DNA from: Bacteroidota bacterium
GTDB taxonomy: Bacteria; Bacteroidota; JABWAT01
Length of the DNA stretch: 64,000 bases
Reading direction: 5' to 3'
NCBI GenBank assembly: GCA_017303995.1
Contig: JAFLBE010000025.1
Location: 1-64,000 of the forward strand
Numbering within the stretch: position 1 is the stretch's first letter; every line of letters starts with the position of its first letter. Below the pieces are notes generated by a model. That model made no database searches. It was not told the origin of the DNA and saw nothing but the letters and a program-made list of their open reading frames with translations. The position numbers and the translations under genes are program-made. Below are positions 1 to 64,000 of this stretch, piece by piece.

Positions 1-858
1 GAGTTTGGGCAGCCGGGAAATCCGTTGCCAAGAATCTTCCGTCTTCCTGATGATAAAGCCATTATCAACAGGATGGGTTTTAATAATGACGGGATGAATG
101 TAATTGCTGACAGGCTGGAAAAATTAAAAAACTTCCCCATCCCGGTCGGTGTTAATCTCGGGAAAAACAAATGGGTGCCCAATGAACAGGCACCTGATGC
201 TTTTCTGGCAGTTTTCAAAAAACTTTACAATCATGCTGACTTTTTTGTTGTTAATGTCTCGTCACCCAATACGCCCAACCTCAGAAAACTTCAGGATGCT
301 GACTCACTTCAGCAGATTTTTAACAGGTTGCATTCATTTCGTGCTCAACAATCAATTTCAAAACCGGTTCTGCTGAAACTAGCTCCCGATTTGTCAGATT
401 TTCAGCGGGAAGAAATTGCCGGGTTGGTTAAAACACTGAATATTGACGGACTTGTTATTTCAAACACGACGCTCGATCGTTCCGGGTTATTCAGTCCACA
501 AAAACTAACCTCCCAAACTGGCGGACTGTCCGGATTGCCGGTTCAATACCGTTCAACATTTATGATCAGGCAATTCAAAACCTGGCTGCCCGATGTACCC
601 ATTATCGGATCCGGCGGGATTTTTTCCGCCAAAGACGCACAGGAAAAACTGGACGCCGGAGCAGATCTGGTTCAGCTTTATACCGGATTTATTTACGAAG
701 GACCTGAATTGGTCAGAGAAGTTGGGAAAGTAAGTCCCACTGAACCTTCGAATAAGCAAAGAAGAATGTGCGGTACCATGCTTGCCTGGAAAATAGAAGC
801 AGAGAAGGAAAAGAATAGATTAGAAAAACAGATAGAAGAAGTTAATTCGAGGAAATAA
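1..858 (+). CDS. pyrD: Dihydroorotate dehydrogenase, class 2 (quinone), 5'-truncated by window
   Basis: Oxidises dihydroorotate to orotate with FMN, passing electrons to quinone; fourth step of UMP synthesis, at the inner membrane. The frame is already open at base 1 (EFGQPGNPLPRIFRLP), so the N-terminus lies outside the window; an in-frame TTG at 25 is not the start. Family signatures follow in order: GVNLGKNK, VNVSSPNTPNLR, LKLAPDLS, VISNTT, then the phosphate-binding end IIGSGGIFSA and LVQLYTGFIYEGP. The family normally stops shortly after GPELVRE; here about 40 extra residues follow, Lys/Glu-rich and probably helical (KIEAEKEKNRLEKQIEE). That tail is unusual and may come from a 3' insertion or frameshift. 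Identity is certain from the motifs; the role of the tail is unknown. Confidence 0.95.
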   Translation, partial: EFGQPGNPLPRIFRLPDDKAIINRMGFNNDGMNVIADRLEKLKNFPIPVGVNLGKNKWVPNEQAPDAFLAVFKKLYNHADFFVVNVSSPNTPNLRKLQDADSLQQIFNRLHSFRAQQSISKPVLLKLAPDLSDFQREEIAGLVKTLNIDGLVISNTTLDRSGLFSPQKLTSQTGGLSGLPVQYRSTFMIRQFKTWLPDVPIIGSGGIFSAKDAQEKLDAGADLVQLYTGFIYEGPELVREVGKVSPTEPSNKQRRMCGTMLAWKIEAEKEKNRLEKQIEEVNSRK

Positions 859-892
859 ATGCTTCGAAATGGGTGGCGTCAATTTTATTCGT

Positions 893-955
893 GTATCAGA
901 AAGGGCGTAGCCCTGACCTGTTTGCATGCCCGTGGCAAAGCCTTGGGTAGATTAA
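893..955. repeat. Degenerate interspersed repeat
   Basis: The phrase around 'GCCCGTGGCAAAGCCTTGGG' recurs in altered form at about 54965-54995 ('GCCCGCGGCGTAGCCTTGGG'), in a gene-free region on the far side of the window. It looks like one member of a dispersed intergenic repeat family. No reading frame of interest overlaps it. Confidence 0.5.
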
Positions 956-973
956 AAGTCAATGAAAATAAAA

Positions 974-1032
974 AAAGCTCCGTAGGAGCGATCTGTTAGA
1001 AATTGAATAATGGGTCGCTCCTACGGAGCTTT
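974..1032. repeat. Palindromic repeat, perfect 18-bp arms
   Basis: Left arm 974-991 (AAAGCTCCGTAGGAGCGA) is the exact reverse complement of 1015-1032, separated by 23 bases. A diverged relative lies at about 3690-3760 (AAGCTTCG-TAGAAGCGACC ... GGTCGCTGCTCCGCAGCTT). It sits downstream of pyrD and of the convergent mlaE-type gene, so it could also act as a terminator, but the family recurs elsewhere as a dispersed REP-like element. Confidence 0.75.
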
Positions 1033-1050
1033 CCAAATTTGTGGGGGTTG

Positions 1051-1090
1051 CTTCTACAAATGGGTCGCACCTCTGGTGCTTCAAAATGAA
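1051..1090. repeat. Short interspersed repeat (GGGTCGCACC family)
   Basis: 'CTACAAATGGGTCGCACC' followed by 'TCTGGTGCTTC' matches, in the opposite orientation, the sequence at about 3640-3673 (GCACCAGCGGTGCGACCCGTTTGTAG). The internal GCACC/GGTGC can pair. Same class of small intergenic repeats as 974-1032. Confidence 0.55.
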
Positions 1091-1148
1091 ATTTGCAATT
1101 TTTATAAAACTGGGTTTACTAGTGCGTAATTCGTAATTCGCAATTTCC

Positions 1149-1928
1149 TCAATCAAAAAACAAACTCCACAGAACATAATCTGCCACGAGAATAGAAGCT
1201 GAAGAAAGCACAAAAGCTTTAATTGTTGACTTCCCGACGCCTTCTGCCCCACCTTCAGTTTGAAATCCAATATGGCAGCCAAGTAACGCAGTTAGTCCGC
1301 CAAAGACAACTGATTTTGAAATCCCGTAAACCAGATCATTCAAAATGAAATATTTTTGAACCGAATAGAAAAAAGTCTGAGCCGAAACCCCAAGAAATGC
1401 ATTAGAAACCACAAATGCCCCAAATAGTGCAACTGTATTTGCAAAAATCACAAGAATTGGAAGCATGGTGAAAGCCGCCAAAAAACGGGGCATCGCCAGA
1501 AAGCGGGTGGGCGGAATTGACATCACCTGAAGTGCATCAAGTTGTTCGGTCACCTTCATGGTTCCAATTTCTGCTGCGATTGAAGCACCAACCCGACCGG
1601 CAATAATGATCCCGGTCAAAACCGGACCGAGTTCAAGAAAAATTGCCCGGCTTACGGCTGAACCCACAAAAGAGTTGGGCATCATGCCCTTAAATTGATA
1701 GGCGGCTTGCAGAGCAGCAACAGCACCGGTAAAGACACCAATAACCAAAACCAACGGAAGTGATCCCACTCCGATCAGGTGCATTTGCTGAAGAACAAGA
1801 GCTCTGTCACGCCATAAACGGTTAAGCGAAAGCAGAATATCCCGCAACAAAACGGCAATCGCCCCAAAATCCCTGAAGAAAGTTTGGGTTTTCCGTCCGA
1901 TAAGATTGAATAAAAACTTGGTTAACAT
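1149..1928 (-). CDS. mlaE: MlaE-family lipid ABC transporter permease
   Basis: Inner-membrane permease of the Mla/MCE-type system that moves phospholipids between inner and outer membranes, working with an ATPase (MlaF) and a substrate-binding MCE protein (MlaD). The 259-residue length and multiple hydrophobic helices fit the family, as do the motifs VLVIGVFTGAVAALQAAYQ, LGPVLTGIIIAGRVGASIAAEIG, KVTEQLDALQVM and TEGGAEGVG near the C-terminus. The start is an ATG at 1928. The usual partner genes are not beside it: downstream is repeat DNA and upstream is divergent trpC, so the ATPase and MCE protein must be elsewhere. An alternative is a YrbE-type permease for another lipid; family assignment is secure, substrate is not. 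Confidence 0.9.
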   Translation of the reverse strand: MLTKFLFNLIGRKTQTFFRDFGAIAVLLRDILLSLNRLWRDRALVLQQMHLIGVGSLPLVLVIGVFTGAVAALQAAYQFKGMMPNSFVGSAVSRAIFLELGPVLTGIIIAGRVGASIAAEIGTMKVTEQLDALQVMSIPPTRFLAMPRFLAAFTMLPILVIFANTVALFGAFVVSNAFLGVSAQTFFYSVQKYFILNDLVYGISKSVVFGGLTALLGCHIGFQTEGGAEGVGKSTIKAFVLSSASILVADYVLWSLFFD

Positions 1929-2030
1929 ATTACAATTTAAACATTTAAAGTCATTTTTTCCCTATCAATAAACCACAAATTTGAGTTTTCAGCCTGATTT
2001 AGTGAAATTGATTAAAAATCAGGAGTCCAC

Positions 2031-2810
2031 TTGTCTCAAATTCCCATGACTATTCTGGAAAAAATCGTTCAGACCAAGATGCAGGAAATCACCCACATCA
2101 AGTCTCAGGCTCAGCCTCACGTTCATCAGACAAAACCAACTCCTTCTTTTCGTAAGGCCATTCACCAGTCTGAAATCCAGATTATAGCCGAAATAAAAAA
2201 AGCGTCGCCAAGCCGGGGAATCCTGATTGAGAATTTTAATCCGGTTGAACTGGCAAAGCAATACGCTGAGGGTAGTGCTGCTGCTTTTTCAGTTTTAACT
2301 GATGAGCATTATTTTCAGGGAAGTTTAACAGACCTTGCAACGGTTTGTGAACTTGAATTGAAACCTGCAATCCGGAAAGATTTTATCATTGATCCGGTTC
2401 AGATTGAGCAGGCATTTTCAGCCGGGGCAAGTGCAGTTTTGTTGATTGTCGCGATTTTATCTGACCGGCAACTGAAAGAATTGTATAAGGTTGCACATAA
2501 TCTCAAACTTGATGTGCTTGTTGAAGTGCACACTTTACCCGAACTCAGACGGTCTTTTATCCTCGAAAACCCCATCATCGGCATTAACAACCGGAATCTG
2601 CATAATTTTCATGTGGATCTGAATGTAGCCCTGTCATTGGTAAAACACTTACCGGCTGATTATACCAAAGTCACCGAATCAGGCATTTTCACACGGGAAG
2701 ATATGCTGAAGATGCAGGATGCAGGATTTCAGGCCGCCCTGATCGGTGAAAGTCTCGTCAAATCCGGCGATCCGGTAAAAAAACTGAAAGAACTTCTTGG
2801 TAAAAGTTAA
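2031..2810 (+). CDS. trpC: Indole-3-glycerol phosphate synthase
   Basis: Ring-closing and decarboxylating step of tryptophan synthesis, CdRP to indole-3-glycerol phosphate; cytoplasmic TIM barrel. The 259-residue frame carries the family motifs IIAEIKKASPSRG (catalytic Lys), FSVLTDEHYFQGS, RKDFIIDP, IIGINNRNLHNFHVD, VTESGI and AALIGESLV. I chose the TTG at 2031 because AGGAG at 2021-2025 is well spaced for it; an ATG at 2046 (MTILEKIV) would be 20 bases away and is the alternative. The gene overlaps trpF by 14 bases, so the two are probably translationally coupled. It is separated from trpB by the pnt operon. Confidence 0.96.
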   Translation: MSQIPMTILEKIVQTKMQEITHIKSQAQPHVHQTKPTPSFRKAIHQSEIQIIAEIKKASPSRGILIENFNPVELAKQYAEGSAAAFSVLTDEHYFQGSLTDLATVCELELKPAIRKDFIIDPVQIEQAFSAGASAVLLIVAILSDRQLKELYKVAHNLKLDVLVEVHTLPELRRSFILENPIIGINNRNLHNFHVDLNVALSLVKHLPADYTKVTESGIFTREDMLKMQDAGFQAALIGESLVKSGDPVKKLKELLGKS

Positions 2811-3405
2811 AATCTGCGGATTAACCCGTTTTGAGGATGTCAATCTAGCAATTGAACTCGGGGCATCTGCCCTTGGGTTTATTTTTGCACCTGTAAGTAA
2901 ACGCTTCAATCCGCCCGAAAACCGGGACTGGATCAGAAACCTGAAAGTTACCGTACCAAAAGTTGGCGTGTTTATGGATCAGCCGGTTTCAGAAATCAAC
3001 GAAATTGCTGAATTCTGTAAACTCGACCGGATTCAGTATCACGGTCTTTTAACCGATTCCGAAATTTCTGGTTTATCTGTTCCCTTCTGGCAGGTTCTAT
3101 CAACTTCTGATATAGAATCAGGATCAATCCCCCTCCACCCCAACATTGAATTTTACCTGATTGACAGTTCAATCAAAGGCAAAACCGGCGGAACCGGAAT
3201 TCCCTTCGACTGGAAAGTTCTGCAGAATTTAAATCTCCCTAAGCCACTTATCGTTGCCGGCGGATTGTCCCCTGACAATGTAAAGGATTTGCTGTCCGTT
3301 TATCCGGCAAATTTCATTGATCTCTCAAGCGGTGTTGAACAAAGCCCGGGAATTAAGGATGCGGGAAAAATGAGAAGATTGTTTGAGGTTTTGTGGGGGA
3401 AATAG
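2797..3405 (+). CDS. trpF: Phosphoribosylanthranilate isomerase
   Basis: Converts phosphoribosylanthranilate to CdRP, the substrate of the overlapping upstream trpC product. The frame starts at a TTG inside the end of trpC and opens with VKVKICGLTRFEDV, the family's catalytic-Cys segment (KICG). Later motifs are ALGFIFAP-SKR, VGVFMDQP, IQYHG, GGTGIPFDW (catalytic Asp region), LIVAGGLSPDNV and DLSSGVEQSPGIKD. At 202 residues it is full length. No terminator follows immediately; the downstream 600 bases are repeats and then the shared hairpin at 3941. Confidence 0.96.
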   Translation: MVKVKICGLTRFEDVNLAIELGASALGFIFAPVSKRFNPPENRDWIRNLKVTVPKVGVFMDQPVSEINEIAEFCKLDRIQYHGLLTDSEISGLSVPFWQVLSTSDIESGSIPLHPNIEFYLIDSSIKGKTGGTGIPFDWKVLQNLNLPKPLIVAGGLSPDNVKDLLSVYPANFIDLSSGVEQSPGIKDAGKMRRLFEVLWGK

Positions 3406-3416
3406 AGTATTAAAAA

Positions 3417-3613
3417 CTCCCCTCCTTTGCAAGGAGGGGAAATCCCGAAAGCGTTCGGGATGGGGTGGTTATTCTTGAATTTTTCAAAAACAGCCAAACC
3501 ACCACGGCTTCGCCACCCCTCCTTGAAAAGGAGGGGAATTTTCGCACTAAACTGTATTTTAAGTTTTAATTTGAATTTAAACTCCCCTCCCCCGATAAAA
3601 TCGGGATTTACAA
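3417..3613. repeat. Cluster of GGAGGGG/CCCCTCC hairpin repeats
   Basis: Two inverted CCCCTCCTT..AAGGAGGGG hairpins, at 3417-3440 and about 3515-3538. The second is preceded by AACCACCACGGCTTCGCC. A related CTCCCCTCCCCCGATAAAATCGGG string lies at 3583-3606. The same family occurs at 3865-3912, 33960-34012 and 49678-49910. Small frames across the cluster are artefacts of the repeats. Confidence 0.75.
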
Positions 3614-3639
3614 CTTTGCAATAAGGGGAAAAAACGTTT

Positions 3640-3800
3640 TGCAGCACCAGCGGTGCGACCCGTTTGTAGATAATTAATAGTGTGTGATAACAAAGCTTCG
3701 TAGAAGCGACCTGTAACGAAATAGGAACCTATAAACTGGTCGCTGCTCCGCAGCTTTTTTTGTTTTTTTGTGATTTTCTACAAACGGGTCGGGGCTCTGA
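3640..3800. repeat. Cluster of GGTCGC-type palindromic repeats
   Basis: Contains a reversed copy of the 1051-1090 element (3640-3673), a diverged copy of the 974-1032 palindrome (about 3690-3760), and another 'CTACAAACGGGTCG' start at about 3778. Members of the family abut one another, a pattern of accumulation in one intergenic gap. Confidence 0.65.
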
Positions 3801-3864
3801 CCCTGCAAATATTGTCATCCTTCGATACAGCCCTGCTTCGCAGTGCCACTCAGGATGACAATAA

Positions 3865-3912
3865 TAAACCACCCCGGCTTCGCCACCCCTCCTTGAAAAG
3901 GAGGGGAATTTT
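3865..3912. repeat. GGAGGGG hairpin repeat
   Basis: AACCACCCCGGCTTCGCCAC followed by CCCTCCTTGAAAAGGAGGGG; near-identical to 3498-3543 and to copies at 33960 and 49735-49905. Confidence 0.75.
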
Positions 3913-3940
3913 CACCGCAATCCAAAATCCCCAAAAACAA

Positions 3941-3970
3941 AAAAGTCAGTTTTGCAACTGACTTTTTTGT
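3941..3970. terminator. Bidirectional rho-independent terminator
   Basis: Stem AAAAGTCAGTT / AACTGACTTTT with a TTGC loop, flanked by an A run on the left and a T run on the right. It can end both the pnt operon (minus strand, stop at 4027) and read-through from trpCF. Confidence 0.8.
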
Positions 3971-4026
3971 TTTAATTATCCGACCGGGAGGTCGGATTTA
4001 CAATTTGTAAACCATGGAAAACGAGA

Positions 4027-5436
4027 TTAACTGTTCATGGCTTTCAGCTCATTGACGAGTTTGGAAATGGCATCTTTTGCATCCCCGAAATACATCAAGG
4101 TATTATCCATGTAGAACAGATCATTTTCGATTCCGGCATAACCGGCATTCATCGATCGTTTTACAACAATCACCGTTTTAGAGTAATCCACATTCAGAAT
4201 CGGCATACCATAAATGGTAGATTGCGGATTGTTTCTGGCTGCAGGATTCACCACGTCGTTTGCACCGATAACCAGAGAAATATCCACATTTTTGAAATCG
4301 TCGTTGATTTCATCCAGCGGGAATAACTTGTCATACGGAACGTTCGATTCAGCTAGCAAAATATTCATGTGACCCGGCATCCGACCCGCAACCGGGTGAA
4401 TCGCAAACCGAACATCCGTTCCATTTTTTTCAAGAACGTTCATCAATTCTTTCACTGCATGCTGAGCCTGAGAAACGGCCATTCCGTAACCCGGAACAAT
4501 CATGACCTTGCTGGCACCAGAGAACAACATGGCTGCTTCTTCAGTATCAACAGATTTCACAACCTTATCTGCTGCAGACGAATCGCCGGCTCCGGTGTCG
4601 GCAACATTTGCCCATCCGCCAAGCAGCACATTCATGATTGACCGGTTCATGGCCTTGCACATAATATTGGTGAGGATGATACCCGAAGCACCAACCAAAG
4701 CACCGGCAATAATGAGCATGTTATTATCAATCACAAATCCCGTTGCTGATCCGGCAATACCCGAATAGGAATTCAGAAGGGAAATAGCCACTGGCATATC
4801 GGCACCACCAATGGGCATCACAAGCAAAACGCCAAGCAGCAATGAAAGGCCCACAACCAATTCAAAGAACAACATATTGTCGGGTTGTGAGATCCCGAGT
4901 CCAATCAGAGTAAAGATGGCCAGAATCAGGAGGATGACAACCACATTCTGTCCGGGAATTTTCACCACTTTTCCGGTCACAATCCCCTGTAACTTACCGA
5001 AGGCAATCAGGGAACCGGTAAAAGTCACCGCACCGATGAGCAGGCTGAGTCCGACAGAAACCAGAAACTTACCGCCATCATCAGGGAAACCCAGCAAACT
5101 AACGTGATAATACTCGGCCATTCCAACCAGGGCAGAAGCACCGCCGCCAAATCCGTTGAGCAGCCCCACCATTTGTGGCATGGCGGTCATCTGAACCTTG
5201 TAGGCAAGAACAGCACCAATTGCGGAACCAATAACCAGACCGGCAATAATCAGTTCATAAGAAATGATATGACGATCCATCAGGGTTACAACAATTGCCA
5301 AAAGCATACCAATACCGGAAATCAAATTCCCGTTTTTGGCAGTTGCCGGTGAACTCATCCGCTTAATTCCGAAAATGAACAGAAAAGAAGCAACGAGGTA
5401 GGTTATATTAATCAGAATTTCTTTAAAATTTTCCAT
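4027..5436 (-). CDS. pntB: NAD(P) transhydrogenase subunit beta
   Basis: Membrane and NADP(H)-binding subunit of the proton-translocating transhydrogenase, which uses the proton motive force to reduce NADP+ with NADH. The first ~270 residues are a bundle of hydrophobic helices with the family motif MPQMVGLLNGFGGGASALVG. The last ~180 residues form the NADP-binding domain III, with VMIVPGYGMAVSQAQHAV, FAIHPVAGRMPGHMN, LVIGANDVVNPAA, YGMPILNVDYSKTV and KRSMNAGYAGIEN. At 469 residues it is full length. It is the last gene of the pntAA-pntAB-pntB operon, 7 bases after pntAB. Confidence 0.97.
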   Translation of the reverse strand: MENFKEILINITYLVASFLFIFGIKRMSSPATAKNGNLISGIGMLLAIVVTLMDRHIISYELIIAGLVIGSAIGAVLAYKVQMTAMPQMVGLLNGFGGGASALVGMAEYYHVSLLGFPDDGGKFLVSVGLSLLIGAVTFTGSLIAFGKLQGIVTGKVVKIPGQNVVVILLILAIFTLIGLGISQPDNMLFFELVVGLSLLLGVLLVMPIGGADMPVAISLLNSYSGIAGSATGFVIDNNMLIIAGALVGASGIILTNIMCKAMNRSIMNVLLGGWANVADTGAGDSSAADKVVKSVDTEEAAMLFSGASKVMIVPGYGMAVSQAQHAVKELMNVLEKNGTDVRFAIHPVAGRMPGHMNILLAESNVPYDKLFPLDEINDDFKNVDISLVIGANDVVNPAARNNPQSTIYGMPILNVDYSKTVIVVKRSMNAGYAGIENDLFYMDNTLMYFGDAKDAISKLVNELKAMNS

Positions 5437-5443
5437 GACTCAC

Positions 5444-5728
5444 TCACTTCTTTTTGAACATGCGGAGCATCCGGTCAGTCACCAGATAGCCACCCACGAC
5501 GTTAATCATTGCAAAAACAACAGCTACAAATCCCATTATGCTGCTTGCATTTGTCTCACCGATTCCGGCGGCAATCAAGGATCCGATAATGGTAATTCCT
5601 GAAATGGCATTAGAGCCGGACATCAGGGGAGTGTGCAGGGTTGGCGGTACTTTGTTGATGAGTTCAACACCCACAAAAGCAGCCAGAACAAACACATAAA
5701 TGAGCATGAGTAAAGATGTACCTTCCAT
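5444..5728 (-). CDS. pntAB: NAD(P) transhydrogenase subunit alpha, part 2 (membrane segment)
   Basis: Small membrane subunit of the three-gene type of transhydrogenase, equivalent to the C-terminal helices of E. coli PntA. About 94 residues with three hydrophobic segments; HTPLMSGSNAISGITIIG is the family signature, followed by MGFVAVVFAMINVVGGYLVTDRML at the end. Two ATGs are adjacent (5731 and 5728). A strong AAGGAGGT lies only 2 bases before the first, so the second is the better start. It sits between pntAA and pntB with 7-base gaps, in an operon whose product is one proton-pumping complex. Confidence 0.95.
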   Translation of the reverse strand: MEGTSLLMLIYVFVLAAFVGVELINKVPPTLHTPLMSGSNAISGITIIGSLIAAGIGETNASSIMGFVAVVFAMINVVGGYLVTDRMLRMFKKK

Positions 5729-5738
5729 CATGACCTCC

Positions 5739-6887
5739 TTATTTCGCTAAAAGCGGAGCAACCCGCTGATTAATAATTTGTCCCTGATGAACAATCAGAG
5801 CACCTTTTACAATTTCGTCATTCAGGTCAAGTGTCACTTCACCATTTTTACTGATGTGCCCGAGCAGAGCCAGCAGGTTTTTGGAATAAAGATCGCTTGA
5901 CTGTGTTGAAAGGAGAGCAGGCAAATTGGCATGACCAATGATCTTAACACCATGTTTCACAACCGTTTTTCCTTTTTCAGATCCTTCAACATTTCCGCCA
6001 AATTCAACAGCCATATCCAGAACAACTGAACCTGGTTTCATCGATTTGATCATGGCTTCAGTGACGAGAACCGGTGCTTTTCTGCCGGGAATCAAAGCCG
6101 TTGTGATCACAATATCTGCATTTGAAACGTGTTTGGAGATGACATCTTTCTGACGCTGAAGGAATTCTGGTGAGGCTTCTTTGGCATATCCTCTTTCATC
6201 CTGAAGATCAGCCATGCCTTCCACTTCAATAAACTTGCCGCCGAGCGACATCACTTCTTCTTTCACAGCAAGCCGTACGTCAGAAACTTCAACGACAGCA
6301 CCCAGACGTTTTGCTGTTCCCAGCGCTTGCAATCCGGCAACACCGGCACCCATGATGACAACTCTTGCCGGAGTAATGGTACCGGCAGCCGTCATGAGCA
6401 GAGGGAAAATCCGCCCGAATTCATTGGCAGCAAGCAAGACTGATTTGTAACCGGCAAGATTTGCCTGTGATGACAAAGCATCCATACGCTGGGCTTTGGT
6501 TGTTCTCGGAACCATATCCATTGAAATAAAATCAATTCCGGCAGAAGCACAGGCAGCAGCACTTTCAGGATAAGCCATCACAAAGGCAAGAGCAATGAGC
6601 AAACTGCCTTTTTTCATCATCTGAACTTCAGGTTTTCCTGTTACCGGATGCACATCCGGCCGGCCGACTTTTAAAATCACGTCAGCTTTTTCATAAACTT
6701 CCTTTGCGGAAGCTGCCAGGGTTGCGCCTGCTTTTTCATAATCTTCGTTGAGAAAATGGGCAGAACTTCCTGCATCCTTTTCAACAACAACCTGGAAGCC
6801 GGATTTAATCAGTTTTGCAACTGTATCCGGAACCATGGCCACCCGGAACTCACCGTCCAGGATTTCTTTTGGTACACCAATTATCAC
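5739..6887 (-). CDS. pntAA: NAD(P) transhydrogenase subunit alpha, part 1 (NAD-binding)
   Basis: Soluble NAD(H)-binding domain I, related to alanine dehydrogenase. Motifs: IGVPKEILDGEFRVAMVPD at the start, VVVEKDAGS, VPRTTKAQRMDALSSQANLAGY, the dinucleotide fold VVIMGAGVAGLQALGTAKRLGA, and KSMKPGSVVLDMAVEFGGNVE. The start is a GTG at 6887, preceded by GGGAGA at suitable spacing. 382 residues is the normal size for a separate PntAA. First gene of the operon; the 800 bases upstream are repeat-rich, and I could not pick out a convincing promoter. Confidence 0.97.
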   Translation of the reverse strand: MIIGVPKEILDGEFRVAMVPDTVAKLIKSGFQVVVEKDAGSSAHFLNEDYEKAGATLAASAKEVYEKADVILKVGRPDVHPVTGKPEVQMMKKGSLLIALAFVMAYPESAAACASAGIDFISMDMVPRTTKAQRMDALSSQANLAGYKSVLLAANEFGRIFPLLMTAAGTITPARVVIMGAGVAGLQALGTAKRLGAVVEVSDVRLAVKEEVMSLGGKFIEVEGMADLQDERGYAKEASPEFLQRQKDVISKHVSNADIVITTALIPGRKAPVLVTEAMIKSMKPGSVVLDMAVEFGGNVEGSEKGKTVVKHGVKIIGHANLPALLSTQSSDLYSKNLLALLGHISKNGEVTLDLNDEIVKGALIVHQGQIINQRVAPLLAK

Positions 6888-7194
6888 CGTTTCGTCTCCC
6901 TATGATATTGAGATCGTTTAGTCTTTATATGTAAAGATGAAGCATCACTAAAGTTAATAAATTAAAGTACAAAAAAGGAACCGAGACCATTAAGTCTCCA
7001 TTAGTAAGGGGAAGGAATCGCAAAATACTTTTACCACAGAGGCCACAAAGTTAAACACACCCAAGCTAAAGCACGGGTCTATGGAGAGGTCACAAAGGAT
7101 TTTAAAAGAAAGCTAAAAGTTTTCATTTCATGCAAAAAAAAATGAATTAATCCCTCTGTTTACCTTTTTATTTTACTAACACCTTTGTGGTTAA

Positions 7195-7505
7195 ATGAAT
7201 TTGTATTTTCTGTTTTTTGCCTTTAACCTAAAAAAAGAATTTTGTATTCCTCCGTGCCCCTCTGTTAAAGCCTCTTGTTTTCTCTGTGGTTAAAGAATTT
7301 TGTATTTCTCTGCGTTCCTCTGTGATTAACTCTGCTCCCTCTGCGGTAAAATGAATTTGTATTTTCTGCATTTTGCCTTTAACCCAAAAAAGGAATTTGT
7401 ATTCCTCCGTGCCCCTCTGTGAAATCCTCTTGTGCTCTCTGTGGTTAAAGAATTTTGTATTTTTCTGCGTTCCTCTGTGATTAACTCTGCTCCCTCTGCG
7501 GTAAA
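7195..7505. repeat. Tandem direct duplication, 156 + 155 bp
   Basis: Unit 1 (7195-7350) and unit 2 (7351-7505) are nearly identical head to tail, and a third copy starts at 7506 (ATGAATTTTAT) but ends at once. Each unit is built from CCTCTGTG/CTCTGCGG-type strings; related fragments are at 7034-7110, 25955-25985 and 36462-36605. The 86-residue frame across it is a repeat artefact. The rest of 6888-7694 holds fragments of the same family and no gene. Confidence 0.85.
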
Positions 7506-7694
7506 ATGAATTTTATCTGCATGAAAATCGATTTCCACCCATCCAGTTTTTAAATTTAACTGAAATGACCCGGCACTCAAAACCAATCTGCCAGTTTTTG
7601 TGTTACTGAGATGGTAAAATCAGAGACAAGGGTCACTTTTATTTTTCGGATTTTCATTTTTTAACCTGACCGGTAACCGACAGGACTTTACTAC

Positions 7695-8897
7695 ATGATT
7701 ACTTATTCCAACATCCCCGACAAAACAGGTCATTTCGGACCTTATGGCGGGAAATTTATTCCTGAAACCCTTATTCCCGTTGCTGAAGAAATTGAGCAGG
7801 AATATTACCGTGCAAAAGATGATCCTGCCTTCTGGGATGAATTTGAAGATTTACTCAAAAATTATGTCGGCAGACCTTCACCACTTTATGAAGCAAAAAG
7901 ACTATCCGCACACCTCGGCGGTAACCGCCGGATCTGGTTGAAACGGGAAGATTTAAATCACACCGGCGCTCACAAAATCAATAATACGGTGGGACAGGTT
8001 TTACTCGCCAACCGGATGGGCAAAAAGAGAATTATCGCCGAAACAGGCGCCGGTCAGCATGGTGTTGCCACAGCAACCGTTTGTGCCCTTTTCGGACTTC
8101 AATGCATCGTTTACATGGGTGAAGAAGACATCCACCGGCAGGAACCCAATGTTTACCGCATGAAATTGCTCGGTGCTGAAGTTCGTACCGTAACCTCCGG
8201 TTCAAAAACACTGAAGGATGCAACCAACGAAGCCATCCGTGACTGGGTTACCAATCCGGATGATACGTATTACATTATTGGTTCTGTTGTCGGGATGCAC
8301 CCTTTCCCGATGATTGTCAGAGATTTTCAATCCATTATCGGGAAGGAAACGATTCGGCAGAGTTATGAACAAATCGGTGATCTGCCAGATTATGTTCTGG
8401 CGTGTGTCGGTGGCGGATCAAATGCCATCGGAATGTTCCACCCGATGATTCCCTATTCTGATCAGGTTAAACTCATTGGTGTTGAAGCTGCCGGACACGG
8501 AATCCATACCAACGCCCATGCTGCAACGTTAACACTCGGAACTCCCGGCGTGATCCACGGTGCTATGACCTATTTGTTACAGGATGCTGCCGGACAGGTT
8601 CAAATTGCCCATTCGATTTCTGCAGGATTGGATTACCCGGGCGTCGGACCTGAACATTCCTACCTGAAAGATCAGAAAATTGTAGAATACTATTCAGCAA
8701 CAGATTCTGAAGCCTTAAAAGCAGTGACACTTCTTTCCAGGTTGGAAGGAATTATTCCTGCTCTTGAAAGTGCCCATGCCATCGCTTATCTTTTGGAAAA
8801 TCCGGGTAAATTCGCCGAAAACACACACATTGTCATCAACCTTTCCGGTCGTGGCGATAAGGATTTGGCAACTTATATGCGGGAGTTGGATCTGTAA
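7695..8897 (+). CDS. trpB: Tryptophan synthase beta chain
   Basis: PLP enzyme condensing indole with serine to give tryptophan, normally in an alpha2-beta2 complex. Motifs: [42 protein letters not shown] (PLP Lys about residue 94), [43 protein letters not shown] (PLP phosphate loop), [25 protein letters not shown] and NLSGRGDKD. At 400 residues it is the standard TrpB1 type, which expects TrpA. No trpA follows; the next gene is unrelated, so the trp genes are dispersed here. AGGA at 7681-7684 precedes the ATG. Confidence 0.97.
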
Positions 8898-8912
8898 CAA
8901 GCTGGACTAATT

Positions 8913-9425
8913 ATGAAACTCATTTTAATTTGTTCACTTTTTCTATTGCAATTTCTTTCCTCAGAAATAGTTGCACAGGAAAAACCCGATTCTCTCTATT
9001 ACAACGGGTATAGAATTGTCAGGGAAGCTGAAAAAATAAAGACTTTTGATGAATTGGTCATAGATTCTCTTCTCATTGAACAAAAGTCTGTTTTTTTATC
9101 AACACTTCTCTCAGCTGAAATTCTCGTTCCCGGGTTATCTCAGCATTACAATGGAGAACATGCAAAAGGGTTCGTGATTTTGGGTCTTGTCTATGGTCAT
9201 GCAGGACTTTATGCCGCTGCAATTAATTCAATTGAAAGTGACCAGGCACGTCTTTCACAAAATCAGGCTACAGTAATGATTTGGAGTGCAATTGCAATTA
9301 GTGGTACATTGATTTATTCAATCTTTGATGGCATATCAACAACAGTACATTACAATGACGATGTTACCGCCAAATGGAAATCCAAATACCCTGAAATCAT
9401 TGAAAAATGGGAATCAAGTCAATAA
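8913..9425 (+). CDS. Small membrane protein, DUF5683-like
   Basis: 170 residues with a Sec signal or N-terminal anchor (KLILICSLFLLQFLSS). A central segment, LVPGLSQHYNGEHAKGFVILGLVYGH, resembles the 'PGxGQ-YNG-Y-KG' motif of small FCB membrane proteins such as DUF5683. Two hydrophobic stretches follow (about residues 85-105 and 120-142), then a charged C-terminus. No enzymatic motif is visible. Its 3' end overlaps rnhB by 19 bases, suggesting co-transcription of trpB-this gene-rnhB-yraN. Function unknown; the family link is tentative. Confidence 0.7.
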   Translation: MKLILICSLFLLQFLSSEIVAQEKPDSLYYNGYRIVREAEKIKTFDELVIDSLLIEQKSVFLSTLLSAEILVPGLSQHYNGEHAKGFVILGLVYGHAGLYAAAINSIESDQARLSQNQATVMIWSAIAISGTLIYSIFDGISTTVHYNDDVTAKWKSKYPEIIEKWESSQ

Positions 9426-10111
9426 AAGCGGACAGCTCGCAACCTAAACCGGGTTTATTCCTTTTTCCGGAATTGTCAACTTTGCATCCCTCAGGTTTTC
9501 CTGATTCCCGATTTGACCTTGAATTGAGTTTGATCCAATCCGGTAAAAAAGCGGTTGCCGGTGTTGATGAGGCCGGGCGCGGTCCGCTTGCGGGTCCGGT
9601 AGTTTCTGCAGCTGTTATTTTAGATCCCGAAAACCTGAACTGGTCACTGAACGACAGTAAAAAACTTTCTGAATCCCAGCGAAATGAACTTTTCATCTGG
9701 ATAAAAGCCAATGCTGCTTCTTTTGGGATCGGGATGGCTTCTGTTGAGGAAATTGACCGCCTTAATATTCTTCAGGCAACCGTTCTCTCGATGAACCGAG
9801 CAATCGAAAACCTGAGTACAAAAGCAGATTTTATTTTAGTTGATGGAAATTATGGAATCCCGGGCAGACCATTTGTAAAAGCCATTGTAAAAGGTGATGC
9901 GCTGAGTTTATCCATTTCAGCAGCATCGATTCTGGCAAAAGTAACCCGTGATCAGATCATGACCGACCTTCACCGTGAATTCCCCGTTTACGGTTTTAAT
10001 AGAAACAAAGGCTACGGAACCCTTGAACACAGAAAGGCAATGAAAACCCATGGACAATGTCCCCACCACAGGAAATCATTCAAACTCAAATCCGACCCGG
10101 AAGATCGGTGA
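9407..10111 (+). CDS. rnhB: Ribonuclease HII
   Basis: Cleaves RNA in RNA-DNA hybrids, including single ribonucleotides misincorporated in DNA. The catalytic core starts at about residue 50 with AVAGVDEAGRGPLAGPVV (first two acidic residues in DEAGRG). It continues with LNDSKKLSESQR, ILQATVLSMNRAI, FILVDGN, VKGDALSLSISAASILAKVTRDQIM and YGFNRNKGYGTLEHRKA. The ~45 residues before the core are longer than in most RNases HII; the ATG at 9407 overlaps the upstream gene, and a later start cannot be excluded. yraN begins inside its 3' end. Confidence 0.95.
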   Translation: MGIKSIKADSSQPKPGLFLFPELSTLHPSGFPDSRFDLELSLIQSGKKAVAGVDEAGRGPLAGPVVSAAVILDPENLNWSLNDSKKLSESQRNELFIWIKANAASFGIGMASVEEIDRLNILQATVLSMNRAIENLSTKADFILVDGNYGIPGRPFVKAIVKGDALSLSISAASILAKVTRDQIMTDLHREFPVYGFNRNKGYGTLEHRKAMKTHGQCPHHRKSFKLKSDPEDR

Positions 10112-10457
10112 ATGGGCAGAAACAGCTGCCTGTGAATTTTTAACCGGGAAAGGTTACCGGATCGTCAAACGAAATTTCACCTTCGCAAAAGCAGAAATTG
10201 ACATTATTGCAGTTAAGGATAAAACGCTGGTTTTTATAGAAGTGAAGATGAGATCCCGGCTTGATTACGGACAACCCTTTGATGCCGTTACCCCCAAAAA
10301 AATAAGAATGGTCATGCTCGGAATCAATGGTTTTTTATTGATTAACAAAGATTTTAAGGATTTTGATCAGCGGTTGGATGTGATCAGTATTGCGAGGATA
10401 AACGGAGAAGTGACGATTGATCACTTTGAAAACATTACGCAGATGATGAGTTTTTGA
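10050..10457 (+). CDS. yraN: YraN/UPF0102 family endonuclease-like protein
   Basis: Small cytoplasmic protein with a PD-(D/E)xK nuclease-type fold, commonly beside rnhB; its cellular role is not settled. Motifs: GEWAETAACEFLTGKGYRIVKRNF, then AEIDIIAVKDKTLVFIEVKMRS, where E-x-D and E-V-K supply the putative catalytic acid residues, and a C-terminal ARINGEVTIDHFEN. 135 residues, slightly longer at the N-terminus than the ~120 usual. The ATG at 10050 lies 62 bases inside rnhB. Confidence 0.92.
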   Translation: MDNVPTTGNHSNSNPTRKIGEWAETAACEFLTGKGYRIVKRNFTFAKAEIDIIAVKDKTLVFIEVKMRSRLDYGQPFDAVTPKKIRMVMLGINGFLLINKDFKDFDQRLDVISIARINGEVTIDHFENITQMMSF

Positions 10458-10462
10458 GAAAT

Positions 10463-10493
10463 AAAAGGGAAGATGAAAACTTCCCTTTTTTTA
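10463..10493. terminator. Bidirectional rho-independent terminator
   Basis: AAAAGGGAAG / CTTCCCTTTT stem with a 7-base loop and T run, placed between the convergent yraN and the 10498-11574 gene. Confidence 0.85.
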
Positions 10494-10497
10494 AATA

Positions 10498-11574
10498 TTA
10501 AAAGTAAAAATTCAATCCAATATGAGTTTGGGAAACCCATTTATCAAACGATACTTTTTCATCATTTGATTGGTAATACATGCCAGGTTCCATCACACTG
10601 GTTTGACTGTTATAAAAGGTAGTTTTATTCCATATTTTTCTTTTATATGTGGTTTCAGACCAGTACCTGATGACTTGATACCCTGCAACAAGAGAGAGAC
10701 CCTGATTAAAGAAATATTCGGCACTTACTTCCACTCCAATCTGCCAGGGTGAATTCAAATCAGAAGTTGCATCATCATAATTGTCAATGACTCCACTATT
10801 TGGATTTTGAATAACAGGAAAGTCTTTACTTTCAGATTTATAGGTGGTTGTTTTCTTTCCGGCAAAGAGTGAAAACCCTGGCTTAGCGTACCCACTCCCC
10901 AAATTTACTTTTCCCTGATACCTGAGTCCTGCACCAAATGTAAATGAGGTTTCTGAATACTTATTTTCATAGCCAGAAATATTTTCATTAAAGGCAGAAT
11001 CGGGTTTACTATTTAAAGAACTCCAGACTCTTCTGGAATTTTTTTCTGTGTTCTCGTCACTTGCATAGTCAAAATACACAAAGCCTGAAACAGGAAAATC
11101 GAATCCAACGAGATATTCAAATGAGAATTTGGCACTGCTGATTTCCTGAATCGAAAATGGGATTCTATCCCCATAATCACTTGTTAAATATAAAATGAAA
11201 GGCCCTGAGCCGATAGTTCTGTATCTGAAACCGAACCCCCAATACGGGTTACTAAATAGATCAGAAAGGCCATTGCTCCCTGAGTTGGTATTAATGTTGC
11301 CCTCTTTAATCAGTTCTGCAAGTTTCTCACGATCAAGCTCAAACTCTTCAGTGTTGTCTTTCGAAACCACATACAGATTCCCATTTGTGGTTTTAAAAAC
11401 AGCCCGTGGCCCATCGAGTTGTTCAATGACTCTTCCTTTTGCAACAGAACCATCTTTCAGTTTAATGTCAATAAATAACGAATCCTGGGTAAGTCCATTG
11501 GTTTGGGCAGATAAAATAAAAGCCTGGGTTAAAAAGAGTAAGGAAGTCAGAAATCCTTTTTTGAACATATTCAT
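10498..11574 (-). CDS. Putative outer-membrane beta-barrel protein
   Basis: 358 residues with a Sec signal peptide (FLTSLLFLTQAFILSAQ, cleavage expected after about residue 24). Residues ~30-75 (DIKLKDGSVAKGRVIEQLDG ... YVVSKDNTEEFEL) look like a small SH3-like or Sm-like beta domain common in FCB secreted proteins. The rest is rich in alternating aromatic beta strands (FGFRYRTIG, FSFEYLVGFDFP, FTFGAGLRYQG, IGVEVSAEYFF) and ends HIGLNFYF, with the terminal Phe expected of a BamA substrate. No enzymatic motif. Monocistronic, facing the yraN terminator. Confidence 0.75.
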   Translation of the reverse strand: MNMFKKGFLTSLLFLTQAFILSAQTNGLTQDSLFIDIKLKDGSVAKGRVIEQLDGPRAVFKTTNGNLYVVSKDNTEEFELDREKLAELIKEGNINTNSGSNGLSDLFSNPYWGFGFRYRTIGSGPFILYLTSDYGDRIPFSIQEISSAKFSFEYLVGFDFPVSGFVYFDYASDENTEKNSRRVWSSLNSKPDSAFNENISGYENKYSETSFTFGAGLRYQGKVNLGSGYAKPGFSLFAGKKTTTYKSESKDFPVIQNPNSGVIDNYDDATSDLNSPWQIGVEVSAEYFFNQGLSLVAGYQVIRYWSETTYKRKIWNKTTFYNSQTSVMEPGMYYQSNDEKVSFDKWVSQTHIGLNFYF

Positions 11575-11759
11575 TATGCCTCGGGTTAGTTTTATGAAGG
11601 AATTGGAAAATTAGATCATTTCATTTTAATGACTGGGGCAAAGATAAACAAACTATTATCTAAAAATAAATAAATACTTTATTTTTACCCTAAAAAGTCT
11701 GAATTTAATTTGGATGGAATTTGGGATTGGCTGATGGGGATCTAATGGAATATTTAAAA

Positions 11760-11795
11760 TACCGGGCGACCAGCCGGGCGCCCCTACAAATAATC
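11760..11795. repeat. GC-rich interspersed repeat
   Basis: CCGGGCGACCAGCCGGGCG followed by CCCCTACAAATA; internally self-complementary (CCGGGCG / CCGGGCG phase-shifted) and of the type seen in many copies in FCB genomes. It is the only notable item in the 11575-11797 gap. Confidence 0.4.
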
Positions 11796-11797
11796 TG

Positions 11798-12106
11798 TCA
11801 CTGATGTTCTGTTTCTTTTTTTCTGTAAATCGGAATCGCTGAACACCCTTCTCCGAACATGAGATACCCTACAACCGGAACGAGATACGCAGCAATGAGC
11901 ATGTACGACCAGGTTGGAACCGGAATTTCACCGCATCCTTTTACAAGAACGGTTTGATCTTTGTATTGATCCCAGTTATGAGCTTTTAGTGCAGCACGAA
12001 ACTGTTTTTCCCGAAGCAATCCGCCTTCAATGAAATCTTGCATATCAACTGTTATAAAAGGAGATTCTTTGGGTGCAATGGGTTGCTGGATGTTTAAATC
12101 TTGCAT
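11798..12106 (-). CDS. DUF2480-family protein, internally shortened
   Basis: 102 residues. The first half (FITVDMQDFIEGGLLREKQF, RAALKAHNWDQYKDQ) resembles the N-terminal part of DUF2480 proteins. The second (VLVKGCGEIPVPTWSYMLIA then VVGYLMFGEGCSAIPIYRKK) resembles their C-terminal part, including the conserved Cys residues and the VPT motif. From memory the family is usually about 160-170 residues with two VPTxxY motifs; here only one remains, as if recombination between the two had removed the middle. The reading frame is intact. Function of the family is unknown; its neighbours here (A-type Fe-S carrier, cysteine desulfurase) hint at Fe-S metabolism. Start overlaps the upstream gene by 13 bases. 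Confidence 0.7.
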   Translation of the reverse strand: MQDLNIQQPIAPKESPFITVDMQDFIEGGLLREKQFRAALKAHNWDQYKDQTVLVKGCGEIPVPTWSYMLIAAYLVPVVGYLMFGEGCSAIPIYRKKETEHQ

Positions 12107-12438
12107 AGCCTGAATGTAAACTCGTTTATTTTTTCTATTTGAATCTGATCACCCGGTTTTACACCAGCTTCCTTTAAAAACTGTTGAGTTCCCGGGCGGC
12201 TTTGTGATCGTTCTGAAATCAGGAACTTACCATTTTCAATCGATGACATAAAATTCCACCCGAGATCTGTCTCGAAGGTAATTAAAAGTAGAGGAAATCC
12301 CGGTTTAATTGAGTTTCCCTCTTTATCAGAAATACTTTGTGGAGAAAACCAGTCAAGGATATCAAAAACCGGGATTCCTTTTTCCAGGAACCAGAGATGT
12401 TGTTCATCTCTGACCAGAATTGTGTGTTTAATTGACAT
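12094..12438 (-). CDS. Conserved hypothetical protein, 114 aa
   Basis: No family recognised. A compact soluble protein with no signal or membrane segment. It has a WF-containing centre (FDILDWFSPQSISD) and a C-terminal PGTQQFLKEAGVKPGDQIQI, which reads like the 'GL+PGDxV' hairpin of AbrB- or B3-like beta barrels, but this is only a resemblance. Its ATG overlaps the stop of the Fe-S carrier gene (TGATG) and its own stop lies inside the DUF2480 gene. The three are therefore one translationally coupled operon, suggesting a role linked to Fe-S cluster assembly. Confidence 0.6.
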   Translation of the reverse strand: MSIKHTILVRDEQHLWFLEKGIPVFDILDWFSPQSISDKEGNSIKPGFPLLLITFETDLGWNFMSSIENGKFLISERSQSRPGTQQFLKEAGVKPGDQIQIEKINEFTFRLCKI

Positions 12439-12764
12439 CAGACACTAAAAGATTCACCACAACCGCAGGTTCTTGATGCATTGGGGTTGTTAAAGACAAA
12501 TCCTTTGCCGTTGAGTCCGTCAGAAAAATCAAGAACGGTTCCGGCGAGATAAAGCAAAGACTTTCCGTCAACAACCAGACTTACGCCATTTTCAGTGATT
12601 TTTTCATCACCGTCCTTCATTTCATTGTCAAAAGCGAGACTGTAAGAAAGTCCGGAACAACCACCGCCAACTACTGAAACACGCAGATGATAATCTGAAG
12701 GGACCTGTTTTTCTTCCATAATGGAATGAACATGCGTTGCTGCTTTTTCTGAAACACTTATCAT
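12438..12764 (-). CDS. A-type Fe-S cluster carrier (IscA/ErpA/SufA family)
   Basis: 108 residues from the ATG at 12764, which has GAGG 6 bases upstream; a TTG four codons earlier is less likely. The opening MISVSEKAA and the three conserved cysteines, one in VVGGGCSGLSYSL and two in the C-terminal CGCGESF, define the HesB/IscA fold that holds and transfers [2Fe-2S]/[4Fe-4S] clusters. First gene of a three-gene operon and about 280 bases downstream of the cysteine desulfurase, which supplies sulfur; no scaffold gene (iscU/sufU) is visible. IscA, ErpA and SufA cannot be told apart here. Confidence 0.93.
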   Translation of the reverse strand: MISVSEKAATHVHSIMEEKQVPSDYHLRVSVVGGGCSGLSYSLAFDNEMKDGDEKITENGVSLVVDGKSLLYLAGTVLDFSDGLNGKGFVFNNPNASRTCGCGESFSV

Positions 12765-12916
12765 AGGAAACCTCAAAAATCTTTTAAAAATTGAATCTGT
12801 ATATAAAAGTCAAGAATCGTGGAAAAAATTCCAAACAGGTGGAAAAAAAAGTGAGAAAGTGGTAGGTTGTAAGTGACAGGTGATCAGTGGGAACTGGAAA
12901 AAAAACAGGAAGTTAC

Positions 12917-12960
12917 TTGAATTAGATACCCCGCCACAAGTAGCGGGGTATCTAATTCAA
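12917..12960. repeat. Perfect 18-bp inverted repeat, 8-nt loop
   Basis: TTGAATTAGATACCCCGC (12917-12934) and its exact reverse complement (12943-12960) around CACAAGTA. It has no T run on either side, so it is not a classical terminator. It may be a REP-like element or a binding site for a dimeric regulator. Confidence 0.8.
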
Positions 12961-12971
12961 ACGGATAAAAG

Positions 12972-13003
12972 GTTGTCATCCCGGACCTGATCCGGGATCC
13001 ATG
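12972..13003. repeat. CCCGGAxxTGATCCGGG interspersed repeat
   Basis: GTCATCCCGGACCTGATCC followed by GGGATCCATG, a short palindrome of a type seen dispersed in many bacterial genomes. It directly follows the 18-bp inverted repeat, in the gap downstream of the cysteine desulfurase. Confidence 0.6.
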
Positions 13004-13047
13004 CCTTTTATTCTGGATGAGCATCGCAGAACTTCGTTTCAAAATTC

Positions 13048-14196
13048 TTAACTCGTAACCCGCCCAATGGTTTCAATCAGGATAGAGATAGAATGGTCAA
13101 TTTCTTCCTGCGTATTTGTCCTGCCAAGACTGATACGGATTGTATTTTCTGCAAGTGCAGTTGAAATTCCCATCGCTAAAAGAACATGCGAAGGTGCAGG
13201 GTTTGCAGAAGTACAAGCAGATCCGGATGAAACAGCAAGCAATTTCAAAGATTTAATAAGTTGTTTGGGTCGCAATCCCGGAACTGAAAAACTGAGGGTA
13301 TTGGGGAGACGGGGTGCATCAATGCCATTTATCACAATCTGAGGGAATGCGGCAAGTAAGGCTCTTTCAATCTGGTTTCGATAATTGATAACTTTTAACG
13401 AATCTTCGTTCATTCTGCTTTTTGCAAGTTCACAGGCTTTTCCAAATCCAACAATTGCCGGAACGTTAAGTGTTCCCGACCGAAGTCCTGATTCATGACC
13501 GCCTCCATCAATCAAGGGCAGAATGACTGAACGGGGAACCCGTTTGGAAATAAAAAGCACACCCGCACCTTTTGGTCCGTAAAGCTTATGAGAAGAAAGA
13601 AGCAGAAAATCAACACCAAGTTCTTTCACATCAATTGGAATTTTTCCTGCAGCCTGAACGGCATCACAAAGAAAAAAACTACCTGCACCTTTTGCTGATT
13701 TTGCAAATTGACTTACTGGCTGAATCACACCAGTCTCATTATTGGCCAGCATAACAGCAATAAGAAATGTTGATTCGTCAACTAGTGTTTCAAAAACTGG
13801 AGAAGAAATCAGTCCGGTCGATAAAACAGGTATTTTTTCAATTTGCTTTCCGATTAATTTCAGACTTTCAGCAGGATCGAGAATTGCTTTATGCTCGGTA
13901 GATGAAACGGTACAGATTTTCCGGGAAATCCCTGGGTTTTGCCCAAGTCCTTTAATAACCAGATTTGATGATTCTGTGGCACCTGAAGTAAAAATGATTT
14001 CTTCGGGATTGGCATTGATGAGCGCAGCAACCTGCTCACGGGCAAGACGAACTGCTGACTCTGCATCAAGACCAAACCGATGAACGGAGGAGGCATTTCC
14101 AAAACGTTGGGAAAAATAGGGTAACATAGCCTCAACAACATCAGGATCTGCTGGTGTTGTTGAGTTATAATCGAGATAAATTGGCAAAACGGACAC
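13048..14196 (-). CDS. Cysteine desulfurase (NifS/IscS family)
   Basis: PLP enzyme that strips sulfur from cysteine for Fe-S clusters and thio-modified tRNA. Motifs: IYLDYNSTTPADPDVV, FGNASSVHRFG, EEIIFTSGATESSNLVIKG, SSTEHKAIL, ANNETGVIQPV, CDAVQAAGKIPIDV, LSSHKLYGPKGAGVLF (PLP Lys about residue 202), GGGHESGLRSGTLNVP and SSGSACTSANPAPSHVL (catalytic Cys about residue 326). 382 residues from a GTG. It lies in the same direction as, but about 280 bases upstream of, the A-type carrier. The preceding gene ends 14 bases away, so it may be co-transcribed with the small paralogous genes. Confidence 0.93.
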   Translation of the reverse strand: MSVLPIYLDYNSTTPADPDVVEAMLPYFSQRFGNASSVHRFGLDAESAVRLAREQVAALINANPEEIIFTSGATESSNLVIKGLGQNPGISRKICTVSSTEHKAILDPAESLKLIGKQIEKIPVLSTGLISSPVFETLVDESTFLIAVMLANNETGVIQPVSQFAKSAKGAGSFFLCDAVQAAGKIPIDVKELGVDFLLLSSHKLYGPKGAGVLFISKRVPRSVILPLIDGGGHESGLRSGTLNVPAIVGFGKACELAKSRMNEDSLKVINYRNQIERALLAAFPQIVINGIDAPRLPNTLSFSVPGLRPKQLIKSLKLLAVSSGSACTSANPAPSHVLLAMGISTALAENTIRISLGRTNTQEEIDHSISILIETIGRVTS

Positions 14197-14210
14197 GAAT
14201 GCTGCCCTGG

Positions 14211-14525
14211 TCAGGCTTTTTTAGGATATTGAGAAGGAGCCGGATCAGAATTCGGATTTTTCTGATTGAACACATCTAATTCACTGCCAATATCTGAGTT
14301 CAGGTAATCATCGATAGCAAGAAGTATACTATGTTTTAAAATCTCAGGAAGCGGTTTTCCATGACCGTCAAATCCATCAAGGGCAATTTGCAAGGTAATT
14401 TCAGCATGGCGAATTGCTATATCCCGGGTAACGCCTTCATCTAAAAGTTGTTGGGTTAACCGTCGCTGAATGGATTCTTTACGATCGTGAATTGTTGTTG
14501 CAGACTTTGTTTGTGGAGTTTCCAT
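14211..14525 (-). CDS. Small helical protein, paralogue of 14732-15031
   Basis: 104 residues, family not recognised. The central region RRLTQQLLDEGVTRDIAIRH, then TLQIALDGFDGHGKPLPEIL, aligns with RHLTQQMMDIGVERPLAIKH, then TIDIAVETFDSHNKSISQII in the next gene upstream, so the two are duplicates that have diverged. Predicted mostly helical, cytoplasmic, with variable tails; the C-terminus is Pro/Ser-rich and probably disordered. It ends 14 bases before the cysteine desulfurase start. No catalytic residues are evident; it may be a small regulator or adaptor. Confidence 0.6.
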   Translation of the reverse strand: METPQTKSATTIHDRKESIQRRLTQQLLDEGVTRDIAIRHAEITLQIALDGFDGHGKPLPEILKHSILLAIDDYLNSDIGSELDVFNQKNPNSDPAPSQYPKKA

Positions 14526-14731
14526 TTTATGATCCCTATTGAAAAAGGTCGTTTTGCCGGAAGTATTAAAAAAAACCGGCCAACACCAATCAACCAGAAG
14601 ACTTCCAATGGCAAATATACGTTGGTGGTATCAATAGAAGTTCAACAAAAATCACAAAATCAGGGCAATAATTACCCGGGATAGAAATCTATCTGAACAA
14701 ACTCAGGTACAAGCAAACACAGGATAGAAAA
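14526..14731. other. Gene-free gap between paralogues
   Basis: 206 bases between the two paralogous small genes. A 65-codon plus-strand frame here has no coding look. I see no hairpin or promoter strong enough to name. Confidence 0.4.
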
Positions 14732-15031
14732 TCAGGTCGGCACTACAGGGTTAGGTTGCCAGGGAGCCGGTGAAAGATAAACAACTTTTGAATTGTCTCT
14801 TCCCGCACGTTTTTTCTCTGAAAAAGACTGCTGAAAATTATTTTTAATAATCTGGGAAATTGATTTGTTGTGGGAATCAAAGGTCTCAACTGCGATATCA
14901 ATTGTGACTCTCGCATGTTTGATTGCGAGCGGACGTTCAACACCAATATCCATCATTTGCTGCGTGAGGTGGCGCTGAAACATATTTTTGCGCATCTCAT
15001 CCCATTTACTTTTCTTGTCAGAACCTTCCAT
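14732..15031 (-). CDS. Small helical protein, paralogue of 14211-14525
   Basis: 99 residues, family not recognised. It shares the RxLTQQxxDxGVxRxxAIxHAxxT core and the FDxHxKxxxxII segment with its downstream neighbour; the N-terminus is Lys-rich and the C-terminus ends in Pro-rich residues. The conserved HLTQQ, DIGV and FDSH residues are the best candidates for function, possibly a small all-helical binding domain. The gap 15032-15277 upstream holds no gene I can support. Confidence 0.6.
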   Translation of the reverse strand: MEGSDKKSKWDEMRKNMFQRHLTQQMMDIGVERPLAIKHARVTIDIAVETFDSHNKSISQIIKNNFQQSFSEKKRAGRDNSKVVYLSPAPWQPNPVVPT

Positions 15032-15277
15032 AATTCATCTCTTCTCTGGCAAAAATTTCGTTTGCTGATGTGTATTGTTTGTTCAACCGGAGAAAGGAAT
15101 TTCAGCTATCAGACTGAATAATGAACTTCCAATTTATCCTGATTTCAAAGACTAAATTAATGGATTGCGTCGGGATATCAAATGGTGGAAAAAAAAGAAT
15201 GGAAGCGCTTACCCTAATAGAATCAACAACTTAACTGATTTTCTGACAACTATTAATTTTGGCAAATGTGACCGGGA

Positions 15278-15958
15278 TCATCTGAATATTTTAAGGTCTT
15301 TGCCTAAATCCCTTGCGGCCGGAGTGAGGCGGGAAGATTCATTTAGTCTGATTGTCTGGTTTTTGCGTTTTGCCACCCGGACATCGTTTTCAGTAATGAT
15401 CCGGTTAAAGGTCAGCGCGTTGTTCTCTGATGGAATACTTTGGGTTTCAATCAAAACCTCGGGATTTTTCCCGGTGAATGAAATCCAATTTTCGGGAAGA
15501 ATGAGGCTCGATCGGTTATGAGAGGCTTTTATACAGGGAATGAAGTTAAAAATATGAGAAGAAGCGTGAGTTTTCAGAGTTATGGTTCCCTGACAATCTG
15601 AACTTTTTTCGTTTCCAGAAACCCAGACAACCGGTGAAATTCTATAAAGTTCACAATTCCGGGTTACATTTCCGGAAGGTCCGCCAATCAAAATCTGTTC
15701 ACCATCAGATCGGGAATAAAGGGACTGAGTCATTTCAGGCCGATCATTTAAATTCAGAAGCAATTTCGGTGAGCTGTAATCATTTTTCAAAACAGGTAAA
15801 TAATACCGATTGCCATTCACTTCAACTGAAACCTTCTCTGTTGAAAGTTCAACACCTGCCTCAGAACTCCACGTCAGCTGACTGGTTCCAAACACCTCTT
15901 TGATCAGAAGCAAGGGCAGGGCTGCACACTCTTGAAGGTAAACAACATCTGCGGTCAT
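15278..15958 (-). CDS. PduL-like protein with C-terminal ITE-DV motif
   Basis: 226 residues. The middle (QILIGGPSGNVTRNCEL ... IPCIKASHNRSSLILPENW) has the layout of phosphotransacylase PduL (GPKGSV, then ARHIHMS), but the zinc-binding HxH is missing, so catalysis is doubtful. The last ~42 residues (IITENDVRVAKRKNQTI ... SRLTPAARDLGKDLKIF) closely resemble the N-terminus of the overlapping RpiB protein. Such ITExDV segments are, as I recall, attached to proteins of bacterial microcompartment loci. Its stop side faces a gene-free gap; its ATG overlaps the rpiB stop by 4 bases. Could instead be an unrelated beta-barrel protein; the shared motif is the firmest observation. Confidence 0.5.
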   Translation of the reverse strand: MTADVVYLQECAALPLLLIKEVFGTSQLTWSSEAGVELSTEKVSVEVNGNRYYLPVLKNDYSSPKLLLNLNDRPEMTQSLYSRSDGEQILIGGPSGNVTRNCELYRISPVVWVSGNEKSSDCQGTITLKTHASSHIFNFIPCIKASHNRSSLILPENWISFTGKNPEVLIETQSIPSENNALTFNRIITENDVRVAKRKNQTIRLNESSRLTPAARDLGKDLKIFR

Positions 15959-16599
15959 GAGCGGGAATATTTCGATTCGATATCTCTGATTTTATTAACT
16001 CTGCCTTCATGACGGCCAGGTTCTGGAACTGATTTGAGAAATGCCAGAATAACTGATTTACAGGTCTCTGAACCCAATGCCTTCGAACCGAGTGTAAGTA
16101 CATTTGCATGATTATGCTGACGGGCATTCCGGGCAGTAAATTCATTGTAACAGCAGGCGGCCAGAATTCCAGGCATTTTATTTAATGCCATTGCTGAACC
16201 GATTCCGGCACCATCAATCATAATTCCAATAGAGGACGAATTTTGTTTTACTTTTAACCCGACGGCAAAAGCAAAATCAGGATAATCAACTGCTGCCTCA
16301 GAAGTTGTTCCGACATCCTCAACCTGATAACCAAGCGAACCCAGCCACGGAATTAATTCAGTTTTCAAAGCAAATCCTCCATGATCGGCGCCAATCATAA
16401 TTGTTTTAATTTCCTGAGTGACCTGAGTTGCAACCATTGAAACCGGGGTGGCAGCTTGTTCATCAACAAATTTCACTTGCTTTTCTTTTGCTGTATCACG
16501 GGCAAGCGAAGTAATCAGGGCATTTTTCGGCACGGGAAGAATTTTTGTTCCGGTTGCAGCCTTAAGAACATCTTTTTCGGTAATCAGTCGTTTTTTCAT
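15955..16599 (-). CDS. rpiB: Ribose-5-phosphate isomerase B with N-terminal extension
   Basis: Interconverts ribose-5-phosphate and ribulose-5-phosphate. The RpiB/LacAB core begins at about residue 66: IMIGADHGGFALKTELIPWL, VEDVGTTSEAAVDYPDFA, GIMIDGAGIGSAMALNKMPG, then AACCYNEFTARNARQHNHAN and VLTLGSKALG. In the substrate loop the usual catalytic Cys/Thr of family members corresponds to the IDGAG region, where Asp replaces Cys (typical is CGTG); this may alter activity. Residues 1-50 (LITEKDVLKAATGTKILP ... ITSLARDTAKEKQVKF) are an extra module also found at the end of the neighbouring protein. Overlaps the TldD-like gene by 4 bases. Confidence 0.85.
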   Translation of the reverse strand: MKKRLITEKDVLKAATGTKILPVPKNALITSLARDTAKEKQVKFVDEQAATPVSMVATQVTQEIKTIMIGADHGGFALKTELIPWLGSLGYQVEDVGTTSEAAVDYPDFAFAVGLKVKQNSSSIGIMIDGAGIGSAMALNKMPGILAACCYNEFTARNARQHNHANVLTLGSKALGSETCKSVILAFLKSVPEPGRHEGRVNKIRDIESKYSRS

Positions 16600-18002
16600 A
16601 CAGGTAATCCGATCACACGTAATTTTTCAAGTAAAACAGAAGGTCCGCCAACCGAGACCGGAACTCTCTGACCTTTTTTGTCACAAAATCCGGTAGAAGT
16701 TTCAAGATAAAAATCATTTCCGACACCAACAACTTTTTCAAGGGTATCCTGAATCTTTCCGACAATTTGCAGGTTATTTACCGGATGTACCCGTTTCCCA
16801 TTTTTTATCAGATATCCGTGAAGGATTTCAAATTTGAAATCACCAGTTTCTGAATTCACGATACCGTTTCCCGAATCGGTAACTTCAATTCCTTCTCTGA
16901 TCTGACTTAAAAGCTGACGTCTCGTTGAGTCGCCGGAAGCAACAATGGTATTGGTCATTCGTGTTTGGACGGGTGAATCAAATCCTGACCGGCGACCGTT
17001 TCCGGTTGGAGTAATTCCCAATCGACCGGCTGATTTTTTATCAGCAAGAAGAGAGTTAAACCTTCCTTTTTCAATCAGAACTTTTCTAAAAGCGGGGGTT
17101 CCTTCATCATCAAAACCCAATGTCCCCCGGCCTCCGGCAATTAATCCATCATCAAAAATATTTAAAAGTTCACTTCCGATTTTATTCCTGATCAAAGAAA
17201 AGGATTCTGAGTCGTTGTCGGCTTCAAAGGCATGCCCGATAATTTCATGAAAGAACATCATACCCCATCCTGACGGAAGTAAAATATCATAAAATCCATT
17301 TTCTATCGGAAGGGATCGGGATGCAAGTTCAACTTTTCTCCATGCATATAAAACCGACATGTACGGATCAGAGATCAAACTGCCAGATTCTGCGTCCCGT
17401 TCGCCAAGACGTGAACTACCGGTAAAAAGCCTCCCTTTTTCCTGCAGATAAACGGTACACATCCAGTCAGAAAAGTGTTCTTCCCTGAAAAAACCCGGCG
17501 CTTCACTTCCAATTCCAAAAACCAATCTGCGCTCTCCGTGAACATGAAATGCAACGTCAATGATCGCTTTTGACTGTTGCCTGACCCAGTCATTGCACCG
17601 GTAAAGCATTTCCATGATTTCGGAAGGATCTTCAGGCAGATCAGGTCCCGCTTTAACATGATTATGCTTAAGTCCACCGGCATTTTTATCGAAAGCCGCC
17701 GATCGAAGATTGAGTAAAGAAGAAAGAGAGTCTTTTGAAAAAGGAAGGATTAGTTCATCGGAAGTTGAATCCTCGGAAAGTGATAACCCGGCAGTGAAAT
17801 CCGGATCATGAAGGGTTGCTTTGCCGGATTGAAAGGTAATTTGCCGGTTAAACTTCAGTTCACCAAAAAGAAACTGTTCAGAAAATGAGCAGGCAGCTAA
17901 ACGGGATGAAAGTTCAGGAGTAAACCAGGAAGGAAATAAACCGTCAGGCGGGACGAAATGAAGATCTGGCCGGAAATAATCCGGAAGGTCAGGCTTCTTC
18001 AT
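16596..18002 (-). CDS. TldD/PmbA-family metalloprotease-like protein
   Basis: 468 residues. TldD/TldE proteins form a heterodimeric zinc protease that degrades unfolded or natural-product peptides. The HExxxH zinc motif is present ([15 protein letters not shown], about residues 245-259), followed by [20 protein letters not shown] and the [16 protein letters not shown] segment. The N-terminal ~220 residues are more divergent than in E. coli TldD. No TldE/PmbA partner gene is next to it. Its ATG lies inside the end of ribBA, and its end overlaps rpiB, so yajC-ribBA-tldD-rpiB-pduL-like form one tightly coupled operon. Confidence 0.88.
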
Positions 18003-19260
18003 CCCCTATCAGAGAATCGAAAATGGATGCATCGTGATTGGCAGAATTTTCAGAACCCAGAATAGCGTGCGACATTTTATCCCGTTTGGTTTCGAGATAT
18101 TTCTGGTTGACTGAATTTGGTTCTATTTCAAGCGGAACCCGTTCAATTACTTCAAGACCATAACCGTTAAGCCCGACAATTTTCTTTGGATTATTGGTCA
18201 TAAGCCGCATGGTTTTAACACCAAGATCGCAAAGAATCTGGGCACCGATGCCGTAATCACGCAAATCAGGTTTAAAACCAAGTTCAAGATTGGCTTCAAC
18301 GGTATCTTTGCCCTGATCCTGAAGCACATAAGCCTTCAGTTTATTGATGAGGCCAATTCCCCGCCCTTCCTGACGCATATAGAGTACAATGCCCCGACCG
18401 GCTTTTGATACCTGACGCATGGCAGCTTCGAGCTGTTCACCACAATCACACCGTTGAGAACCGAAAACATCACCGGTGAGACATTCAGAGTGAACACGAA
18501 CCAAAACCGGCTCGCCATTGGCAACGTCACCTTTAACCAGAGCAATGTGAGTTTTTCCGTCAACCAGACTGTCATAAGCCACAATAGTAAACTCACCAAA
18601 ACGAGTTGGAAGGCTCACTTCGGCAGCACGGGAAATCAATTTGGTTTTTTGCAACCGGAAGGCGATGAGATCTTTAATAGTAATGATTTTAAGCGAAAAA
18701 CGTTCAGCCACTTTGATGAGGTTCGGAAGCCGGGCCATCGAGCCATCGTCGTTCATGATTTCACAAATAATTCCGGCAGGGAAACAGCCTGCAAGCCGGG
18801 CAAGATCAACACTTGCTTCTGTATGTCCGGCACGGCGGATAGAACCACCATCTGCAGCAATAAGCGGGAAAATATGTCCGGGACGGGTAAAGTCGTCAGC
18901 ACCTTTTTCAGTGTTTACAATTGCCTGAATCGTTTTTGAACGGTCAGAAGCAGAAATACCTGTTGTAACTCCATCGTGTTTGTAATCAATTGAAATGGTA
19001 AACGGAGTTCCGTATTTGGAATCGTTTTTTGGCACCATGAGTTCAAGATTCAGCTGGGTTGCCCGTTCACGTGTAATCGGAACACAGATCAGTCCACGGC
19101 CATAAGTGGCCATGAAGTTGATCATTTCCGGAGTCGCAAACTGGGCAGCAGCTACGAAATCGCCCTCGTTCTCCCGGTCTTCATCATCTACGACGATGAT
19201 TACTTTTCCTGACTGGATATCTTCAAGGGCTGATTCGATGGAGTCAAACGGGTGAGACAT
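17989..19260 (-). CDS. ribBA: Bifunctional DHBP synthase / GTP cyclohydrolase II
   Basis: Makes both precursors of riboflavin: 3,4-dihydroxy-2-butanone 4-phosphate from ribulose-5-phosphate and the pyrimidine from GTP. N-terminal RibB domain (to ~200): [55 protein letters not shown] and [15 protein letters not shown]-terminal RibA domain: [20 protein letters not shown] (zinc cysteines), [28 protein letters not shown] and [12 protein letters not shown]. Full-length at 423 residues. RpiB downstream makes or consumes ribulose-5-phosphate, the RibB substrate, which may explain the pairing. No FMN riboswitch is visible upstream; yajC precedes directly. Confidence 0.97.
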
Positions 19261-19586
19261 TATTTCACTTCAGTAGATTTAACAACTGTTCCGATTGCAG
19301 ATTTGTCATATTTAATTCTGACGTTTTCAGCAAGTTTTAAAATGACAACATTATCTTCAACGGCATCCACAACACCGTGTGCGCCACCGGTTGTGATGAT
19401 TTTGTCACCTTTCTGAAGGTTTTTGATCATGAGTTCACGTTCGTTTTGTTTCTTTTTCTGAGGGCGGATCATGAAAAAGTAAAAGACCACAAAAATCAAA
19501 ACGATTGGAAGTAAATTGGCGATCAGACTTCCTGTGGTGCTTTGTCCGGGTGCGGGAGGTGCAAATAATAAAAGGGTAGTAAGCAT
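19260..19586 (-). CDS. yajC: Preprotein translocase subunit YajC
   Basis: Small membrane protein of the SecDF-YajC accessory complex. One hydrophobic segment ([20 protein letters not shown]), immediately followed by [58 protein letters not shown] in pieces, i.e. the RPQ-K-KE and GD-ITxGG-G signatures of the family. 108 residues. An extra N-terminal hydrophobic stretch ([15 protein letters not shown]) may be a signal-like extension. Its stop overlaps the ribBA start (TAATG), so it leads the operon; 19587-19844 upstream is gene-free. Confidence 0.93.
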
Positions 19587-19844
19587 AAATCCTCAGTTAA
19601 ATTGTAGACTGTATGAACAAAATGAATCCGGCTAAGGTTCTGCCGAACTGCAAAATTAAGAAAGTAGCAGGTTGAATCCCAATCAGAACACAAATAACTG
19701 TGGAAAGGGCTTTCCTTTCAGGTCATTTTATATTGGAAATAAATTAATTTTTCAGCCCAATCTCCCTCTCCCTTGACTTTATTTGACATAATATTGACAT
19801 TGAAAGCGCTTCTGTAACAACCAACAACATGAAAGAGGAAAAAT

Positions 19845-22031
19845 ATGAGAACGTGGTTATTGTCTGTTTTATTGGTACTGGGATTTGCAGGTTCTGCAAG
19901 TGCTCAGGTCTATGATTTGTGGCTTTTCGACGGTATTAACGTCGCCGGGAATGCATCTAGTGGAGTAGCTGTCACCCCTAAGGGTATTGGTGATCTTAGT
20001 AGTGCAACTGTAACAGCTGTGACGACCACAACCAATGCAGGTTATATTTATCGCCAAACTGACTGGTCAAACAAATGGACCAATGCCACCAACGTGGTTA
20101 ATACTGCCATGACGTTTTCAAGTGCAGGTGGTAATGCTCCTGATGCACGTTTCAGCGTAACCTTGGATAAACATTATACATTCAACGTTCCAACTTCACC
20201 TGTAGTTAATGACTTAGCTGCCGAATTTGCCATTCTTGAAACTTCCGGTGCACCAACTTCCATTTCAAGTCTGACCCGGAATTTCCCAACACCAACTCCA
20301 TCAAACATGGTTGAGATCACGGTTACCCTTGCTGCTTCACCTGGTGTAGACGAGCTGGTTTATGTCATCTATTCAACTGATGCCTGGAGTACCTATACCG
20401 CGGCAGCTGTTTTTATGGAAGGTAATGTTGGATTTTCCAATATTCCCGCCCAAACCCTGGGAACAACGGTATCTTATTATGCCATGACTTCACCGGTAGC
20501 TTCTGGTTCATGGGGAACATCAAAAGATGTTCTAACTTTGAGACTTAACAACAATGGCGGACTAAATTACAGCTACACTGTCAGTGCCGGACCCGATGAA
20601 ACCAACCCAACAGACGTTTCTGATCTTAGTGCAACTGCTGATGAAAACCTGAATAAAATTGTACTCACCTGGTCACCGGTGACAGAAGCCAATTTTGAAA
20701 CCTACGAAATTTACTATAACACCACGGGTGAAGTTTCTACCAGCGATACCAAAATCGACAAAACAACACTTCCTTCACTCGGTTCAATTGCTACCAGTAC
20801 AGCTACCATTTCAGGTCTTGATTGGGGCACCACTTACTTTTTCACAATCAGAGGAGTTGACGTTTCCGCCAATGCAGGTACACTTTCAAATGAAGTCAGT
20901 GCCTCAACAATTGCTGAACCAATCGTTCTCATGGATGGAACATTTGATGGAGAAGGTAAATGGGGATCACCTGTTGCAACTGCTGATCAGGTTGCCGGGT
21001 GGTTTGATGTGAATGCTAAGAAACTTTACATCACCTATGATGCAACCTATGTTTACTTTGCTGTAGAAGTTACCTATTCCTCATGGCAAAAATGGGTATT
21101 CCTCATTAACACAATCCCGGGTGCCGGTGGTTCTGTTACTGCTGCAAATGATGCCACAACTTATGGTCATGCCCAATTACCTGATTTTGCAATTGTACAA
21201 AATGGTGTAAATGCAACCTTGAAAGTATGGAACGGAAGTGCCTGGGAAGATCATGCAACTTCATTAACTGCAGGTGTATGGACTGGTTTTTCAACAAGCT
21301 ATGTTGAAGTCAGAATCCTGAAATCCATGCTGAATGATGTTTCACCTGGTGATGTTCAGTTTTATATTTCTGGTAATACCCCTGGTGAACACAGTTCATT
21401 CGATTCTGTTCCAGATGATTTGGTAATGACCAGCTGGAACAACCCGCTAACCTTATCAAACTATGCAACATCCGTTACCCTTCCTGTTGAACTGGTTTCC
21501 TTCACCGGAAAAATGGTTAACGGAAATGTTCTTCTTAGCTGGTCAACAGCTTCTGAAAAGAACAACTACGGTTTTGAAGTTGAGAAAAATCTTGGAAACG
21601 GTTGGAATAAAGTTGGATTTGTTGCCGGAAACGGAACTACAACTGAAGCCAAATCCTATTCCTTCTCAGATTCAAAAGTCAGCGATAAAGCTACCTATCG
21701 CCTGAAACAATTGGATCTTGACGGAACCACTTCCTATTCAGCTTCAATCGAAGTATTCTCTGGAGTTGCTGAATCTTTCGAATTAAAAGGAAACTATCCG
21801 AATCCTTTCAACCCATCAACGGTGATCGAGTTTTCGCTTCCTTCTGCAGGAACTGTTGAGTTTGCAGTGTTTAACACTTTAGGACAACTTGTTTCTTCAT
21901 CAAAAGTGAACGGAATCAGCGGTCTCAATCAGCTTCCATTTAAAGCTGACGGTCTTTCTTCAGGTGTTTATTTCTACCAATTAACTTTCAACGGAAAATC
22001 GGTAACCAAAACAATGAGCTTCCTGAAATAA
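19845..22031 (+). CDS. Secreted protein with FN3 domain and YPNPFNP sorting tail (A)
   Basis: 728 residues, exported and probably cell-surface. Sec signal peptide (LLSVLLVLGFAGSASA, then QVYDLW). Residues ~130-245 form a beta domain (VEITVTLAASPGVDELVYVIYSTDAWS ... TTVSYYAMTSPV, in parts) also present in the genes at 22196 and 25989. A fibronectin type III domain follows at ~255-345 (VSDLSATADENLNKIVLTW), then a carbohydrate- or sugar-binding-like region ~355-545. The C-terminus, from about 651, is the sorting module YPNPFNPSTVIEFSLP ... GVYFYQLTFNGKS. A close paralogue is the next gene. AGAGG precedes the ATG. Substrate unknown. Confidence 0.85.
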   Translation: MRTWLLSVLLVLGFAGSASAQVYDLWLFDGINVAGNASSGVAVTPKGIGDLSSATVTAVTTTTNAGYIYRQTDWSNKWTNATNVVNTAMTFSSAGGNAPDARFSVTLDKHYTFNVPTSPVVNDLAAEFAILETSGAPTSISSLTRNFPTPTPSNMVEITVTLAASPGVDELVYVIYSTDAWSTYTAAAVFMEGNVGFSNIPAQTLGTTVSYYAMTSPVASGSWGTSKDVLTLRLNNNGGLNYSYTVSAGPDETNPTDVSDLSATADENLNKIVLTWSPVTEANFETYEIYYNTTGEVSTSDTKIDKTTLPSLGSIATSTATISGLDWGTTYFFTIRGVDVSANAGTLSNEVSASTIAEPIVLMDGTFDGEGKWGSPVATADQVAGWFDVNAKKLYITYDATYVYFAVEVTYSSWQKWVFLINTIPGAGGSVTAANDATTYGHAQLPDFAIVQNGVNATLKVWNGSAWEDHATSLTAGVWTGFSTSYVEVRILKSMLNDVSPGDVQFYISGNTPGEHSSFDSVPDDLVMTSWNNPLTLSNYATSVTLPVELVSFTGKMVNGNVLLSWSTASEKNNYGFEVEKNLGNGWNKVGFVAGNGTTTEAKSYSFSDSKVSDKATYRLKQLDLDGTTSYSASIEVFSGVAESFELKGNYPNPFNPSTVIEFSLPSAGTVEFAVFNTLGQLVSSSKVNGISGLNQLPFKADGLSSGVYFYQLTFNGKSVTKTMSFLK

Positions 22032-22050
22032 GGGTTTGTTTTTTGGTTTT

Positions 22051-22083
22051 AAAAAAGCCCGTCATCCGACGGGCTTTTTTTTT
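22051..22083 (+). terminator. Rho-independent terminator
   Basis: AGCCCGTC-ATCC-GACGGGCT stem followed by nine or more T, directly after the 19845-22031 gene. Confidence 0.92.
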
Positions 22084-22195
22084 ATGAGTCATTTCCCATT
22101 TAATTCCTGATTTTTTTGTATTTATCTGCCCGATTTTCTTTTTTTTTATTATTTTTACCTCAAACGTCCCCCAAATTAATGATGACGAGGAAGCA

Positions 22196-24466
22196 ATGAA
22201 AACACGTTTATTTTCCATTTTCTTTCTGCTGGGTTTTACCCTTGCCGCAGAAGCACAAGTTTATGATTTATGGTTGTTTGATGGAATCAATGTTGCTGGT
22301 GGTCCTACTGCAGGCGTTTCTGTCAGTCCTAAGGGATTTGCCGGATTAAGCTCCGCAACAGTAACTGCCGTTTCAACCACAAGTAACGCCGGTTATATTT
22401 ACCGTCAAACTGACTGGTCAAACAAATGGACGAATGGAACCAATGTCGTTAATACTGCGATGACATTTTCAAGCGCAGGTGGTGGAGGTTCACCTGACGG
22501 TCGCTTTAGTGTTACTCTCGGGAAATTTTACACCTTTAATGTTCCAACAATTCCCCTTGTCGGAAACACAACCCAACCTTTTTCCATCCTGGAAACTGCA
22601 GGGGCACCTGTTTCAATCAGCAGTGTTGCCCGGGATATCATTTCCCCTGCTCCAACCGATGCACCCTTAATTACAGTAAACCTGAGCGCTGCACCCGGTG
22701 CAGATCAGTTTGTTTATCTCAGATACACAACAGATGCCTGGAGTACAAGTACCCCTCTTTTAGTCCCCATCACCGGAACTTCGGGTTCTGTTACGATTCC
22801 GGCTCAATCTGAGGGAACTGTCGTTTCGTATTATGCACTGACTACACCTGTTACTTCTTCTTCATGGGGCGCAAACATTGATGTACTGACCCTTAAAGCA
22901 AATAACAATGCCGGAACCAATTACAACTACACATCGGCCACAGCAGCAGATACGACCCCACCATCAACCATTTCAGATCTTACTGCCACTGCAGATGCTG
23001 ATCTGGCCAGAATCACCCTTTCCTGGACACCGGCAACGGAAGACAACTTTGATACTTATGAAATTTTCTACAATCTGACCGGTTCAGTTTCCGATGTCGA
23101 TTCCAAATTTGATAAAAACCAATTTATTGCACTGGGTACCCGTACATCCAATTCAGTAACACTTACCGGACTTTCATGGGGGAGCACCTATTATTTTAAA
23201 ATTCGTGGCGTTGATCAGGCAACCAACAAAGCAACTTTGTCGAATGAAGTGTCTGCATCTACTATAGCCGAACCTCTTATCATTATGGATGGTCTTTTTG
23301 ATGGTGAATCAAAATGGGGAGCGCCAGTTGCAATTGCTGACGGTGTTGCAGGTTGGTTTGACGTCAATGCAAAAAAAATGTACGTCACCCATGACGCCAA
23401 TTATGTATATTTGGGTGCTGAAGTTGATTATGCATCCTGGCAAAAATGGGTATTTTTAATCAACACAATTTCAGGAGCAGGGGGTTCGGTTTCTGCGGCC
23501 TCAGATGTTGCCACTTATGCGCATTCTCAGCTTCCAGATTTTGCAATCGTTCAGAACGGATTAAACGCCAACCTGAAAACTTGGGATGGAAGTGCCTGGG
23601 TTGATCATGCTACTTTACTTACAGAAGATGTATGGACAAAATTCACCACGACATTTGTTGAAGTCAGAATACTTCAATCCATGATCGGAAATGTAACCTC
23701 AGGTGATGTTCAGTTTTATATTTCCGGAAATAATGCAGGGGAGCACAGTTCATTTGATTCCGTTCCTGATGATTCTTCTATGGCCGCTTGGAATGATCCG
23801 CTTTCGCTTTCAAAATATGCGACTTCCGTTACGCTTCCAGTTGAGCTTGCATCTTTCACCGGAAAATGGATAAATGGAAATGTGTTGCTGAATTGGGCAA
23901 CAGCGACTGAGACGAATAACTTCGGATTTGAAATACAAAAAAGAATCGCGGAGCCTGAGGCTCTCGAAGGCTCTGCTTCGGGCATCTCAAACCAGGACCC
24001 TTCGAGAGCCTCAGGGTCCAGGTCAGAATGGGAGACAATTGGTTTTGTTGCCGGTAAAGGCACCACCACAGAAGCACAGTCTTATAGTTTTTCGTCACCT
24101 GTCACCAGTCCCCTGTCACCGGCGCTTTACCGTCTTAAACAGATTGATCTGGATGGAACTACGACCTTTAGTCAATCGATAGAAGTTTCTGGTGGAAATA
24201 AACCTGCTGTTTTCTCTACCCGTAATTATCCGAATCCGTTTAATCCATCGACAACCATTGAATTCACCCTTACCGAATCTCAACCGGTTCACTTCGAGTT
24301 GTTCAACATCATTGGGCAACGAATCATGAGTAAAAGACTTGGCAGGATGGATGCAGGACTTCACTCCTGGTCAATGGATGGATCTTTTCTTGCGAGTGGA
24401 TTTTATACCTACCGGTTAACGGCAGGAAATCAATCAACAACCCGAATGATTCAGTTAATCAGGTAA
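22196..24466 (+). CDS. Secreted protein with FN3 domain and YPNPFNP sorting tail (B)
   Basis: 756 residues, paralogue of the preceding gene along its whole length: same signal peptide end (EAQVYDLWLFDGINVAGG), same beta domain, FN3 domain at ~253-345, the W-QKWVFLINTI region, and a C-terminal YPNPFNPSTTIEFTL module. It differs by about 25 extra residues near 583-608 (AEPEALEGSASG ... DPSRASGSR), which are encoded by an inverted DNA repeat inserted in frame (see 23944-24021). Its own strong terminator follows, so each paralogue is a separate unit. Likely a surface protein; role unknown. Confidence 0.85.
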   Translation: MKTRLFSIFFLLGFTLAAEAQVYDLWLFDGINVAGGPTAGVSVSPKGFAGLSSATVTAVSTTSNAGYIYRQTDWSNKWTNGTNVVNTAMTFSSAGGGGSPDGRFSVTLGKFYTFNVPTIPLVGNTTQPFSILETAGAPVSISSVARDIISPAPTDAPLITVNLSAAPGADQFVYLRYTTDAWSTSTPLLVPITGTSGSVTIPAQSEGTVVSYYALTTPVTSSSWGANIDVLTLKANNNAGTNYNYTSATAADTTPPSTISDLTATADADLARITLSWTPATEDNFDTYEIFYNLTGSVSDVDSKFDKNQFIALGTRTSNSVTLTGLSWGSTYYFKIRGVDQATNKATLSNEVSASTIAEPLIIMDGLFDGESKWGAPVAIADGVAGWFDVNAKKMYVTHDANYVYLGAEVDYASWQKWVFLINTISGAGGSVSAASDVATYAHSQLPDFAIVQNGLNANLKTWDGSAWVDHATLLTEDVWTKFTTTFVEVRILQSMIGNVTSGDVQFYISGNNAGEHSSFDSVPDDSSMAAWNDPLSLSKYATSVTLPVELASFTGKWINGNVLLNWATATETNNFGFEIQKRIAEPEALEGSASGISNQDPSRASGSRSEWETIGFVAGKGTTTEAQSYSFSSPVTSPLSPALYRLKQIDLDGTTTFSQSIEVSGGNKPAVFSTRNYPNPFNPSTTIEFTLTESQPVHFELFNIIGQRIMSKRLGRMDAGLHSWSMDGSFLASGFYTYRLTAGNQSTTRMIQLIR
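23944..24021. repeat. Palindromic repeat inserted in frame inside a gene
   Basis: Arms of the type GAGCCTGAGGCTCTCGAAGG (about 23949-23968) and CCTTCGAGAGCCTCAGGGTC (about 23999-24018) are inverted relative to one another. The paralogue at 19845 lacks this DNA: there VEKNLGNGWNKVGF replaces IQKRIAEPEAL...SEWETIGF. The insertion keeps the frame and adds a Ser/Glu/Ala-rich loop. Confidence 0.85.
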
Positions 24467-24490
24467 GTTTTCCATTTTTGTATTTTTTGA

Positions 24491-24526
24491 AGCCAGTCCG
24501 GCCTTTGCCGGACTGGCTTTTTTTTT
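24491..24526 (+). terminator. Strong rho-independent terminator
   Basis: AGCCAGTCCGGC-CTTT-GCCGGACTGGCT, a 12-bp perfect stem, followed by a run of T. Confidence 0.95.
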
Positions 24527-24715
24527 GTTTTACCCGTGCTACCAATCCCGTGGTTCATCCCCGTTTCGTCCGAATGATATTTATCGTTTTTTTAAAAATT
24601 ATGTTTTCGGACGATGATAATTATCAATACTCATTATTCCACCGTGTTCGCACACGGGGCTATTCATATGAAACCCATCGCCTGACCGGTTTTAATTGCA
24701 CTAACAATTCACCAC

Positions 24716-24775
24716 TTATCATCCCGAAAGTGTTCGGGATCTTCACTTCGTTCGATTGACCATTATTTTTGTCAT
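24716..24775. repeat. Interspersed repeat, partner of 28177-28240
   Basis: Contains ATCCCGAAAGTGTTCGGGAT (a hairpin) followed by CTTCACTTCGTTCGATTGAC and CATTAT. Near-identical sequence lies at 28185-28235. The pair flanks the hsp20 genes and one secreted-protein gene. Confidence 0.8.
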
Positions 24776-24902
24776 TTATCTCCGACAACTTTTCCCTCCC
24801 TGTCAGCTTAAAACTGAAATTATTTCAGACGAAACTGATTTTTTTTCAGACAGGACTGAAAACTTTTCAGTCTCATCTGTCACTCTTTTCACACTCGGAT
24901 TT

Positions 24903-24918
24903 TGGCACACACTTTGAA
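24903..24918 (+). promoter_or_regulatory. Possible sigma-54-type promoter of hsp20 pair
   Basis: TGGCAC at 24903-24908 and TTTGA at 24913-24917 approximate the -24/-12 elements with the GG and the GC position 10 bases apart, but the -12 C is A. It lies about 45 bases before the first hsp20 ATG. Upstream (24826-24880) are repeated TTTTCAG/CTGAAA inverted motifs that could be operators. This is a weak motif match. Confidence 0.25.
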
Positions 24919-24962
24919 AAAGAAGATGTCAGAAACCTAAATTAAATGAAAGGATAAAAACA

Positions 24963-25403
24963 ATGTCACTTATCAGATTTAACCCCGCTTTTGACTTACT
25001 AAGAGCAGAAAAAGATATCAATCGTCTTTTCAATGAGCTGGCAAACCGTTCAGCCACACGTGAATCAAACTCAGTCTGGTCACCCCTTACCGATGTGATC
25101 GAAGAAAAGGATCAGTTTCTGCTTCATCTTGATCTGCCGGGTGTCAAACTGGACGATATTAAAATTCATGTTCAGGATGGAAAGTTAACCGTTTCAGGAG
25201 AAAGGAAACTCGAAACTGAAACCAAGGGAAAAAACTACCATCGGATTGAAAGGTCCTTCGGAAGTTACTTCCGTTCATTTGAACTGCCCAAAAACATCAA
25301 TCTTGATTCCATTCAGGCAGAACATAACAATGGACAGCTCACCATAACCCTGCCAAAAGCAGAGGAAGCAAAACCAAAAGAGATTACAATAAAAGTAAAG
25401 TAA
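24963..25403 (+). CDS. Small heat-shock protein, Hsp20 family (1)
   Basis: ATP-independent holdase chaperone. 146 residues: short N-terminal arm (LIRFNPAFDLLRAEKDINRLF), then the alpha-crystallin domain from about 42 (SPLTDVIEEKDQFLLHLDLPGVKLDDIKI) to the A-x-x-x-N-G-x-L signature (EHNNGQLTITLPKAE), and a C-terminal KPKEITIKV containing the I-x-I/V oligomerisation motif. AAGGA precedes the ATG at good spacing. Forty bases upstream of a second hsp20 gene with the same layout; they end at a shared terminator. Confidence 0.94.
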   Translation: MSLIRFNPAFDLLRAEKDINRLFNELANRSATRESNSVWSPLTDVIEEKDQFLLHLDLPGVKLDDIKIHVQDGKLTVSGERKLETETKGKNYHRIERSFGSYFRSFELPKNINLDSIQAEHNNGQLTITLPKAEEAKPKEITIKVK

Positions 25404-25443
25404 CCAAAAGCCAATAAACTCAATCAAAATCAAGGAGGACGCC

Positions 25444-25899
25444 ATGTCACTTATTCGATGGAACTCAGGACAAGACCTTCTGAATTTTGAAAAGGAATTC
25501 AGGAGAGTTTTTGATCAGGTGAATCCGTTTGGAGAGAAAAACGCTGAAACTGATTTATATGAATCTTCCGTTTGGACACCTTTAACAGATATTCTGGAAG
25601 ATCAGGATCACTTCTTTATAAAATGTGATTTGCCCGGAATCAAAAAGGAGGATGTTAAAATTCAGTTTGCCAATGGTAAACTCAGTATCAGCGGTGAACG
25701 TCAGGTTGAAAACGAAAAGAAAGACCGGAATTATCACCGGATTGAGCGTGTCACCGGGAAGTTTTTCAGATCCTTTCAATTGCCTGACCTGATTAATACT
25801 GACCAGATTACGGCCGAATTTGAGAATGGACAACTTACCATTTCCATTCCAAAGTCAGAAGCTGTAAAACCGAAAGAAATTCCGGTTTTAACTAGATGA
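25444..25899 (+). CDS. Small heat-shock protein, Hsp20 family (2)
   Basis: 151 residues, tandem paralogue of the preceding gene: SLIRWNSGQDLLNFEKEFRRVF at the start (in two parts), WTPLTDILEDQDHFFIKCDLPGIKKEDVKI in the crystallin domain, YHRIERVTGKFFRSFQLP, and the EFENGQLTISIPKSE signature, ending KPKEIPVLTR. The last I-P-V is the I-x-V motif that docks onto neighbouring subunits. AAGGAGGAC gives it a strong ribosome-binding site. Two different sHSPs often co-assemble; the pair may form mixed oligomers. Confidence 0.94.
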   Translation: MSLIRWNSGQDLLNFEKEFRRVFDQVNPFGEKNAETDLYESSVWTPLTDILEDQDHFFIKCDLPGIKKEDVKIQFANGKLSISGERQVENEKKDRNYHRIERVTGKFFRSFQLPDLINTDQITAEFENGQLTISIPKSEAVKPKEIPVLTR

Positions 25900-25904
25900 T
25901 AAAT

Positions 25905-25937
25905 AAAAAGCCACCCCGATTGGAGTGGCTTTTTTAT
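25905..25937. terminator. Bidirectional rho-independent terminator
   Basis: AAAAAGCCAC / GTGGCTTTTT stem with T run, serving hsp20 (plus) and the convergent 25989-27992 gene (minus). Sequence nearly matches 28261-28293. Confidence 0.88.
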
Positions 25938-25988
25938 ATAAATCTGAATGTCTCTGCATTCTCCGCGCCTCCGCGGTAGAATCCCCCA

Positions 25989-27992
25989 TTATTTCAGGAA
26001 GGTGAGTTTTTTGGTCAGTCTCTGTCCTTCAAACTCAGTTACTATCATGTAAACACCCGATGGTATGCCATCTGTGGTGATGTTTTGGACATAATCTCTG
26101 CCCTTTTTCATGAATTCGTTTTTGAGAACTTTCACTTCCTGGCCAATCACATTGAACAACCGGATCGAAACATATCCATCCTTCGGAATATCAAAAAGCA
26201 TTTTTGCTTCCGGATTAAAAGGATTTGGATAAATTGAACTGATCTGGAATTCAACAGGAGGTTCATAATCAGGTTGTTGAGGTTTTCCATCTGTTGGAAT
26301 AACGGATAGAACCTTATGTTCGGTACGATTTCCATCAATACTAACATCAACCAGTTTGTAATAGTACGTCACGGAATTAATGACCTGAGGATCAGTCAGC
26401 GAATATTTGCCTCCCTGATCTCCTTTTCCACGAAGTTCACTTTTTGAAGTATAGCTGGCAACCAGTCTGAAATCAGATTTTTCTCTTGCCGACCGATAAA
26501 TTTCAAATCCAGCATGATTGAGTTCTGATGCCGTTTCCCAGTTTAAGGTCACTTTTTTATTACCGGGAGTTGCAGACCAGGATAGTAATTCAATCGGAAG
26601 TGGTGAATCACCGTCACCAATTGTCCAATCAGAAAACGTTGTTGTGGTAAAGGTTATACTTCTGGGGTTTGTGAAAGTGCTGAACGGCCCGGCATGATTA
26701 ATATAAGTATTGCCACCATCCTCTGATCTGAAAACAAATAGGTCAACCAAATTCAACCCATTATCATCACCAAAAGGCCAGGTGAGAGTTACCTCAACAG
26801 CACTGCCCGGTGGGGTTGTTGGTGTTATGGTCCATTGACGATTTAAACCAACTCCATTAACGGCTGTTCCAGTCCTGCGTGTAATGGTGGTAACACCCAG
26901 GTTGTTTCCGTTCGGATTGATTGTTAGACCAAGACCATTGATATCAATAGGAGCTCCACCACTTAAGGCTGGATTGGTTGTCACGTTGCCGATGACATAT
27001 TCGGTTAAAGTTTCAGAAAGTGTACCACTTGAACCCAAATCAATGGTATTTGATCCTGTTGTCACGGTTGCACTGACTGTTAATGTACCGGTAACATCCA
27101 AATCTCCTGTCAGGGAAGTTGGATTTGTATAGGTTACATCATTAACAGTTCCGGAAGTCGGCGGCCCAACTGTATAGGAATAATTTGAACCACTATTAGT
27201 ATTCGATTTAATAGTAATCATATCTGCATCACTCCATGGAGTTGATACAGTTGTGGTGAGTGCGTAATAGGAAACAACCGTTCCTTCAACCTGTGCCGGA
27301 ATTATTGCAGTTGCTGAGGCACCAGTAACCGAGGCAAGAACGGCATCAGAAGAGAACCATCCATCAGCGGTATACCTGATATACACATTTTCTTCTGCAG
27401 ATTTGCTTCCGCTCAGCGTTACCGTAATGGAAACTGCATCGTCAGGAGTTGGTGTTTCGGCAGGAACAGAAACTGAAGAAATCGTAACCGGATCACCAGT
27501 AGTTTCCATAAAAATGGCTTCGGTATTGGTATAGCCAATATCTTTCCAGTTCATAGTGTACCATTTATCATTTACAACTGTAATGGAGTTATTTGGATCT
27601 GCACCAAAAGTGTAGGTCTGTATTGTATTCATTGAAACATTGGTTCCTGTCCATTTGTTATTCCATGGGCTACCAGTAGGGCCCGATGTAAACAGGAATT
27701 CATAAGTACCGCCTGTTACGTCACCACCAGATGCAGCAACCTTTATGGTGGTTGAATAACGTCGCGTTCCAGTAGTTTTCAGCGTGACTTGTCCAGAAAC
27801 CTGAGTTAAACTTCCGAGTGCTGAGCCAGTAGCAGGCGGATTTGTATAGCTATTCCATGCGCCAGGTAAATTCAATCCTTCCGGCTCCCAAATTTGCGGA
27901 GGAGCAAGAACACTTTGTGCCGTTGGTGTTTCAATTTGAGCAAATACCAGAATTGGGGTAAGTGCAAATAGAATCGTTAACATTTTTTTCAT
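25989..27992 (-). CDS. Secreted protein with YPNPFNP sorting tail (C)
   Basis: 667 residues from ATG 27992, which has GGGAGG 5 bases upstream and gives a proper signal peptide (KKMLTILFALTPILVFAQ); an earlier in-frame start lacks both. Residues ~165-275 match the beta domain of genes A and B (SVPAETPTPDDAVSITVTL ... GTVVSYYALTT). From ~285 onward it matches the C-terminal ~380 residues of the 1791-residue neighbour: a TLTVSAT/GTLSETLTEY beta repeat, LNRQWTITPTTPPGSAVEV, ELLSWSATPGNKKVTLNWET, then YPNPFNPEAKMLFDIP. It is thus a mosaic between the two secreted-protein groups. Function unknown; likely surface-located. Confidence 0.85.
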   Translation of the reverse strand: MKKMLTILFALTPILVFAQIETPTAQSVLAPPQIWEPEGLNLPGAWNSYTNPPATGSALGSLTQVSGQVTLKTTGTRRYSTTIKVAASGGDVTGGTYEFLFTSGPTGSPWNNKWTGTNVSMNTIQTYTFGADPNNSITVVNDKWYTMNWKDIGYTNTEAIFMETTGDPVTISSVSVPAETPTPDDAVSITVTLSGSKSAEENVYIRYTADGWFSSDAVLASVTGASATAIIPAQVEGTVVSYYALTTTVSTPWSDADMITIKSNTNSGSNYSYTVGPPTSGTVNDVTYTNPTSLTGDLDVTGTLTVSATVTTGSNTIDLGSSGTLSETLTEYVIGNVTTNPALSGGAPIDINGLGLTINPNGNNLGVTTITRRTGTAVNGVGLNRQWTITPTTPPGSAVEVTLTWPFGDDNGLNLVDLFVFRSEDGGNTYINHAGPFSTFTNPRSITFTTTTFSDWTIGDGDSPLPIELLSWSATPGNKKVTLNWETASELNHAGFEIYRSAREKSDFRLVASYTSKSELRGKGDQGGKYSLTDPQVINSVTYYYKLVDVSIDGNRTEHKVLSVIPTDGKPQQPDYEPPVEFQISSIYPNPFNPEAKMLFDIPKDGYVSIRLFNVIGQEVKVLKNEFMKKGRDYVQNITTDGIPSGVYMIVTEFEGQRLTKKLTFLK

Positions 27993-28176
27993 AGATACCT
28001 CCCGATTATAAAAAGAATAAAGTAACAAAAAGGTCTGTTAATCTCAATATAACAAGACAATATTTTACAATTAAGTTGAAAAACTATTGTGGAATCTAAT
28101 TGGGAAAATGAACCTTATCAACCGGGGCTAAAATCATATCACCCCGTCAGCTGACGGGTTTAGAATTCCATTAACC

Positions 28177-28240
28177 ATTTACCATTGATCATCCCGAAAG
28201 TGTTCGGGATCTTCGCTTCGCTCGATTAACCATTATCTTC
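28177..28240. repeat. Interspersed repeat, partner of 24716-24775
   Basis: ATCCCGAAAGTGTTCGGGAT then CTTCGCTTCGCTCGATTAAC and CATTAT, nearly the same as at 24720-24770. Preceded by CACCCCGTCAGCTGACGGG, itself a short palindrome (28141-28159). Confidence 0.8.
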
Positions 28241-28260
28241 TTTGTCCTTTTTCCTGCAAA

Positions 28261-28293
28261 TAAAAAAGCCACCCCGAATGGAGTGGCTTTTTA
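28261..28293 (-). terminator. Rho-independent terminator
   Basis: AAAAAAGCCAC / GTGGCTTTTT stem; on the minus strand it follows the stop of the 28338-33713 gene by about 45 bases. Near-copy of 25905-25937. Confidence 0.85.
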
Positions 28294-28337
28294 AATTTCA
28301 CTGCCCTAAAAGAACCCCGGGCGATAAAACTCCCCCG

Positions 28338-31300
28338 TTATTTAAGGAAGGTAAGACTCTTGGTTAATCTCTGACCGGCAAACTCAACTGAAACCATGTA
28401 AACGCCTGACGGAAGTCCATTTGTAGTAATGTTTACAACCTTTTCACGGCCTTTTTTCATGATTTCATTTCGGATTACCTGAACTTCCTGTCCAATCACG
28501 TTATACAATCTAATCACGACCAAACCATCGCTTGGTAAGTCAAATACCAGATTCGTTGTTGGGTTGAACGGATTCGGGTAGATGGAACTGATTTTAAAGG
28601 TAATCGGAACAACGAACCCTGGTTGAACAGGTTTTCCATCTGTTGGAATAACGGTAAGAATTTTGTGTTCTTTACGCTTTCCGTCAACACTTACATCTAC
28701 CAGTTTATAATGGTAGGTTTCCATGTTAAGTACCGATTGATCAACAATGGAATACTTCCCGCCTGTATTTCCCTTAGGTTTAAGTTCATTTGATGAAATA
28801 TAACTTTTAAATAACCGGAAGTTTTCCTTTGTGGTTGTTGACCGGTAAATCTCAAATCCATCATGGTTCAGCTCGGATGCCGTTTCCCAATTCAAAGTTA
28901 CTTTCTTGTTTCCTGGTGTCGCAGTCCAGGATAGCAATTCAATTGGAAGTGGAGAATCACCATCACCAACTGTCCAGTCAGAGAATGACGTTGTTGTGAA
29001 ACTCAGTGATCTGGGATCAGTTCCGGTACTTAGCGGACCTGCATGCATCTGCCAGGTAGCGCCATTGTCTTCAGATTTGTAAATAAACAGGTTACCCAGA
29101 TTCAATCCGTTGTCATCTGAAGAAGGCCACGTAATAGTTACGTTAACTGCACTGGAGGGCTGACTGTTTGGTGTTATGGTCCACCGGCGGTTAAGGCCAA
29201 CACCAAGAACGGATGCTGCAGAGCCTGTTCTGCGGGTAACAACGGTTGAACCCATCACATTTCCATTCGGATTAATGGTAAGTCCAAGACCGGCAATACC
29301 GACAGGGGAACTACCGTTGAGTGTTGGGTTTGCGGTTACTGTACCGATAATGTAATTGGTTGTGGTTTCACCTGAAAGTGAACCTGTTGCACCCAGATTG
29401 ATCGAATTGGAACCGGTATTCAGGCTTGCACCTGAAATGAACAGTGTTCCTGAAATGGTGAGGTTGCCGGTAAGTGTTGTGGGATCAGTTACCGTTACAT
29501 TCGAAAATGAACCGTTTGTTGGATTGGGTTGAGACGGTGGAAAGCCCAGGTCAGAAAAAGTGTCGATGTTATAAACATCCCATTCTACAGAAGGGTCAAA
29601 AACGTTGGAGCCGTTTGAATCTCCGGTTGTGACAGTAATTTTTCTTCTTAGAGTCTTATCAAGTGTGGAAACTCCACCTGAAATCCATTGGGTTCCAGGA
29701 TCTGTTCCAATCTGACCAATTACGTCTAGAATGGTGGAACCGGACTTAAGTACAAGAGCATCATCTCCATTGAAACCAGTTACACCAGATGTTATATCAG
29801 CCAAAGCTAAAAGTCCACCACCGGCGCTTGCATTGACAATAACATACACGTCATTGGGAGCCAATGTTCCTGTCAAATTTAGTGTGGTTGAAACTGTAGC
29901 TGACCCATTTGTATAAAGTTCAACTTGGTAAGAACCCGCGGTGAAGTCAATGGTTGATTCTGAATTATTGTAAATCTCAATTGCTTTATTGTTGGAAGAT
30001 CCTTCAACATATTCAGAGAAAAAGCCAGCAGGAGTAGCTTCGATAACTGCAGTAAAAGTTACACCGCTTGCGGTCAGATTGCCTCCGGAATAATCGTCAA
30101 TTTCAGCCTGATTCACCGAAATCTGAAGATCAGTGTCATTGGCATCATAATCTGTAGTTCTGTTGGCAGTAATGGTAATTGTCGCATGGGTATCATCAAC
30201 ACGAACAGGGCTTCCGAAGGTAACTCCGGCAGGTTGGTTAGAAATTGTCCAGTTTGCAGGTGTGAGAGAACTAACCAAAGTTCCACCAACGATGGTGATT
30301 GTGAGTACTTCACTGCTTTCTGCACCTTCGGTAATTGATCCATCGTCAGCAATAGTAATACTTTCTGCATCATCAGAAGCTGTGAAAGTAAATCCGGAAT
30401 TGGCAGTTACCGATCCTGAAGCTGTAACAACCAGTTCAGCATGATCAATGGTCACGATCGGACTGAAATTGGTGTCATAATCGGTTGTCCGGTTTCCTGA
30501 AAGTGCAATGGTAGCCTGAGTATTACTTACCCTTGTCAATGTCCCTTTGGAAACACCAGCAGGAAGGTTAGTTACTGTCCAGTTGCCGGTTGTGAGTGAA
30601 GGTTCAAAGGTATCGTTTGTTAGATTAACAGTTATGACTGAAGCATCTTCAGAAGATTCTGTTGCAGAACCGGATAAGGTAATTGATGCATTGTCATTGT
30701 CAGTGATCGTCAAAGTGTGAGTTGTTTGGGCACCCAAAGTTGCAGAAGATCCACCCGTTACGTTTTGAAGCGTGAACCCAAGAGTTTCACTGCCTTCCAT
30801 TACAGCATCATCGGTAACAGTTAAGGTAACGGTTTCAGATGTTGAAGAACCAGCGGGAAAAGTAACGGTTTGAGTTGTATACGTATTGATATCTGCAGCA
30901 GAACCGGTACCACTGGTAAGGGCAACTTCAACTGTTGTTGCAACCGATCCGCTCGGATTGGCAATTGACACAGTCAGATCGATAGTTCCCCCTGATTCTG
31001 CAACGGATGATGTTGCAGCGCTGAATTGAACGGTGGTGGGCGTTGAAACAGAACCCTGCAAACTGGATTCTACTGGCGTTCCGGTTGTAATTCCGGTTGT
31101 GGCAACAGGTGTTACTTCAAAGGAAATATATTTTCCATTATCACCGGAAACCAGTGTGTAGGTCGATGAAGTTGCTCCACCAATTGCGGCTTTGTTTGTT
31201 CCGGAACCGTCATCACTGCTGTACCATATAAAAGTTGAAGTTCCTTCAACATCAGATTCAGTATCTGAATAAGTATAACTTCCGGTTAAAAGTTGGCCGA

Positions 31301-33713
31301 CATTTAAAGTTCCTGAGAAGGCTACACTCGTGGCAACAGGAGCATTATTGACTGGTCCAGCTGGAGTAACAACTGCCCAGGTGGTTCCAATTTTAAGCTC
31401 ATCAATGTCTGTAATTGGCGTTTCAGTCGCAGAATCCTGACGCAGGAAAAATCGGTTAACAAGAGTTAGGTCTGTTCCCGCAGTATTAGTTACAGTGACG
31501 TCCGGAGTCGGTTCGCTTCCAGCACCAAAGGTTCCCTGTGCCGGATTCACCCACAATTTTACCACATCATTTCCAATTCCTGCTATCAGTTCATAGGAAC
31601 CAACAACCAGAACGGTGGATCCAACTGTATAGGTACCGGATGCATAGGTGGCAGTTCCTGTAATGGGTGCGATACCAATGTTATAATCAGAGCCGCTTGA
31701 TTTTAACCACATAGTGGCACCAAAATTACTGGTACTGCTGGCAAGACCTGCCAGATAACCACCGCCAGTATTCAGGCTACCCAGATCAGTTACGTTCATC
31801 ATGAAGGAGAAATAAACAGTTCCTGAAGATTTTGAGGTAAAGACTCTGTTGTAATCGGTTCCGGTTCCACCAAAAGAAACCTTATTTCCGGCAGAAGCCT
31901 GAAATCCATTGACAGAAAGACCACCTGAAGTAACGAAAATACTATCTCCAGTGTTAAATTTTGTCCATACATTCCCGGATTGGACCGACAGACCATTGGT
32001 ACCATTAGCTACATAATCAAAAGGTTCATCAAAAATCAGTGCCGGTAATCCAGTCACCGCACCCTGACGGGTAGAAGCCACGGCTGTTCCGGTTGTGGTT
32101 CCGACAGAAGCAACCGGGGTTACTTCAAAGGAGATAAACTTATTTACATCGGAGGTGGTCAGTACATAAGTTGAGGAAGTTGCTCCGCTGATAGCGGCCT
32201 CGTTGGTTCCGCTTCCGTCATCACTGCGTAACCAACGGAAGGTAGATGTTCCCTCTGGATTGCTTTCAGTATCAGAATAGGTGTAAGAACCGGTCAGTGT
32301 CTGACCTTCAGACAGTGTACCGGTAAAATTCACTGATGAAGCAACTGGGGCATCATTCGGTAATGCAGCAATTGCGCCTTGAAGGGCAGATTCAACCGGA
32401 GAGCCGGTTAACGTACCGGCAGTTGCAACAGGGGTAACTTCAAAGGAAATATATTTACTGATATCTGCAGCTTGCAATGTGTAAGTAGAACTGGTTGCAC
32501 TTCCGATTGCTGTTTTTCCATTTCCAAGACCATCGGTACTTCTGTACCATTTAAAAGTTGAGATTCCTTCCGGATTGCCTTCAATATCAGAATAAGAATA
32601 AGATCCGGTTAGCAATTGTCCTTCTGTTAAAGTCCCGGAAAATGTTACAGAAGAAGCAACTGGTGAGTTGTTGGAAGCAGCCTGAACCGCAGATACATTG
32701 ATCGCTGATTCAACAGCTGTTCCGGTTGCCGTTCCGGTCGACGCAACCGGAGTTACCTCAAAAGAAATAAATTTGGTAACATCACCAGCCTGAAGAACAT
32801 AAGTTGAGGAAGTTGCACCGCCGATTGCGGCTTTTCCTGAACCGGCACCATCGTTGCTGCGATACCATTTAAATGTAGATGTACCTTCTGGATCTGATTC
32901 GGTGTCCCCATAAGTATAGGCACCTGTAAGTGTTTCACCTTGTGTCAGGGTTCCAGAAAAGGAAACTGCGGAGGCAGTTGGGGCATCGTTAGGAACAACA
33001 AAAGTTGCATTTATTGAGATATCATCAATAGTTAATTGATGATCAGTCCCAGCATCATTCAAATCTTCCCACCTTAACATAATTTCCGAACCGGGTGCAA
33101 TGGTTACTGAAATTGTTGCATTTATTCCAACTACCCTATTTGCCACTCCATTCCCATCTAATGCTGTTGCAGTAGTTGCTCCAACAATCGGACTTGTAAA
33201 TATTGACGAAGCAGAAGTCCAAGAACCTGATGTTAAATCTGTGACGGTTGCTCCAGTCTGATAAGTGAGTGTAAGATTTTGGGAAGCAGCATTATTTTCC
33301 TTTCTCCATTCTTCACCTGTCCAAGTCACTTGAAGCGAAGAGATATTGGTTGTTCCATTATTTTTAATTCTGAACCCTAAATAACCCTTTCCAGTGCTTG
33401 CAGCTCCAAAAAAAGTATTTGATGCTGCAAAACCAACAGCCCTATCTGAAGCTGATGCCGTTCCAAAAGAATAAAACCCAGCGGTTGTTGTTGATCCTGT
33501 ATTGGTGCCATAAGTAGTGATTGAGGCTGTTGCATCAGTTTTTACATACCACCCAGACAATGTTGAATTTTCCGTCCAAGTAATTCCAGATCCTGTGTTG
33601 GCAAGGGAATTAAAATCTTGAGTAGAAGTATTTACACCATTGGTAAGTGAAACCTGTCCCCAAACACTCATCCCAACAAGCAAACTTGCAATTAACAGTA
33701 ACCCTTTTTTCAT
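28338..33713 (-). CDS. Giant modular secreted protein with YPNPFNP sorting tail (D)
   Basis: 1791 residues, surface or extracellular. Signal peptide LLLIASLLVGMSVWGQ. Residues ~21-240 form a beta domain. Four ~100-residue repeats start at about 241, 349, 450 and 788 (ND/NxxPxASxVxFSGTL-GxxLTGxYxYxDxE ... ISFEVTPVA). A LamG-like beta region lies at ~550-785. A Calx-beta domain sits at ~891-1000 (VQFSAATSSVAESGGTIDLT). Two related beta repeats follow at ~1005-1225 (GNRTTDYD, ANRTTDYD). A lamin-tail-type domain is at ~1228-1400 (FFSEYVEGSSNNKAIEIYN). Then comes the C-terminal block shared with gene C, and the sorting module from ~1708 (YPNPFNPTTNLVFDLP). No catalytic domain recognised; adhesin-like. 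Confidence 0.88.
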   Translation of the reverse strand: MKKGLLLIASLLVGMSVWGQVSLTNGVNTSTQDFNSLANTGSGITWTENSTLSGWYVKTDATASITTYGTNTGSTTTAGFYSFGTASASDRAVGFAASNTFFGAASTGKGYLGFRIKNNGTTNISSLQVTWTGEEWRKENNAASQNLTLTYQTGATVTDLTSGSWTSASSIFTSPIVGATTATALDGNGVANRVVGINATISVTIAPGSEIMLRWEDLNDAGTDHQLTIDDISINATFVVPNDAPTASAVSFSGTLTQGETLTGAYTYGDTESDPEGTSTFKWYRSNDGAGSGKAAIGGATSSTYVLQAGDVTKFISFEVTPVASTGTATGTAVESAINVSAVQAASNNSPVASSVTFSGTLTEGQLLTGSYSYSDIEGNPEGISTFKWYRSTDGLGNGKTAIGSATSSTYTLQAADISKYISFEVTPVATAGTLTGSPVESALQGAIAALPNDAPVASSVNFTGTLSEGQTLTGSYTYSDTESNPEGTSTFRWLRSDDGSGTNEAAISGATSSTYVLTTSDVNKFISFEVTPVASVGTTTGTAVASTRQGAVTGLPALIFDEPFDYVANGTNGLSVQSGNVWTKFNTGDSIFVTSGGLSVNGFQASAGNKVSFGGTGTDYNRVFTSKSSGTVYFSFMMNVTDLGSLNTGGGYLAGLASSTSNFGATMWLKSSGSDYNIGIAPITGTATYASGTYTVGSTVLVVGSYELIAGIGNDVVKLWVNPAQGTFGAGSEPTPDVTVTNTAGTDLTLVNRFFLRQDSATETPITDIDELKIGTTWAVVTPAGPVNNAPVATSVAFSGTLNVGQLLTGSYTYSDTESDVEGTSTFIWYSSDDGSGTNKAAIGGATSSTYTLVSGDNGKYISFEVTPVATTGITTGTPVESSLQGSVSTPTTVQFSAATSSVAESGGTIDLTVSIANPSGSVATTVEVALTSGTGSAADINTYTTQTVTFPAGSSTSETVTLTVTDDAVMEGSETLGFTLQNVTGGSSATLGAQTTHTLTITDNDNASITLSGSATESSEDASVITVNLTNDTFEPSLTTGNWTVTNLPAGVSKGTLTRVSNTQATIALSGNRTTDYDTNFSPIVTIDHAELVVTASGSVTANSGFTFTASDDAESITIADDGSITEGAESSEVLTITIVGGTLVSSLTPANWTISNQPAGVTFGSPVRVDDTHATITITANRTTDYDANDTDLQISVNQAEIDDYSGGNLTASGVTFTAVIEATPAGFFSEYVEGSSNNKAIEIYNNSESTIDFTAGSYQVELYTNGSATVSTTLNLTGTLAPNDVYVIVNASAGGGLLALADITSGVTGFNGDDALVLKSGSTILDVIGQIGTDPGTQWISGGVSTLDKTLRRKITVTTGDSNGSNVFDPSVEWDVYNIDTFSDLGFPPSQPNPTNGSFSNVTVTDPTTLTGNLTISGTLFISGASLNTGSNSINLGATGSLSGETTTNYIIGTVTANPTLNGSSPVGIAGLGLTINPNGNVMGSTVVTRRTGSAASVLGVGLNRRWTITPNSQPSSAVNVTITWPSSDDNGLNLGNLFIYKSEDNGATWQMHAGPLSTGTDPRSLSFTTTSFSDWTVGDGDSPLPIELLSWTATPGNKKVTLNWETASELNHDGFEIYRSTTTKENFRLFKSYISSNELKPKGNTGGKYSIVDQSVLNMETYHYKLVDVSVDGKRKEHKILTVIPTDGKPVQPGFVVPITFKISSIYPNPFNPTTNLVFDLPSDGLVVIRLYNVIGQEVQVIRNEIMKKGREKVVNITTNGLPSGVYMVSVEFAGQRLTKSLTFLK

Positions 33714-33924
33714 ACGCTTATTCCTGATTTATAAATTTTCGAACTTAAAAAACTCCATCCGGTGGGTTTGGTACCAGATTTTACAAAAAATCAACATGCA
33801 AAAGTACACGTTTTTTTACCCCAAGCAACCAAAATTCCAATTTCACCACATAATTTAAAGAAAGTCACCTTAAAGCCTTTCATTATAGTGGTTTAGGCAT
33901 AAAGGCAATGGAAACAAGGAGTTA

Positions 33925-34029
33925 ACAAACAGAAGTCAGAAGATAGTAGGTAAATACAGAAACCACCCCGTCCCGTTGGGACACCCCTCCTTAAAAAGGA
34001 GGGGAACTTTAATTTCTACTGTCTACTAC
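33925..34029. repeat. Repeats abutting the glycosyltransferase gene end
   Basis: AACCACCCCGTCCCGTTGGG then CCCTCCTTAAAAAGGAGGGG (33961-34010) is a GGAGGGG-family hairpin. On either side are low-complexity inverted strings, GTCAGAAGATAGTAGGTA (33934-33951) and CTACTGTCTACTACCTACTC (34017-34036). The last runs into the 3' end of the neighbouring gene. The rest of 33714-34029 shows nothing. Confidence 0.65.
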
Positions 34030-36444
34030 CTACTCCCTACGACCTACCAGTTTGTGATTCCAGAAATTCAGATAAATCTGCTCCCAGCTTTGTGATTCTG
34101 CATAGGTTCTTGCCGCTTTCGACATTTCTTTTCTTTTCACGTCATCAGTAAGAAGATCTATCAAAGCAGTTGCAAGCTCATCCGTGTTTTTAGCATGGGT
34201 GACGATGCCTGTAATTCCGTCCTGAACAATATCTTTCGGACCGCCAATATTGCTGACGATGGCCGGAACACCGCTCGCGAGTGATTCCAGAACCACATTT
34301 CCAAACGTATCAGTCGTGCTGGGGAAGAGAAAAACATCTGCAGAGGCAAAACTTTTATACAACGATTCTCCGCCCATGAATCCGGTAAAAACGGTGTTCG
34401 TATCTTTCAGTTCAGATTTCAGTTCTTTCAGATACGGTCCGTCACCCACAATCACAAGAGAGGCAGACGGAACTGCTTTATGGACTTTTTTCCAGACTTC
34501 AGGCAGCAGATCAAGATCTTTTTCCTTCGCAACCCGACCAACATAAATGACTTTTTTTCCGCCATTCAGACCAAAACTGTCAAATGCATGTTTCACTCTT
34601 TTGGTCGGTGAGAAGGATTCCAGATCAGTTCCATGCGGAAACAGGAACATTTTGGTGGGATCAATTCCCTTCCTCACCAGCTGATTCCGGTAATGGGAAC
34701 TAGGCACGTAAACGAGATCAGCCTGATCATAAAACCAGGTCATGTACTTCCAGGCCACTTCTTCCATGGCTTTGTCATCGGTGTAATACCGCACATACCC
34801 GGGAAAATCAGTGTGATAAATCATTGTGATTCTCAGATTGAGCAGTTTTGCAGCCCATAAGGCAGCAAGTCCGACCGAACCGGGAGTAGAGATGATAACT
34901 TCGGTAAACCCTTCCTTTTCGAAATATTGCACCATTTCAAGAAACGGCGGGAAGGCAATCGTAAACGAATCATTTTGCGGAAGTTTAAAGTCACCGACCG
35001 GAGTAAAGTTTTTCAGCGGGAGTCCGTGATCCTGAATTTCTTCGTTGGTACAGGTGACGATGACAAGCTGATGTTTATGCTTCAACCCGGCTTCCACCAT
35101 TTTCCTGATCACGACAGCAACGCCGTTCACATCGGTAAACGTATCGGTCACCCAGGCTTTTTTCGGATTCGAGTAAAAATCCAGATCTTTTCTGAGGTAT
35201 TTTTTGCTGACGGTCCGGAAGAATTCACGGCTCTTGTTATAGTTAAGAAAGGAAATGAGATATGGAACCATTCCGATTCCGACAGGAACGATTGAAGAAA
35301 GACTTTGAATGGATCCGAAAATGGATCCTTCTGAAATTTTATTGATGGCTTTGCGGGTAAATCTGAACAGCAATTCGTTCGTCACCCGGTTGGCAACTTC
35401 AAAGGTTTTGGCATTCAGTTGCCGTTTTTTTTGCGGATCGAGAATGTTTTCATCCTTCCCCCACTCTTCATTCAGATGAGTAAGATTCGTCATCAGGTAT
35501 TGTTTAAAATCCTGCTGTGATTTTTTCCCACGAAGCCGGTTGATGACAAACGTCATTTTATCCCGGAACGAGATGGAAGCTTCTTCACTTCCGACAAATC
35601 CGCCGACTACATTCATGGCATTACCAAAGCCTCCGCTTGATCCCTTTCCGGCAAAATACTTATTTCTGTAGTAGGAAAAAATCGTATAGTAGAGTCCGTG
35701 GGCAAAACTGACTGAAGTTTCCGGAATACAGGTGGCATCCGAGTGTTTTTCTTCAATTCCGAGTAAAAAATCAGGAACGGTTTCGGCATCTTTTACAAAC
35801 GTGTAACCCCGGGCGATGAACAATCCGCTGTGATCATCAGATCCGCCTGTGTACCCTTTTTGCCAGCCGGCTGGTGCGATTGGGAGTCCGGTATGATCGG
35901 CAAGGATACGGTCATATACTTCGGGTGTGAGTGCCCGTGTAACATCCCGAATCAGTTTATTTTCGATGGCATTGCTTTGTCCGTTTGCCACTTCAAGCAC
36001 ATCAAAAAGAAGTAAACATTTCTCAAACGTTTCAATCGTCAGTTTCCCGGCAACATTATATAAAGGATGGGCACAGGAATGGACGATTTTTTCCTGACGG
36101 AGATAACCAAGCAGATCGTAGACATTTTCACGGAGATGATCGATGTCGGCAAATTGTTTTTCAGAAATACCGTAACAGGGAACGTGAATGGCACAGCCGT
36201 CTTCAGGAAACCAGGTCGTGGCTTCTACACTGATAAAAGCATCAGGGTGATGGGCAATTTCAAGTGCACCGTTGATGGTATCATGATCGGTAATCGTGAC
36301 AAAATCCATTCCACGCCGTTTGGCTGATTCGTAAAGGAAAGCGGGTTGGGTGTAGGATTCAGGTGCACCGATTTGCCGGAGCAGCCATTCTGAAGGTTTG
36401 TCACTGTATTTGGAGTGGATGTGCAGATCTGCTTTTTTCAGCAT
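34030..36444 (-). CDS. PHP-domain / family 4 glycosyltransferase fusion
   Basis: 804 residues. N-terminal PHP phosphoesterase domain (~1-290): KADLHIHSKYSDKPSEW, FVTITDHDTINGALEIA, SVEATTWFPEDGCAIHV and GGSDDHSGLFIARGYT give the metal-binding His/Asp set. Residues ~290-420 are a linker. From ~425 a GT-B glycosyltransferase: FTDVNGVAVVIRKMVEA, ISTPGSVGLAALWAAKL, YHTDFPGYVRYY, VYVPSSHYRNQLVRKGI, then KVIYVGRVAKEKDLDLLPEV, IVGDGPYLKELK, FLFPSTTDTFGNVVLESLASGVPAIVS and GGPKDIV, typical of mannosyl- and glucosyltransferases. A sugar-nucleotide or lipid acceptor is likely, but the substrate is unknown. AAGGA precedes ATG 36444. The final codons lie in a low-complexity repeat. Confidence 0.88.
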   Translation of the reverse strand: MLKKADLHIHSKYSDKPSEWLLRQIGAPESYTQPAFLYESAKRRGMDFVTITDHDTINGALEIAHHPDAFISVEATTWFPEDGCAIHVPCYGISEKQFADIDHLRENVYDLLGYLRQEKIVHSCAHPLYNVAGKLTIETFEKCLLLFDVLEVANGQSNAIENKLIRDVTRALTPEVYDRILADHTGLPIAPAGWQKGYTGGSDDHSGLFIARGYTFVKDAETVPDFLLGIEEKHSDATCIPETSVSFAHGLYYTIFSYYRNKYFAGKGSSGGFGNAMNVVGGFVGSEEASISFRDKMTFVINRLRGKKSQQDFKQYLMTNLTHLNEEWGKDENILDPQKKRQLNAKTFEVANRVTNELLFRFTRKAINKISEGSIFGSIQSLSSIVPVGIGMVPYLISFLNYNKSREFFRTVSKKYLRKDLDFYSNPKKAWVTDTFTDVNGVAVVIRKMVEAGLKHKHQLVIVTCTNEEIQDHGLPLKNFTPVGDFKLPQNDSFTIAFPPFLEMVQYFEKEGFTEVIISTPGSVGLAALWAAKLLNLRITMIYHTDFPGYVRYYTDDKAMEEVAWKYMTWFYDQADLVYVPSSHYRNQLVRKGIDPTKMFLFPHGTDLESFSPTKRVKHAFDSFGLNGGKKVIYVGRVAKEKDLDLLPEVWKKVHKAVPSASLVIVGDGPYLKELKSELKDTNTVFTGFMGGESLYKSFASADVFLFPSTTDTFGNVVLESLASGVPAIVSNIGGPKDIVQDGITGIVTHAKNTDELATALIDLLTDDVKRKEMSKAARTYAESQSWEQIYLNFWNHKLVGRRE

Positions 36445-36834
36445 AATTCCTTTTTAAATTCTTTTACCACGAAGGACACGAAGGAAATTCAATGAGCACG
36501 AAGAAATTTCCATTTATTATTTAGTACCAATAATTTTTATTCTAAAAGACTTTGTAACCTTTTGAAATTAAACTTTGTGTGCTCTGTGGTTAACGCATTT
36601 TGGTATTTTCACCTGCAAAGTTCGGGAAGGGGTTTTACCTGAATGCGAAGGGGATGTTAAGGATTGATGAAGAAAGATGAAAATTCAAAGAACAGCTTGC
36701 CAATAACCGTATTCTTATGATCCCCGTCAACAAATCAGCCTGCTTTATCTCTGGTTTGATCTTCAGCACGTCAGGTCAACCTGATTTTCCTGATTTTTGC
36801 ATCTGTAAGAACATCCCGGAACAAGGAAACCAAA
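36445..36834. other. Gene-free gap with CCACGAAGGACACGAAGG repeat
   Basis: 36462-36510 contains TTTTACCACGAAGGACACGA followed by AGG, and 36565-36605 contains TTTGTGTGCTCTGTGGTTAA, both fragments of the CCTCTGTG family seen at 7034-7505. 36660-36800 shows no repeat, gene or clear promoter. Confidence 0.5.
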
Positions 36835-37071
36835 ATGTCTGCCACCTGCGAAAATTGCATCCACTCTACATTTACGACCGGTTCGTTTGACCGGTGCAAA
36901 CTTGCAGAACAATTGAAAGATAAACCTGCCGGACTTACTGGCGAACATTATTACGCGGTAAAACCTTACTTTTATTTTCAGGTTCACCGGAAGGCAAGCT
37001 GTGCTCAGTTTGAAGAAAAACTAAAAGCACCCGTTTTACTTTGGGGACAGAAAAGTCAGATCAAAACCTGA
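36835..37071 (+). CDS. Small cysteine-containing protein, 78 aa
   Basis: Hypothetical. Four cysteines (SATCENCIHSTF, then FDRCKLAE and KASCAQFEE), the first two as CxxC, suggest a single zinc or Fe-S site. The middle, LTGEHYYAVKPYFYFQVHRK, is aromatic. No signal peptide. AAGGA lies 8 bases before the ATG and a bidirectional terminator follows, so it is a monocistronic unit facing the tRNA array. Family not recognised; possibly a small zinc-ribbon regulator. Confidence 0.65.
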   Translation: MSATCENCIHSTFTTGSFDRCKLAEQLKDKPAGLTGEHYYAVKPYFYFQVHRKASCAQFEEKLKAPVLLWGQKSQIKT

Positions 37072-37098
37072 TTTTGAATTTCAACATTTTGTATTAAT

Positions 37099-37130
37099 AA
37101 AAAAGCCAGTCCTGCGACTGGCTTTTTTAT
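37099..37130. terminator. Bidirectional rho-independent terminator
   Basis: AAAAGCCAGTC-CTGC-GACTGGCTTTT between the small Cys protein (plus) and the tRNA-Ser array (minus); it can end both. Confidence 0.9.
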
Positions 37131-37132
37131 TG

Positions 37133-37219
37133 CGGAAAAGGGGGGATTCGAACCCCCGTTACCATTACTGGTAAAACGGTTTTCGAGACCGTCGCGATCA
37201 ACCACTCTGCCACTTTTCC
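37133..37219 (-). tRNA. tRNA-Ser(CGA), intact copy
   Basis: Cloverleaf on the minus strand: acceptor GGAAAAG/CTTTTCC, D-arm GCAGAGTGGTTGATCGC, anticodon stem-loop ACGGT-CTCGAAA-ACCGT (anticodon CGA, reads UCG), long variable arm TTACC..GGTAA typical of class II tRNA, T arm GGGGG-TTCGAAT-CCCCC. The 3' CCA is not encoded. It is the last (promoter-distal) of three tandem copies spaced 196 bases apart; the other two have an inserted T arm. Confidence 0.95.
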
Positions 37220-37270
37220 TGAGACACATTTTTAATCATTCAAATCACAAACAACAAACTTTTTCCATTG

Positions 37271-37415
37271 TGGAAAAGGGGGATTCCCCAAGACACGCTT
37301 TGCGGGTCGACGGGTCCGCGTCAGTCTACTGACTGACTTGGAGAACCCAAGCCGTTACCATTACTGGTAAAACGGTTTTCGAGACCGTCGCGATCAACCA
37401 CTCTGCCACTTTTCC
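37271..37415 (-). pseudogene. tRNA-Ser(CGA) copy with T-arm insertion (1)
   Basis: Acceptor stem, D-arm, anticodon stem-loop and variable arm are identical to the intact copy, but the T arm carries 56 extra bases between GGGTTC and GAATCC (plus a 3-base change). The insert contains the inverted pairs CCAAG/CTTGG, CAGTC/GACTG and GCGG/CCGC, and is bordered by CCCAAG on both sides on the plus strand. Unless the insert is removed, the T arm cannot form normally, so I call it a pseudogene; a processed functional tRNA is not excluded. Confidence 0.8.
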
Positions 37416-37466
37416 TGAGACACATTATTAATCATTCAAATCACAAACAACAAACTTTTTCCATTG

Positions 37467-37611
37467 CGGAAAAGGGGGATTCCCCAAGACACGCTTTGCG
37501 GGTCGACGGGTCCGCGTCAGTCTACAGACTGACTTGGAGAACCCAAGACGTTACCATTACTGGTAAAACGGTTTTCGAGACCGTCGCGATCAACCACTCT
37601 GCCACTTTTCC
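37467..37611 (-). pseudogene. tRNA-Ser(CGA) copy with T-arm insertion (2)
   Basis: Same structure as 37271-37415, differing by few bases in the insert (TAGACT vs TGTAGACT) and repeating the 51-bp spacer as well, so a 196-bp unit was duplicated after the insertion. This copy is promoter-proximal on the minus strand; no promoter was identified in 37612-37715. Confidence 0.8.
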
Positions 37612-37715
37612 GGGGTTGTTAAATTCAGAATGACAAAAATCGGGTATTTCAGTCGGTAAGGCAAAGATTCCCTCTGAAATAATTTAAAAACTACTGATTC
37701 TTTGCCTGCCTGCTT

Positions 37716-38219
37716 TCAATCAAGTAATTCAGTTGGTATCGTTTTCTTTATTTTCTCTGCCTGATCTGCCGTGAGCAGGGTTTTCATTTTCAAAACAGGC
37801 TTTTTGTAGGAAGCATCAAGCCTCATTTTCTCATATACTTTCCCGTTGATATAAAACAGAATACTTTTCCTTTTTTTGCCTTTTGCCAGCGTGTTCAGTT
37901 TTTTAAGTCCGACTTTGGTGAGGGTCAGTGAAAGCTGAACATCTTCAGTTTTGTTTTTGATAAACTCAACTTTTTCAAGATCTGAATTTTCAAGCTGGAC
38001 AACCGGATCAAGAATCAGAACATCATTTTTTCCCTGAAGATCCTGAATCAGGGAATCATCCAAACCGTCAGCTGATTTTGCTTCCAAATGAATACGAAAG
38101 ACAAACGGATCAGGTTTTGCAACTTCCGCAACAGGTTCAGGTTTTGCAACCGGTTGGGGGGATTGACAGGCTGCCAATCCAACAATAGCTAAACCTAAAA
38201 ATAATAATCGCTTATCCAT
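37716..38219 (-). CDS. Lipoprotein with SecD P1-head-like domain
   Basis: 167 residues. Lipobox IVGLAACQSP (lipidated Cys at about residue 19), then a Pro/Val/Lys linker (PVAKPEPVAEVAKPDP). The C-terminal ~110 residues contain VQLSLTLTKVGLKKLNTLA and YINGKVYEKMRLDASYKKP, ending LLTADQAEKIKK. That layout resembles the periplasmic head subdomain of SecD (where a beta-strand 'IxLDGKVYxAP' follows the same helix), though it stands alone here. Anchored in the inner or outer membrane, facing the periplasm. Role unknown. Two bases separate it from the thioesterase gene upstream. Confidence 0.7.
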   Translation of the reverse strand: MDKRLLFLGLAIVGLAACQSPQPVAKPEPVAEVAKPDPFVFRIHLEAKSADGLDDSLIQDLQGKNDVLILDPVVQLENSDLEKVEFIKNKTEDVQLSLTLTKVGLKKLNTLAKGKKRKSILFYINGKVYEKMRLDASYKKPVLKMKTLLTADQAEKIKKTIPTELLD

Positions 38220-38221
38220 CT

Positions 38222-38641
38222 TTACTCCGTCATCATCGCCAGATAGCTTTCAGGTATATTCGTTGCTTTTCCAGACTTGTCAACAAAAACCAGAACAGAA
38301 TCCGCTGTGTGAATCAGTTCATTCTTCTGGTTGAACAATTCGTAAGAGATTGTCATGGCAACTCTTTTTTTGGATGAAATCCAGGTGTGGATCGAGATTT
38401 CATCATCCATGTAAGCCGGTTTTTTAAATTCCATGTGGACGGAAGCCACTACCGGAACCGCAGATTGTTTCAAAAAATCATCAAAGCTCATTCCCTTTTC
38501 TTTCAGGAAAAAAACCCGGGCAGATTCGAGCCAGTTCAGGTAAACCGCATTATTCACATGATGAAAAAAATCAAGTTCGTACGATTGAACTGTTGTTTTG
38601 AAAATGATCGTATCTGAAATCCGGTGTTTTAAACCATCCAT
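38222..38641 (-). CDS. YbgC-type acyl-CoA thioesterase (4HBT fold)
   Basis: Hotdog-fold thioesterase hydrolysing acyl-CoA. 139 residues from ATG 38641; a TTG 12 bases earlier sits directly on its own Shine-Dalgarno-like AAAGGG and is unlikely. Family signature YELDFFHHVNNAVYLNWLESARVFFL (catalytic Asp followed by HxNN-Y-x-x-W/F-E) is split here as ELDFFHHVNNAVYLNW and LESAR. MEFKKPAYMDDEISIHTWI and FVDKSGKATNIP follow. Substrate chain length cannot be read. In an operon with VanZ-like and NAD(P)HX repair genes. Confidence 0.88.
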   Translation of the reverse strand: MDGLKHRISDTIIFKTTVQSYELDFFHHVNNAVYLNWLESARVFFLKEKGMSFDDFLKQSAVPVVASVHMEFKKPAYMDDEISIHTWISSKKRVAMTISYELFNQKNELIHTADSVLVFVDKSGKATNIPESYLAMMTE

Positions 38642-39021
38642 TTTTTGAACCAACCCTTTGATATAAATAAATAGGAAACCAAGGAACCCAGAATGACGCC
38701 GGTCAGATCAGAAACCCAATCGAGTAAATCCATAAAACGGCCAGGAATAAAGTCCTGGTAAACTTCATCAAAACCGGCGTAAGCAGCACCTAAAACCCAC
38801 ACCAAAATAAAAAGCCGGGAAAGTTTCATCTCTGACTTTTCAGTATTTCCCCACCGGAAAAGCAGAAAGCCCAGACCGAAATATTCCATCAGATGAAGCA
38901 ATTTATCGGGAGACAGCTGCACGACATGAGGCAAATCAGGTGCAGGAATTGAAGATAAAGTCGTAATAATCAGTAAATAGATAAAAACGGGAATCCGAAA
39001 AAACCAGACACTTTTACTCAT
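38629..39021 (-). CDS. VanZ-like membrane protein
   Basis: 130 residues, about four membrane helices: FFRIPVFIYLLIITTLSSIP, LLHLMEYFGLGFLLFRWG, LFILVWVLGAAYAGFDEVYQ and LTGVILGSLVSYLFI. The D-K-x-x-H-x-x-x-Y/F-x-x-L pattern and the later F-D-E-x-x-Q-x-F-x-P-G-R segment are hallmarks of the VanZ family (best known from a teicoplanin-resistance protein, general function unknown). Start overlaps nnr by 8 bases, end overlaps the thioesterase gene, so it is translationally coupled to both. Confidence 0.85.
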   Translation of the reverse strand: MSKSVWFFRIPVFIYLLIITTLSSIPAPDLPHVVQLSPDKLLHLMEYFGLGFLLFRWGNTEKSEMKLSRLFILVWVLGAAYAGFDEVYQDFIPGRFMDLLDWVSDLTGVILGSLVSYLFISKGWFKKWMV

Positions 39022-40564
39022 TCATCAAATCCATAATCGCAGCAGGAATAAACTCAATCAGTTTCGAGGCGGTAAGTCCGTATTCAGTGGTTTCTTTCAC
39101 CGCAAGATCAGCAGCAAGTCCGTGAAGAAAAACTCCATCCGCAGCGGCATCTTCAAGAAAAGAACCCTGGGCAATCATGCTGGCGATAATACCCGACAAC
39201 ACATCACCGGTTCCGGCAGTTGCAAGTCCGGTATTTCCGGTCGGATTCACAATCACCAATCCGCCAGGGGAAGCAATCAGCGTATGAGGTCCTTTCAGAA
39301 TCACAACCTGCTCAATTCTCGCAGCAAAATCACGGACCACATCAATCGGATTTTCCATGACTGCTTCTACTGAAAGTCCGGTCAGGCGGCAAAATTCACC
39401 AAGATGCGGAGTTAAAATCAACGGGGCTTTTACTTTTTTGAAAAGATCGTCAAAACCGGAAAAGGCAAATAAGCCATCCGCATCCAAAACCACAGGAAGT
39501 TCTGCTTCCAGAACCAACTCACGAACAAACTGCATGGCTTCTTCACTTCTGCCAAGACCCGGACCGACAACCAGGCAATCTGCTTTTTCCATCCGTTCAC
39601 TGATGGGAGCTGAATCGAGAATCGACCGGTTCCATTCCGCAGGAAACACGAGCGCATCTGTTAATTGTGCAGCAACAAGCGGATAACTGTTCCGGGCCGT
39701 CACAACCGTCACCATTCCGCAACCCGACGCATATCCGGCTTTGGCAGTCAGAACAGGTGCACCATGCATGCCCGGTGAACCACCAAAAATAACAACATGA
39801 CCCGCATCGTATTTATGCATGGTTTTTAAACGGGATGGGAAAAAGGAAGCTACATCGGGTTTGGTGTTTAAACTAACTTTGGTCTGATTCAGCAATCTGG
39901 CAGGAAGGCCGATTTCGATGAGTTTCACGTCACCTGTATAAACCGGACCATCATTTACAAAATATCCTTGTTTATAGGCGCCAAGGGCAAACGTTAGTTC
40001 GGCTTTTACACAGGTATTCGAGATTTTACCGTTATCAGGATTGAGTCCGGTAGGAAGGTCGACAGAGTAGGTTGGTGACGGATTTGCATTCATCCATTCA
40101 ACTGCACTGAAAATGAGCGGGTTAAGTTCAGATCCGGTCGCACCAGTACCCAGAATGGCATCAATATTCACATCAGAGGGAGCCAATTCCCAGATTTTTG
40201 ATGAATCTGAAAGCGTGGTAATGCTCAATTCCTGATCCGGATCCAGCTCAGTAAGTTTGGTCAGGATGTCATACTGCCGGCGGGCATCAATTGAAAGCTG
40301 ATCAAAGGGAAAAAGTAGGATGACAACAACTTTCCACCCTTTTGAAACGAGTTCCCTGGCGATAACAAGTCCGTCACCGCCATTATTTCCTTTTCCGCAG
40401 AAAAGAGTGGCAACCGGAAATTTGATATCAGAGTGGATCGAATGGATGAGGCTGGCAACACCCCGTCCTGCATTTTCCATTAAAACGAGGGAAGGAATTC
40501 CGATGTCCTGGATCGTTTGCCGGTCGACCTCCCGCATCAGACCTGAAGACAGGATCGGTTCCAT
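39014..40564 (-). CDS. nnr: Bifunctional NAD(P)H-hydrate epimerase / ADP-dependent dehydratase
   Basis: Repairs hydrated NADH/NADPH. N-terminal epimerase (~1-215): LVLMENAGRGVASLI, FCGKGNNGGDGLVIARELVSKG, AILGTGATG and SVDLPTGLNPD. C-terminal ADP-dependent dehydratase (~230-515): HKYDAGHVVIFGGSPGMHGAPVLTAKA, CLVVGPGLG, LVLDADGLFAF, LTPHLGEFCRLTG, VILKGPHTLIASP and NPTGNTGLATAGTGDVLSGIIA (catalytic Asp region). 516 residues, full length. It lies 8 bases downstream of nuoN, so it is probably co-transcribed with complex I, the main consumer of NADH. Confidence 0.95.
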   Translation of the reverse strand: MEPILSSGLMREVDRQTIQDIGIPSLVLMENAGRGVASLIHSIHSDIKFPVATLFCGKGNNGGDGLVIARELVSKGWKVVVILLFPFDQLSIDARRQYDILTKLTELDPDQELSITTLSDSSKIWELAPSDVNIDAILGTGATGSELNPLIFSAVEWMNANPSPTYSVDLPTGLNPDNGKISNTCVKAELTFALGAYKQGYFVNDGPVYTGDVKLIEIGLPARLLNQTKVSLNTKPDVASFFPSRLKTMHKYDAGHVVIFGGSPGMHGAPVLTAKAGYASGCGMVTVVTARNSYPLVAAQLTDALVFPAEWNRSILDSAPISERMEKADCLVVGPGLGRSEEAMQFVRELVLEAELPVVLDADGLFAFSGFDDLFKKVKAPLILTPHLGEFCRLTGLSVEAVMENPIDVVRDFAARIEQVVILKGPHTLIASPGGLVIVNPTGNTGLATAGTGDVLSGIIASMIAQGSFLEDAAADGVFLHGLAADLAVKETTEYGLTASKLIEFIPAAIMDLMNE

Positions 40565-40572
40565 AAATTAAC

Positions 40573-42006
40573 TTACCAGAGTGAGGTGATCCAGCCTGTG
40601 AAGACCGGGGGGTAAATGCCCGAAACCAGAATGATCACGGCTGCGAGGATTAATCCGGTCAGTGCAAAAGCACCGGCGGGATTGGCAATCACTTCAGTCG
40701 ATTCTGGCCGGGTGTAGAGAGAAAGGATAATTCTGAGATAATATCCGACGGAAACCATCGAAGTTACAACGCCAAGAATGACAAGACCAAGATGTCCGCT
40801 TTCGTAGGCGTTAAGGAAAACAAGATACTTCCCAACAAATCCACCCATCGGGGGAATTCCCATCAGGGAAATAACCGCAATTGTTAAAATCACGCCTTCC
40901 GTCCGGTGAGAGAAACCAAGTCCTTTGAGAGAGTCAAGGGTAACCGGATTGCCGTCTTTTTCAAGATAGCCAACAACTGCAAAGGCGGCGAACGTGGTAA
41001 TTCCGTAAACGAAAACATAGTAAGCCAATGCCTGATACCCGTCGGTGGTTTGTGACAATAATGCCAGCAGTAAATACCCGGCGTGGGCAACAGACGAATA
41101 ACCCAGAATCCGTTTCACGTTGGTTTGGGCGAGAGCTGTTACGTTACCAATAATCATGGAAAGTGCAGCTACGACCGCAACAACGGCAGCCCATTTGGCA
41201 GACGGAACCGGGAATAATTTCATTGAAACCAGAGCCAGCGTCATAAAGGTTGCCATTTTACCGCCGGTTGCCAGAAATGCGCTTGAAACGGTTGGTGCAC
41301 CCTGATACACGTCAGGTGCCCAGAAGTGGAACGGAACTGCTGAAACTTTAAAGAAAAATCCGGTGAGCATCAGGCCGATTCCAACCCAGAAAAAGGCACC
41401 AGGAGTTTGTGATGCCAGATAGTCAGCTATGCGGGTCAGATTGGTTGTGCCGGTTGCGCCGTAAATGAGAGCAATGCCATATAAAAGAAATCCGGCAGCA
41501 AAAGCACCGATCAGGAAGTATTTCATGGCAGATTCGTTGGAACGAACATCCTTGCGTTTCAGTCCGGCCATGGCGTAAAACGGGATAGACATGGTTTCGA
41601 TACCGATGAAAACCATAATGAGGTCATTGGCTGAAACCATCATCAGCATACCGGTAATAGCAAAAGCCTGAAGGGCATAAAATTCGCCCAGATAAATGCC
41701 ATCTTTCTGAAGAAGATTTGCAGAGATCATTGAATGAAGAAAAGCAAGCACAAGAATCATAATTCCGCCAACCACAGCAAACGAACCGGTGTTCACCATT
41801 CCGCTGAAAGCAGAAGCAGATGGCACGGTGACAAACGTCAGCGCCAGAAAAGAAATCAGATACCCTGAACCGGCAACCCAGGGCAGCATTTTGCTCTGAA
41901 CTTTCGATGCAGACATCATCATGAGAACGATTGCTGAAAGCAGAACAATCAGAACCGGTGCAACGGACAGTGTGTCCCTGAGAAGCAGATTAAGATCAAT
42001 TGGCAT
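40573..42006 (-). CDS. nuoN: NADH-quinone oxidoreductase subunit N
   Basis: Antiporter-type proton-translocating membrane subunit of complex I. 477 residues with about 14 hydrophobic helices; family motifs FIGIETMSIPFYAMAGLKR (conserved Glu), KYFLIGAFAAGFLLYG, FFKVSAVPFHFWAPDVYQGAPT (conserved Lys), TNVKRILGYSSVAHAGYLL and GIPPMGGFVGKYLVF. Last gene of the nuo operon (A to N), 14 bases after nuoM. Confidence 0.96.
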   Translation of the reverse strand: MPIDLNLLLRDTLSVAPVLIVLLSAIVLMMMSASKVQSKMLPWVAGSGYLISFLALTFVTVPSASAFSGMVNTGSFAVVGGIMILVLAFLHSMISANLLQKDGIYLGEFYALQAFAITGMLMMVSANDLIMVFIGIETMSIPFYAMAGLKRKDVRSNESAMKYFLIGAFAAGFLLYGIALIYGATGTTNLTRIADYLASQTPGAFFWVGIGLMLTGFFFKVSAVPFHFWAPDVYQGAPTVSSAFLATGGKMATFMTLALVSMKLFPVPSAKWAAVVAVVAALSMIIGNVTALAQTNVKRILGYSSVAHAGYLLLALLSQTTDGYQALAYYVFVYGITTFAAFAVVGYLEKDGNPVTLDSLKGLGFSHRTEGVILTIAVISLMGIPPMGGFVGKYLVFLNAYESGHLGLVILGVVTSMVSVGYYLRIILSLYTRPESTEVIANPAGAFALTGLILAAVIILVSGIYPPVFTGWITSLW

Positions 42007-42020
42007 GGTGAAAATCCATG

Positions 42021-43499
42021 TTACTTAAGTAAATTTTGAACAGTAGTCAGACTGAGATCCATGATGCCGGAAGGAGCAACTCCAACCCAGACGATCAGGA
42101 CAAGAAGAACAGAAACAGCAACGGTTTCCTGAACCGTGAGTTCAGCGAAGGAAACAGCAGAATCAGATTCACCGAAAAACAAACGGCGGTAAGGAGCCAG
42201 CATATAGGCAGCAGCCAAAACCACCCCTAAAGTTGCAAGGCCGGTAATCACATACGGAATTTCAGGGGAACGGAAGGCACCGATCAGAATATTGAATTCA
42301 CCGATAAATCCGTTCAGACCGGGAAGACCGATGGAGGACAGCATGGCAATCATGAAAACGGTTGCCAGAACCGGGGCTTTATCGGCAAGTCCTGAAAGTG
42401 AATCGTAAGCAGAATTCCGTTTGTCGATGAAACTCAGCAGCAGAAAAATGGCTCCGGTACTTACACCGTGATTCACCATCTGAATGGCAGATCCCTGCAA
42501 CGCCTGAGACGTTCCGGCAATAATTCCCAGAATGATAAATCCCATGTGCGACATAGATGAAAAAGCCACAATTTCCTTGATTCCCTTCCGGGTGTAGGCA
42601 ATCCAGGCTGCGTAAATAATTCCGGCAACTGCAAGAATGCTAAGCAAAAGTGCATATTGGGTGACGGCCTGATCCATAAAAAGAAATCCGAAAACCAGCA
42701 TTCCGTAAGTTCCCATTTTGGCCATCACGCCAGAGAGCATGATTAAACCGGCCCAGGGTGCCTGAGTATAGGTTTTAGGTAACCAGGCATGAAGCGGGAA
42801 AATGGCTGCTTTGATACCGAAGGCAGCAAAGACAAAAAAGAAAACCCAGGAAGGAACTTGCTGTCCCTGAAGAAACTGACTTAAAATGTAAAAATCAGAA
42901 ATAAAACTGATGGTTCCTGATGATGTGTAACTTGCCCCGGCAACACCGAGATACAGAACCGCAACCAAAAGCAGCAGTGAACCGGTCATCGTGAAAATGA
43001 AAAAGGTGATATTGGCTTTCACCCGTTCAGCACCGCCCCAGAGTCCGATTATGAAGTACATCGGGATGAGGGTTGCTTCCCAGAAAATGTAAAAGCTGAT
43101 CAGATCCTTGGCAAGGAAAACACCAAAGAGAAATGCTTCAAGCAGAAGAAGATGAAAAACCATGCCCCGTGAAGGATGGGTTTCAGTTCCGGTCACGCCC
43201 AGAAAAACCACAAAACTCAGAATGGCAGTGAGCATAAGAAGCTGGGCAGAAAGACCATCCCAACCCAGTGTAACCGAAAGGTTCAACTGAGGCAGCCACA
43301 AAGCCGACCAGGTAAACTGGTACCCGGCATCAACCGGATTAAAAGAGGAAAGTCCGAACAGAACCAAAACCAGAACCGCAAGACTTCCCGTCAGGCTGAT
43401 TCCTTTGATCAGGGCATAATTTTCTCTTCCGGCGAATAAAACCGCAATGGCGGTAACCAGAGGAATCAGTATCAGACCAAGAGACAGGATCGTATCCAT
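42021..43499 (-). CDS. nuoM: NADH-quinone oxidoreductase subunit M
   Basis: Proton-pumping antiporter-like subunit of complex I. 492 residues; motifs FYIFWEATLIPMYFIIGLWGG (Glu of the first half-channel), AAFGIKAAIFPLHAWLPKTYTQAPWAG (Lys), VAFSSMSHMGFIILG and SSIGLPGLNGFIGEFNILIG. Sits between nuoL and nuoN with 10- and 14-base gaps. Confidence 0.96.
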   Translation of the reverse strand: MDTILSLGLILIPLVTAIAVLFAGRENYALIKGISLTGSLAVLVLVLFGLSSFNPVDAGYQFTWSALWLPQLNLSVTLGWDGLSAQLLMLTAILSFVVFLGVTGTETHPSRGMVFHLLLLEAFLFGVFLAKDLISFYIFWEATLIPMYFIIGLWGGAERVKANITFFIFTMTGSLLLLVAVLYLGVAGASYTSSGTISFISDFYILSQFLQGQQVPSWVFFFVFAAFGIKAAIFPLHAWLPKTYTQAPWAGLIMLSGVMAKMGTYGMLVFGFLFMDQAVTQYALLLSILAVAGIIYAAWIAYTRKGIKEIVAFSSMSHMGFIILGIIAGTSQALQGSAIQMVNHGVSTGAIFLLLSFIDKRNSAYDSLSGLADKAPVLATVFMIAMLSSIGLPGLNGFIGEFNILIGAFRSPEIPYVITGLATLGVVLAAAYMLAPYRRLFFGESDSAVSFAELTVQETVAVSVLLVLIVWVGVAPSGIMDLSLTTVQNLLK

Positions 43500-43509
43500 T
43501 TACTCTCCG

Positions 43510-45414
43510 TTAAATAAACAGGATGAGGCTGATAACACCAACCACCCCAATGATAAAAAAGGTCACATAAGTCGGCGTATGACCGGTTTGAATAAACCTG
43601 ATGAGTTCTGCTCCGCCCGAAACTGCTTTTGCCGTCCAGCCATAAAGCGGATAGAGAAGCCTATTTTCGAGATTGTTCATCAGGGAATTTGAAATCCAGG
43701 AATACGGTTTTACAATCACATTGTCATAGGTTTCGTCAACAAAGTATTTGTTGTATATCAGGTTATACACACCCGAAAACGAGGCTTTTAATCTGCCCAC
43801 CGTTTCAAGATTGGTGGTGTACAATTTCCATCCGGCAAATAAACCAGCAATGGCAAGACCTGAACCTAAAGCCATCAACGCCCACTCGGTAAAATGACTG
43901 GCATGTCCTTCAACATTGATTACAGAAGGTTCCAGCCACGTGGTGATCCAGTTGGTAGGGGCAACAACGCCCGGCAATCCGAGAAAACCGACAAGCAACG
44001 CACCGGCAGCCAGAATCCACAAAGGCAACGTCATTAATGCAGGTGATTCGTGCGGATGGGTTTTGTGTGAATCAAACCGTTCTTTGCCGTAAAAGGTCAG
44101 GCTGGTTAATCTCATCATATAAATGGCGGTGAGCAAAGCACTGAAAATGGCAAGACCCCAGAGAATGTAATTTCCGGAGGCAAAGGTGCGGAACAGGATT
44201 TCATCTTTGGAGAAAAATCCGGCCGTCAGCGGGAAACCGGCAAGTGCAAAAGTGGCAATAAAAAAGGTAATATAAGTCTGCGGCAGATATTTTTTCAGTC
44301 CACCCATGTTCCTGATGTCCTGCTCATCGTGCATGGCATGAATAACCGAGCCGGAACCAAGGAATAGACAGGCTTTGAAGAAAGCGTGGGTAAACACGTG
44401 AAAAATAGCAATCGGGAAAGCCCCAACACCGGCAGCAAGAAACATGTAACCCAACTGGGAAACCGTTGAGTAAGCCAGCACTTTTTTGATATCGTTCTGG
44501 AAAAGACCAATGGTGGCAGCGAACAAAGCCGTCAATCCGCCGATAACCGCAACAATCATCATCAGTTCAGCATTGGCAGAGAACAACGGACTTAACCGTG
44601 CAACCATGTAAACACCGGCAGTCACCATTGTTGCCGCATGGATCAGGGCAGAAACCGGAGTCGGACCGGCCATGGCATCTGGGAGCCAGGTGTAAAGCGG
44701 AATCTGAGCGGATTTTCCGGTGGCACCGATAAAGAGAAACAAGCCGGCCCAGAATAAGGTGGACTCATCAAACAATCCCACATTGCTGTTGATGGCATCG
44801 AAACTCAGCGATCCGACCGTTTTAAAAATAAGGAACATCCCGATCAGGAAAGCGAAATCACCAATCCGGTTCATGACAAAAGCTTTGATCGCTGCATCAT
44901 TTACAAACGCCTGTTTGTACCAGAATCCGATCAGCAGGTAAGAACAGAGCCCAACGCCTTCCCATCCGAGAAAAAGAAGGACAAGATTATCAGCAAAAAC
45001 CAGATTCAGCATGGCGAAGATGAACAGATTCAGGTAGACGAAAAACCGCCAGAAACCTTCATCATGTTTCATGTAGCCGATGGAATAAACGTGAATCAGG
45101 AAACCGATGCCGGTTACCATGAGACCCATTAAAACCGAAAGTGAATCAATCTGATAGGCAATATTGATGTTGAGATCTTCAACCGAAAACCACCGGTAAT
45201 AGGACACGATCGATTTATCTTCAGCAGACATGCCAAGAAAGATAAAGAGAAGAACCACAAACGGAACCAGGATGGCCAGACTGGCAAGCCAGCCGACAAC
45301 CGGTTTCCGGGATTCACTTCTCCAGCCCAGCAGGTTGAAAAGTCCGAGAGCACCGTTTAACAGAAAACCTGCAAGCGGCAGAGCAATAACTAATCCGAAT
45401 AACCCGATATTCAT
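43510..45414 (-). CDS. nuoL: NADH-quinone oxidoreductase subunit L
   Basis: Distal proton-pumping subunit with the long lateral helix. 634 residues: LFLGWEGVGLCSYLLIGFWY (Glu), FIGATGKSAQIPLYTWLPDAMAGPTPVSALIHAATMVTAG in segments, VLAYSTVSQLGYMFLA, HAFFKACLFLGSGSVIHAMHDEQD, FALAGFPLTAGFFSKDEIL. The C-terminal ~150 residues carry the amphipathic arm and final helix (FFIIGVVGVISLILFI). Full length. Five bases after nuoK. Confidence 0.97.
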   Translation of the reverse strand: MNIGLFGLVIALPLAGFLLNGALGLFNLLGWRSESRKPVVGWLASLAILVPFVVLLFIFLGMSAEDKSIVSYYRWFSVEDLNINIAYQIDSLSVLMGLMVTGIGFLIHVYSIGYMKHDEGFWRFFVYLNLFIFAMLNLVFADNLVLLFLGWEGVGLCSYLLIGFWYKQAFVNDAAIKAFVMNRIGDFAFLIGMFLIFKTVGSLSFDAINSNVGLFDESTLFWAGLFLFIGATGKSAQIPLYTWLPDAMAGPTPVSALIHAATMVTAGVYMVARLSPLFSANAELMMIVAVIGGLTALFAATIGLFQNDIKKVLAYSTVSQLGYMFLAAGVGAFPIAIFHVFTHAFFKACLFLGSGSVIHAMHDEQDIRNMGGLKKYLPQTYITFFIATFALAGFPLTAGFFSKDEILFRTFASGNYILWGLAIFSALLTAIYMMRLTSLTFYGKERFDSHKTHPHESPALMTLPLWILAAGALLVGFLGLPGVVAPTNWITTWLEPSVINVEGHASHFTEWALMALGSGLAIAGLFAGWKLYTTNLETVGRLKASFSGVYNLIYNKYFVDETYDNVIVKPYSWISNSLMNNLENRLLYPLYGWTAKAVSGGAELIRFIQTGHTPTYVTFFIIGVVGVISLILFI

Positions 45415-45419
45415 GTGGT

Positions 45420-45728
45420 TTACCAGCGTAAAAGATTAATTTCAGTGACGTCGGCAGTTTGCCGGTTCCGGAAGATGGAAATGACGATCGCCAGACCCAC
45501 AGCCACTTCAGCAGCAGCAATGGCCATAACAAAAATCACCAGCATTTGTCCGGTAATATCATTGTGAAGACGTGAAAAAGCCACGAGAGCCAGATTCACC
45601 GAATTGAGCATGAGTTCAACACTCATAAAAATGGTAATGGCATTTTTCCGGGTAAGAACACCCAGAACTCCCATTGAAAACAGAATGGCACTCAGGGCAA
45701 CGATTGCATCGATATGCTGATTCATCAA
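45420..45728 (-). CDS. nuoK: NADH-quinone oxidoreductase subunit K
   Basis: Small three-helix membrane subunit of complex I with the conserved Glu residues of the proton path: [23 protein letters not shown] and [19 protein letters not shown]. 102 residues. ATG overlaps nuoJ by 4 bases. Confidence 0.95.
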
Positions 45729-46240
45729 TCCACCTTTTTCTTTGCAATGACCACGGCGCCGACAACGGCTGAAAGCAGAACCACCGAGATCATTTCAAAC
45801 GGATATACAAAGTCACTGAATAAATATTTTCCGATTGATTCAACCGTTCCCAGTTCAGGGAAGGAAGCTCCGGTAACGCCTTTCGGGGCGATGGAAACAG
45901 AATCAAGCGAGAAAATGTAGGCAATTTCAAGCAGGAAAAGTCCGGTAAGCAGAACAGCAAATCCTTTTTTCAGATCAAACCGTTCGAACAGGGTCATGTC
46001 ATCCTGCAGATTCAGCAGCATGATCACAAACAGGAAAAGCACCATAATGGCACCGGCGTACACAATCACCTGAATGATGGCCAGAAACTGGGCTTCGAGC
46101 ATCAGATAGATAAAGGCAATACAGAAAAAATTCAGTACCAGAGATAAAGCACTGGTGACGGGACTCTTCCCGGTTATCACCAGAAGCCCTGAAATGATGG
46201 CTACCAGAGCCGTTATATAAAACAGGATATCAACAATCAT
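45725..46240 (-). CDS. nuoJ: NADH-quinone oxidoreductase subunit J
   Basis: Five-helix membrane subunit near the quinone and E-channel. 171 residues; motifs NPVTSAL-equivalent [52 protein letters not shown] in pieces, and the final [19 protein letters not shown]. It overlaps nuoK by 4 bases and begins 10 bases after the MarC-type gene. Confidence 0.94.
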
Positions 46241-46250
46241 TGGGCCGCTT

Positions 46251-46850
46251 TCACGAAAAATGTTGTTTTACAATATTGATAATTCCGGTGGTGATCATGT
46301 GAATGGCAATTGCCGCCAGAAACAGATTCATCACTTTGGCAAAGGCTGCTGAACCGGATTTCCCCATCAAACGGGACATATAATCCGAGTAATAAAAGAC
46401 TGCAAAAACGATAATCATGTTCAGAAACAGTCCGATTGACGTCATGGCCAGCCCCTGAGAATCACTGAGTACAAGCAGTGACGTAATGGCTGTCGGACCT
46501 GCAATCAGCGGAATTCCAATCGGAACCACGCCGACCGTCATTCCCACCACACCTTCCTCCTTCGAAGAAAAAAGAAGATCGTAAATGGCCAGAACCAGCA
46601 GGATAATACCGCCGCCGATTCTCAGATCATCAACCGTAATACCAAGAACATTAAAAACCAGTTTTCCGGCCAGAAGCACAATCACACAAATGGCCAGAGC
46701 TGTTAAAGTCGACTGGGTGCCGAGCTTCCGTTTTTCCCGCAGGGTCATCCCGTTGGTCAGCGAAATAAAAATCGGTATAATTCCCAGTGCATCAAAGGCA
46801 ACAAACAACGGAATAAAGGTCAGGTAAAGCGATTCCCACGAAAAATTCAT
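46251..46850 (-). CDS. MarC-family membrane protein in the nuoI position
   Basis: 199 residues from ATG 46850 (a TTG two codons earlier is possible). Six hydrophobic helices; motifs FVAFDALGIIPIFISLTNGM, LRIGGGIILLVLAIYDLLFS, VVPIGIPLIAGPTAITSLLVLSD and MNLFLAAIAIHMITTGI are typical of the MarC/UPF0056 family, whose biochemical role is unclear. It has no iron-sulfur motif and is not a complex I subunit. It lies between nuoH and nuoJ, precisely where nuoI (8Fe ferredoxin) normally is, with 22- and 10-base gaps, so it is transcribed with complex I. Confidence 0.9.
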   Translation of the reverse strand: MNFSWESLYLTFIPLFVAFDALGIIPIFISLTNGMTLREKRKLGTQSTLTALAICVIVLLAGKLVFNVLGITVDDLRIGGGIILLVLAIYDLLFSSKEEGVVGMTVGVVPIGIPLIAGPTAITSLLVLSDSQGLAMTSIGLFLNMIIVFAVFYYSDYMSRLMGKSGSAAFAKVMNLFLAAIAIHMITTGIINIVKQHFS

Positions 46851-46872
46851 ACCCAAACCGTCCGTTCAGCAA

Positions 46873-47889
46873 TCAGAATAACTTGTCGTAAATCAGTAAC
46901 CAGCCTGCAGTAACCACAACGTTGATGAGTCCGAGCGGAAGCAAATATTTCCAGCCAAGTTCCATCAGGTGATTGTATTTGAATCTTGGTAAGGTCCAGC
47001 GAACCCACATAAAGAGAAACACGAACAGGCACATTTTCAGGATGAACATCAGAATCTGAAGTCCTGCAACCAGCCACTCATTTGCACCGGCCAGCCAGAC
47101 ACTGGAATAAGGAATCTGATATCCACCGAGATATAAAGTGGTCAGAATAGAACTGGCCACGATCAGGTGGGTATATTCTGCAAAGAAAAAGAGAGCAAAC
47201 CGCATGGATGAATATTCGGTGTGGAATCCGCCGACGAGTTCCTGTTCAGATTCAGGTAAATCGAAGGGTAACCGGTTGGCTTCTGCAAAAGTAGCAATCC
47301 AGAAAATGAGGAATCCGAGTGGTTGTTTGATGATATTCCAGAGAAAAGGATTATCAGTCTGTGAATCCACAATGGAAACGACCGACATGGATTGTGTGAT
47401 GAGAATAATCCCGACGACAGCAAGTCCCATGGAAAGTTCGTAGGAAATCATCTGGGCGGATGCACGCATCGACCCGAGCAAAGAATATTTGCTGTTCGAT
47501 GACCAGCCGGCGAGCGTAACACCATAAACACCGATCGAAGTCACAGCCATCATGTACAACATCCCGATGTTGATATCGGCAATGTAAAATCCTTCAGCAA
47601 TCGGAATCATGGCGAAGGTGATAAACGCCATAATAACAGAAATACCAGGAGCAAGTGTGTGAATAAGCTTGGTGGCCTGAGTTGCAATAATTTCTTCTTT
47701 AAGAAGCAATTTCAGAATATCAGCGAAAGGCTGAAGCAATCCGTACCAGCCCACACGATCAGGGCCTACACGGTTCTGCATTTTGGCGGCGACTTTCCGT
47801 TCAAAGTAAACGGCATAGGCAACGAAAAGGAAAAGGCTTCCGAAAATACAAACAGTTAAAACAAGGTGACCGAAGAGTTCAAGTTTCAT
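46873..47889 (-). CDS. nuoH: NADH-quinone oxidoreductase subunit H
   Basis: Membrane subunit forming the quinone chamber with NuoB/D. 338 residues, about eight helices; motifs YFERKVAAKMQNRVGPDRVGWYGLLQPFADILKLLLKEE in pieces, AEANRLPFDLPESEQELVGGFHTEYSS and WVRWTLPRFKYNHLMELGWK. The ATG overlaps nuoG by 4 bases. Its usual direct neighbour nuoI is missing; marC follows. Confidence 0.97.
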   Translation of the reverse strand: MKLELFGHLVLTVCIFGSLFLFVAYAVYFERKVAAKMQNRVGPDRVGWYGLLQPFADILKLLLKEEIIATQATKLIHTLAPGISVIMAFITFAMIPIAEGFYIADINIGMLYMMAVTSIGVYGVTLAGWSSNSKYSLLGSMRASAQMISYELSMGLAVVGIILITQSMSVVSIVDSQTDNPFLWNIIKQPLGFLIFWIATFAEANRLPFDLPESEQELVGGFHTEYSSMRFALFFFAEYTHLIVASSILTTLYLGGYQIPYSSVWLAGANEWLVAGLQILMFILKMCLFVFLFMWVRWTLPRFKYNHLMELGWKYLLPLGLINVVVTAGWLLIYDKLF

Positions 47890-49610
47890 GACAGGACGGC
47901 CTCCGTTTTAGCTGAAGAAGTCAGTTGTACACCGGCAGTACCGATTTTTTCATAAGTCACATCTTTCAGAACGGTGATTTCAGAAGCTGCCTTGCTGAAA
48001 ATCTGTTCCGGCGATTTAAAGGAAACCTCAACACCAACGGCTGAAGCAGCTGATTCAAGCACTTCCCAGGTGGGTTTAGCATCGGTGACGTGGGTCGGTT
48101 GTGCCCATTTGTCGTACTTCCAGGCGTGTTTATCCCAGCGTGATAAACCGGTTTCGCGCATGAGTGACCGGTTCTGCAATTTGAGTGCTTTTGCCGGGCG
48201 GACTTTCTGAATGATGCCTTTGGCGTTAATGAAAGTTCCGATGGTTTCTGCAACCGAAGCAGCAGGAATAACCAGATCAGCCAGTTTTGCAGTTTCATCC
48301 CAGTTGGTTGAAAAGGAAACCAGAACACTGAGTTTGGATTTGAGGGATTCTGAAAGTCCGTTACCAAACGGATTTTCTTCGATCACCACGAGTCCTTTAA
48401 CTGAACCGGATTCAATGGAAGCAGCTAATTTTTCTCCGGCTGTGAATTTACCGGCGATGCCTTCGAGCAGATCAAGTGCAGCCTGATTCGGTGTCTTGTC
48501 GGCTTTGATCAGTAGATGATCATCCTGTCCTTTGACATGCTGATATCTGACGAAGGTTTTCACACCCAGTTTTTTGAAGAACTTGATGGCGGCATAATTG
48601 TCTTCGAGCGTTGCAAAAGGAGAAACCACAACGGCAAGTTCAGAAGCCAGAACGAATTTCAATGAATCTGCAAGTTGGTTTGATGCAGCTTCCCAAGTCA
48701 GTTCAGACCCTTTGTACTGAGGTCCGCTGACTCTGTTTTCGTTGAGGGATTTAAATCCGAGACGGCCTTCATCACACATCCACCATTGATTGACGGCCTG
48801 ATTTTCACGGGGCGTCTGGCGGAGAATTTCGTTGTTTTTCACCCACATTTTCACATTGCAGCCGTTGGCGCAACCGGTGCAGATCGTATCAGTTTCAGAC
48901 ATTTCCCAAACACGGGATTTAAACCGGAAGTGTTTGCTGGTAAGCGCACCAACCGGACAAATGTCGATGACGTTCATGGCATACGGATTGTCGAGTTCGA
49001 TGCCGGGGAATGTGGCGATATAATTGTGATCACCACGCTGAATGACGGTTAACTGTGGTGCTTTTGCAACTTCATCACTGAACCTGACGCAGCGGGTACA
49101 ATTGATGCAGCGTTCTGCATCGAACATGACGTTCGGACCCAGTTCAACCCGTTTGGGTTTGTGGTTTTTCTCAAATTCGAAACGGGATCCTTCCGGACCA
49201 AACTTAAATGTATTTTCCTGAAGCGGACATTCACCGGCCTGATCGCAGATTGGGCAATCGAGCGGGTGATTGATAAGGATAAATTCGAGTACACCCTTCT
49301 GGGCGTCTTCAATCACTTTCGAGGTTTTGCCGGTTTTGACAACCATGCCCTCTGAAACCGGAGTTGAACAGGAAGTCGTGGGTTTGGGTCCCCACATGAT
49401 AACCGGTTTTCCGTCGGCATCAAGTTCAACGCCATTCGGACCCATTTTGGGTGTACCGGCTTCAACCAGACACATCCGGCAATTTCCGGAAATACTCAGT
49501 CCGGGATGGTAGCAGAAGTGCGGAATTTCAACACCCACTTTTGAGGCCAGCTCAAGAATGGTCGGTTTCCCGTTTACTTCATGTTCAATAGTATCGATTG
49601 TAACTTTCAT
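47886..49610 (-). CDS. nuoG: NADH-quinone oxidoreductase subunit G (short form)
   Basis: Iron-sulfur subunit of the NADH module. 574 residues from ATG 49610, which has GGAAGAG upstream; an in-frame ATG at 49673 gives 21 non-homologous residues. The N-terminus holds the 2Fe-2S site (FCYHPGLSISGNCRMCLVEAG), the His/Cys 4Fe-4S site (HPLDCPICDQAGECPLQ) and another (CINCTRCVRF, CPVGAL). A further Cys set is TICTGCANGCN. The molybdopterin-type domain is short compared with the larger NuoG (about 750-900 residues), and the last ~250 residues are divergent, rich in Ala/Lys. It follows a repeat-filled gap after nuoF. Confidence 0.93.
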   Translation of the reverse strand: MKVTIDTIEHEVNGKPTILELASKVGVEIPHFCYHPGLSISGNCRMCLVEAGTPKMGPNGVELDADGKPVIMWGPKPTTSCSTPVSEGMVVKTGKTSKVIEDAQKGVLEFILINHPLDCPICDQAGECPLQENTFKFGPEGSRFEFEKNHKPKRVELGPNVMFDAERCINCTRCVRFSDEVAKAPQLTVIQRGDHNYIATFPGIELDNPYAMNVIDICPVGALTSKHFRFKSRVWEMSETDTICTGCANGCNVKMWVKNNEILRQTPRENQAVNQWWMCDEGRLGFKSLNENRVSGPQYKGSELTWEAASNQLADSLKFVLASELAVVVSPFATLEDNYAAIKFFKKLGVKTFVRYQHVKGQDDHLLIKADKTPNQAALDLLEGIAGKFTAGEKLAASIESGSVKGLVVIEENPFGNGLSESLKSKLSVLVSFSTNWDETAKLADLVIPAASVAETIGTFINAKGIIQKVRPAKALKLQNRSLMRETGLSRWDKHAWKYDKWAQPTHVTDAKPTWEVLESAASAVGVEVSFKSPEQIFSKAASEITVLKDVTYEKIGTAGVQLTSSAKTEAVLS

Positions 49611-49677
49611 GCAACTCTTCCGGACATTTTGTTCCGTAAATCCGTTCTTCCCTTTTGTGTGTCGCTCCCGCATTCAC

Positions 49678-49975
49678 TTCCCCTCCTTTGCAAGGAGGGG
49701 TTAGGGGAGGTTTTAATACCTTGAAGGTTTTATTCAAACCACCCCGCCTACGGCACCCCTCCTTGAAAAGGATGGGAATTTTAATTGCCAGTGTATTCTA
49801 TTCCCCTCCTTTTTAAGGAGGGGTTAGGGGAGGTTTTGTTACCTTGAAGGTTTTATTCAAACCACCCCGCCTACGGCACCCCTCCTTGAAAAGGAGGGGA
49901 ATTTTTAAATTGCAATTAACTTATGCCCGTCAAAGGCCGGGTTATTAACCTTACGCCTTAAACCTTACGCCTACC
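49678..49975. repeat. Repeat array inside the nuo operon (nuoF-nuoG gap)
   Basis: CCCCTCCTTTGCAAGGAGGG followed by GTTAGGGGAGGTTTTAATACC and an inverted CACCCCTCCTTGAAAAGGA end make one ~115-bp unit (49678-49775), repeated with small changes at about 49800-49905. It is followed by CTTACGCCTTAAACCTTACGCC (49948-49969 in part), a reverse-type AAGGCGTAAGG string. Same families as at 3417, 33960, 51797 and 54680. No gene in the gap of 366 bases. Confidence 0.8.
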
Positions 49976-49976
49976 A

Positions 49977-51281
49977 TTAAACTCCCGAAACGGCTTTCAT
50001 TGAATAGTCCCAGCCGGCTTTGTTTTTATTTTCAATCATGCGGGCTTCGAATTCTTCTTTGAATCTCGTAATCGTATTTCTCACCGGCCAGGCTGCAGCA
50101 TCGGCTAAAGCACAAACCGTGCGGCCTTCCATATTGGCACAAATTTTCAGGAGCAAGTCATAATCCTGCTGGTTGGCAATTCCGGCAGCAAATTTACCGA
50201 CAATCTTTTCCAGCCATCCTGTTCCTTCACGGCAGGGTGTGCACTGTCCGCAGGATTCGTGATGATAAAATTTACTGAGAATGTGAAGTGCTTCAACCAG
50301 ATCGGTATCCTCATCCATCACAATAATACCGGCTGTTCCCATCGACGTACCAACGGCTCTGAGTCCGTCTGCATCCATGGTGGCTTTTTCAACGGATTCC
50401 GGAGTTAAAATCGGAGTTGACGATCCGCCGGGGATGACGGCTTTTAATTTCTTGCCGTTCTTAATTCCGCCGGCAACATCGTAAATCAATTCCTTCAATG
50501 ACATACCGGTCGGACCTTCATAAACGCCAGGTTTATTCACATGCCCTGAAATACCGTAAAGAACCGGTCCGGGATGTTTTTCTGCACCGATTTTGGAATA
50601 CCAGTCGGCCCCTTTGCGCAGGATAACGGCTGCATTGGCAAGGGTTTCAATGTTATTGATGGTCGTCGGCTGACCCCAAAGTCCGACCTGAGCCGGAAAC
50701 GGTGGTTTAATTCTTGGGTAAGGGCGTTTTCCTTCGAGCGAATTCATCAGGGAGGATTCTTCTCCGCAGATGTAAGCACCGGCGCCACGGTGAATCACGA
50801 TATCAGTATTAAATCCCTTTCCGAGGATATTCTGACCGACGTATCCTTTTGCATAAGCTTCATCGAGAGATGCCTGAAGGATGTTGATCCACTTGATATA
50901 TTCGCCACGGATGTACACATAAGCCGTTTTGATGCCCATGGCGTAACAGGCAATCAGAGTTCCTTCGATAAAAAGATGCGGATTGAATTCAAAAATCTGA
51001 CGGTCTTTAAATGTACCTGGTTCGCCTTCATCACCGTTGCAGGCGAGGTAGCGGACTTTATCCCCTTTCGGCATGAATGACCATTTAAGTCCGGTTGGGA
51101 AACCGGCGCCGCCACGGCCACGAAGACCGGATTTTTTTACTTCATTGATGACGTCATCCTGAGACAGGGCAACGGCTTTTTTTAATCCTTCATAACCGCC
51201 GTGTTTTTCATAAACGGCAATCTGATTCAGATTCGGGATATCGGGAAGAATGACTTTTTCGTAACCGGCAAGACTGATCAT
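49977..51281 (-). CDS. nuoF: NADH-quinone oxidoreductase subunit F
   Basis: NADH- and FMN-binding subunit. 434 residues: GLRGRGGAGFPTGLKW, YLACNGDEGEPGTFKDR (FMN/NADH), GAGAYICGEESSLMNSLEGKRPYPR, LWGQPTTINNIETLANA and the 4Fe-4S set ESCGQCTPCREGTGWL with later CALADAAAWP. Overlaps nuoE by 4 bases. Confidence 0.97.
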   Translation of the reverse strand: MISLAGYEKVILPDIPNLNQIAVYEKHGGYEGLKKAVALSQDDVINEVKKSGLRGRGGAGFPTGLKWSFMPKGDKVRYLACNGDEGEPGTFKDRQIFEFNPHLFIEGTLIACYAMGIKTAYVYIRGEYIKWINILQASLDEAYAKGYVGQNILGKGFNTDIVIHRGAGAYICGEESSLMNSLEGKRPYPRIKPPFPAQVGLWGQPTTINNIETLANAAVILRKGADWYSKIGAEKHPGPVLYGISGHVNKPGVYEGPTGMSLKELIYDVAGGIKNGKKLKAVIPGGSSTPILTPESVEKATMDADGLRAVGTSMGTAGIIVMDEDTDLVEALHILSKFYHHESCGQCTPCREGTGWLEKIVGKFAAGIANQQDYDLLLKICANMEGRTVCALADAAAWPVRNTITRFKEEFEARMIENKNKAGWDYSMKAVSGV

Positions 51282-51754
51282 TTCTCCAGCCCCTTCAACA
51301 GTTCATCCATTTTTTCAATGGTGAGATTTTCATGATAATCGTCATTAATCTGCATGGCCGGAGCCGTTCCGCAGGAACCGAGACATTCCACTTCTGAAAA
51401 TGTGTAAAGTCCATCCTGAGTGGTTTCACCATGGGTGATGGCGAGTTTATTCTCCAGATGATGGATCAGTTTTTTGGCACCGAGCAGAGAACAGGAAATA
51501 TTGCTGCAAACCTGGAGGTGATATTTCCCGACCGGTTGCTTGTTGTACATGGTGTAGAAAGAAGCCACACCGATGACATGGGCCGGTGACAGATCAAGAA
51601 CATCTGCAGTGGCCTTAATGGCGGCTTCTGAAAGCCAGTTTCCGTTCTGTTCCTGGGCGATCCAGAGAACCGGCATAACCGCAGATTCCACAGTCGGATA
51701 CTTTTTCTTCTCCGCCTCGATCCGCTGCAAATTTTCTTTGGTGAAACTGAACAT
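51278..51754 (-). CDS. nuoE: NADH-quinone oxidoreductase subunit E
   Basis: 2Fe-2S subunit of the NADH module. 158 residues from ATG 51754 (MFSFTKENLQRIEAEKKKYP); the frame extends upstream through repeat sequence with no homology, so the longer reading is rejected. Motifs: VMPVLWIAQEQNGNWLSEAA, VIGVASFYTMYNKQPVGKYH, the first two cluster cysteines in VCSNISCSLLGA and the last two in VECLGSCGTAPAMQIN. It overlaps nuoF by 4 bases. Confidence 0.95.
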   Translation of the reverse strand: MFSFTKENLQRIEAEKKKYPTVESAVMPVLWIAQEQNGNWLSEAAIKATADVLDLSPAHVIGVASFYTMYNKQPVGKYHLQVCSNISCSLLGAKKLIHHLENKLAITHGETTQDGLYTFSEVECLGSCGTAPAMQINDDYHENLTIEKMDELLKGLEK

Positions 51755-52008
51755 AATATAAGTGATAAGTGGTAAGTTATAAGTTACAAGTGTTAAATCA
51801 GGCGTAAGGTCAAAGGCATAAGGTTTAAGGTAAATGCAAAATTCAGGTAAAGGCCTCTTACTGTCATTCCCGTCCCGCTTGTGGGAGGAATCCAGTATTT
51901 TTAATATCTGAAGGATGGATTTGCTTCGCACATTTCATGACCCGCCTTCGCGGGAATGACAACCGATGTATTACCTAACAGCTAATAGCTAAAAGCTAAC
52001 AGCTTCCC
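51755..52008. repeat. Repeat-filled gap between nuoD and nuoE
   Basis: Contains AAGTGGTAAGTTATAAGTTA (51770-51789), AGGCGTAAGGTCAAAGGCAT (51800-51820), GTCATTCCCGTCCCGCTTGT (51870-51890), ACCCGCCTTCGCGGGAATGA (51940-51959) and AGCTAATAGCTAAAAGCTAA (51980-51999). Each is a low-complexity or palindromic family of the kind scattered through this genome. No gene. Confidence 0.75.
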
Positions 52009-53268
52009 TCACTTATCCGCTTCGCCCATAACCGGATCCAACGACCCGATGATGACGACGGTATCTGCCATTTGCGACCCTTCCAACAGGTACGGCAATG
52101 ACTGTAAATTCACAAAGGACGGTGACCGGATTTTCAATCTCCACGGATGGCCTGTGCCGTCTGACTGGATGAAAAAGCCCAGTTCACCTTTCGATGATTC
52201 AATGGCGTGGTAAACCTGTCCTTTATCCGGGCAAACTCCCCAGTCGGTCAGCATGAAATCGTGAATCAGACCTTCCATGGTGTGATAGACTTCAGACTTC
52301 CACGGATAAACCTGCTTGGCATAATCTGCACGAACGGGTCCTTCAGGAATACGATCGAGCAATTGCTCAATGATACTTACCGATTCGTACATTTCGAGAA
52401 TACGCATGTAATATCTGGCGTAAGAATCACCGTCAGTTGAGGTTGGAACGTCAAACTGAACGGAGTCATATTTCAGGTAAGGGACTTTTTTACGGAGATC
52501 CCATTTCACACCCGATGCCCGGAGATTAGGTCCGCTCAGACCCATATCGGTTGCCATTTCAGCATCGATATAACCGATTCCGACCGTTCTCTGAAGGAAA
52601 ATCTTGTTTCTGTTGAGCAGCTTCTCCCAGGATTGAACCTGTGCAGGAAATTGCTTGATAAAGGATTTCAGTGCGGAAATGGTTTCCGGTGAAATATCGC
52701 TGGCAAGTCCGCCTATACGGCTGTGAGAAACGGTGAATCTAGCTCCGGTGAGCAGATCGAAAATGTCGTAAATCTTTTCACGTTCCCTGAAGGTGTGAAG
52801 GAATAACGTCAGTGCACCGGTATCCATGACCATCGAACCGAGCCACAAGAGGTGACTTGAAATCCGGGCCAGTTCGCAGGCAATCGTTCTGATGACCTGG
52901 GCACGTTCAGGAACGGTGATGCCGGCAGCTTTTTCAACAGCCAGACACAGGGCAACATTATTCGAATAAGGCATCATGTAATCCAGCCGGTCTGTGTACG
53001 GCATGAACTCATGGTAAGATTTATTTTCGGCAAGTTTTTCCATGGCCCGGTGCAGGTATCCAAGTTCAGGAATAGCCTGTGTGATGGTTTCGCCGTTCAT
53101 TTTCAGGACGATACGAAGTACACCGTGAGTTGCCGGGTGAGACGGACCCATGTTGATGACCATTTCGGTATCAAGTGCATCGCCTCCTTCAAGCGTAACA
53201 AACGTGTGTTCGTCTTCGAGCAGGCGCAGCAGGTCGTCGGTAGATTTGGGTTGTTTTTCAGTTGGCAT
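52009..53268 (-). CDS. nuoD: NADH-quinone oxidoreductase subunit D
   Basis: Forms the quinone-reduction site with NuoB. 419 residues from ATG 53268 (AAGGG 9 bases upstream; a TTG three codons earlier is possible). Motifs: INMGPSHPATHGVLRIVLKMNGE, PELGYLHRAMEKLAENKSY, LDYMMPYSNNVA, ELARISSHLLWLGSMVMDTGA, GGLASDISPE, and the C-terminal RIRSPSFVNLQ, VVIIGSLDPVMGEADK. Twelve bases after nuoC. Confidence 0.97.
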   Translation of the reverse strand: MPTEKQPKSTDDLLRLLEDEHTFVTLEGGDALDTEMVINMGPSHPATHGVLRIVLKMNGETITQAIPELGYLHRAMEKLAENKSYHEFMPYTDRLDYMMPYSNNVALCLAVEKAAGITVPERAQVIRTIACELARISSHLLWLGSMVMDTGALTLFLHTFREREKIYDIFDLLTGARFTVSHSRIGGLASDISPETISALKSFIKQFPAQVQSWEKLLNRNKIFLQRTVGIGYIDAEMATDMGLSGPNLRASGVKWDLRKKVPYLKYDSVQFDVPTSTDGDSYARYYMRILEMYESVSIIEQLLDRIPEGPVRADYAKQVYPWKSEVYHTMEGLIHDFMLTDWGVCPDKGQVYHAIESSKGELGFFIQSDGTGHPWRLKIRSPSFVNLQSLPYLLEGSQMADTVVIIGSLDPVMGEADK

Positions 53269-53280
53269 GTTTATCAACCC

Positions 53281-53766
53281 TTATTCTTTTGCCGGAAGCG
53301 GAATTGAACCTTCAATTCCAATCAGCGGAAATTCTTTTCTGAGCGGAAAGTATTCAAAATCCTGCGGCATGTACATCCGGCGTAAATCAGGATGGTGATT
53401 GAATTTAATTCCGTACATATCAAACACTTCACGTTCTTCCCAGTTGGCAGTTTTCCAGACGGAAGAAACGGTGTCAACAGCAAGGTCTTTTTCATCAACA
53501 AGGACGACAAGACGGAGGAACCAGGCTTCGGTGAGATTCCGGAGGTGATAAATCACTTCAAAACGGTCTTCATCGGTAAACCGGTCAGTTCCCAGAACAT
53601 CCGCAAGATAATTAAAACCGAAGTCTGACTTCAGTTTTTTGCAGACGGAAACAATATCCTGCTTCTTAATATAAAATGTGGTTTCACCCCGGTAGAGTTC
53701 GGACTTCAGCAGACTATCTGACAGGTCAGACTGGATCCGGGATAAGATTTCCTCGAAAACGGGCAT
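53281..53766 (-). CDS. nuoC: NADH-quinone oxidoreductase subunit C
   Basis: Peripheral-arm subunit of complex I. 161 residues; motifs FNYLADVLGTDRFTDEDRFEVIYHL, then WKTANWEEREVFDMYGIKFNHHPDLRRMYMPQDFEYFPLRKEFPL in pieces, characteristic of NuoC. It follows nuoB directly with a one-base gap. Confidence 0.95.
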   Translation of the reverse strand: MPVFEEILSRIQSDLSDSLLKSELYRGETTFYIKKQDIVSVCKKLKSDFGFNYLADVLGTDRFTDEDRFEVIYHLRNLTEAWFLRLVVLVDEKDLAVDTVSSVWKTANWEEREVFDMYGIKFNHHPDLRRMYMPQDFEYFPLRKEFPLIGIEGSIPLPAKE

Positions 53767-53767
53767 G

Positions 53768-54247
53768 TTACTTATCCATCATAACAGAGTGGTGATTGAT
53801 TTTTTCCTGAATCTGCATGAGTGCATGAATCACAGCGTCAGGGCGGGGAGGGCAACCGGGAACGTAAACGTCAACCGGGAGAAATTCATCAATTCCCTGG
53901 GCAACCGGGTAAGAACGGAACATTCCGCCGGTAGAGGCACAGGCACCCATGGCGATACACCATTTCGGGTCGGGCATCTGATCCCAGATTTTTCTGACGA
54001 CTTTCGACATTTTGTAAGTACAGGTTCCGGCTACTAAAAGCAGATCGGCCTGACGGGGAGAAAAACGGAAGACTTCTGAACCAAAGCGGGAAACATCAAA
54101 GCGGGGTCCGGCCATAGCCATCAGTTCGATACCGCAGCAGGAAAGTCCCATCGGCATCGGCCAGACAGAATTTTTGCGGGCCCAGTTGGCTAAAGCATCG
54201 ACGGTGGTGGTTACATATCCATCACCAAAAGCACTTTCTATTCCCAT
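53768..54247 (-). CDS. nuoB: NADH-quinone oxidoreductase subunit B
   Basis: Carries the N2 4Fe-4S cluster that reduces quinone. 159 residues: [17 protein letters not shown] (tandem Cys), [35 protein letters not shown] and [17 protein letters not shown] give the four ligands. It overlaps nuoA by 10 bases. Confidence 0.97.
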
Positions 54248-54594
54248 TCCAACACCCCTTTTTTAATGATGTAATAATAACCGGCGAAGAGGAGGCCGAT
54301 AAAAATAAGCATTTCAATAAAGGCGAATAACCCGAGCATTCTGAACTGAACAGCCCAGGGATACATAAAAAGAATTTCGACGTCGAACACGACGAAGAGC
54401 ATGGCCACCATGTAATACTTAACGGAAAAACGCTCGTGTGCGGTTCCGATAGGTTCCATTCCGCTTTCATAAGCAGAGTTTTTGATCTTATTGGGGCGCT
54501 TGGGTCCGATAAATCCGGTAACGACCAGAGAACCGACACCGAAGGCACAAGCAAGGACAATGAGGAAAAGGACAGGTATATATTGTTCAAACAT
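54238..54594 (-). CDS. nuoA: NADH-quinone oxidoreductase subunit A
   Basis: Three-helix membrane subunit and first gene of the operon. 118 residues; signature [45 protein letters not shown] in parts, with the conserved Glu/Asp in FDVEILF. No promoter is named; upstream DNA from 54595 is repeat-rich. Confidence 0.96.
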
Positions 54595-55114
54595 GGAGTG
54601 GCACCTGACTAGTCAATAAAAACAAGCAATGAAGATACCGACCGTGGATTTTAATGTCAAACAAGGGCGGGGGAAAATACAGGTGTAAGGCGTAAGGGGT
54701 AAGGCATAAGGCTTAAGTTTAAATTTTATATGTTAAAGGGTAAATGGAGAATTAAGTCTCCCTTTGAAGGGGGTGTCCATACCGTATGCGGTATGGACGG
54801 GGGATGTTGGCTTTTGTGGCGGTATCGTTTTGTAAACCACAAATCCCCAATAATTTGGAAATCCTTACTTAGAGTCACGATGCATCGTGGCTCTACCAAA
54901 TTGCAATTTCCCTAACCCCGGAGCCCAAGACCTTCGGTCGCGGGTTAAAAGGGTGACATGTTGCCTGCCCGCGGCGTAGCCTTGGGGTAGCCCCGGGTGT
55001 CGAAGATCCGGCCACCGACGGACAAACCCGGGGAAAAATGATCATCACGAATAACCCGCCCGGCCACAGCCCTTTTTTAGGGTTTGCCCTTATTCCGGGC
55101 GGAATTGTACCTAA
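54595..55114. other. Gene-free region with mixed repeats
   Basis: 54680-54720 is AGGTGTAAGGCGTAAGGGGT and a continuation, matching the 49948 and 51800 strings. 54755-54800 contains an inverted CCGTATGCGGTATGGACGG string. 54958-55060 is GC-rich with the 893-955 family (GCCCGCGGCGTAGCCTTGGG) and CCCCGGGTGTCGAAG / AACCCGGGG. No coding potential that I trust. Confidence 0.6.
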
Positions 55115-55600
55115 CCAAAATTTCCTTTTGTCTTCGACGAGGTACTTTTCACATGCGAAAAGTACCTAACCCTTCGACTCCGCTCAGGGTCCGTTACCGC
55201 CCACCCACTCTATGACTTGTGGCTGGCACTTCGGCCCTGATCGAATCTAAACTCAGTCGGCGCGTACGCCTCCTTCAAACACAGATTCGATTTAACCGGG
55301 CACTGCGTTTGCCACTACGTCGAGTGGCTGACGGCGGAAAGGATGCAAAATCTTATTTTCATTTATTTTAAAAGGATTTCCACCGTGCGCCGGGCATCCG
55401 AAATCAGCGGCGGATCGCGTGTCGGGTAACATCCGCCAGCGTTCAGCCGCTGAAAGCGGGTGCGGATTTTGCGGTTGGAGGCGGATGGTGTGTTCTGATT
55501 CCGGGTGGGCTTTTGGGTCCTTTTCGCCCTTGAAAAGGACCTCCCAGAAGGGTAATAAAACAAAAAAGAGACGTTGCGTGCAACGTCTCTACCACAAACA
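55115..55600. repeat. ~470-bp structured element, copy A
   Basis: Direct repeat of 56645-57112, about 80 percent alike by eye, without a reading frame. Order of hairpins: AGGTACTTTTC/GAAAAGTACCT (55140-55167), ATCGAATCT/AGATTCGAT with inner GGCG-CGTA-CGCC (55240-55291), a GC-rich region with GGCGGAT/ATCCGCC (about 55409-55437), GGTCCTTTTC/GAAAAGGACC (55516-55541), and a terminal GACGTTGC/GCAACGTC palindrome (55569-55590). Several helices differ from copy B by paired changes. Confidence 0.85.
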
Positions 55601-55618
55601 AAACCAAATCATAATCCA

Positions 55619-56239
55619 TTAAAACAAATAATTCATATCCAATTTCATCATACCAATCCGGGTGACATTGAAAAATTTATCCTGGGCAGCAAAACATTGT
55701 TCCATGGCTGCTTGAAATCCGGCTTCGAGGCGACCCTGTTCTTTCATCCTTGCCAGTTCCCAGCTTGCCTGCTGATGATCCTGTTCAAGCTGTTCGGCTT
55801 CTTTGCTTTTTGCTTTTTTCACCGGCAGGTTTTTCAACGCTTCAGCGGAAGTGACCAGCCTGGTCATGGTTTCTTTTTGTTTATTGGCATAAGCCAGTTC
55901 AACATCCAACAGATTAAGAAGTGACGCCCGGAATCCCTGGTCATCGCCCGGACTTGCAATTTTATTCAGGCTGTCTTTATAAGCGGTAACGGCTTCGATG
56001 TAGGAAGCGTAAAGGGCAATGAATTTCTTTTCCCCTTCAATGGCAACATCGGGATCTTTTTTCGGATTTCTCGTCACTGCGACGACTTTTTCATTGAGAG
56101 CTTCAAAGGTGAGTTTATGATCGGATATGACGGCGTAAATTCTTCTGAAGTAATTTTCCCACTCGCCCTGTTTTGAATCACAGGCGGAAAGTAGCATCAG
56201 AACAGGAACCCAAACCAGCAAAGTAAACCGTTTTGACAT
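55619..56239 (-). CDS. Lipoprotein, helical, unknown function
   Basis: 206 residues from ATG 56239, which has GGAG 7 bases upstream; the frame extends 48 codons upstream but without a signal. Lipobox LMLLSACDSK (Cys about residue 20). The rest is predicted helical, with charged Lys/Glu-rich segments (KKAKSKEAEQLEQDHQQ) and a core FHQ-like ALNEKVVAVTRNPKKDPDVA. Resembles generic periplasmic coiled-coil lipoproteins; no family recognised. It is flanked by the two copies of the 470-bp repeat, like a gene carried between direct repeats. Confidence 0.75.
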   Translation of the reverse strand: MSKRFTLLVWVPVLMLLSACDSKQGEWENYFRRIYAVISDHKLTFEALNEKVVAVTRNPKKDPDVAIEGEKKFIALYASYIEAVTAYKDSLNKIASPGDDQGFRASLLNLLDVELAYANKQKETMTRLVTSAEALKNLPVKKAKSKEAEQLEQDHQQASWELARMKEQGRLEAGFQAAMEQCFAAQDKFFNVTRIGMMKLDMNYLF

Positions 56240-56644
56240 GGCAATCTCCATTTCAGATAAAGATGGTAGTGCAACCAACTGAATATGCTTCAGTTGAAGA
56301 ATTCTGCGGAAGTAAACAGGTGGGTTCCTTTTTAGCGGTCCGGACAAAAACCAATCCCGGTTTAACCGGATTTGGTTGCTCAAAGGTTGTTAATTTTTGG
56401 GAGAAAGACAAATATTAATGGTTAATGATATCCAAAGAATTGTCATTCCCGCGAAGGCGGGAATCCATCTCCTTTTTCCACGGAATTTATGACCTCATCC
56501 GTCTCCTCGATCGGTGGCCGGATTTACAACTTCTCCCAAGTGAGAAGGGTAAAATTCGGCAGAAATATGAATTTAATAACCCCCTCCAATGGAGGGGGAA
56601 TGGGGGTGGGTTTTCTTTTCCACCAAACTTCCAGAAAATCACCA
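56240..56644. other. Gap with small repeats between lipoprotein and element B
   Basis: 56440-56470 holds TCATTCCCGCGAAGGCGGGA (a palindrome shared with about 51935-51959). 56578-56600 holds CCCCCTCCAATGGAGGGGGA. I see no gene. Confidence 0.6.
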
Positions 56645-57112
56645 AACCGAAATTTCTTTTTGTCTTCGACGACCCCCTTTTGACCGGGCAAAAGGGGGCA
56701 AAACCCCGTACCGCCCAGCCGCTCTGTGACTTGCAACTGGCACTTCGGCCCTGATCGAATCTGAACTCAGTCGCCGCGTACGGCTCCTTCAAACACAGAT
56801 TCGATTTTACCGGGCACTTCGCTTGTTGCTGCGTCGACCGGCTGACGGCGGATAAAATACAAATTCTTATTTTCCTTGTTTCGAAGAATTTCCACCGCGC
56901 GCGGGGCATCCGGAATCAGCGGCGGATCGCGTGTTGGGTAACATCCGCCAGCGTTCAGCCGCTAAAAGCGGGTGCGGATTGTGCGGTTGGAGGCGGATGG
57001 TGTGTTCTGATTCCGGGAGGGCTTTTGGGTACTTTTCGCCCTTGAAAAGTACCTCCCCGAAGGGAAAAAAAACAAAAAAAAGACGTTGCCTGCAACGTCT
57101 CTACCACAAAAA
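56645..57112. repeat. ~470-bp structured element, copy B
   Basis: Second copy, same orientation as 55115-55600. Hairpins in order: CCCCCTTTTG/CAAAAGGGGG (56673-56698), ATCGAATCT/AGATTCGAT with inner GCCG-CGTA-CGGC (56754-56805), GGCGGAT/ATCCGCC, GGTACTTTTC/GAAAAGTACC (57028-57053) and GACGTTGC/GCAACGTC (57082-57101). Small frames reading through it (for example 56931-57158) are repeat artefacts. Confidence 0.85.
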
Positions 57113-57120
57113 ACCAAAAA

Positions 57121-57600
57121 TCAAATCCCCTTCTTCCACTTCTCTATTTCCCGTATAGCCTCAGGCCGGTAATGAAACCTGATCCATTTTTCTTTAGGAC
57201 TGAAACGGAGCTTCAGCGGTGCCTCAGCCGAATCCGTTATGAAAATGTATTTTGTTGCCAGGGGAGTGCTTTTACCCCACTCTTCCCGCGGAAGCAGAAA
57301 CCGGGAACGGGGCGCATAGACCACGACGCCAAACTGACGGACATCCTGCCAGGACAGCACGGTTGTATTGAACAGTCCTTCGGAAGTAATTCCATCTTTT
57401 CCGATTCTGATTTTGGTTGTGCCGTTCAACACCAGCGGAACCAGGATAATCAGCAAAATCACCGACAAGGCGATGAAACTTCCCCAGTTCTGATGGAAAA
57501 TGGACATCCCAATAAAAACCAATAATGCGATGATTAGAATTGAAATGGCAATCAGATAAGGAATTCGGTTAAAGTTCAGTTTTGAAAACTGCACGGGCAC
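57121..57600 (-). CDS. Membrane protein with PH-like domain
   Basis: 159 residues starting at GTG 57600. Two adjacent hydrophobic helices near the N-terminus (YLIAISILIIALLVFIGMSI and FIALSVILLIILVPLVLNG) are followed by a soluble beta domain (KIRIGKDGITSEGLFNTTVLSWQDVRQFGVVVY in parts). It resembles bacterial PH (bPH) membrane proteins of unknown role, with a charged end (EAIREIEKWKKGI). It precedes the defence island in the same direction; whether it belongs there is unclear, since 26 bases separate it from the next gene. Confidence 0.7.
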   Translation of the reverse strand: MPVQFSKLNFNRIPYLIAISILIIALLVFIGMSIFHQNWGSFIALSVILLIILVPLVLNGTTKIRIGKDGITSEGLFNTTVLSWQDVRQFGVVVYAPRSRFLLPREEWGKSTPLATKYIFITDSAEAPLKLRFSPKEKWIRFHYRPEAIREIEKWKKGI

Positions 57601-57626
57601 GCTAGGGGATTTATCGTTTTCTACAA

Positions 57627-58565
57627 TTATTCTGCTACCTCATTACTTTTCATATTCTGACTTGCATGTTCCAATAACAACAAGGTTGTACCAAGAATTG
57701 TCATTGCTTCCTGGCGGTTAAATTCTGTGTAGATCTCATTTTCATCTTCACTTTTGTGATGCGAAAGATGGGTAATCTTTTTTAAACCTGAAAAAAAGGA
57801 ATCAAATCGTTGCGCTTTGGTCAGGTTTCTATCTTTCAAAGTGTTAGAGTCAGATCTCTTCTCAAATTGAAGTAATTCTTCCAAACCCTCTAGCACATTC
57901 CTGCATTGCCCAACACTTGTTGTAAATTCTCCATTTTGAAAGGAATCTCTTGCCCTTTGGAATTCTTTTTTAATTTTTTCTAAAACTGAACCCTTTTGCG
58001 CAAACGGAATTTTTGCTTCTAAAAGCAGAAAATCTGTGTACGCCATATGTTTTAATTTACCCAACCAATCTGTCTGATTAAATGTAAACGAAAGAGTTGA
58101 AGAATTAAGATCATTATTTTTTAACACCATTCCTTCTAAATGTTGGAAAGAGGTATTGTCGGAACTAGAGGCAGTCTTTTTAATAGCAAAATCAAACCTG
58201 AATGAAATTTCGAAAACAACAATTCCACCGGATCGTTTTTCTTCAAGGGCATTCAATTGAGAAAAAGTTAGCGGCAAATGAAATGTTATTCTATGCCCAT
58301 TCAAGTAATAGTTAGAAATTACTGGAAATTTATCAATGACTCCCTGCCCAATTAAAATTGGGTTGGTTGTTTGGGTTTTTAAAAAGCAAAACGGGATACA
58401 GTTTTTAAGTTCGTAATGATAACTATCTATAATTTCTGGGTTATACTGGAAATTAAAATCAATTTCAATTTCGAAAGATAATATCCCTGTATTCAAACCT
58501 TGACTTGCATAAGAATGAATTGCTTTAATTCGACCAATGGATTTATTGTCAACCGAAATATACAT
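57627..58565 (-). CDS. Defence-island protein, unknown, HEPN-like C-terminus
   Basis: 312 residues, family not recognised. The N-terminal ~165 residues are beta-rich (FEIEIDFNFQYNPEII, FHLPLTFSQLNALEE). The C-terminal half is helical: KIKKEFQRARDSFQNGEFTT, VGQCRNVLEGLEELLQF, KKITHLSHHKSEDENEIYTE and AMTILGTTLLLLEHASQ. A helical bundle ending in a His-His-containing segment and a long hydrophobic helix recalls HEPN/abortive-infection C-termini, but no RxxxxH ribonuclease motif is clear. It lies 39 bases downstream of hsdR in the same direction. A role as an extra effector or accessory of the island is inference. Confidence 0.6.
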   Translation of the reverse strand: MYISVDNKSIGRIKAIHSYASQGLNTGILSFEIEIDFNFQYNPEIIDSYHYELKNCIPFCFLKTQTTNPILIGQGVIDKFPVISNYYLNGHRITFHLPLTFSQLNALEEKRSGGIVVFEISFRFDFAIKKTASSSDNTSFQHLEGMVLKNNDLNSSTLSFTFNQTDWLGKLKHMAYTDFLLLEAKIPFAQKGSVLEKIKKEFQRARDSFQNGEFTTSVGQCRNVLEGLEELLQFEKRSDSNTLKDRNLTKAQRFDSFFSGLKKITHLSHHKSEDENEIYTEFNRQEAMTILGTTLLLLEHASQNMKSNEVAE

Positions 58566-58604
58566 ACTGTTTTCTTAACCTCTTTTTTTGTAACTTTTTT
58601 CAGT

Positions 58605-61600
58605 TCAACTTCTGTTCTTCTTAAAATTCTCTGCCTGTTCAAAGATCTCTACATAAACTTCATCCCGTTCGACGGGTGGGTACCCGAATTCATCTAACAG
58701 CAGAATGAGACCAACTTTTAAGGCGGATTTGATGTCGTCACGTTTGTTCCAGTCGGGGAATTTGGCCTGACCATCTACAAGTTCTTTAACGGCTTTTGCC
58801 AGTTCGATCATTTTATCATCGGGATAGCGGAAGTCATATTTGACGCAAAGTTCTTTCAGAATATCGTAAAATGCCTTTTCTTCAAAGTTGATACCCAATG
58901 CATCACCCGCTGAAAACTCTTGCTGAACTTCCCAGATCATATTGGTAAGCTGTTCAGCCATTTCTTCGTAAACTTCACTGCGAAGCACATCATTTTCATC
59001 ACGCTGATTGTACCGTTCAACCAGAACCTGCATTTTCTTGGTGAAATCAATTCCCTTAACCTTATTGACCTTTTTAATCTCCCTGATCACCTTTGCCAGT
59101 AACTGCTGAAGCAATTTGATCTTGGTATTTGGCAATTTGATTTTATCAATTTTAGCCAGATAATCGGCGTCAAATAAATCCTGAACCGGATCATCTTCAC
59201 CCATTTTATACAGTTCTTCAACCCCGTCACTCTGCAAGGCATCCTTAATCATTTCCCTGACTTTTGCATTCATCTGTTCGGTATCAGGTGCATCCCCTTT
59301 GGTAACCTTGAAAACAATTGACCGGACGGCCAGGTAAAAATGAATATGATCCCGCTCTGCCTGTTTCAGTTGTTCACTTCCGGCACAAATATCATAAGCT
59401 GCTTTCAGTCTTCTTACCAACCCCATAAAACGGGTTTCAAACTCTTTGGTCTTCTGAACAAATTCTGCAGCCTGATTGAGTGTATTCAGTTGCTGGAGGG
59501 TTGTTCCGTGGAAATAGTTAGTACTGTTAAATTTGTGGAACAGTTTGGCCAGTAAATCAAGATGATTCCTGACGATACTGACCGACTCAATGATATCTTC
59601 AAAATTATCTTTGTCACCTTCACTGTATTTCTTGAGTGCAAGGTTCATTTGCTTCTTGATGCCGATGTAATCGACGACCAGACCTTTGTTCTTCCCTTCA
59701 AATCTGCGATTAACTCTTGAAATGGTTTGAATTAAATTATGTTCCTGAATGGGTTTGTCTATGTAAATGGAATCCAGAAACGGTACATCAAAACCGGTGA
59801 GCCACATATCGACCACAAGTGCAATTTTGAAATTGGACTTTTCATTCTTGAACTGACGGTCCAGTTCCTTCCGGTACTCTTTGGTTCCCAGTAACTCATA
59901 AAGTGTCTTCGGATCATCCTGATCACGGGTCATGATCATTTTGATCCGTTCAATCGGTTTTAATTCCCGCTTGTCTTTATCAGTCAGGATAACACCTTCA
60001 TCGGAAACCCGAAGCTCATTCCATTCCGGTTTTAAGGCAATGATATTTTGATATAACCGATAGGCAATGTCCCGGTTACTGCAAACAAACATGGCTTTTC
60101 CCTTTACGGTAGCCCCTTCTTTAACCCGGTTTTCGTAATGTCTGACGAAATCTTCTGCAACAGCCTGTAACCGTTTGGGATCACCCAAAATGGCATAAAT
60201 GATAGCTGTTTCTTTCTTGCTTTTCTCTATCTGATACTCATTGGCACCTGCCTGTGCAGCAGACTCGTAATATTTTTCGATCTTCTCGAGCTCGCTGTTA
60301 TTCAGGGCGACTTTGGCAGCCCGTCCTTCATAAACAATTCTGACCGTAATTTCATCCTTTACGGATTCTGTCATGGTATAGGCATCGACCACCTTACCAA
60401 AGACATCGAGTGTGGCATCAATCGGGGTTCCGGTAAAACCGACAAACGTGGCGTTTGGCAGGGAGTCATGTAAATATTTGGCGAAGCCGAAAGATTTGGT
60501 TACACCTTCATCAGTAACTTTTATTTTCTGATCCAGGTTGACCTGACTTCTGTGGGCTTCATCTGAAATACAAATCACATTGGTGCGGTCGGTGAGGAGT
60601 TCTGTATCTTCTGTAAATTTGTGGATGGTGGTTAAAAACACGCCTCCGCTTTTTCTGCCCTGAACCAATTCTCTCAGATGTGCCCGGCTCTCAACACTGA
60701 TGATGGTGTTGTCACCGATGAAGGTTTTGGCGTTAGTAAACTGCCCCGAAAGCTGATCATCCAGATCGGTGCGGTCTGTGATCAGAACAATGGTCGGACT
60801 TTCAAAATACTCACTTTTCATTAACAGCCGGGTGAGGTAAAGCATGGTAAAACTTTTACCGCAGCCAGTTGCACCAAAATACGTTCCGCCTTTACCGTTC
60901 CCTTCAGGGACCTGAGCCTTTTTGATATTATCAAACAAGGCTCTTGCCGCATAATACTGCGGATACCGGCAAACGATTTTCTCGTTTTTCTTTGAACTAT
61001 CGGGGATGTAAATAAAGTTGCGAATGATATCGCGCAACCGGTCTTTATGAAACATGCCCTGAACGAGGGTGTACATACTGTCGATACCATCGACTTCTTT
61101 TGCCAAACCGGCGACTCTGCGCCATGCATAGTAAAACTCATAAGGTGCAAAGAACGAACCGGCTTTGTTATTGACCCCGTCGCTGATAACGCAGAAAGCA
61201 TTATACTTGAACAGTTCGGGAATATCCCTGCGGTAACGGACGGTTAGCTGTTTGTAGGCATCGTGAATGGTAGCATCTTCCCGGATAGCACTTTTAAATT
61301 CAAAAACCACCAGCGGCAACCCGTTTACATAGATGATGCCATCGGGAATGCGTTTTTCATTCCCGGCTATTTCCAACTGGGTAACGAACTTATAGATATT
61401 GGTGTCGTGCCGAGGTAAATAGTCTGTTTCAAGGTTGTTATCACCGGCAATGGTAACCAGGTGATCGGGGTCGGGTTGCCGTTGTTTATTGAGCCCGGCA
61501 TAATTGATAAGCTGAATGTAAATGTCTTTTTGGTTTCGGTTTTCCCGTTTGAGAATAAAACCATCGGAAAGCATTTTGATAAAGGTTTTGTTGCTCTCAT

Positions 61601-61826
61601 AAAGATCTGAAGCAGAAAGGGATTTGAGAAGAAGAAGAATAGATTTGACTTCGTTTACCGTGATACCCTGACTGGCGTATTGTGATAGTAAAAAGGACGT
61701 CAAGTCCTCCTCAAACAACACATCATCAGGCCTGCGGACAAGAGTAATACCAAGGAAATGGGGGAAATCTTCCTGCCCCAGCAACTTGGCAAAAGCCTCT
61801 TCTAATTTTTCTTCAGTGAATTTCAT
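58605..61826 (-). CDS. hsdR: Type I restriction enzyme subunit R
   Basis: DNA translocase and nuclease of a type I restriction-modification system. 1073 residues. N-terminal PD-(D/E)xK-type nuclease about residues 155-185 ([21 protein letters not shown] in parts). Helicase domain: Walker A [16 protein letters not shown] (~319), [11 protein letters not shown], the DEAH-type [11 protein letters not shown] (~422), VGFTGTPID, then [38 protein letters not shown] in parts (motifs V/VI). A C-terminal helical domain binds the rest of the complex. ATG overlaps the TIR gene by 4 bases. The methylase and specificity genes (hsdM, hsdS) are not in the window; they may lie beyond 64000. Confidence 0.94.
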   Translation of the reverse strand: [1073 protein letters not shown]

Positions 61827-62407
61827 TTTTTTCTTTTAAGCCAGTCTTTAAGTTGCGATAGCCTAAATTTACCATTTTCAAGTGGGGTTTTTACATAATA
61901 GCCTTTAAGTATAGTAGTTCCATTTGAATATTTACCACTGCCATCTTCAAATTCGATATGAGGATATATACGTAAATATTCTGCTCCACTAAAGTTTTGA
62001 GAAGTTCTATTTATGGGAAATAATGCGATATGCTCGTTGTACTTTGCTGCATCGCCTAAACCCAACTCCCAATTGCACCATTTAGACTTTATCGCGTTTG
62101 ATGTTGCAACAAGAATAAATTTATTTGCAACTTTGATTTTTTCTTTAAGGCGTAATGCAGTTTTTGCATTTGTATATGCAGGCATTTCTTCATCCATCCA
62201 GTCAACATATATCTCGACACCTTCTTCATTCAAAAAAGCAACAACATCTTGTAAAAGTGTTAACTCATCATGTTTATGAGAAAGAAAAACCATTGGTTTT
62301 GTCCTGTCTCTTGATGAACTTTCATTTAAAACAACAACATCTTTTTTTGAGAAAGTCTTAGTTCTCGGCCTATAACTTGCAAGTTGTGATTCTGTTATGA
62401 AACTCAT
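61823..62407 (-). CDS. TIR-domain protein (3)
   Basis: 194 residues. After ~38 N-terminal residues the TIR domain begins: KPMVFLSHKHDELTLLQDVVAFLNEEG, VEIYVDWMDEEMP, KIKVANKFILVATSNAIKSK and WCNWELGLGDAAKY, with the catalytic-type Glu in NWELGLG. TIR domains of this kind hydrolyse NAD+ or produce cyclic ADP-ribose isomers that activate a partner. The C-terminal ~40 residues (GKYSNGTTILKGYYVKTP) are an extension. Two bases separate it from the TIR-like gene upstream; its end overlaps hsdR, so the defence genes form one operon. Confidence 0.88.
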   Translation of the reverse strand: MSFITESQLASYRPRTKTFSKKDVVVLNESSSRDRTKPMVFLSHKHDELTLLQDVVAFLNEEGVEIYVDWMDEEMPAYTNAKTALRLKEKIKVANKFILVATSNAIKSKWCNWELGLGDAAKYNEHIALFPINRTSQNFSGAEYLRIYPHIEFEDGSGKYSNGTTILKGYYVKTPLENGKFRLSQLKDWLKRKK

Positions 62408-62409
62408 TG

Positions 62410-63096
62410 CTATTTGATATTTTTTCTTAATTCAAATTCTTCTTTTCTATCTCGTAATTCGATTGCTTTGTCAATGTATTTTGAAGGATTCTCAATAAAA
62501 TCATCCCACTTTACTGAATCGATGTAAGAATAATCTCCGCTGTAAATCCATTTACCGTTACAAACACTACGGTTTGGATTCTTAACATTGAACATATTTT
62601 CTTTTAATATACCAAATAATATTCCAGTATTTAGCATTCTGCAATTACATTCTGGATCATAATTAATATAATATGAGTATGAACCAATTTCATCTGGCAA
62701 CACAACCGCTAATACGCCATTTGTTTTACTTCTTTGACCTTGTCGTGATTGTTCCTTCAAAGAGTAAGAAATTTCCCAAGGAATCCATTGTTCGTTTTCG
62801 GTTAGAAATGGATTCTTCATACCTTTTGAAATCAAAACAATTGTAACACTGCTATCAAATATTTTATCCCCTAACTTCGATCCAATTGTTGAATCTTCAA
62901 GACTTTCCATACTTTCGTTATCATCTTCCCCCTTAAAGATATGGTCATCTTCTTCAAGTATTTCAGACAATTTATCTACAAAGTGCCTTGCGGTAGTTTG
63001 AACTTTGATTTTACCCCCAAAGGTATTTTCAAAAATATTTAAATCCTGAACCAAAAAATCAGAATACTTATAGGAAACAAAAACCTTTCTACCCAT
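62410..63096 (-). CDS. TIR-like (MTH538/DUF1863-type) protein (2)
   Basis: 228 residues from ATG 63096; a TTG four codons earlier is inside the upstream gene. The N-terminal GRKVFVSYKYSDFLVQDLNIF begins a TIR-like fold, with SSVTIVLISKGMKNPF and NEQWIPWEISYSLKEQ (Trp-x-x-x-Glu, the catalytic position) further in. It contains a ~45-residue acidic insertion (IFKGEDDNESMESLEDS). It resembles ThsB-type proteins more loosely than the next gene. ATG overlaps the stop of the preceding gene (TAATG), so translation is coupled. Confidence 0.8.
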   Translation of the reverse strand: MGRKVFVSYKYSDFLVQDLNIFENTFGGKIKVQTTARHFVDKLSEILEEDDHIFKGEDDNESMESLEDSTIGSKLGDKIFDSSVTIVLISKGMKNPFLTENEQWIPWEISYSLKEQSRQGQRSKTNGVLAVVLPDEIGSYSYYINYDPECNCRMLNTGILFGILKENMFNVKNPNRSVCNGKWIYSGDYSYIDSVKWDDFIENPSKYIDKAIELRDRKEEFELRKNIK

Positions 63097-63671
63097 TATT
63101 TCACCCAATTAGCAAAGTTATTATAACCTTCATGGTCAATCCAATCATAGATTTCATATTCACTTGATAAACGATAAATTTTATTTCGGTATTTTTCTTC
63201 TACTTCCTTTACCCTCCATCCCTCCAAATCAGGATATTTAATCCATTTACCATTTATAAAGTCGTGTAAATTTAGTTTCTTTCCATCCGAACTAAACGAA
63301 TATCCTAAGAAAAATAATGGGTTGTTACCCTTTGATTTTGTTTTCCCATCTTTCCCTTTGATCGAATTGATGTGTACACAAAAAATATTATTTTCGCGTT
63401 CAAAACTCTTCATTATTTCATAGGATACCCATCTTCTATTAAAGGTGTCCGTTCCAACAAGAACGCAGGTATTGCTTGTATTTTCTAAACCACTATTGAT
63501 AAGCCTTTTCAAAGCCAAATCACTTGTCCTTTTTGCAGATTCCCAAATTGAATAATCAAAGAATCCTGCAGCCTGTCTATCGGACTTTGTTAACCAATGA
63601 TTACGAACAACATTTGCTCTAAAATCAATAACATCTTGGTAATGAAAACTAAAAAATACTTTTTTAGCCAT
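63096..63671 (-). CDS. ThsB-like TIR protein (1)
   Basis: 191 residues, close to the MTH538/DUF1863 TIR-like proteins that serve as ThsB in Thoeris defence, where infection triggers synthesis of a cyclic ADP-ribose isomer. Motifs: AKKVFFSFHYQDVIDFRANV, GFFDYSIWESAKR, ALKRLINSGLENTSNTCVLVGTDTFNRRWVSYEIMKSFERENNIFCVHINSIKGKDGK in parts. The catalytic-type Glu sits in RRWVSYEI. Five bases downstream of the SLOG-like gene, overlapping the next TIR gene by one base. Confidence 0.87.
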   Translation of the reverse strand: MAKKVFFSFHYQDVIDFRANVVRNHWLTKSDRQAAGFFDYSIWESAKRTSDLALKRLINSGLENTSNTCVLVGTDTFNRRWVSYEIMKSFERENNIFCVHINSIKGKDGKTKSKGNNPLFFLGYSFSSDGKKLNLHDFINGKWIKYPDLEGWRVKEVEEKYRNKIYRLSSEYEIYDWIDHEGYNNFANWVK

Positions 63672-63675
63672 ACTT

Positions 63676-64000
63676 TTATATTTTATCCATTAAAAATTTC
63701 TGAAACAAGGACATATATCCATAATCCTTTAAAAGCCTTTCGTTTTTTAATTCTTCTGGAAAAATATTTTCATATAGGATTTTTGTTGCAGCTCCTGTAC
63801 TTGCTATTGGAAGTAATAAAGCATTTGGATGATACTCCCTAAACATTTTGTATTCCACTTCTATCCCATCCATTCCTCCAATAAATACTGCTGCAGAAAA
63901 TTCATTTTCAGAAAACATTCTTTTGCGCATTTGCTGAATACTGGAATGAATATCTCCAACATTTTCTGTTAGAACAATATTTTGAAATAATTCATTTTCA
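63676..64000 (-). CDS. SLOG-like effector/sensor protein, C-terminal part
   Basis: The frame is open to the window edge, so only the last ~107 residues are visible. FSAAVFIGGMDGIEVEYKMF then HPNALLLPIASTGAATKIL is a SLOG-type Rossmann segment with the GGMxGIxxE and PIxSTGxA motifs, as in nucleotide-sensing domains of the ThsA (STALD) and related families. In Thoeris, ThsA carries a Sir2 NADase before a SLOG domain that senses the TIR-made cyclic nucleotide; the visible part fits this order, but the N-terminus must be seen. It leads the operon in the direction of the TIR genes. Confidence 0.75.
   Translation of the reverse strand, partial: ENELFQNIVLTENVGDIHSSIQQMRKRMFSENEFSAAVFIGGMDGIEVEYKMFREYHPNALLLPIASTGAATKILYENIFPEELKNERLLKDYGYMSLFQKFLMDKI

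Follow-up and report, generated by a model that had tools for sequence, protein, structure and literature searches.

Two repeats in the window, the whole 64,000-nt stretch of a Bacteroidota contig (JAFLBE010000025.1) analysed here, differ at many bases while keeping the same hairpins, which raises the question of what kind of element they are. The first-pass annotation had placed them at 55115-55600 (copy A) and 56645-57112 (copy B), where they are indeed found. It had described a repeat of ~470 bp; such a repeat is present twice but is not a single unit, each copy being a composite of a unit on the + strand and a convergent unit on the - strand, of ~150-200 nt each (Table 1). In both copies the left unit (type I) is read on the + strand and the right unit (type II) on the - strand, and the outer side of each unit carries a small hairpin first and then a structure here called the head. 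CCGCC/GGCGG closes the body of the copy B left unit. In the copy A left unit, an insertion of ~27 nt breaks up and displaces the loop partner, and the loop/tail match of this head is only 1 nt.

Table 1 Coordinates of the repeat units and adjoining features in the window.
Feature	Position	Strand	Basis
Copy A left unit (type I)	55130..55337	+	Covariance model R1 match 55136-55337, 160.7 bits; sequence
Small hairpin GTC-TTC-GAC, copy A left unit	55130-55138	+	
Copy A left head, S1 hairpin GGTACTTTTC-ACATGC-GAAAAGTACC	55141..55166	+	Sequence
Insertion of ~27 nt, copy A left unit	55167-55193	+	
Copy A left unit body, reaching to GACGGCGG	end 55337	+	
Copy A right unit (type II), convergent to left unit	55380..55556	-	
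Copy A right head GGTCCTTTTC-AAGGGC-GAAAAGGACC (- strand sequence), followed by linker CAAAA and tail GCCC	55516-55541	-	
Flanking palindrome GAGACGTTGCGTGCAACGTCTC, separate repeat module beside copy A	55568..55593	.	Sequence
Lipoprotein gene between the copies, 207 aa from ATG	55619..56242	-	
Copy B left unit (type I)	56662..56851	+	Covariance model R1 match 56668-56851, 209.5 bits
Small hairpin, copy B left unit	56662-56670	+	
Copy B head stem S1 CCCCCTTTTG-ACCGGG-CAAAAGGGGG	56673..56698	+	
Copy B linker CAAAA (complement UUUUG), which would lie as third strand against the T/A run of the stem in a triple helix	56699..56703	+	Linker/stem correlation over phyla
Copy B tail CCCCG, pairing with loop CGGG (56685-56688) as pseudoknot stem S2	56704..56708	+	
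Copy B right unit (type II), convergent	56892..57068	-	
Copy B right head; linker 57023-57027; tail 57019-57022	57028-57053	-	
Flanking palindrome AGACGTTGCCTGCAACGTCT beside copy B	57081..57104	.	Homology with G002 begins here

Around the copies, a palindrome of the form GAGACGTTGC-GCAACGTCTC adjoins both (55568-55593 and 57081-57104), and has a different tip, GAGACGCCC-GGGCGTCTC, at the copy A site of the relative G002. Adjoining copy B, we recognised by eye an HsdR-like type I restriction protein (58605-61826) and a possible TIR-domain protein (61823-62407), candidates for a possible defence island.

The paired changes that had drawn attention to the locus are real: the inner stem is GGCG/CGCC in copy A and GCCG/CGGC in copy B, the 3' hairpin GGTCC/GGACC and GGTAC/GTACC, respectively, and the first hairpin changes from GGTACTTTTC/GAAAAGTACC to CCCCCTTTTG/CAAAAGGGGG around 6-nt loops. 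The statement that no reading frame is conserved needs qualification, since a frame of ~60 codons is open in both copies (55419-55622 in copy A, 56931-57158 in copy B); nevertheless, 9 of the 11 differences between the two frames alter the amino acid, so the frame is not kept as protein and coding was rejected. Likewise, a lipoprotein gene does lie between the copies, but as a bystander, because the genes beside other copies are unrelated. Among the matches listed, the neighbours of heads found across bacteria comprised 121 Pfam families, none of them in more than two, and no neighbour protein common to the copies was found among them. All 21 own-genome copies examined were intergenic and showed no gene-orientation preference, on which ground a terminator or leader role was rejected. 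At 10785-11405 of locus L270 in G002, a distant lipoprotein paralogue (21% identity) lies beside another type I copy, the two being placed relative to each other as in the window.

Further copies were found in the genome and its relatives by blastn and with a covariance model. The own genome holds 41 matching pieces (blastn), more than 20 of them type I units, and 20 exact matches to the head, versus none to the reversed pattern. Type I elements are present in two genomes of the same genus and one of the same family, and the type I covariance model had matches in 5 of 248 genomes of the phylum: all four family members searched, plus one other genome with weak head-only matches. This model also matched divergent copies in G003 and the inverted partner, type III (e.g. 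L054 14682-14861, E about 1e-28), which shows a common fold for types I and III. A plasmid collection gave no match to the repeats, Rfam searches of the window at gathering and relaxed (E<=5) thresholds returned nothing relevant, and in the literature we found no description of the head letters or of pseudoknot repeats of this kind.

In an alignment of 14 copies, 96.7% of 574 cells were paired (41 pairs) and 18 pairs covaried with double changes. Double-change cells numbered 80, versus 24.9 in shuffles and with none of 500 shuffles reaching 80, while only 3 cells had one-sided changes; when partner positions were slid along, pairing fell to 35-47%. The larger alignment thus bears out the covariation suspected from two copies, far above shuffles. 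The head consists of a stem (NNNACTTTTG/CAAAAGTNNN), a six-base loop, the linker CAAAA and a tail, in general form ACTTTT-loop-AAAAGT-NNN-CAAAA-tail. The tail complements the loop in almost all copies (dozens of rows, versus 1 in shuffled sequence), three pairs of this second stem, S2, show double changes in the 14-copy alignment, and across 18 distinct own-family heads, aligned in one fixed register, pairing occurs at 67 of 72 loop/tail positions, versus 36.8 when shuffled (0/20000); relatedness among copies remains in the swapped and shuffled controls. The variable loop thus pairs with the bases past the linker, with covariation, as in an H-type pseudoknot. For one copy, RNA folding gave z = -4.5 on the + strand and -3.6 on the - strand, and DNA folding z = -4.4; since these values are all alike, fold energy is no guide to strand or molecule.

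We scanned GTDB species genomes with the pattern ACTTTTN{6,16}AAAAGTNNNCAAAA, and among the matches listed head loci occur in Pseudomonas, Xanthomonas, Burkholderiales, Bacteroidota, Oscillospiraceae and others. The bait fixes ACTTTT, AAAAGT and CAAAA and so shapes the sample of pan-bacterial heads, which is a weak point. A complement of at least 5 nt was present in the tail for 52% of 98 distinct loops listed, versus 11% when loops and tails were swapped; viral contigs found with the head pattern had little or no loop/tail excess. Within the own phylum the pattern matched in 44 of 248 genomes, where single matches are often due to chance, since the reversed control also matches. In the body stem, an internal loop AACTCG-hairpin-CTCA(A/G)ACA recurs in L084, L090, L126, L144, L160 and the type I/III units, and may be a second structural motif shared by several phyla.

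When the linker was left free, its composition followed that of the stem. Stem T-runs of 4, 5, 6 and 7 went with A-runs in A-rich linkers of mostly 4, 5, 5-7 and 6-7, respectively (Spearman 0.86, 69 loci, one head per locus), and 43 heads that deviate from the exact bait fell on the same diagonal. Stems ACTTTTCTTT/AAAGAAAAGT had the linker CAAAAGAAA, with a mirrored GAAA, in 17 of 17 A-rich cases, which reflects the purine arm in mirror order rather than repeating it directly; beyond the fixed AAAA, the mirror match extended over 1.76 bases, versus 0.535 when swapped (0/5000). On the complementary strand, the pyrimidine linker runs parallel to the purine arm, as a third strand does in a major-groove U.A-U / C+.G-C triplex. 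From this covariation signature, the linker probably forms a major-groove triple helix with the stem (U.A-U or T.A-T, and C+.G-C). In H-type pseudoknots of the telomerase RNA and SAM-II type, a linker of pyrimidines runs in parallel along the purine strand of the A-U rich stem, and there is a short second stem; unlike them, the structure proposed here is deduced from covariation, and its sequence and setting are unrelated to theirs.

Heads also tend to face each other. Within 1.5 kb, the pairs listed across phyla were 12 convergent, 2 tandem and 1 divergent (convergent L083 being a single palindrome and tandem L147 spurious), and neighbouring heads of the own genome were 5 convergent, 3 tandem and 1 divergent, in addition to the convergent copy A. 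Convergent heads lie 0.4-1.2 kb apart in several phyla, and some pairs are long near-identical inverted repeats that extend outside the head, with the small hairpin before it. Two inverted units thus form one element, as in REPINs, in 5 of 9 neighbouring pairs of the own genome (plus copy A) and 12 of 15 listed across phyla.

Comparison with G002, whose nuo genes are 97% identical, showed copies gained or lost between close relatives. There, 342 bp lacking copy A stand in place of the 924 bp that contain it in the window, with the flanking palindrome module kept and the element absent. Downstream of the other flanking gene, copy B is missing and homology starts exactly at the AGACGTTGC palindrome, window positions 57081-57593 matching G002 at 91%. 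At the two loci with a comparable empty site in G002, no target-site duplication was seen by eye, and no clean insertion junction was found, the empty loci differing by whole repeat blocks. The elements are, like MITEs, non-autonomous, multicopy and devoid of coding capacity; no parent DNA transposon was found. On another contig of the same genome, an integron integrase scored 435.9 bits, well above the family cut-off (G000:C55:3233-4171; L072, L079).

These observations bear on whether the repeats could be passive palindromes, spread by recombination, with their paired changes made by hairpin-templated correction or by exchange of tips and without selection on the fold. Such a process would account for changes that run nearly all from Watson-Crick to Watson-Crick pairs (the 80 double-change versus 3 one-sided cells), for equal G-T and A-C counts in own-family copies and for tips replaced by unrelated palindromes such as TCCCGAACGCTTTCGGGA. 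It leaves unexplained the stem and linker letters conserved across phyla, the loop/tail pseudoknot, the linker that mirrors the stem and the convergent pairing, and we consider it improbable. Gene conversion among palindromes only, which had been named as the alternative that would undo selection on folding, is likewise not expected to produce the cross-phylum pseudoknot and linker/stem rules; together with the extra copies and the covariation, these rules support such selection. Separately, hairpin parts have been swapped for unrelated palindromes (TCCCGAACGCTTTCGGGA, CCCTTCGACTCCGCTCAGGG) at L057 14489-14683, L258, L054 10828-11009 and L058 5974-6162. This suggests template-switch exchange of palindrome tips, which could have made part of the paired changes.

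As to the folded strand, the non-Watson-Crick pairs in 102 pan-bacterial heads among the matches listed were 43 A-C and 1 G-T, 39 of them at one position, where the fixed A-C mispair reads as a G-U wobble on the complement. The TwoAYGGAY motif lies on the complement strand of the head, the same strand as this G-U reading. The folded strand is therefore probably the complement of the printed head (the - strand for the left units of the window), RNA and single-stranded DNA being candidates alike. In own-family copies, G-T (22) and A-C (19) were equally rare among 1653 cells, with no preference, whereas tRNA acceptor stems in the same data had 32 G-U (G-T) and 3 A-C in 350. Thus, of the initial proposal of a structured RNA or a mobile element, mobile-like behaviour stands, through copy number, convergent pairing and presence or absence against a close relative, but an RNA nature does not follow, G-T being about as frequent as A-C.

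A structured regulatory small RNA, for example a CsrA/RsmA sponge whose copies spread because many of them titrate the protein, would fit the wobble at the fixed position (39 of 102 listed heads) on the TwoAYGGAY strand, as well as the predicted U.A-U triplex, which is typical of RNA. TwoAYGGAY (RF01731) has been described as a likely RNA of no known function, with a range of gamma-Proteobacteria, Clostridiales and the human gut (PMC2864571), and has been proposed as CsrA-binding (PMC4333381). It is a structured multicopy intergenic motif, its described range overlaps that of the head, and in Pseudomonas it makes up the body behind this head. RF01731 matches fall inside the L154 pair, and occur in 13 of 20 genomes picked by the head (at least 83 copies in one) and in 0 of 14 control genomes. 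A head lay within 700 bp of 18 of 30 RF01731 loci; at about 13 of the 30 its offset was fixed at ~120-137 nt, with the head on the 3' side of the motif and in antisense orientation. Since the head stands at a fixed distance from it in Pseudomonas, TwoAYGGAY represents one of the body types within this class; the Rfam match stops short of the head, and the bodies differ.

The regulatory role proposed for TwoAYGGAY does not extend to the own lineage. In contrast to Pseudomonas, the window units have no RF01731 match at gathering threshold or at E<=5, and none of 53 own-family copies has an AYGGAY hairpin loop. CsrA (PF02599) is absent from G000-G003 and, despite the presence of heads, from 9 of 9 own-phylum genomes tested and from G262 and G265-G267. 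Because the own family lacks both CsrA and AYGGAY loops, a CsrA-binding role is not general, and a CsrA sponge was rejected for this lineage. With no G-U excess in own copies and random neighbours as well, we judge a small regulatory RNA unlikely.

The elements also resemble REPINs of the REP/RAYT system (PMC3116915), in which two inverted units likewise form one intergenic, multicopy, hairpin-folding and non-autonomous element, although REPs are ~20 bp and the units here ~150-200 nt with a pseudoknot head. That the heads are themselves recognition hairpins of a Y1 (RAYT) transposase on single-stranded DNA would be in keeping with hairpins bearing a conserved mispair, convergent intergenic pairs in many copies and the presence of Y1 transposases in 21 of the 26 genomes that were searched, but is very unlikely: the own genome has seven Y1 (RAYT-like) loci (L202-L208), which go with other repeats and never with a head, so the link was rejected there, and no Y1 transposase was found in G003, which has type I elements, or in G258, G262, G263 and G264, so that some head-bearing genomes lack RAYTs. 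Several Y1 genes can be seen to lie between REP-like repeats that form distinct families of their own (e.g. around L203, L206 and L207). A search for a partner enzyme found none, the own-genome Y1 transposases carrying other REP families. The Pseudomonas fluorescens repeat families R178, which contains internal inverted repeats of 11 bp, and R200 (PMC2718517) are intergenic as well, at 101 and 320 bp; compared by description, they could be the same elements.

The units have a conserved end structure, pair convergently, turn over between close relatives and are tied to TwoAYGGAY. Their ends fold alike though the letters differ, and therefore they resemble small mobile elements whose recognition takes place on a folded single strand. 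We give an even chance to the reading that the paired units making up copies A and B belong to an intergenic repeat that is non-autonomous, mobile-like and recognised in this way. The outer end of each unit presents the small hairpin and then the head with its ACTTTT/AAAAGT core stem, the variable loop pairing with the bases after CAAAA and the linker mirroring the purine arm of the stem. The same head is carried on lineage-specific bodies (type I/III here, TwoAYGGAY in Pseudomonas). In the proposed mechanism, an enzyme acting in trans would recognise the folded single strand at the element ends and thereby spread it, much as REPINs spread via another structure. Copies do occupy intergenic positions beside unrelated genes, gained or lost between close relatives.

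More tentatively, the window copies may belong to a pan-bacterial class, present in at least Pseudomonadota, Bacteroidota and Bacillota and with TwoAYGGAY among its members, of paired non-autonomous elements that end in a triplex-locked (U.A-U / C+.G-C) pseudoknot whose fold an enzyme recognises in trans. The class is widespread and largely unrecognised among bacterial intergenic elements. It brings scattered unnamed intergenic repeats of many phyla and an orphan Rfam family under one structural definition, and it predicts that the pseudoknot contains a triple helix, that one defined strand folds and that some enzyme recognises the fold. If this is true, bacteria would harbour a widely distributed class of mobile-like elements recognised by their tertiary fold, and how TwoAYGGAY reaches dozens of copies per genome would become approachable.
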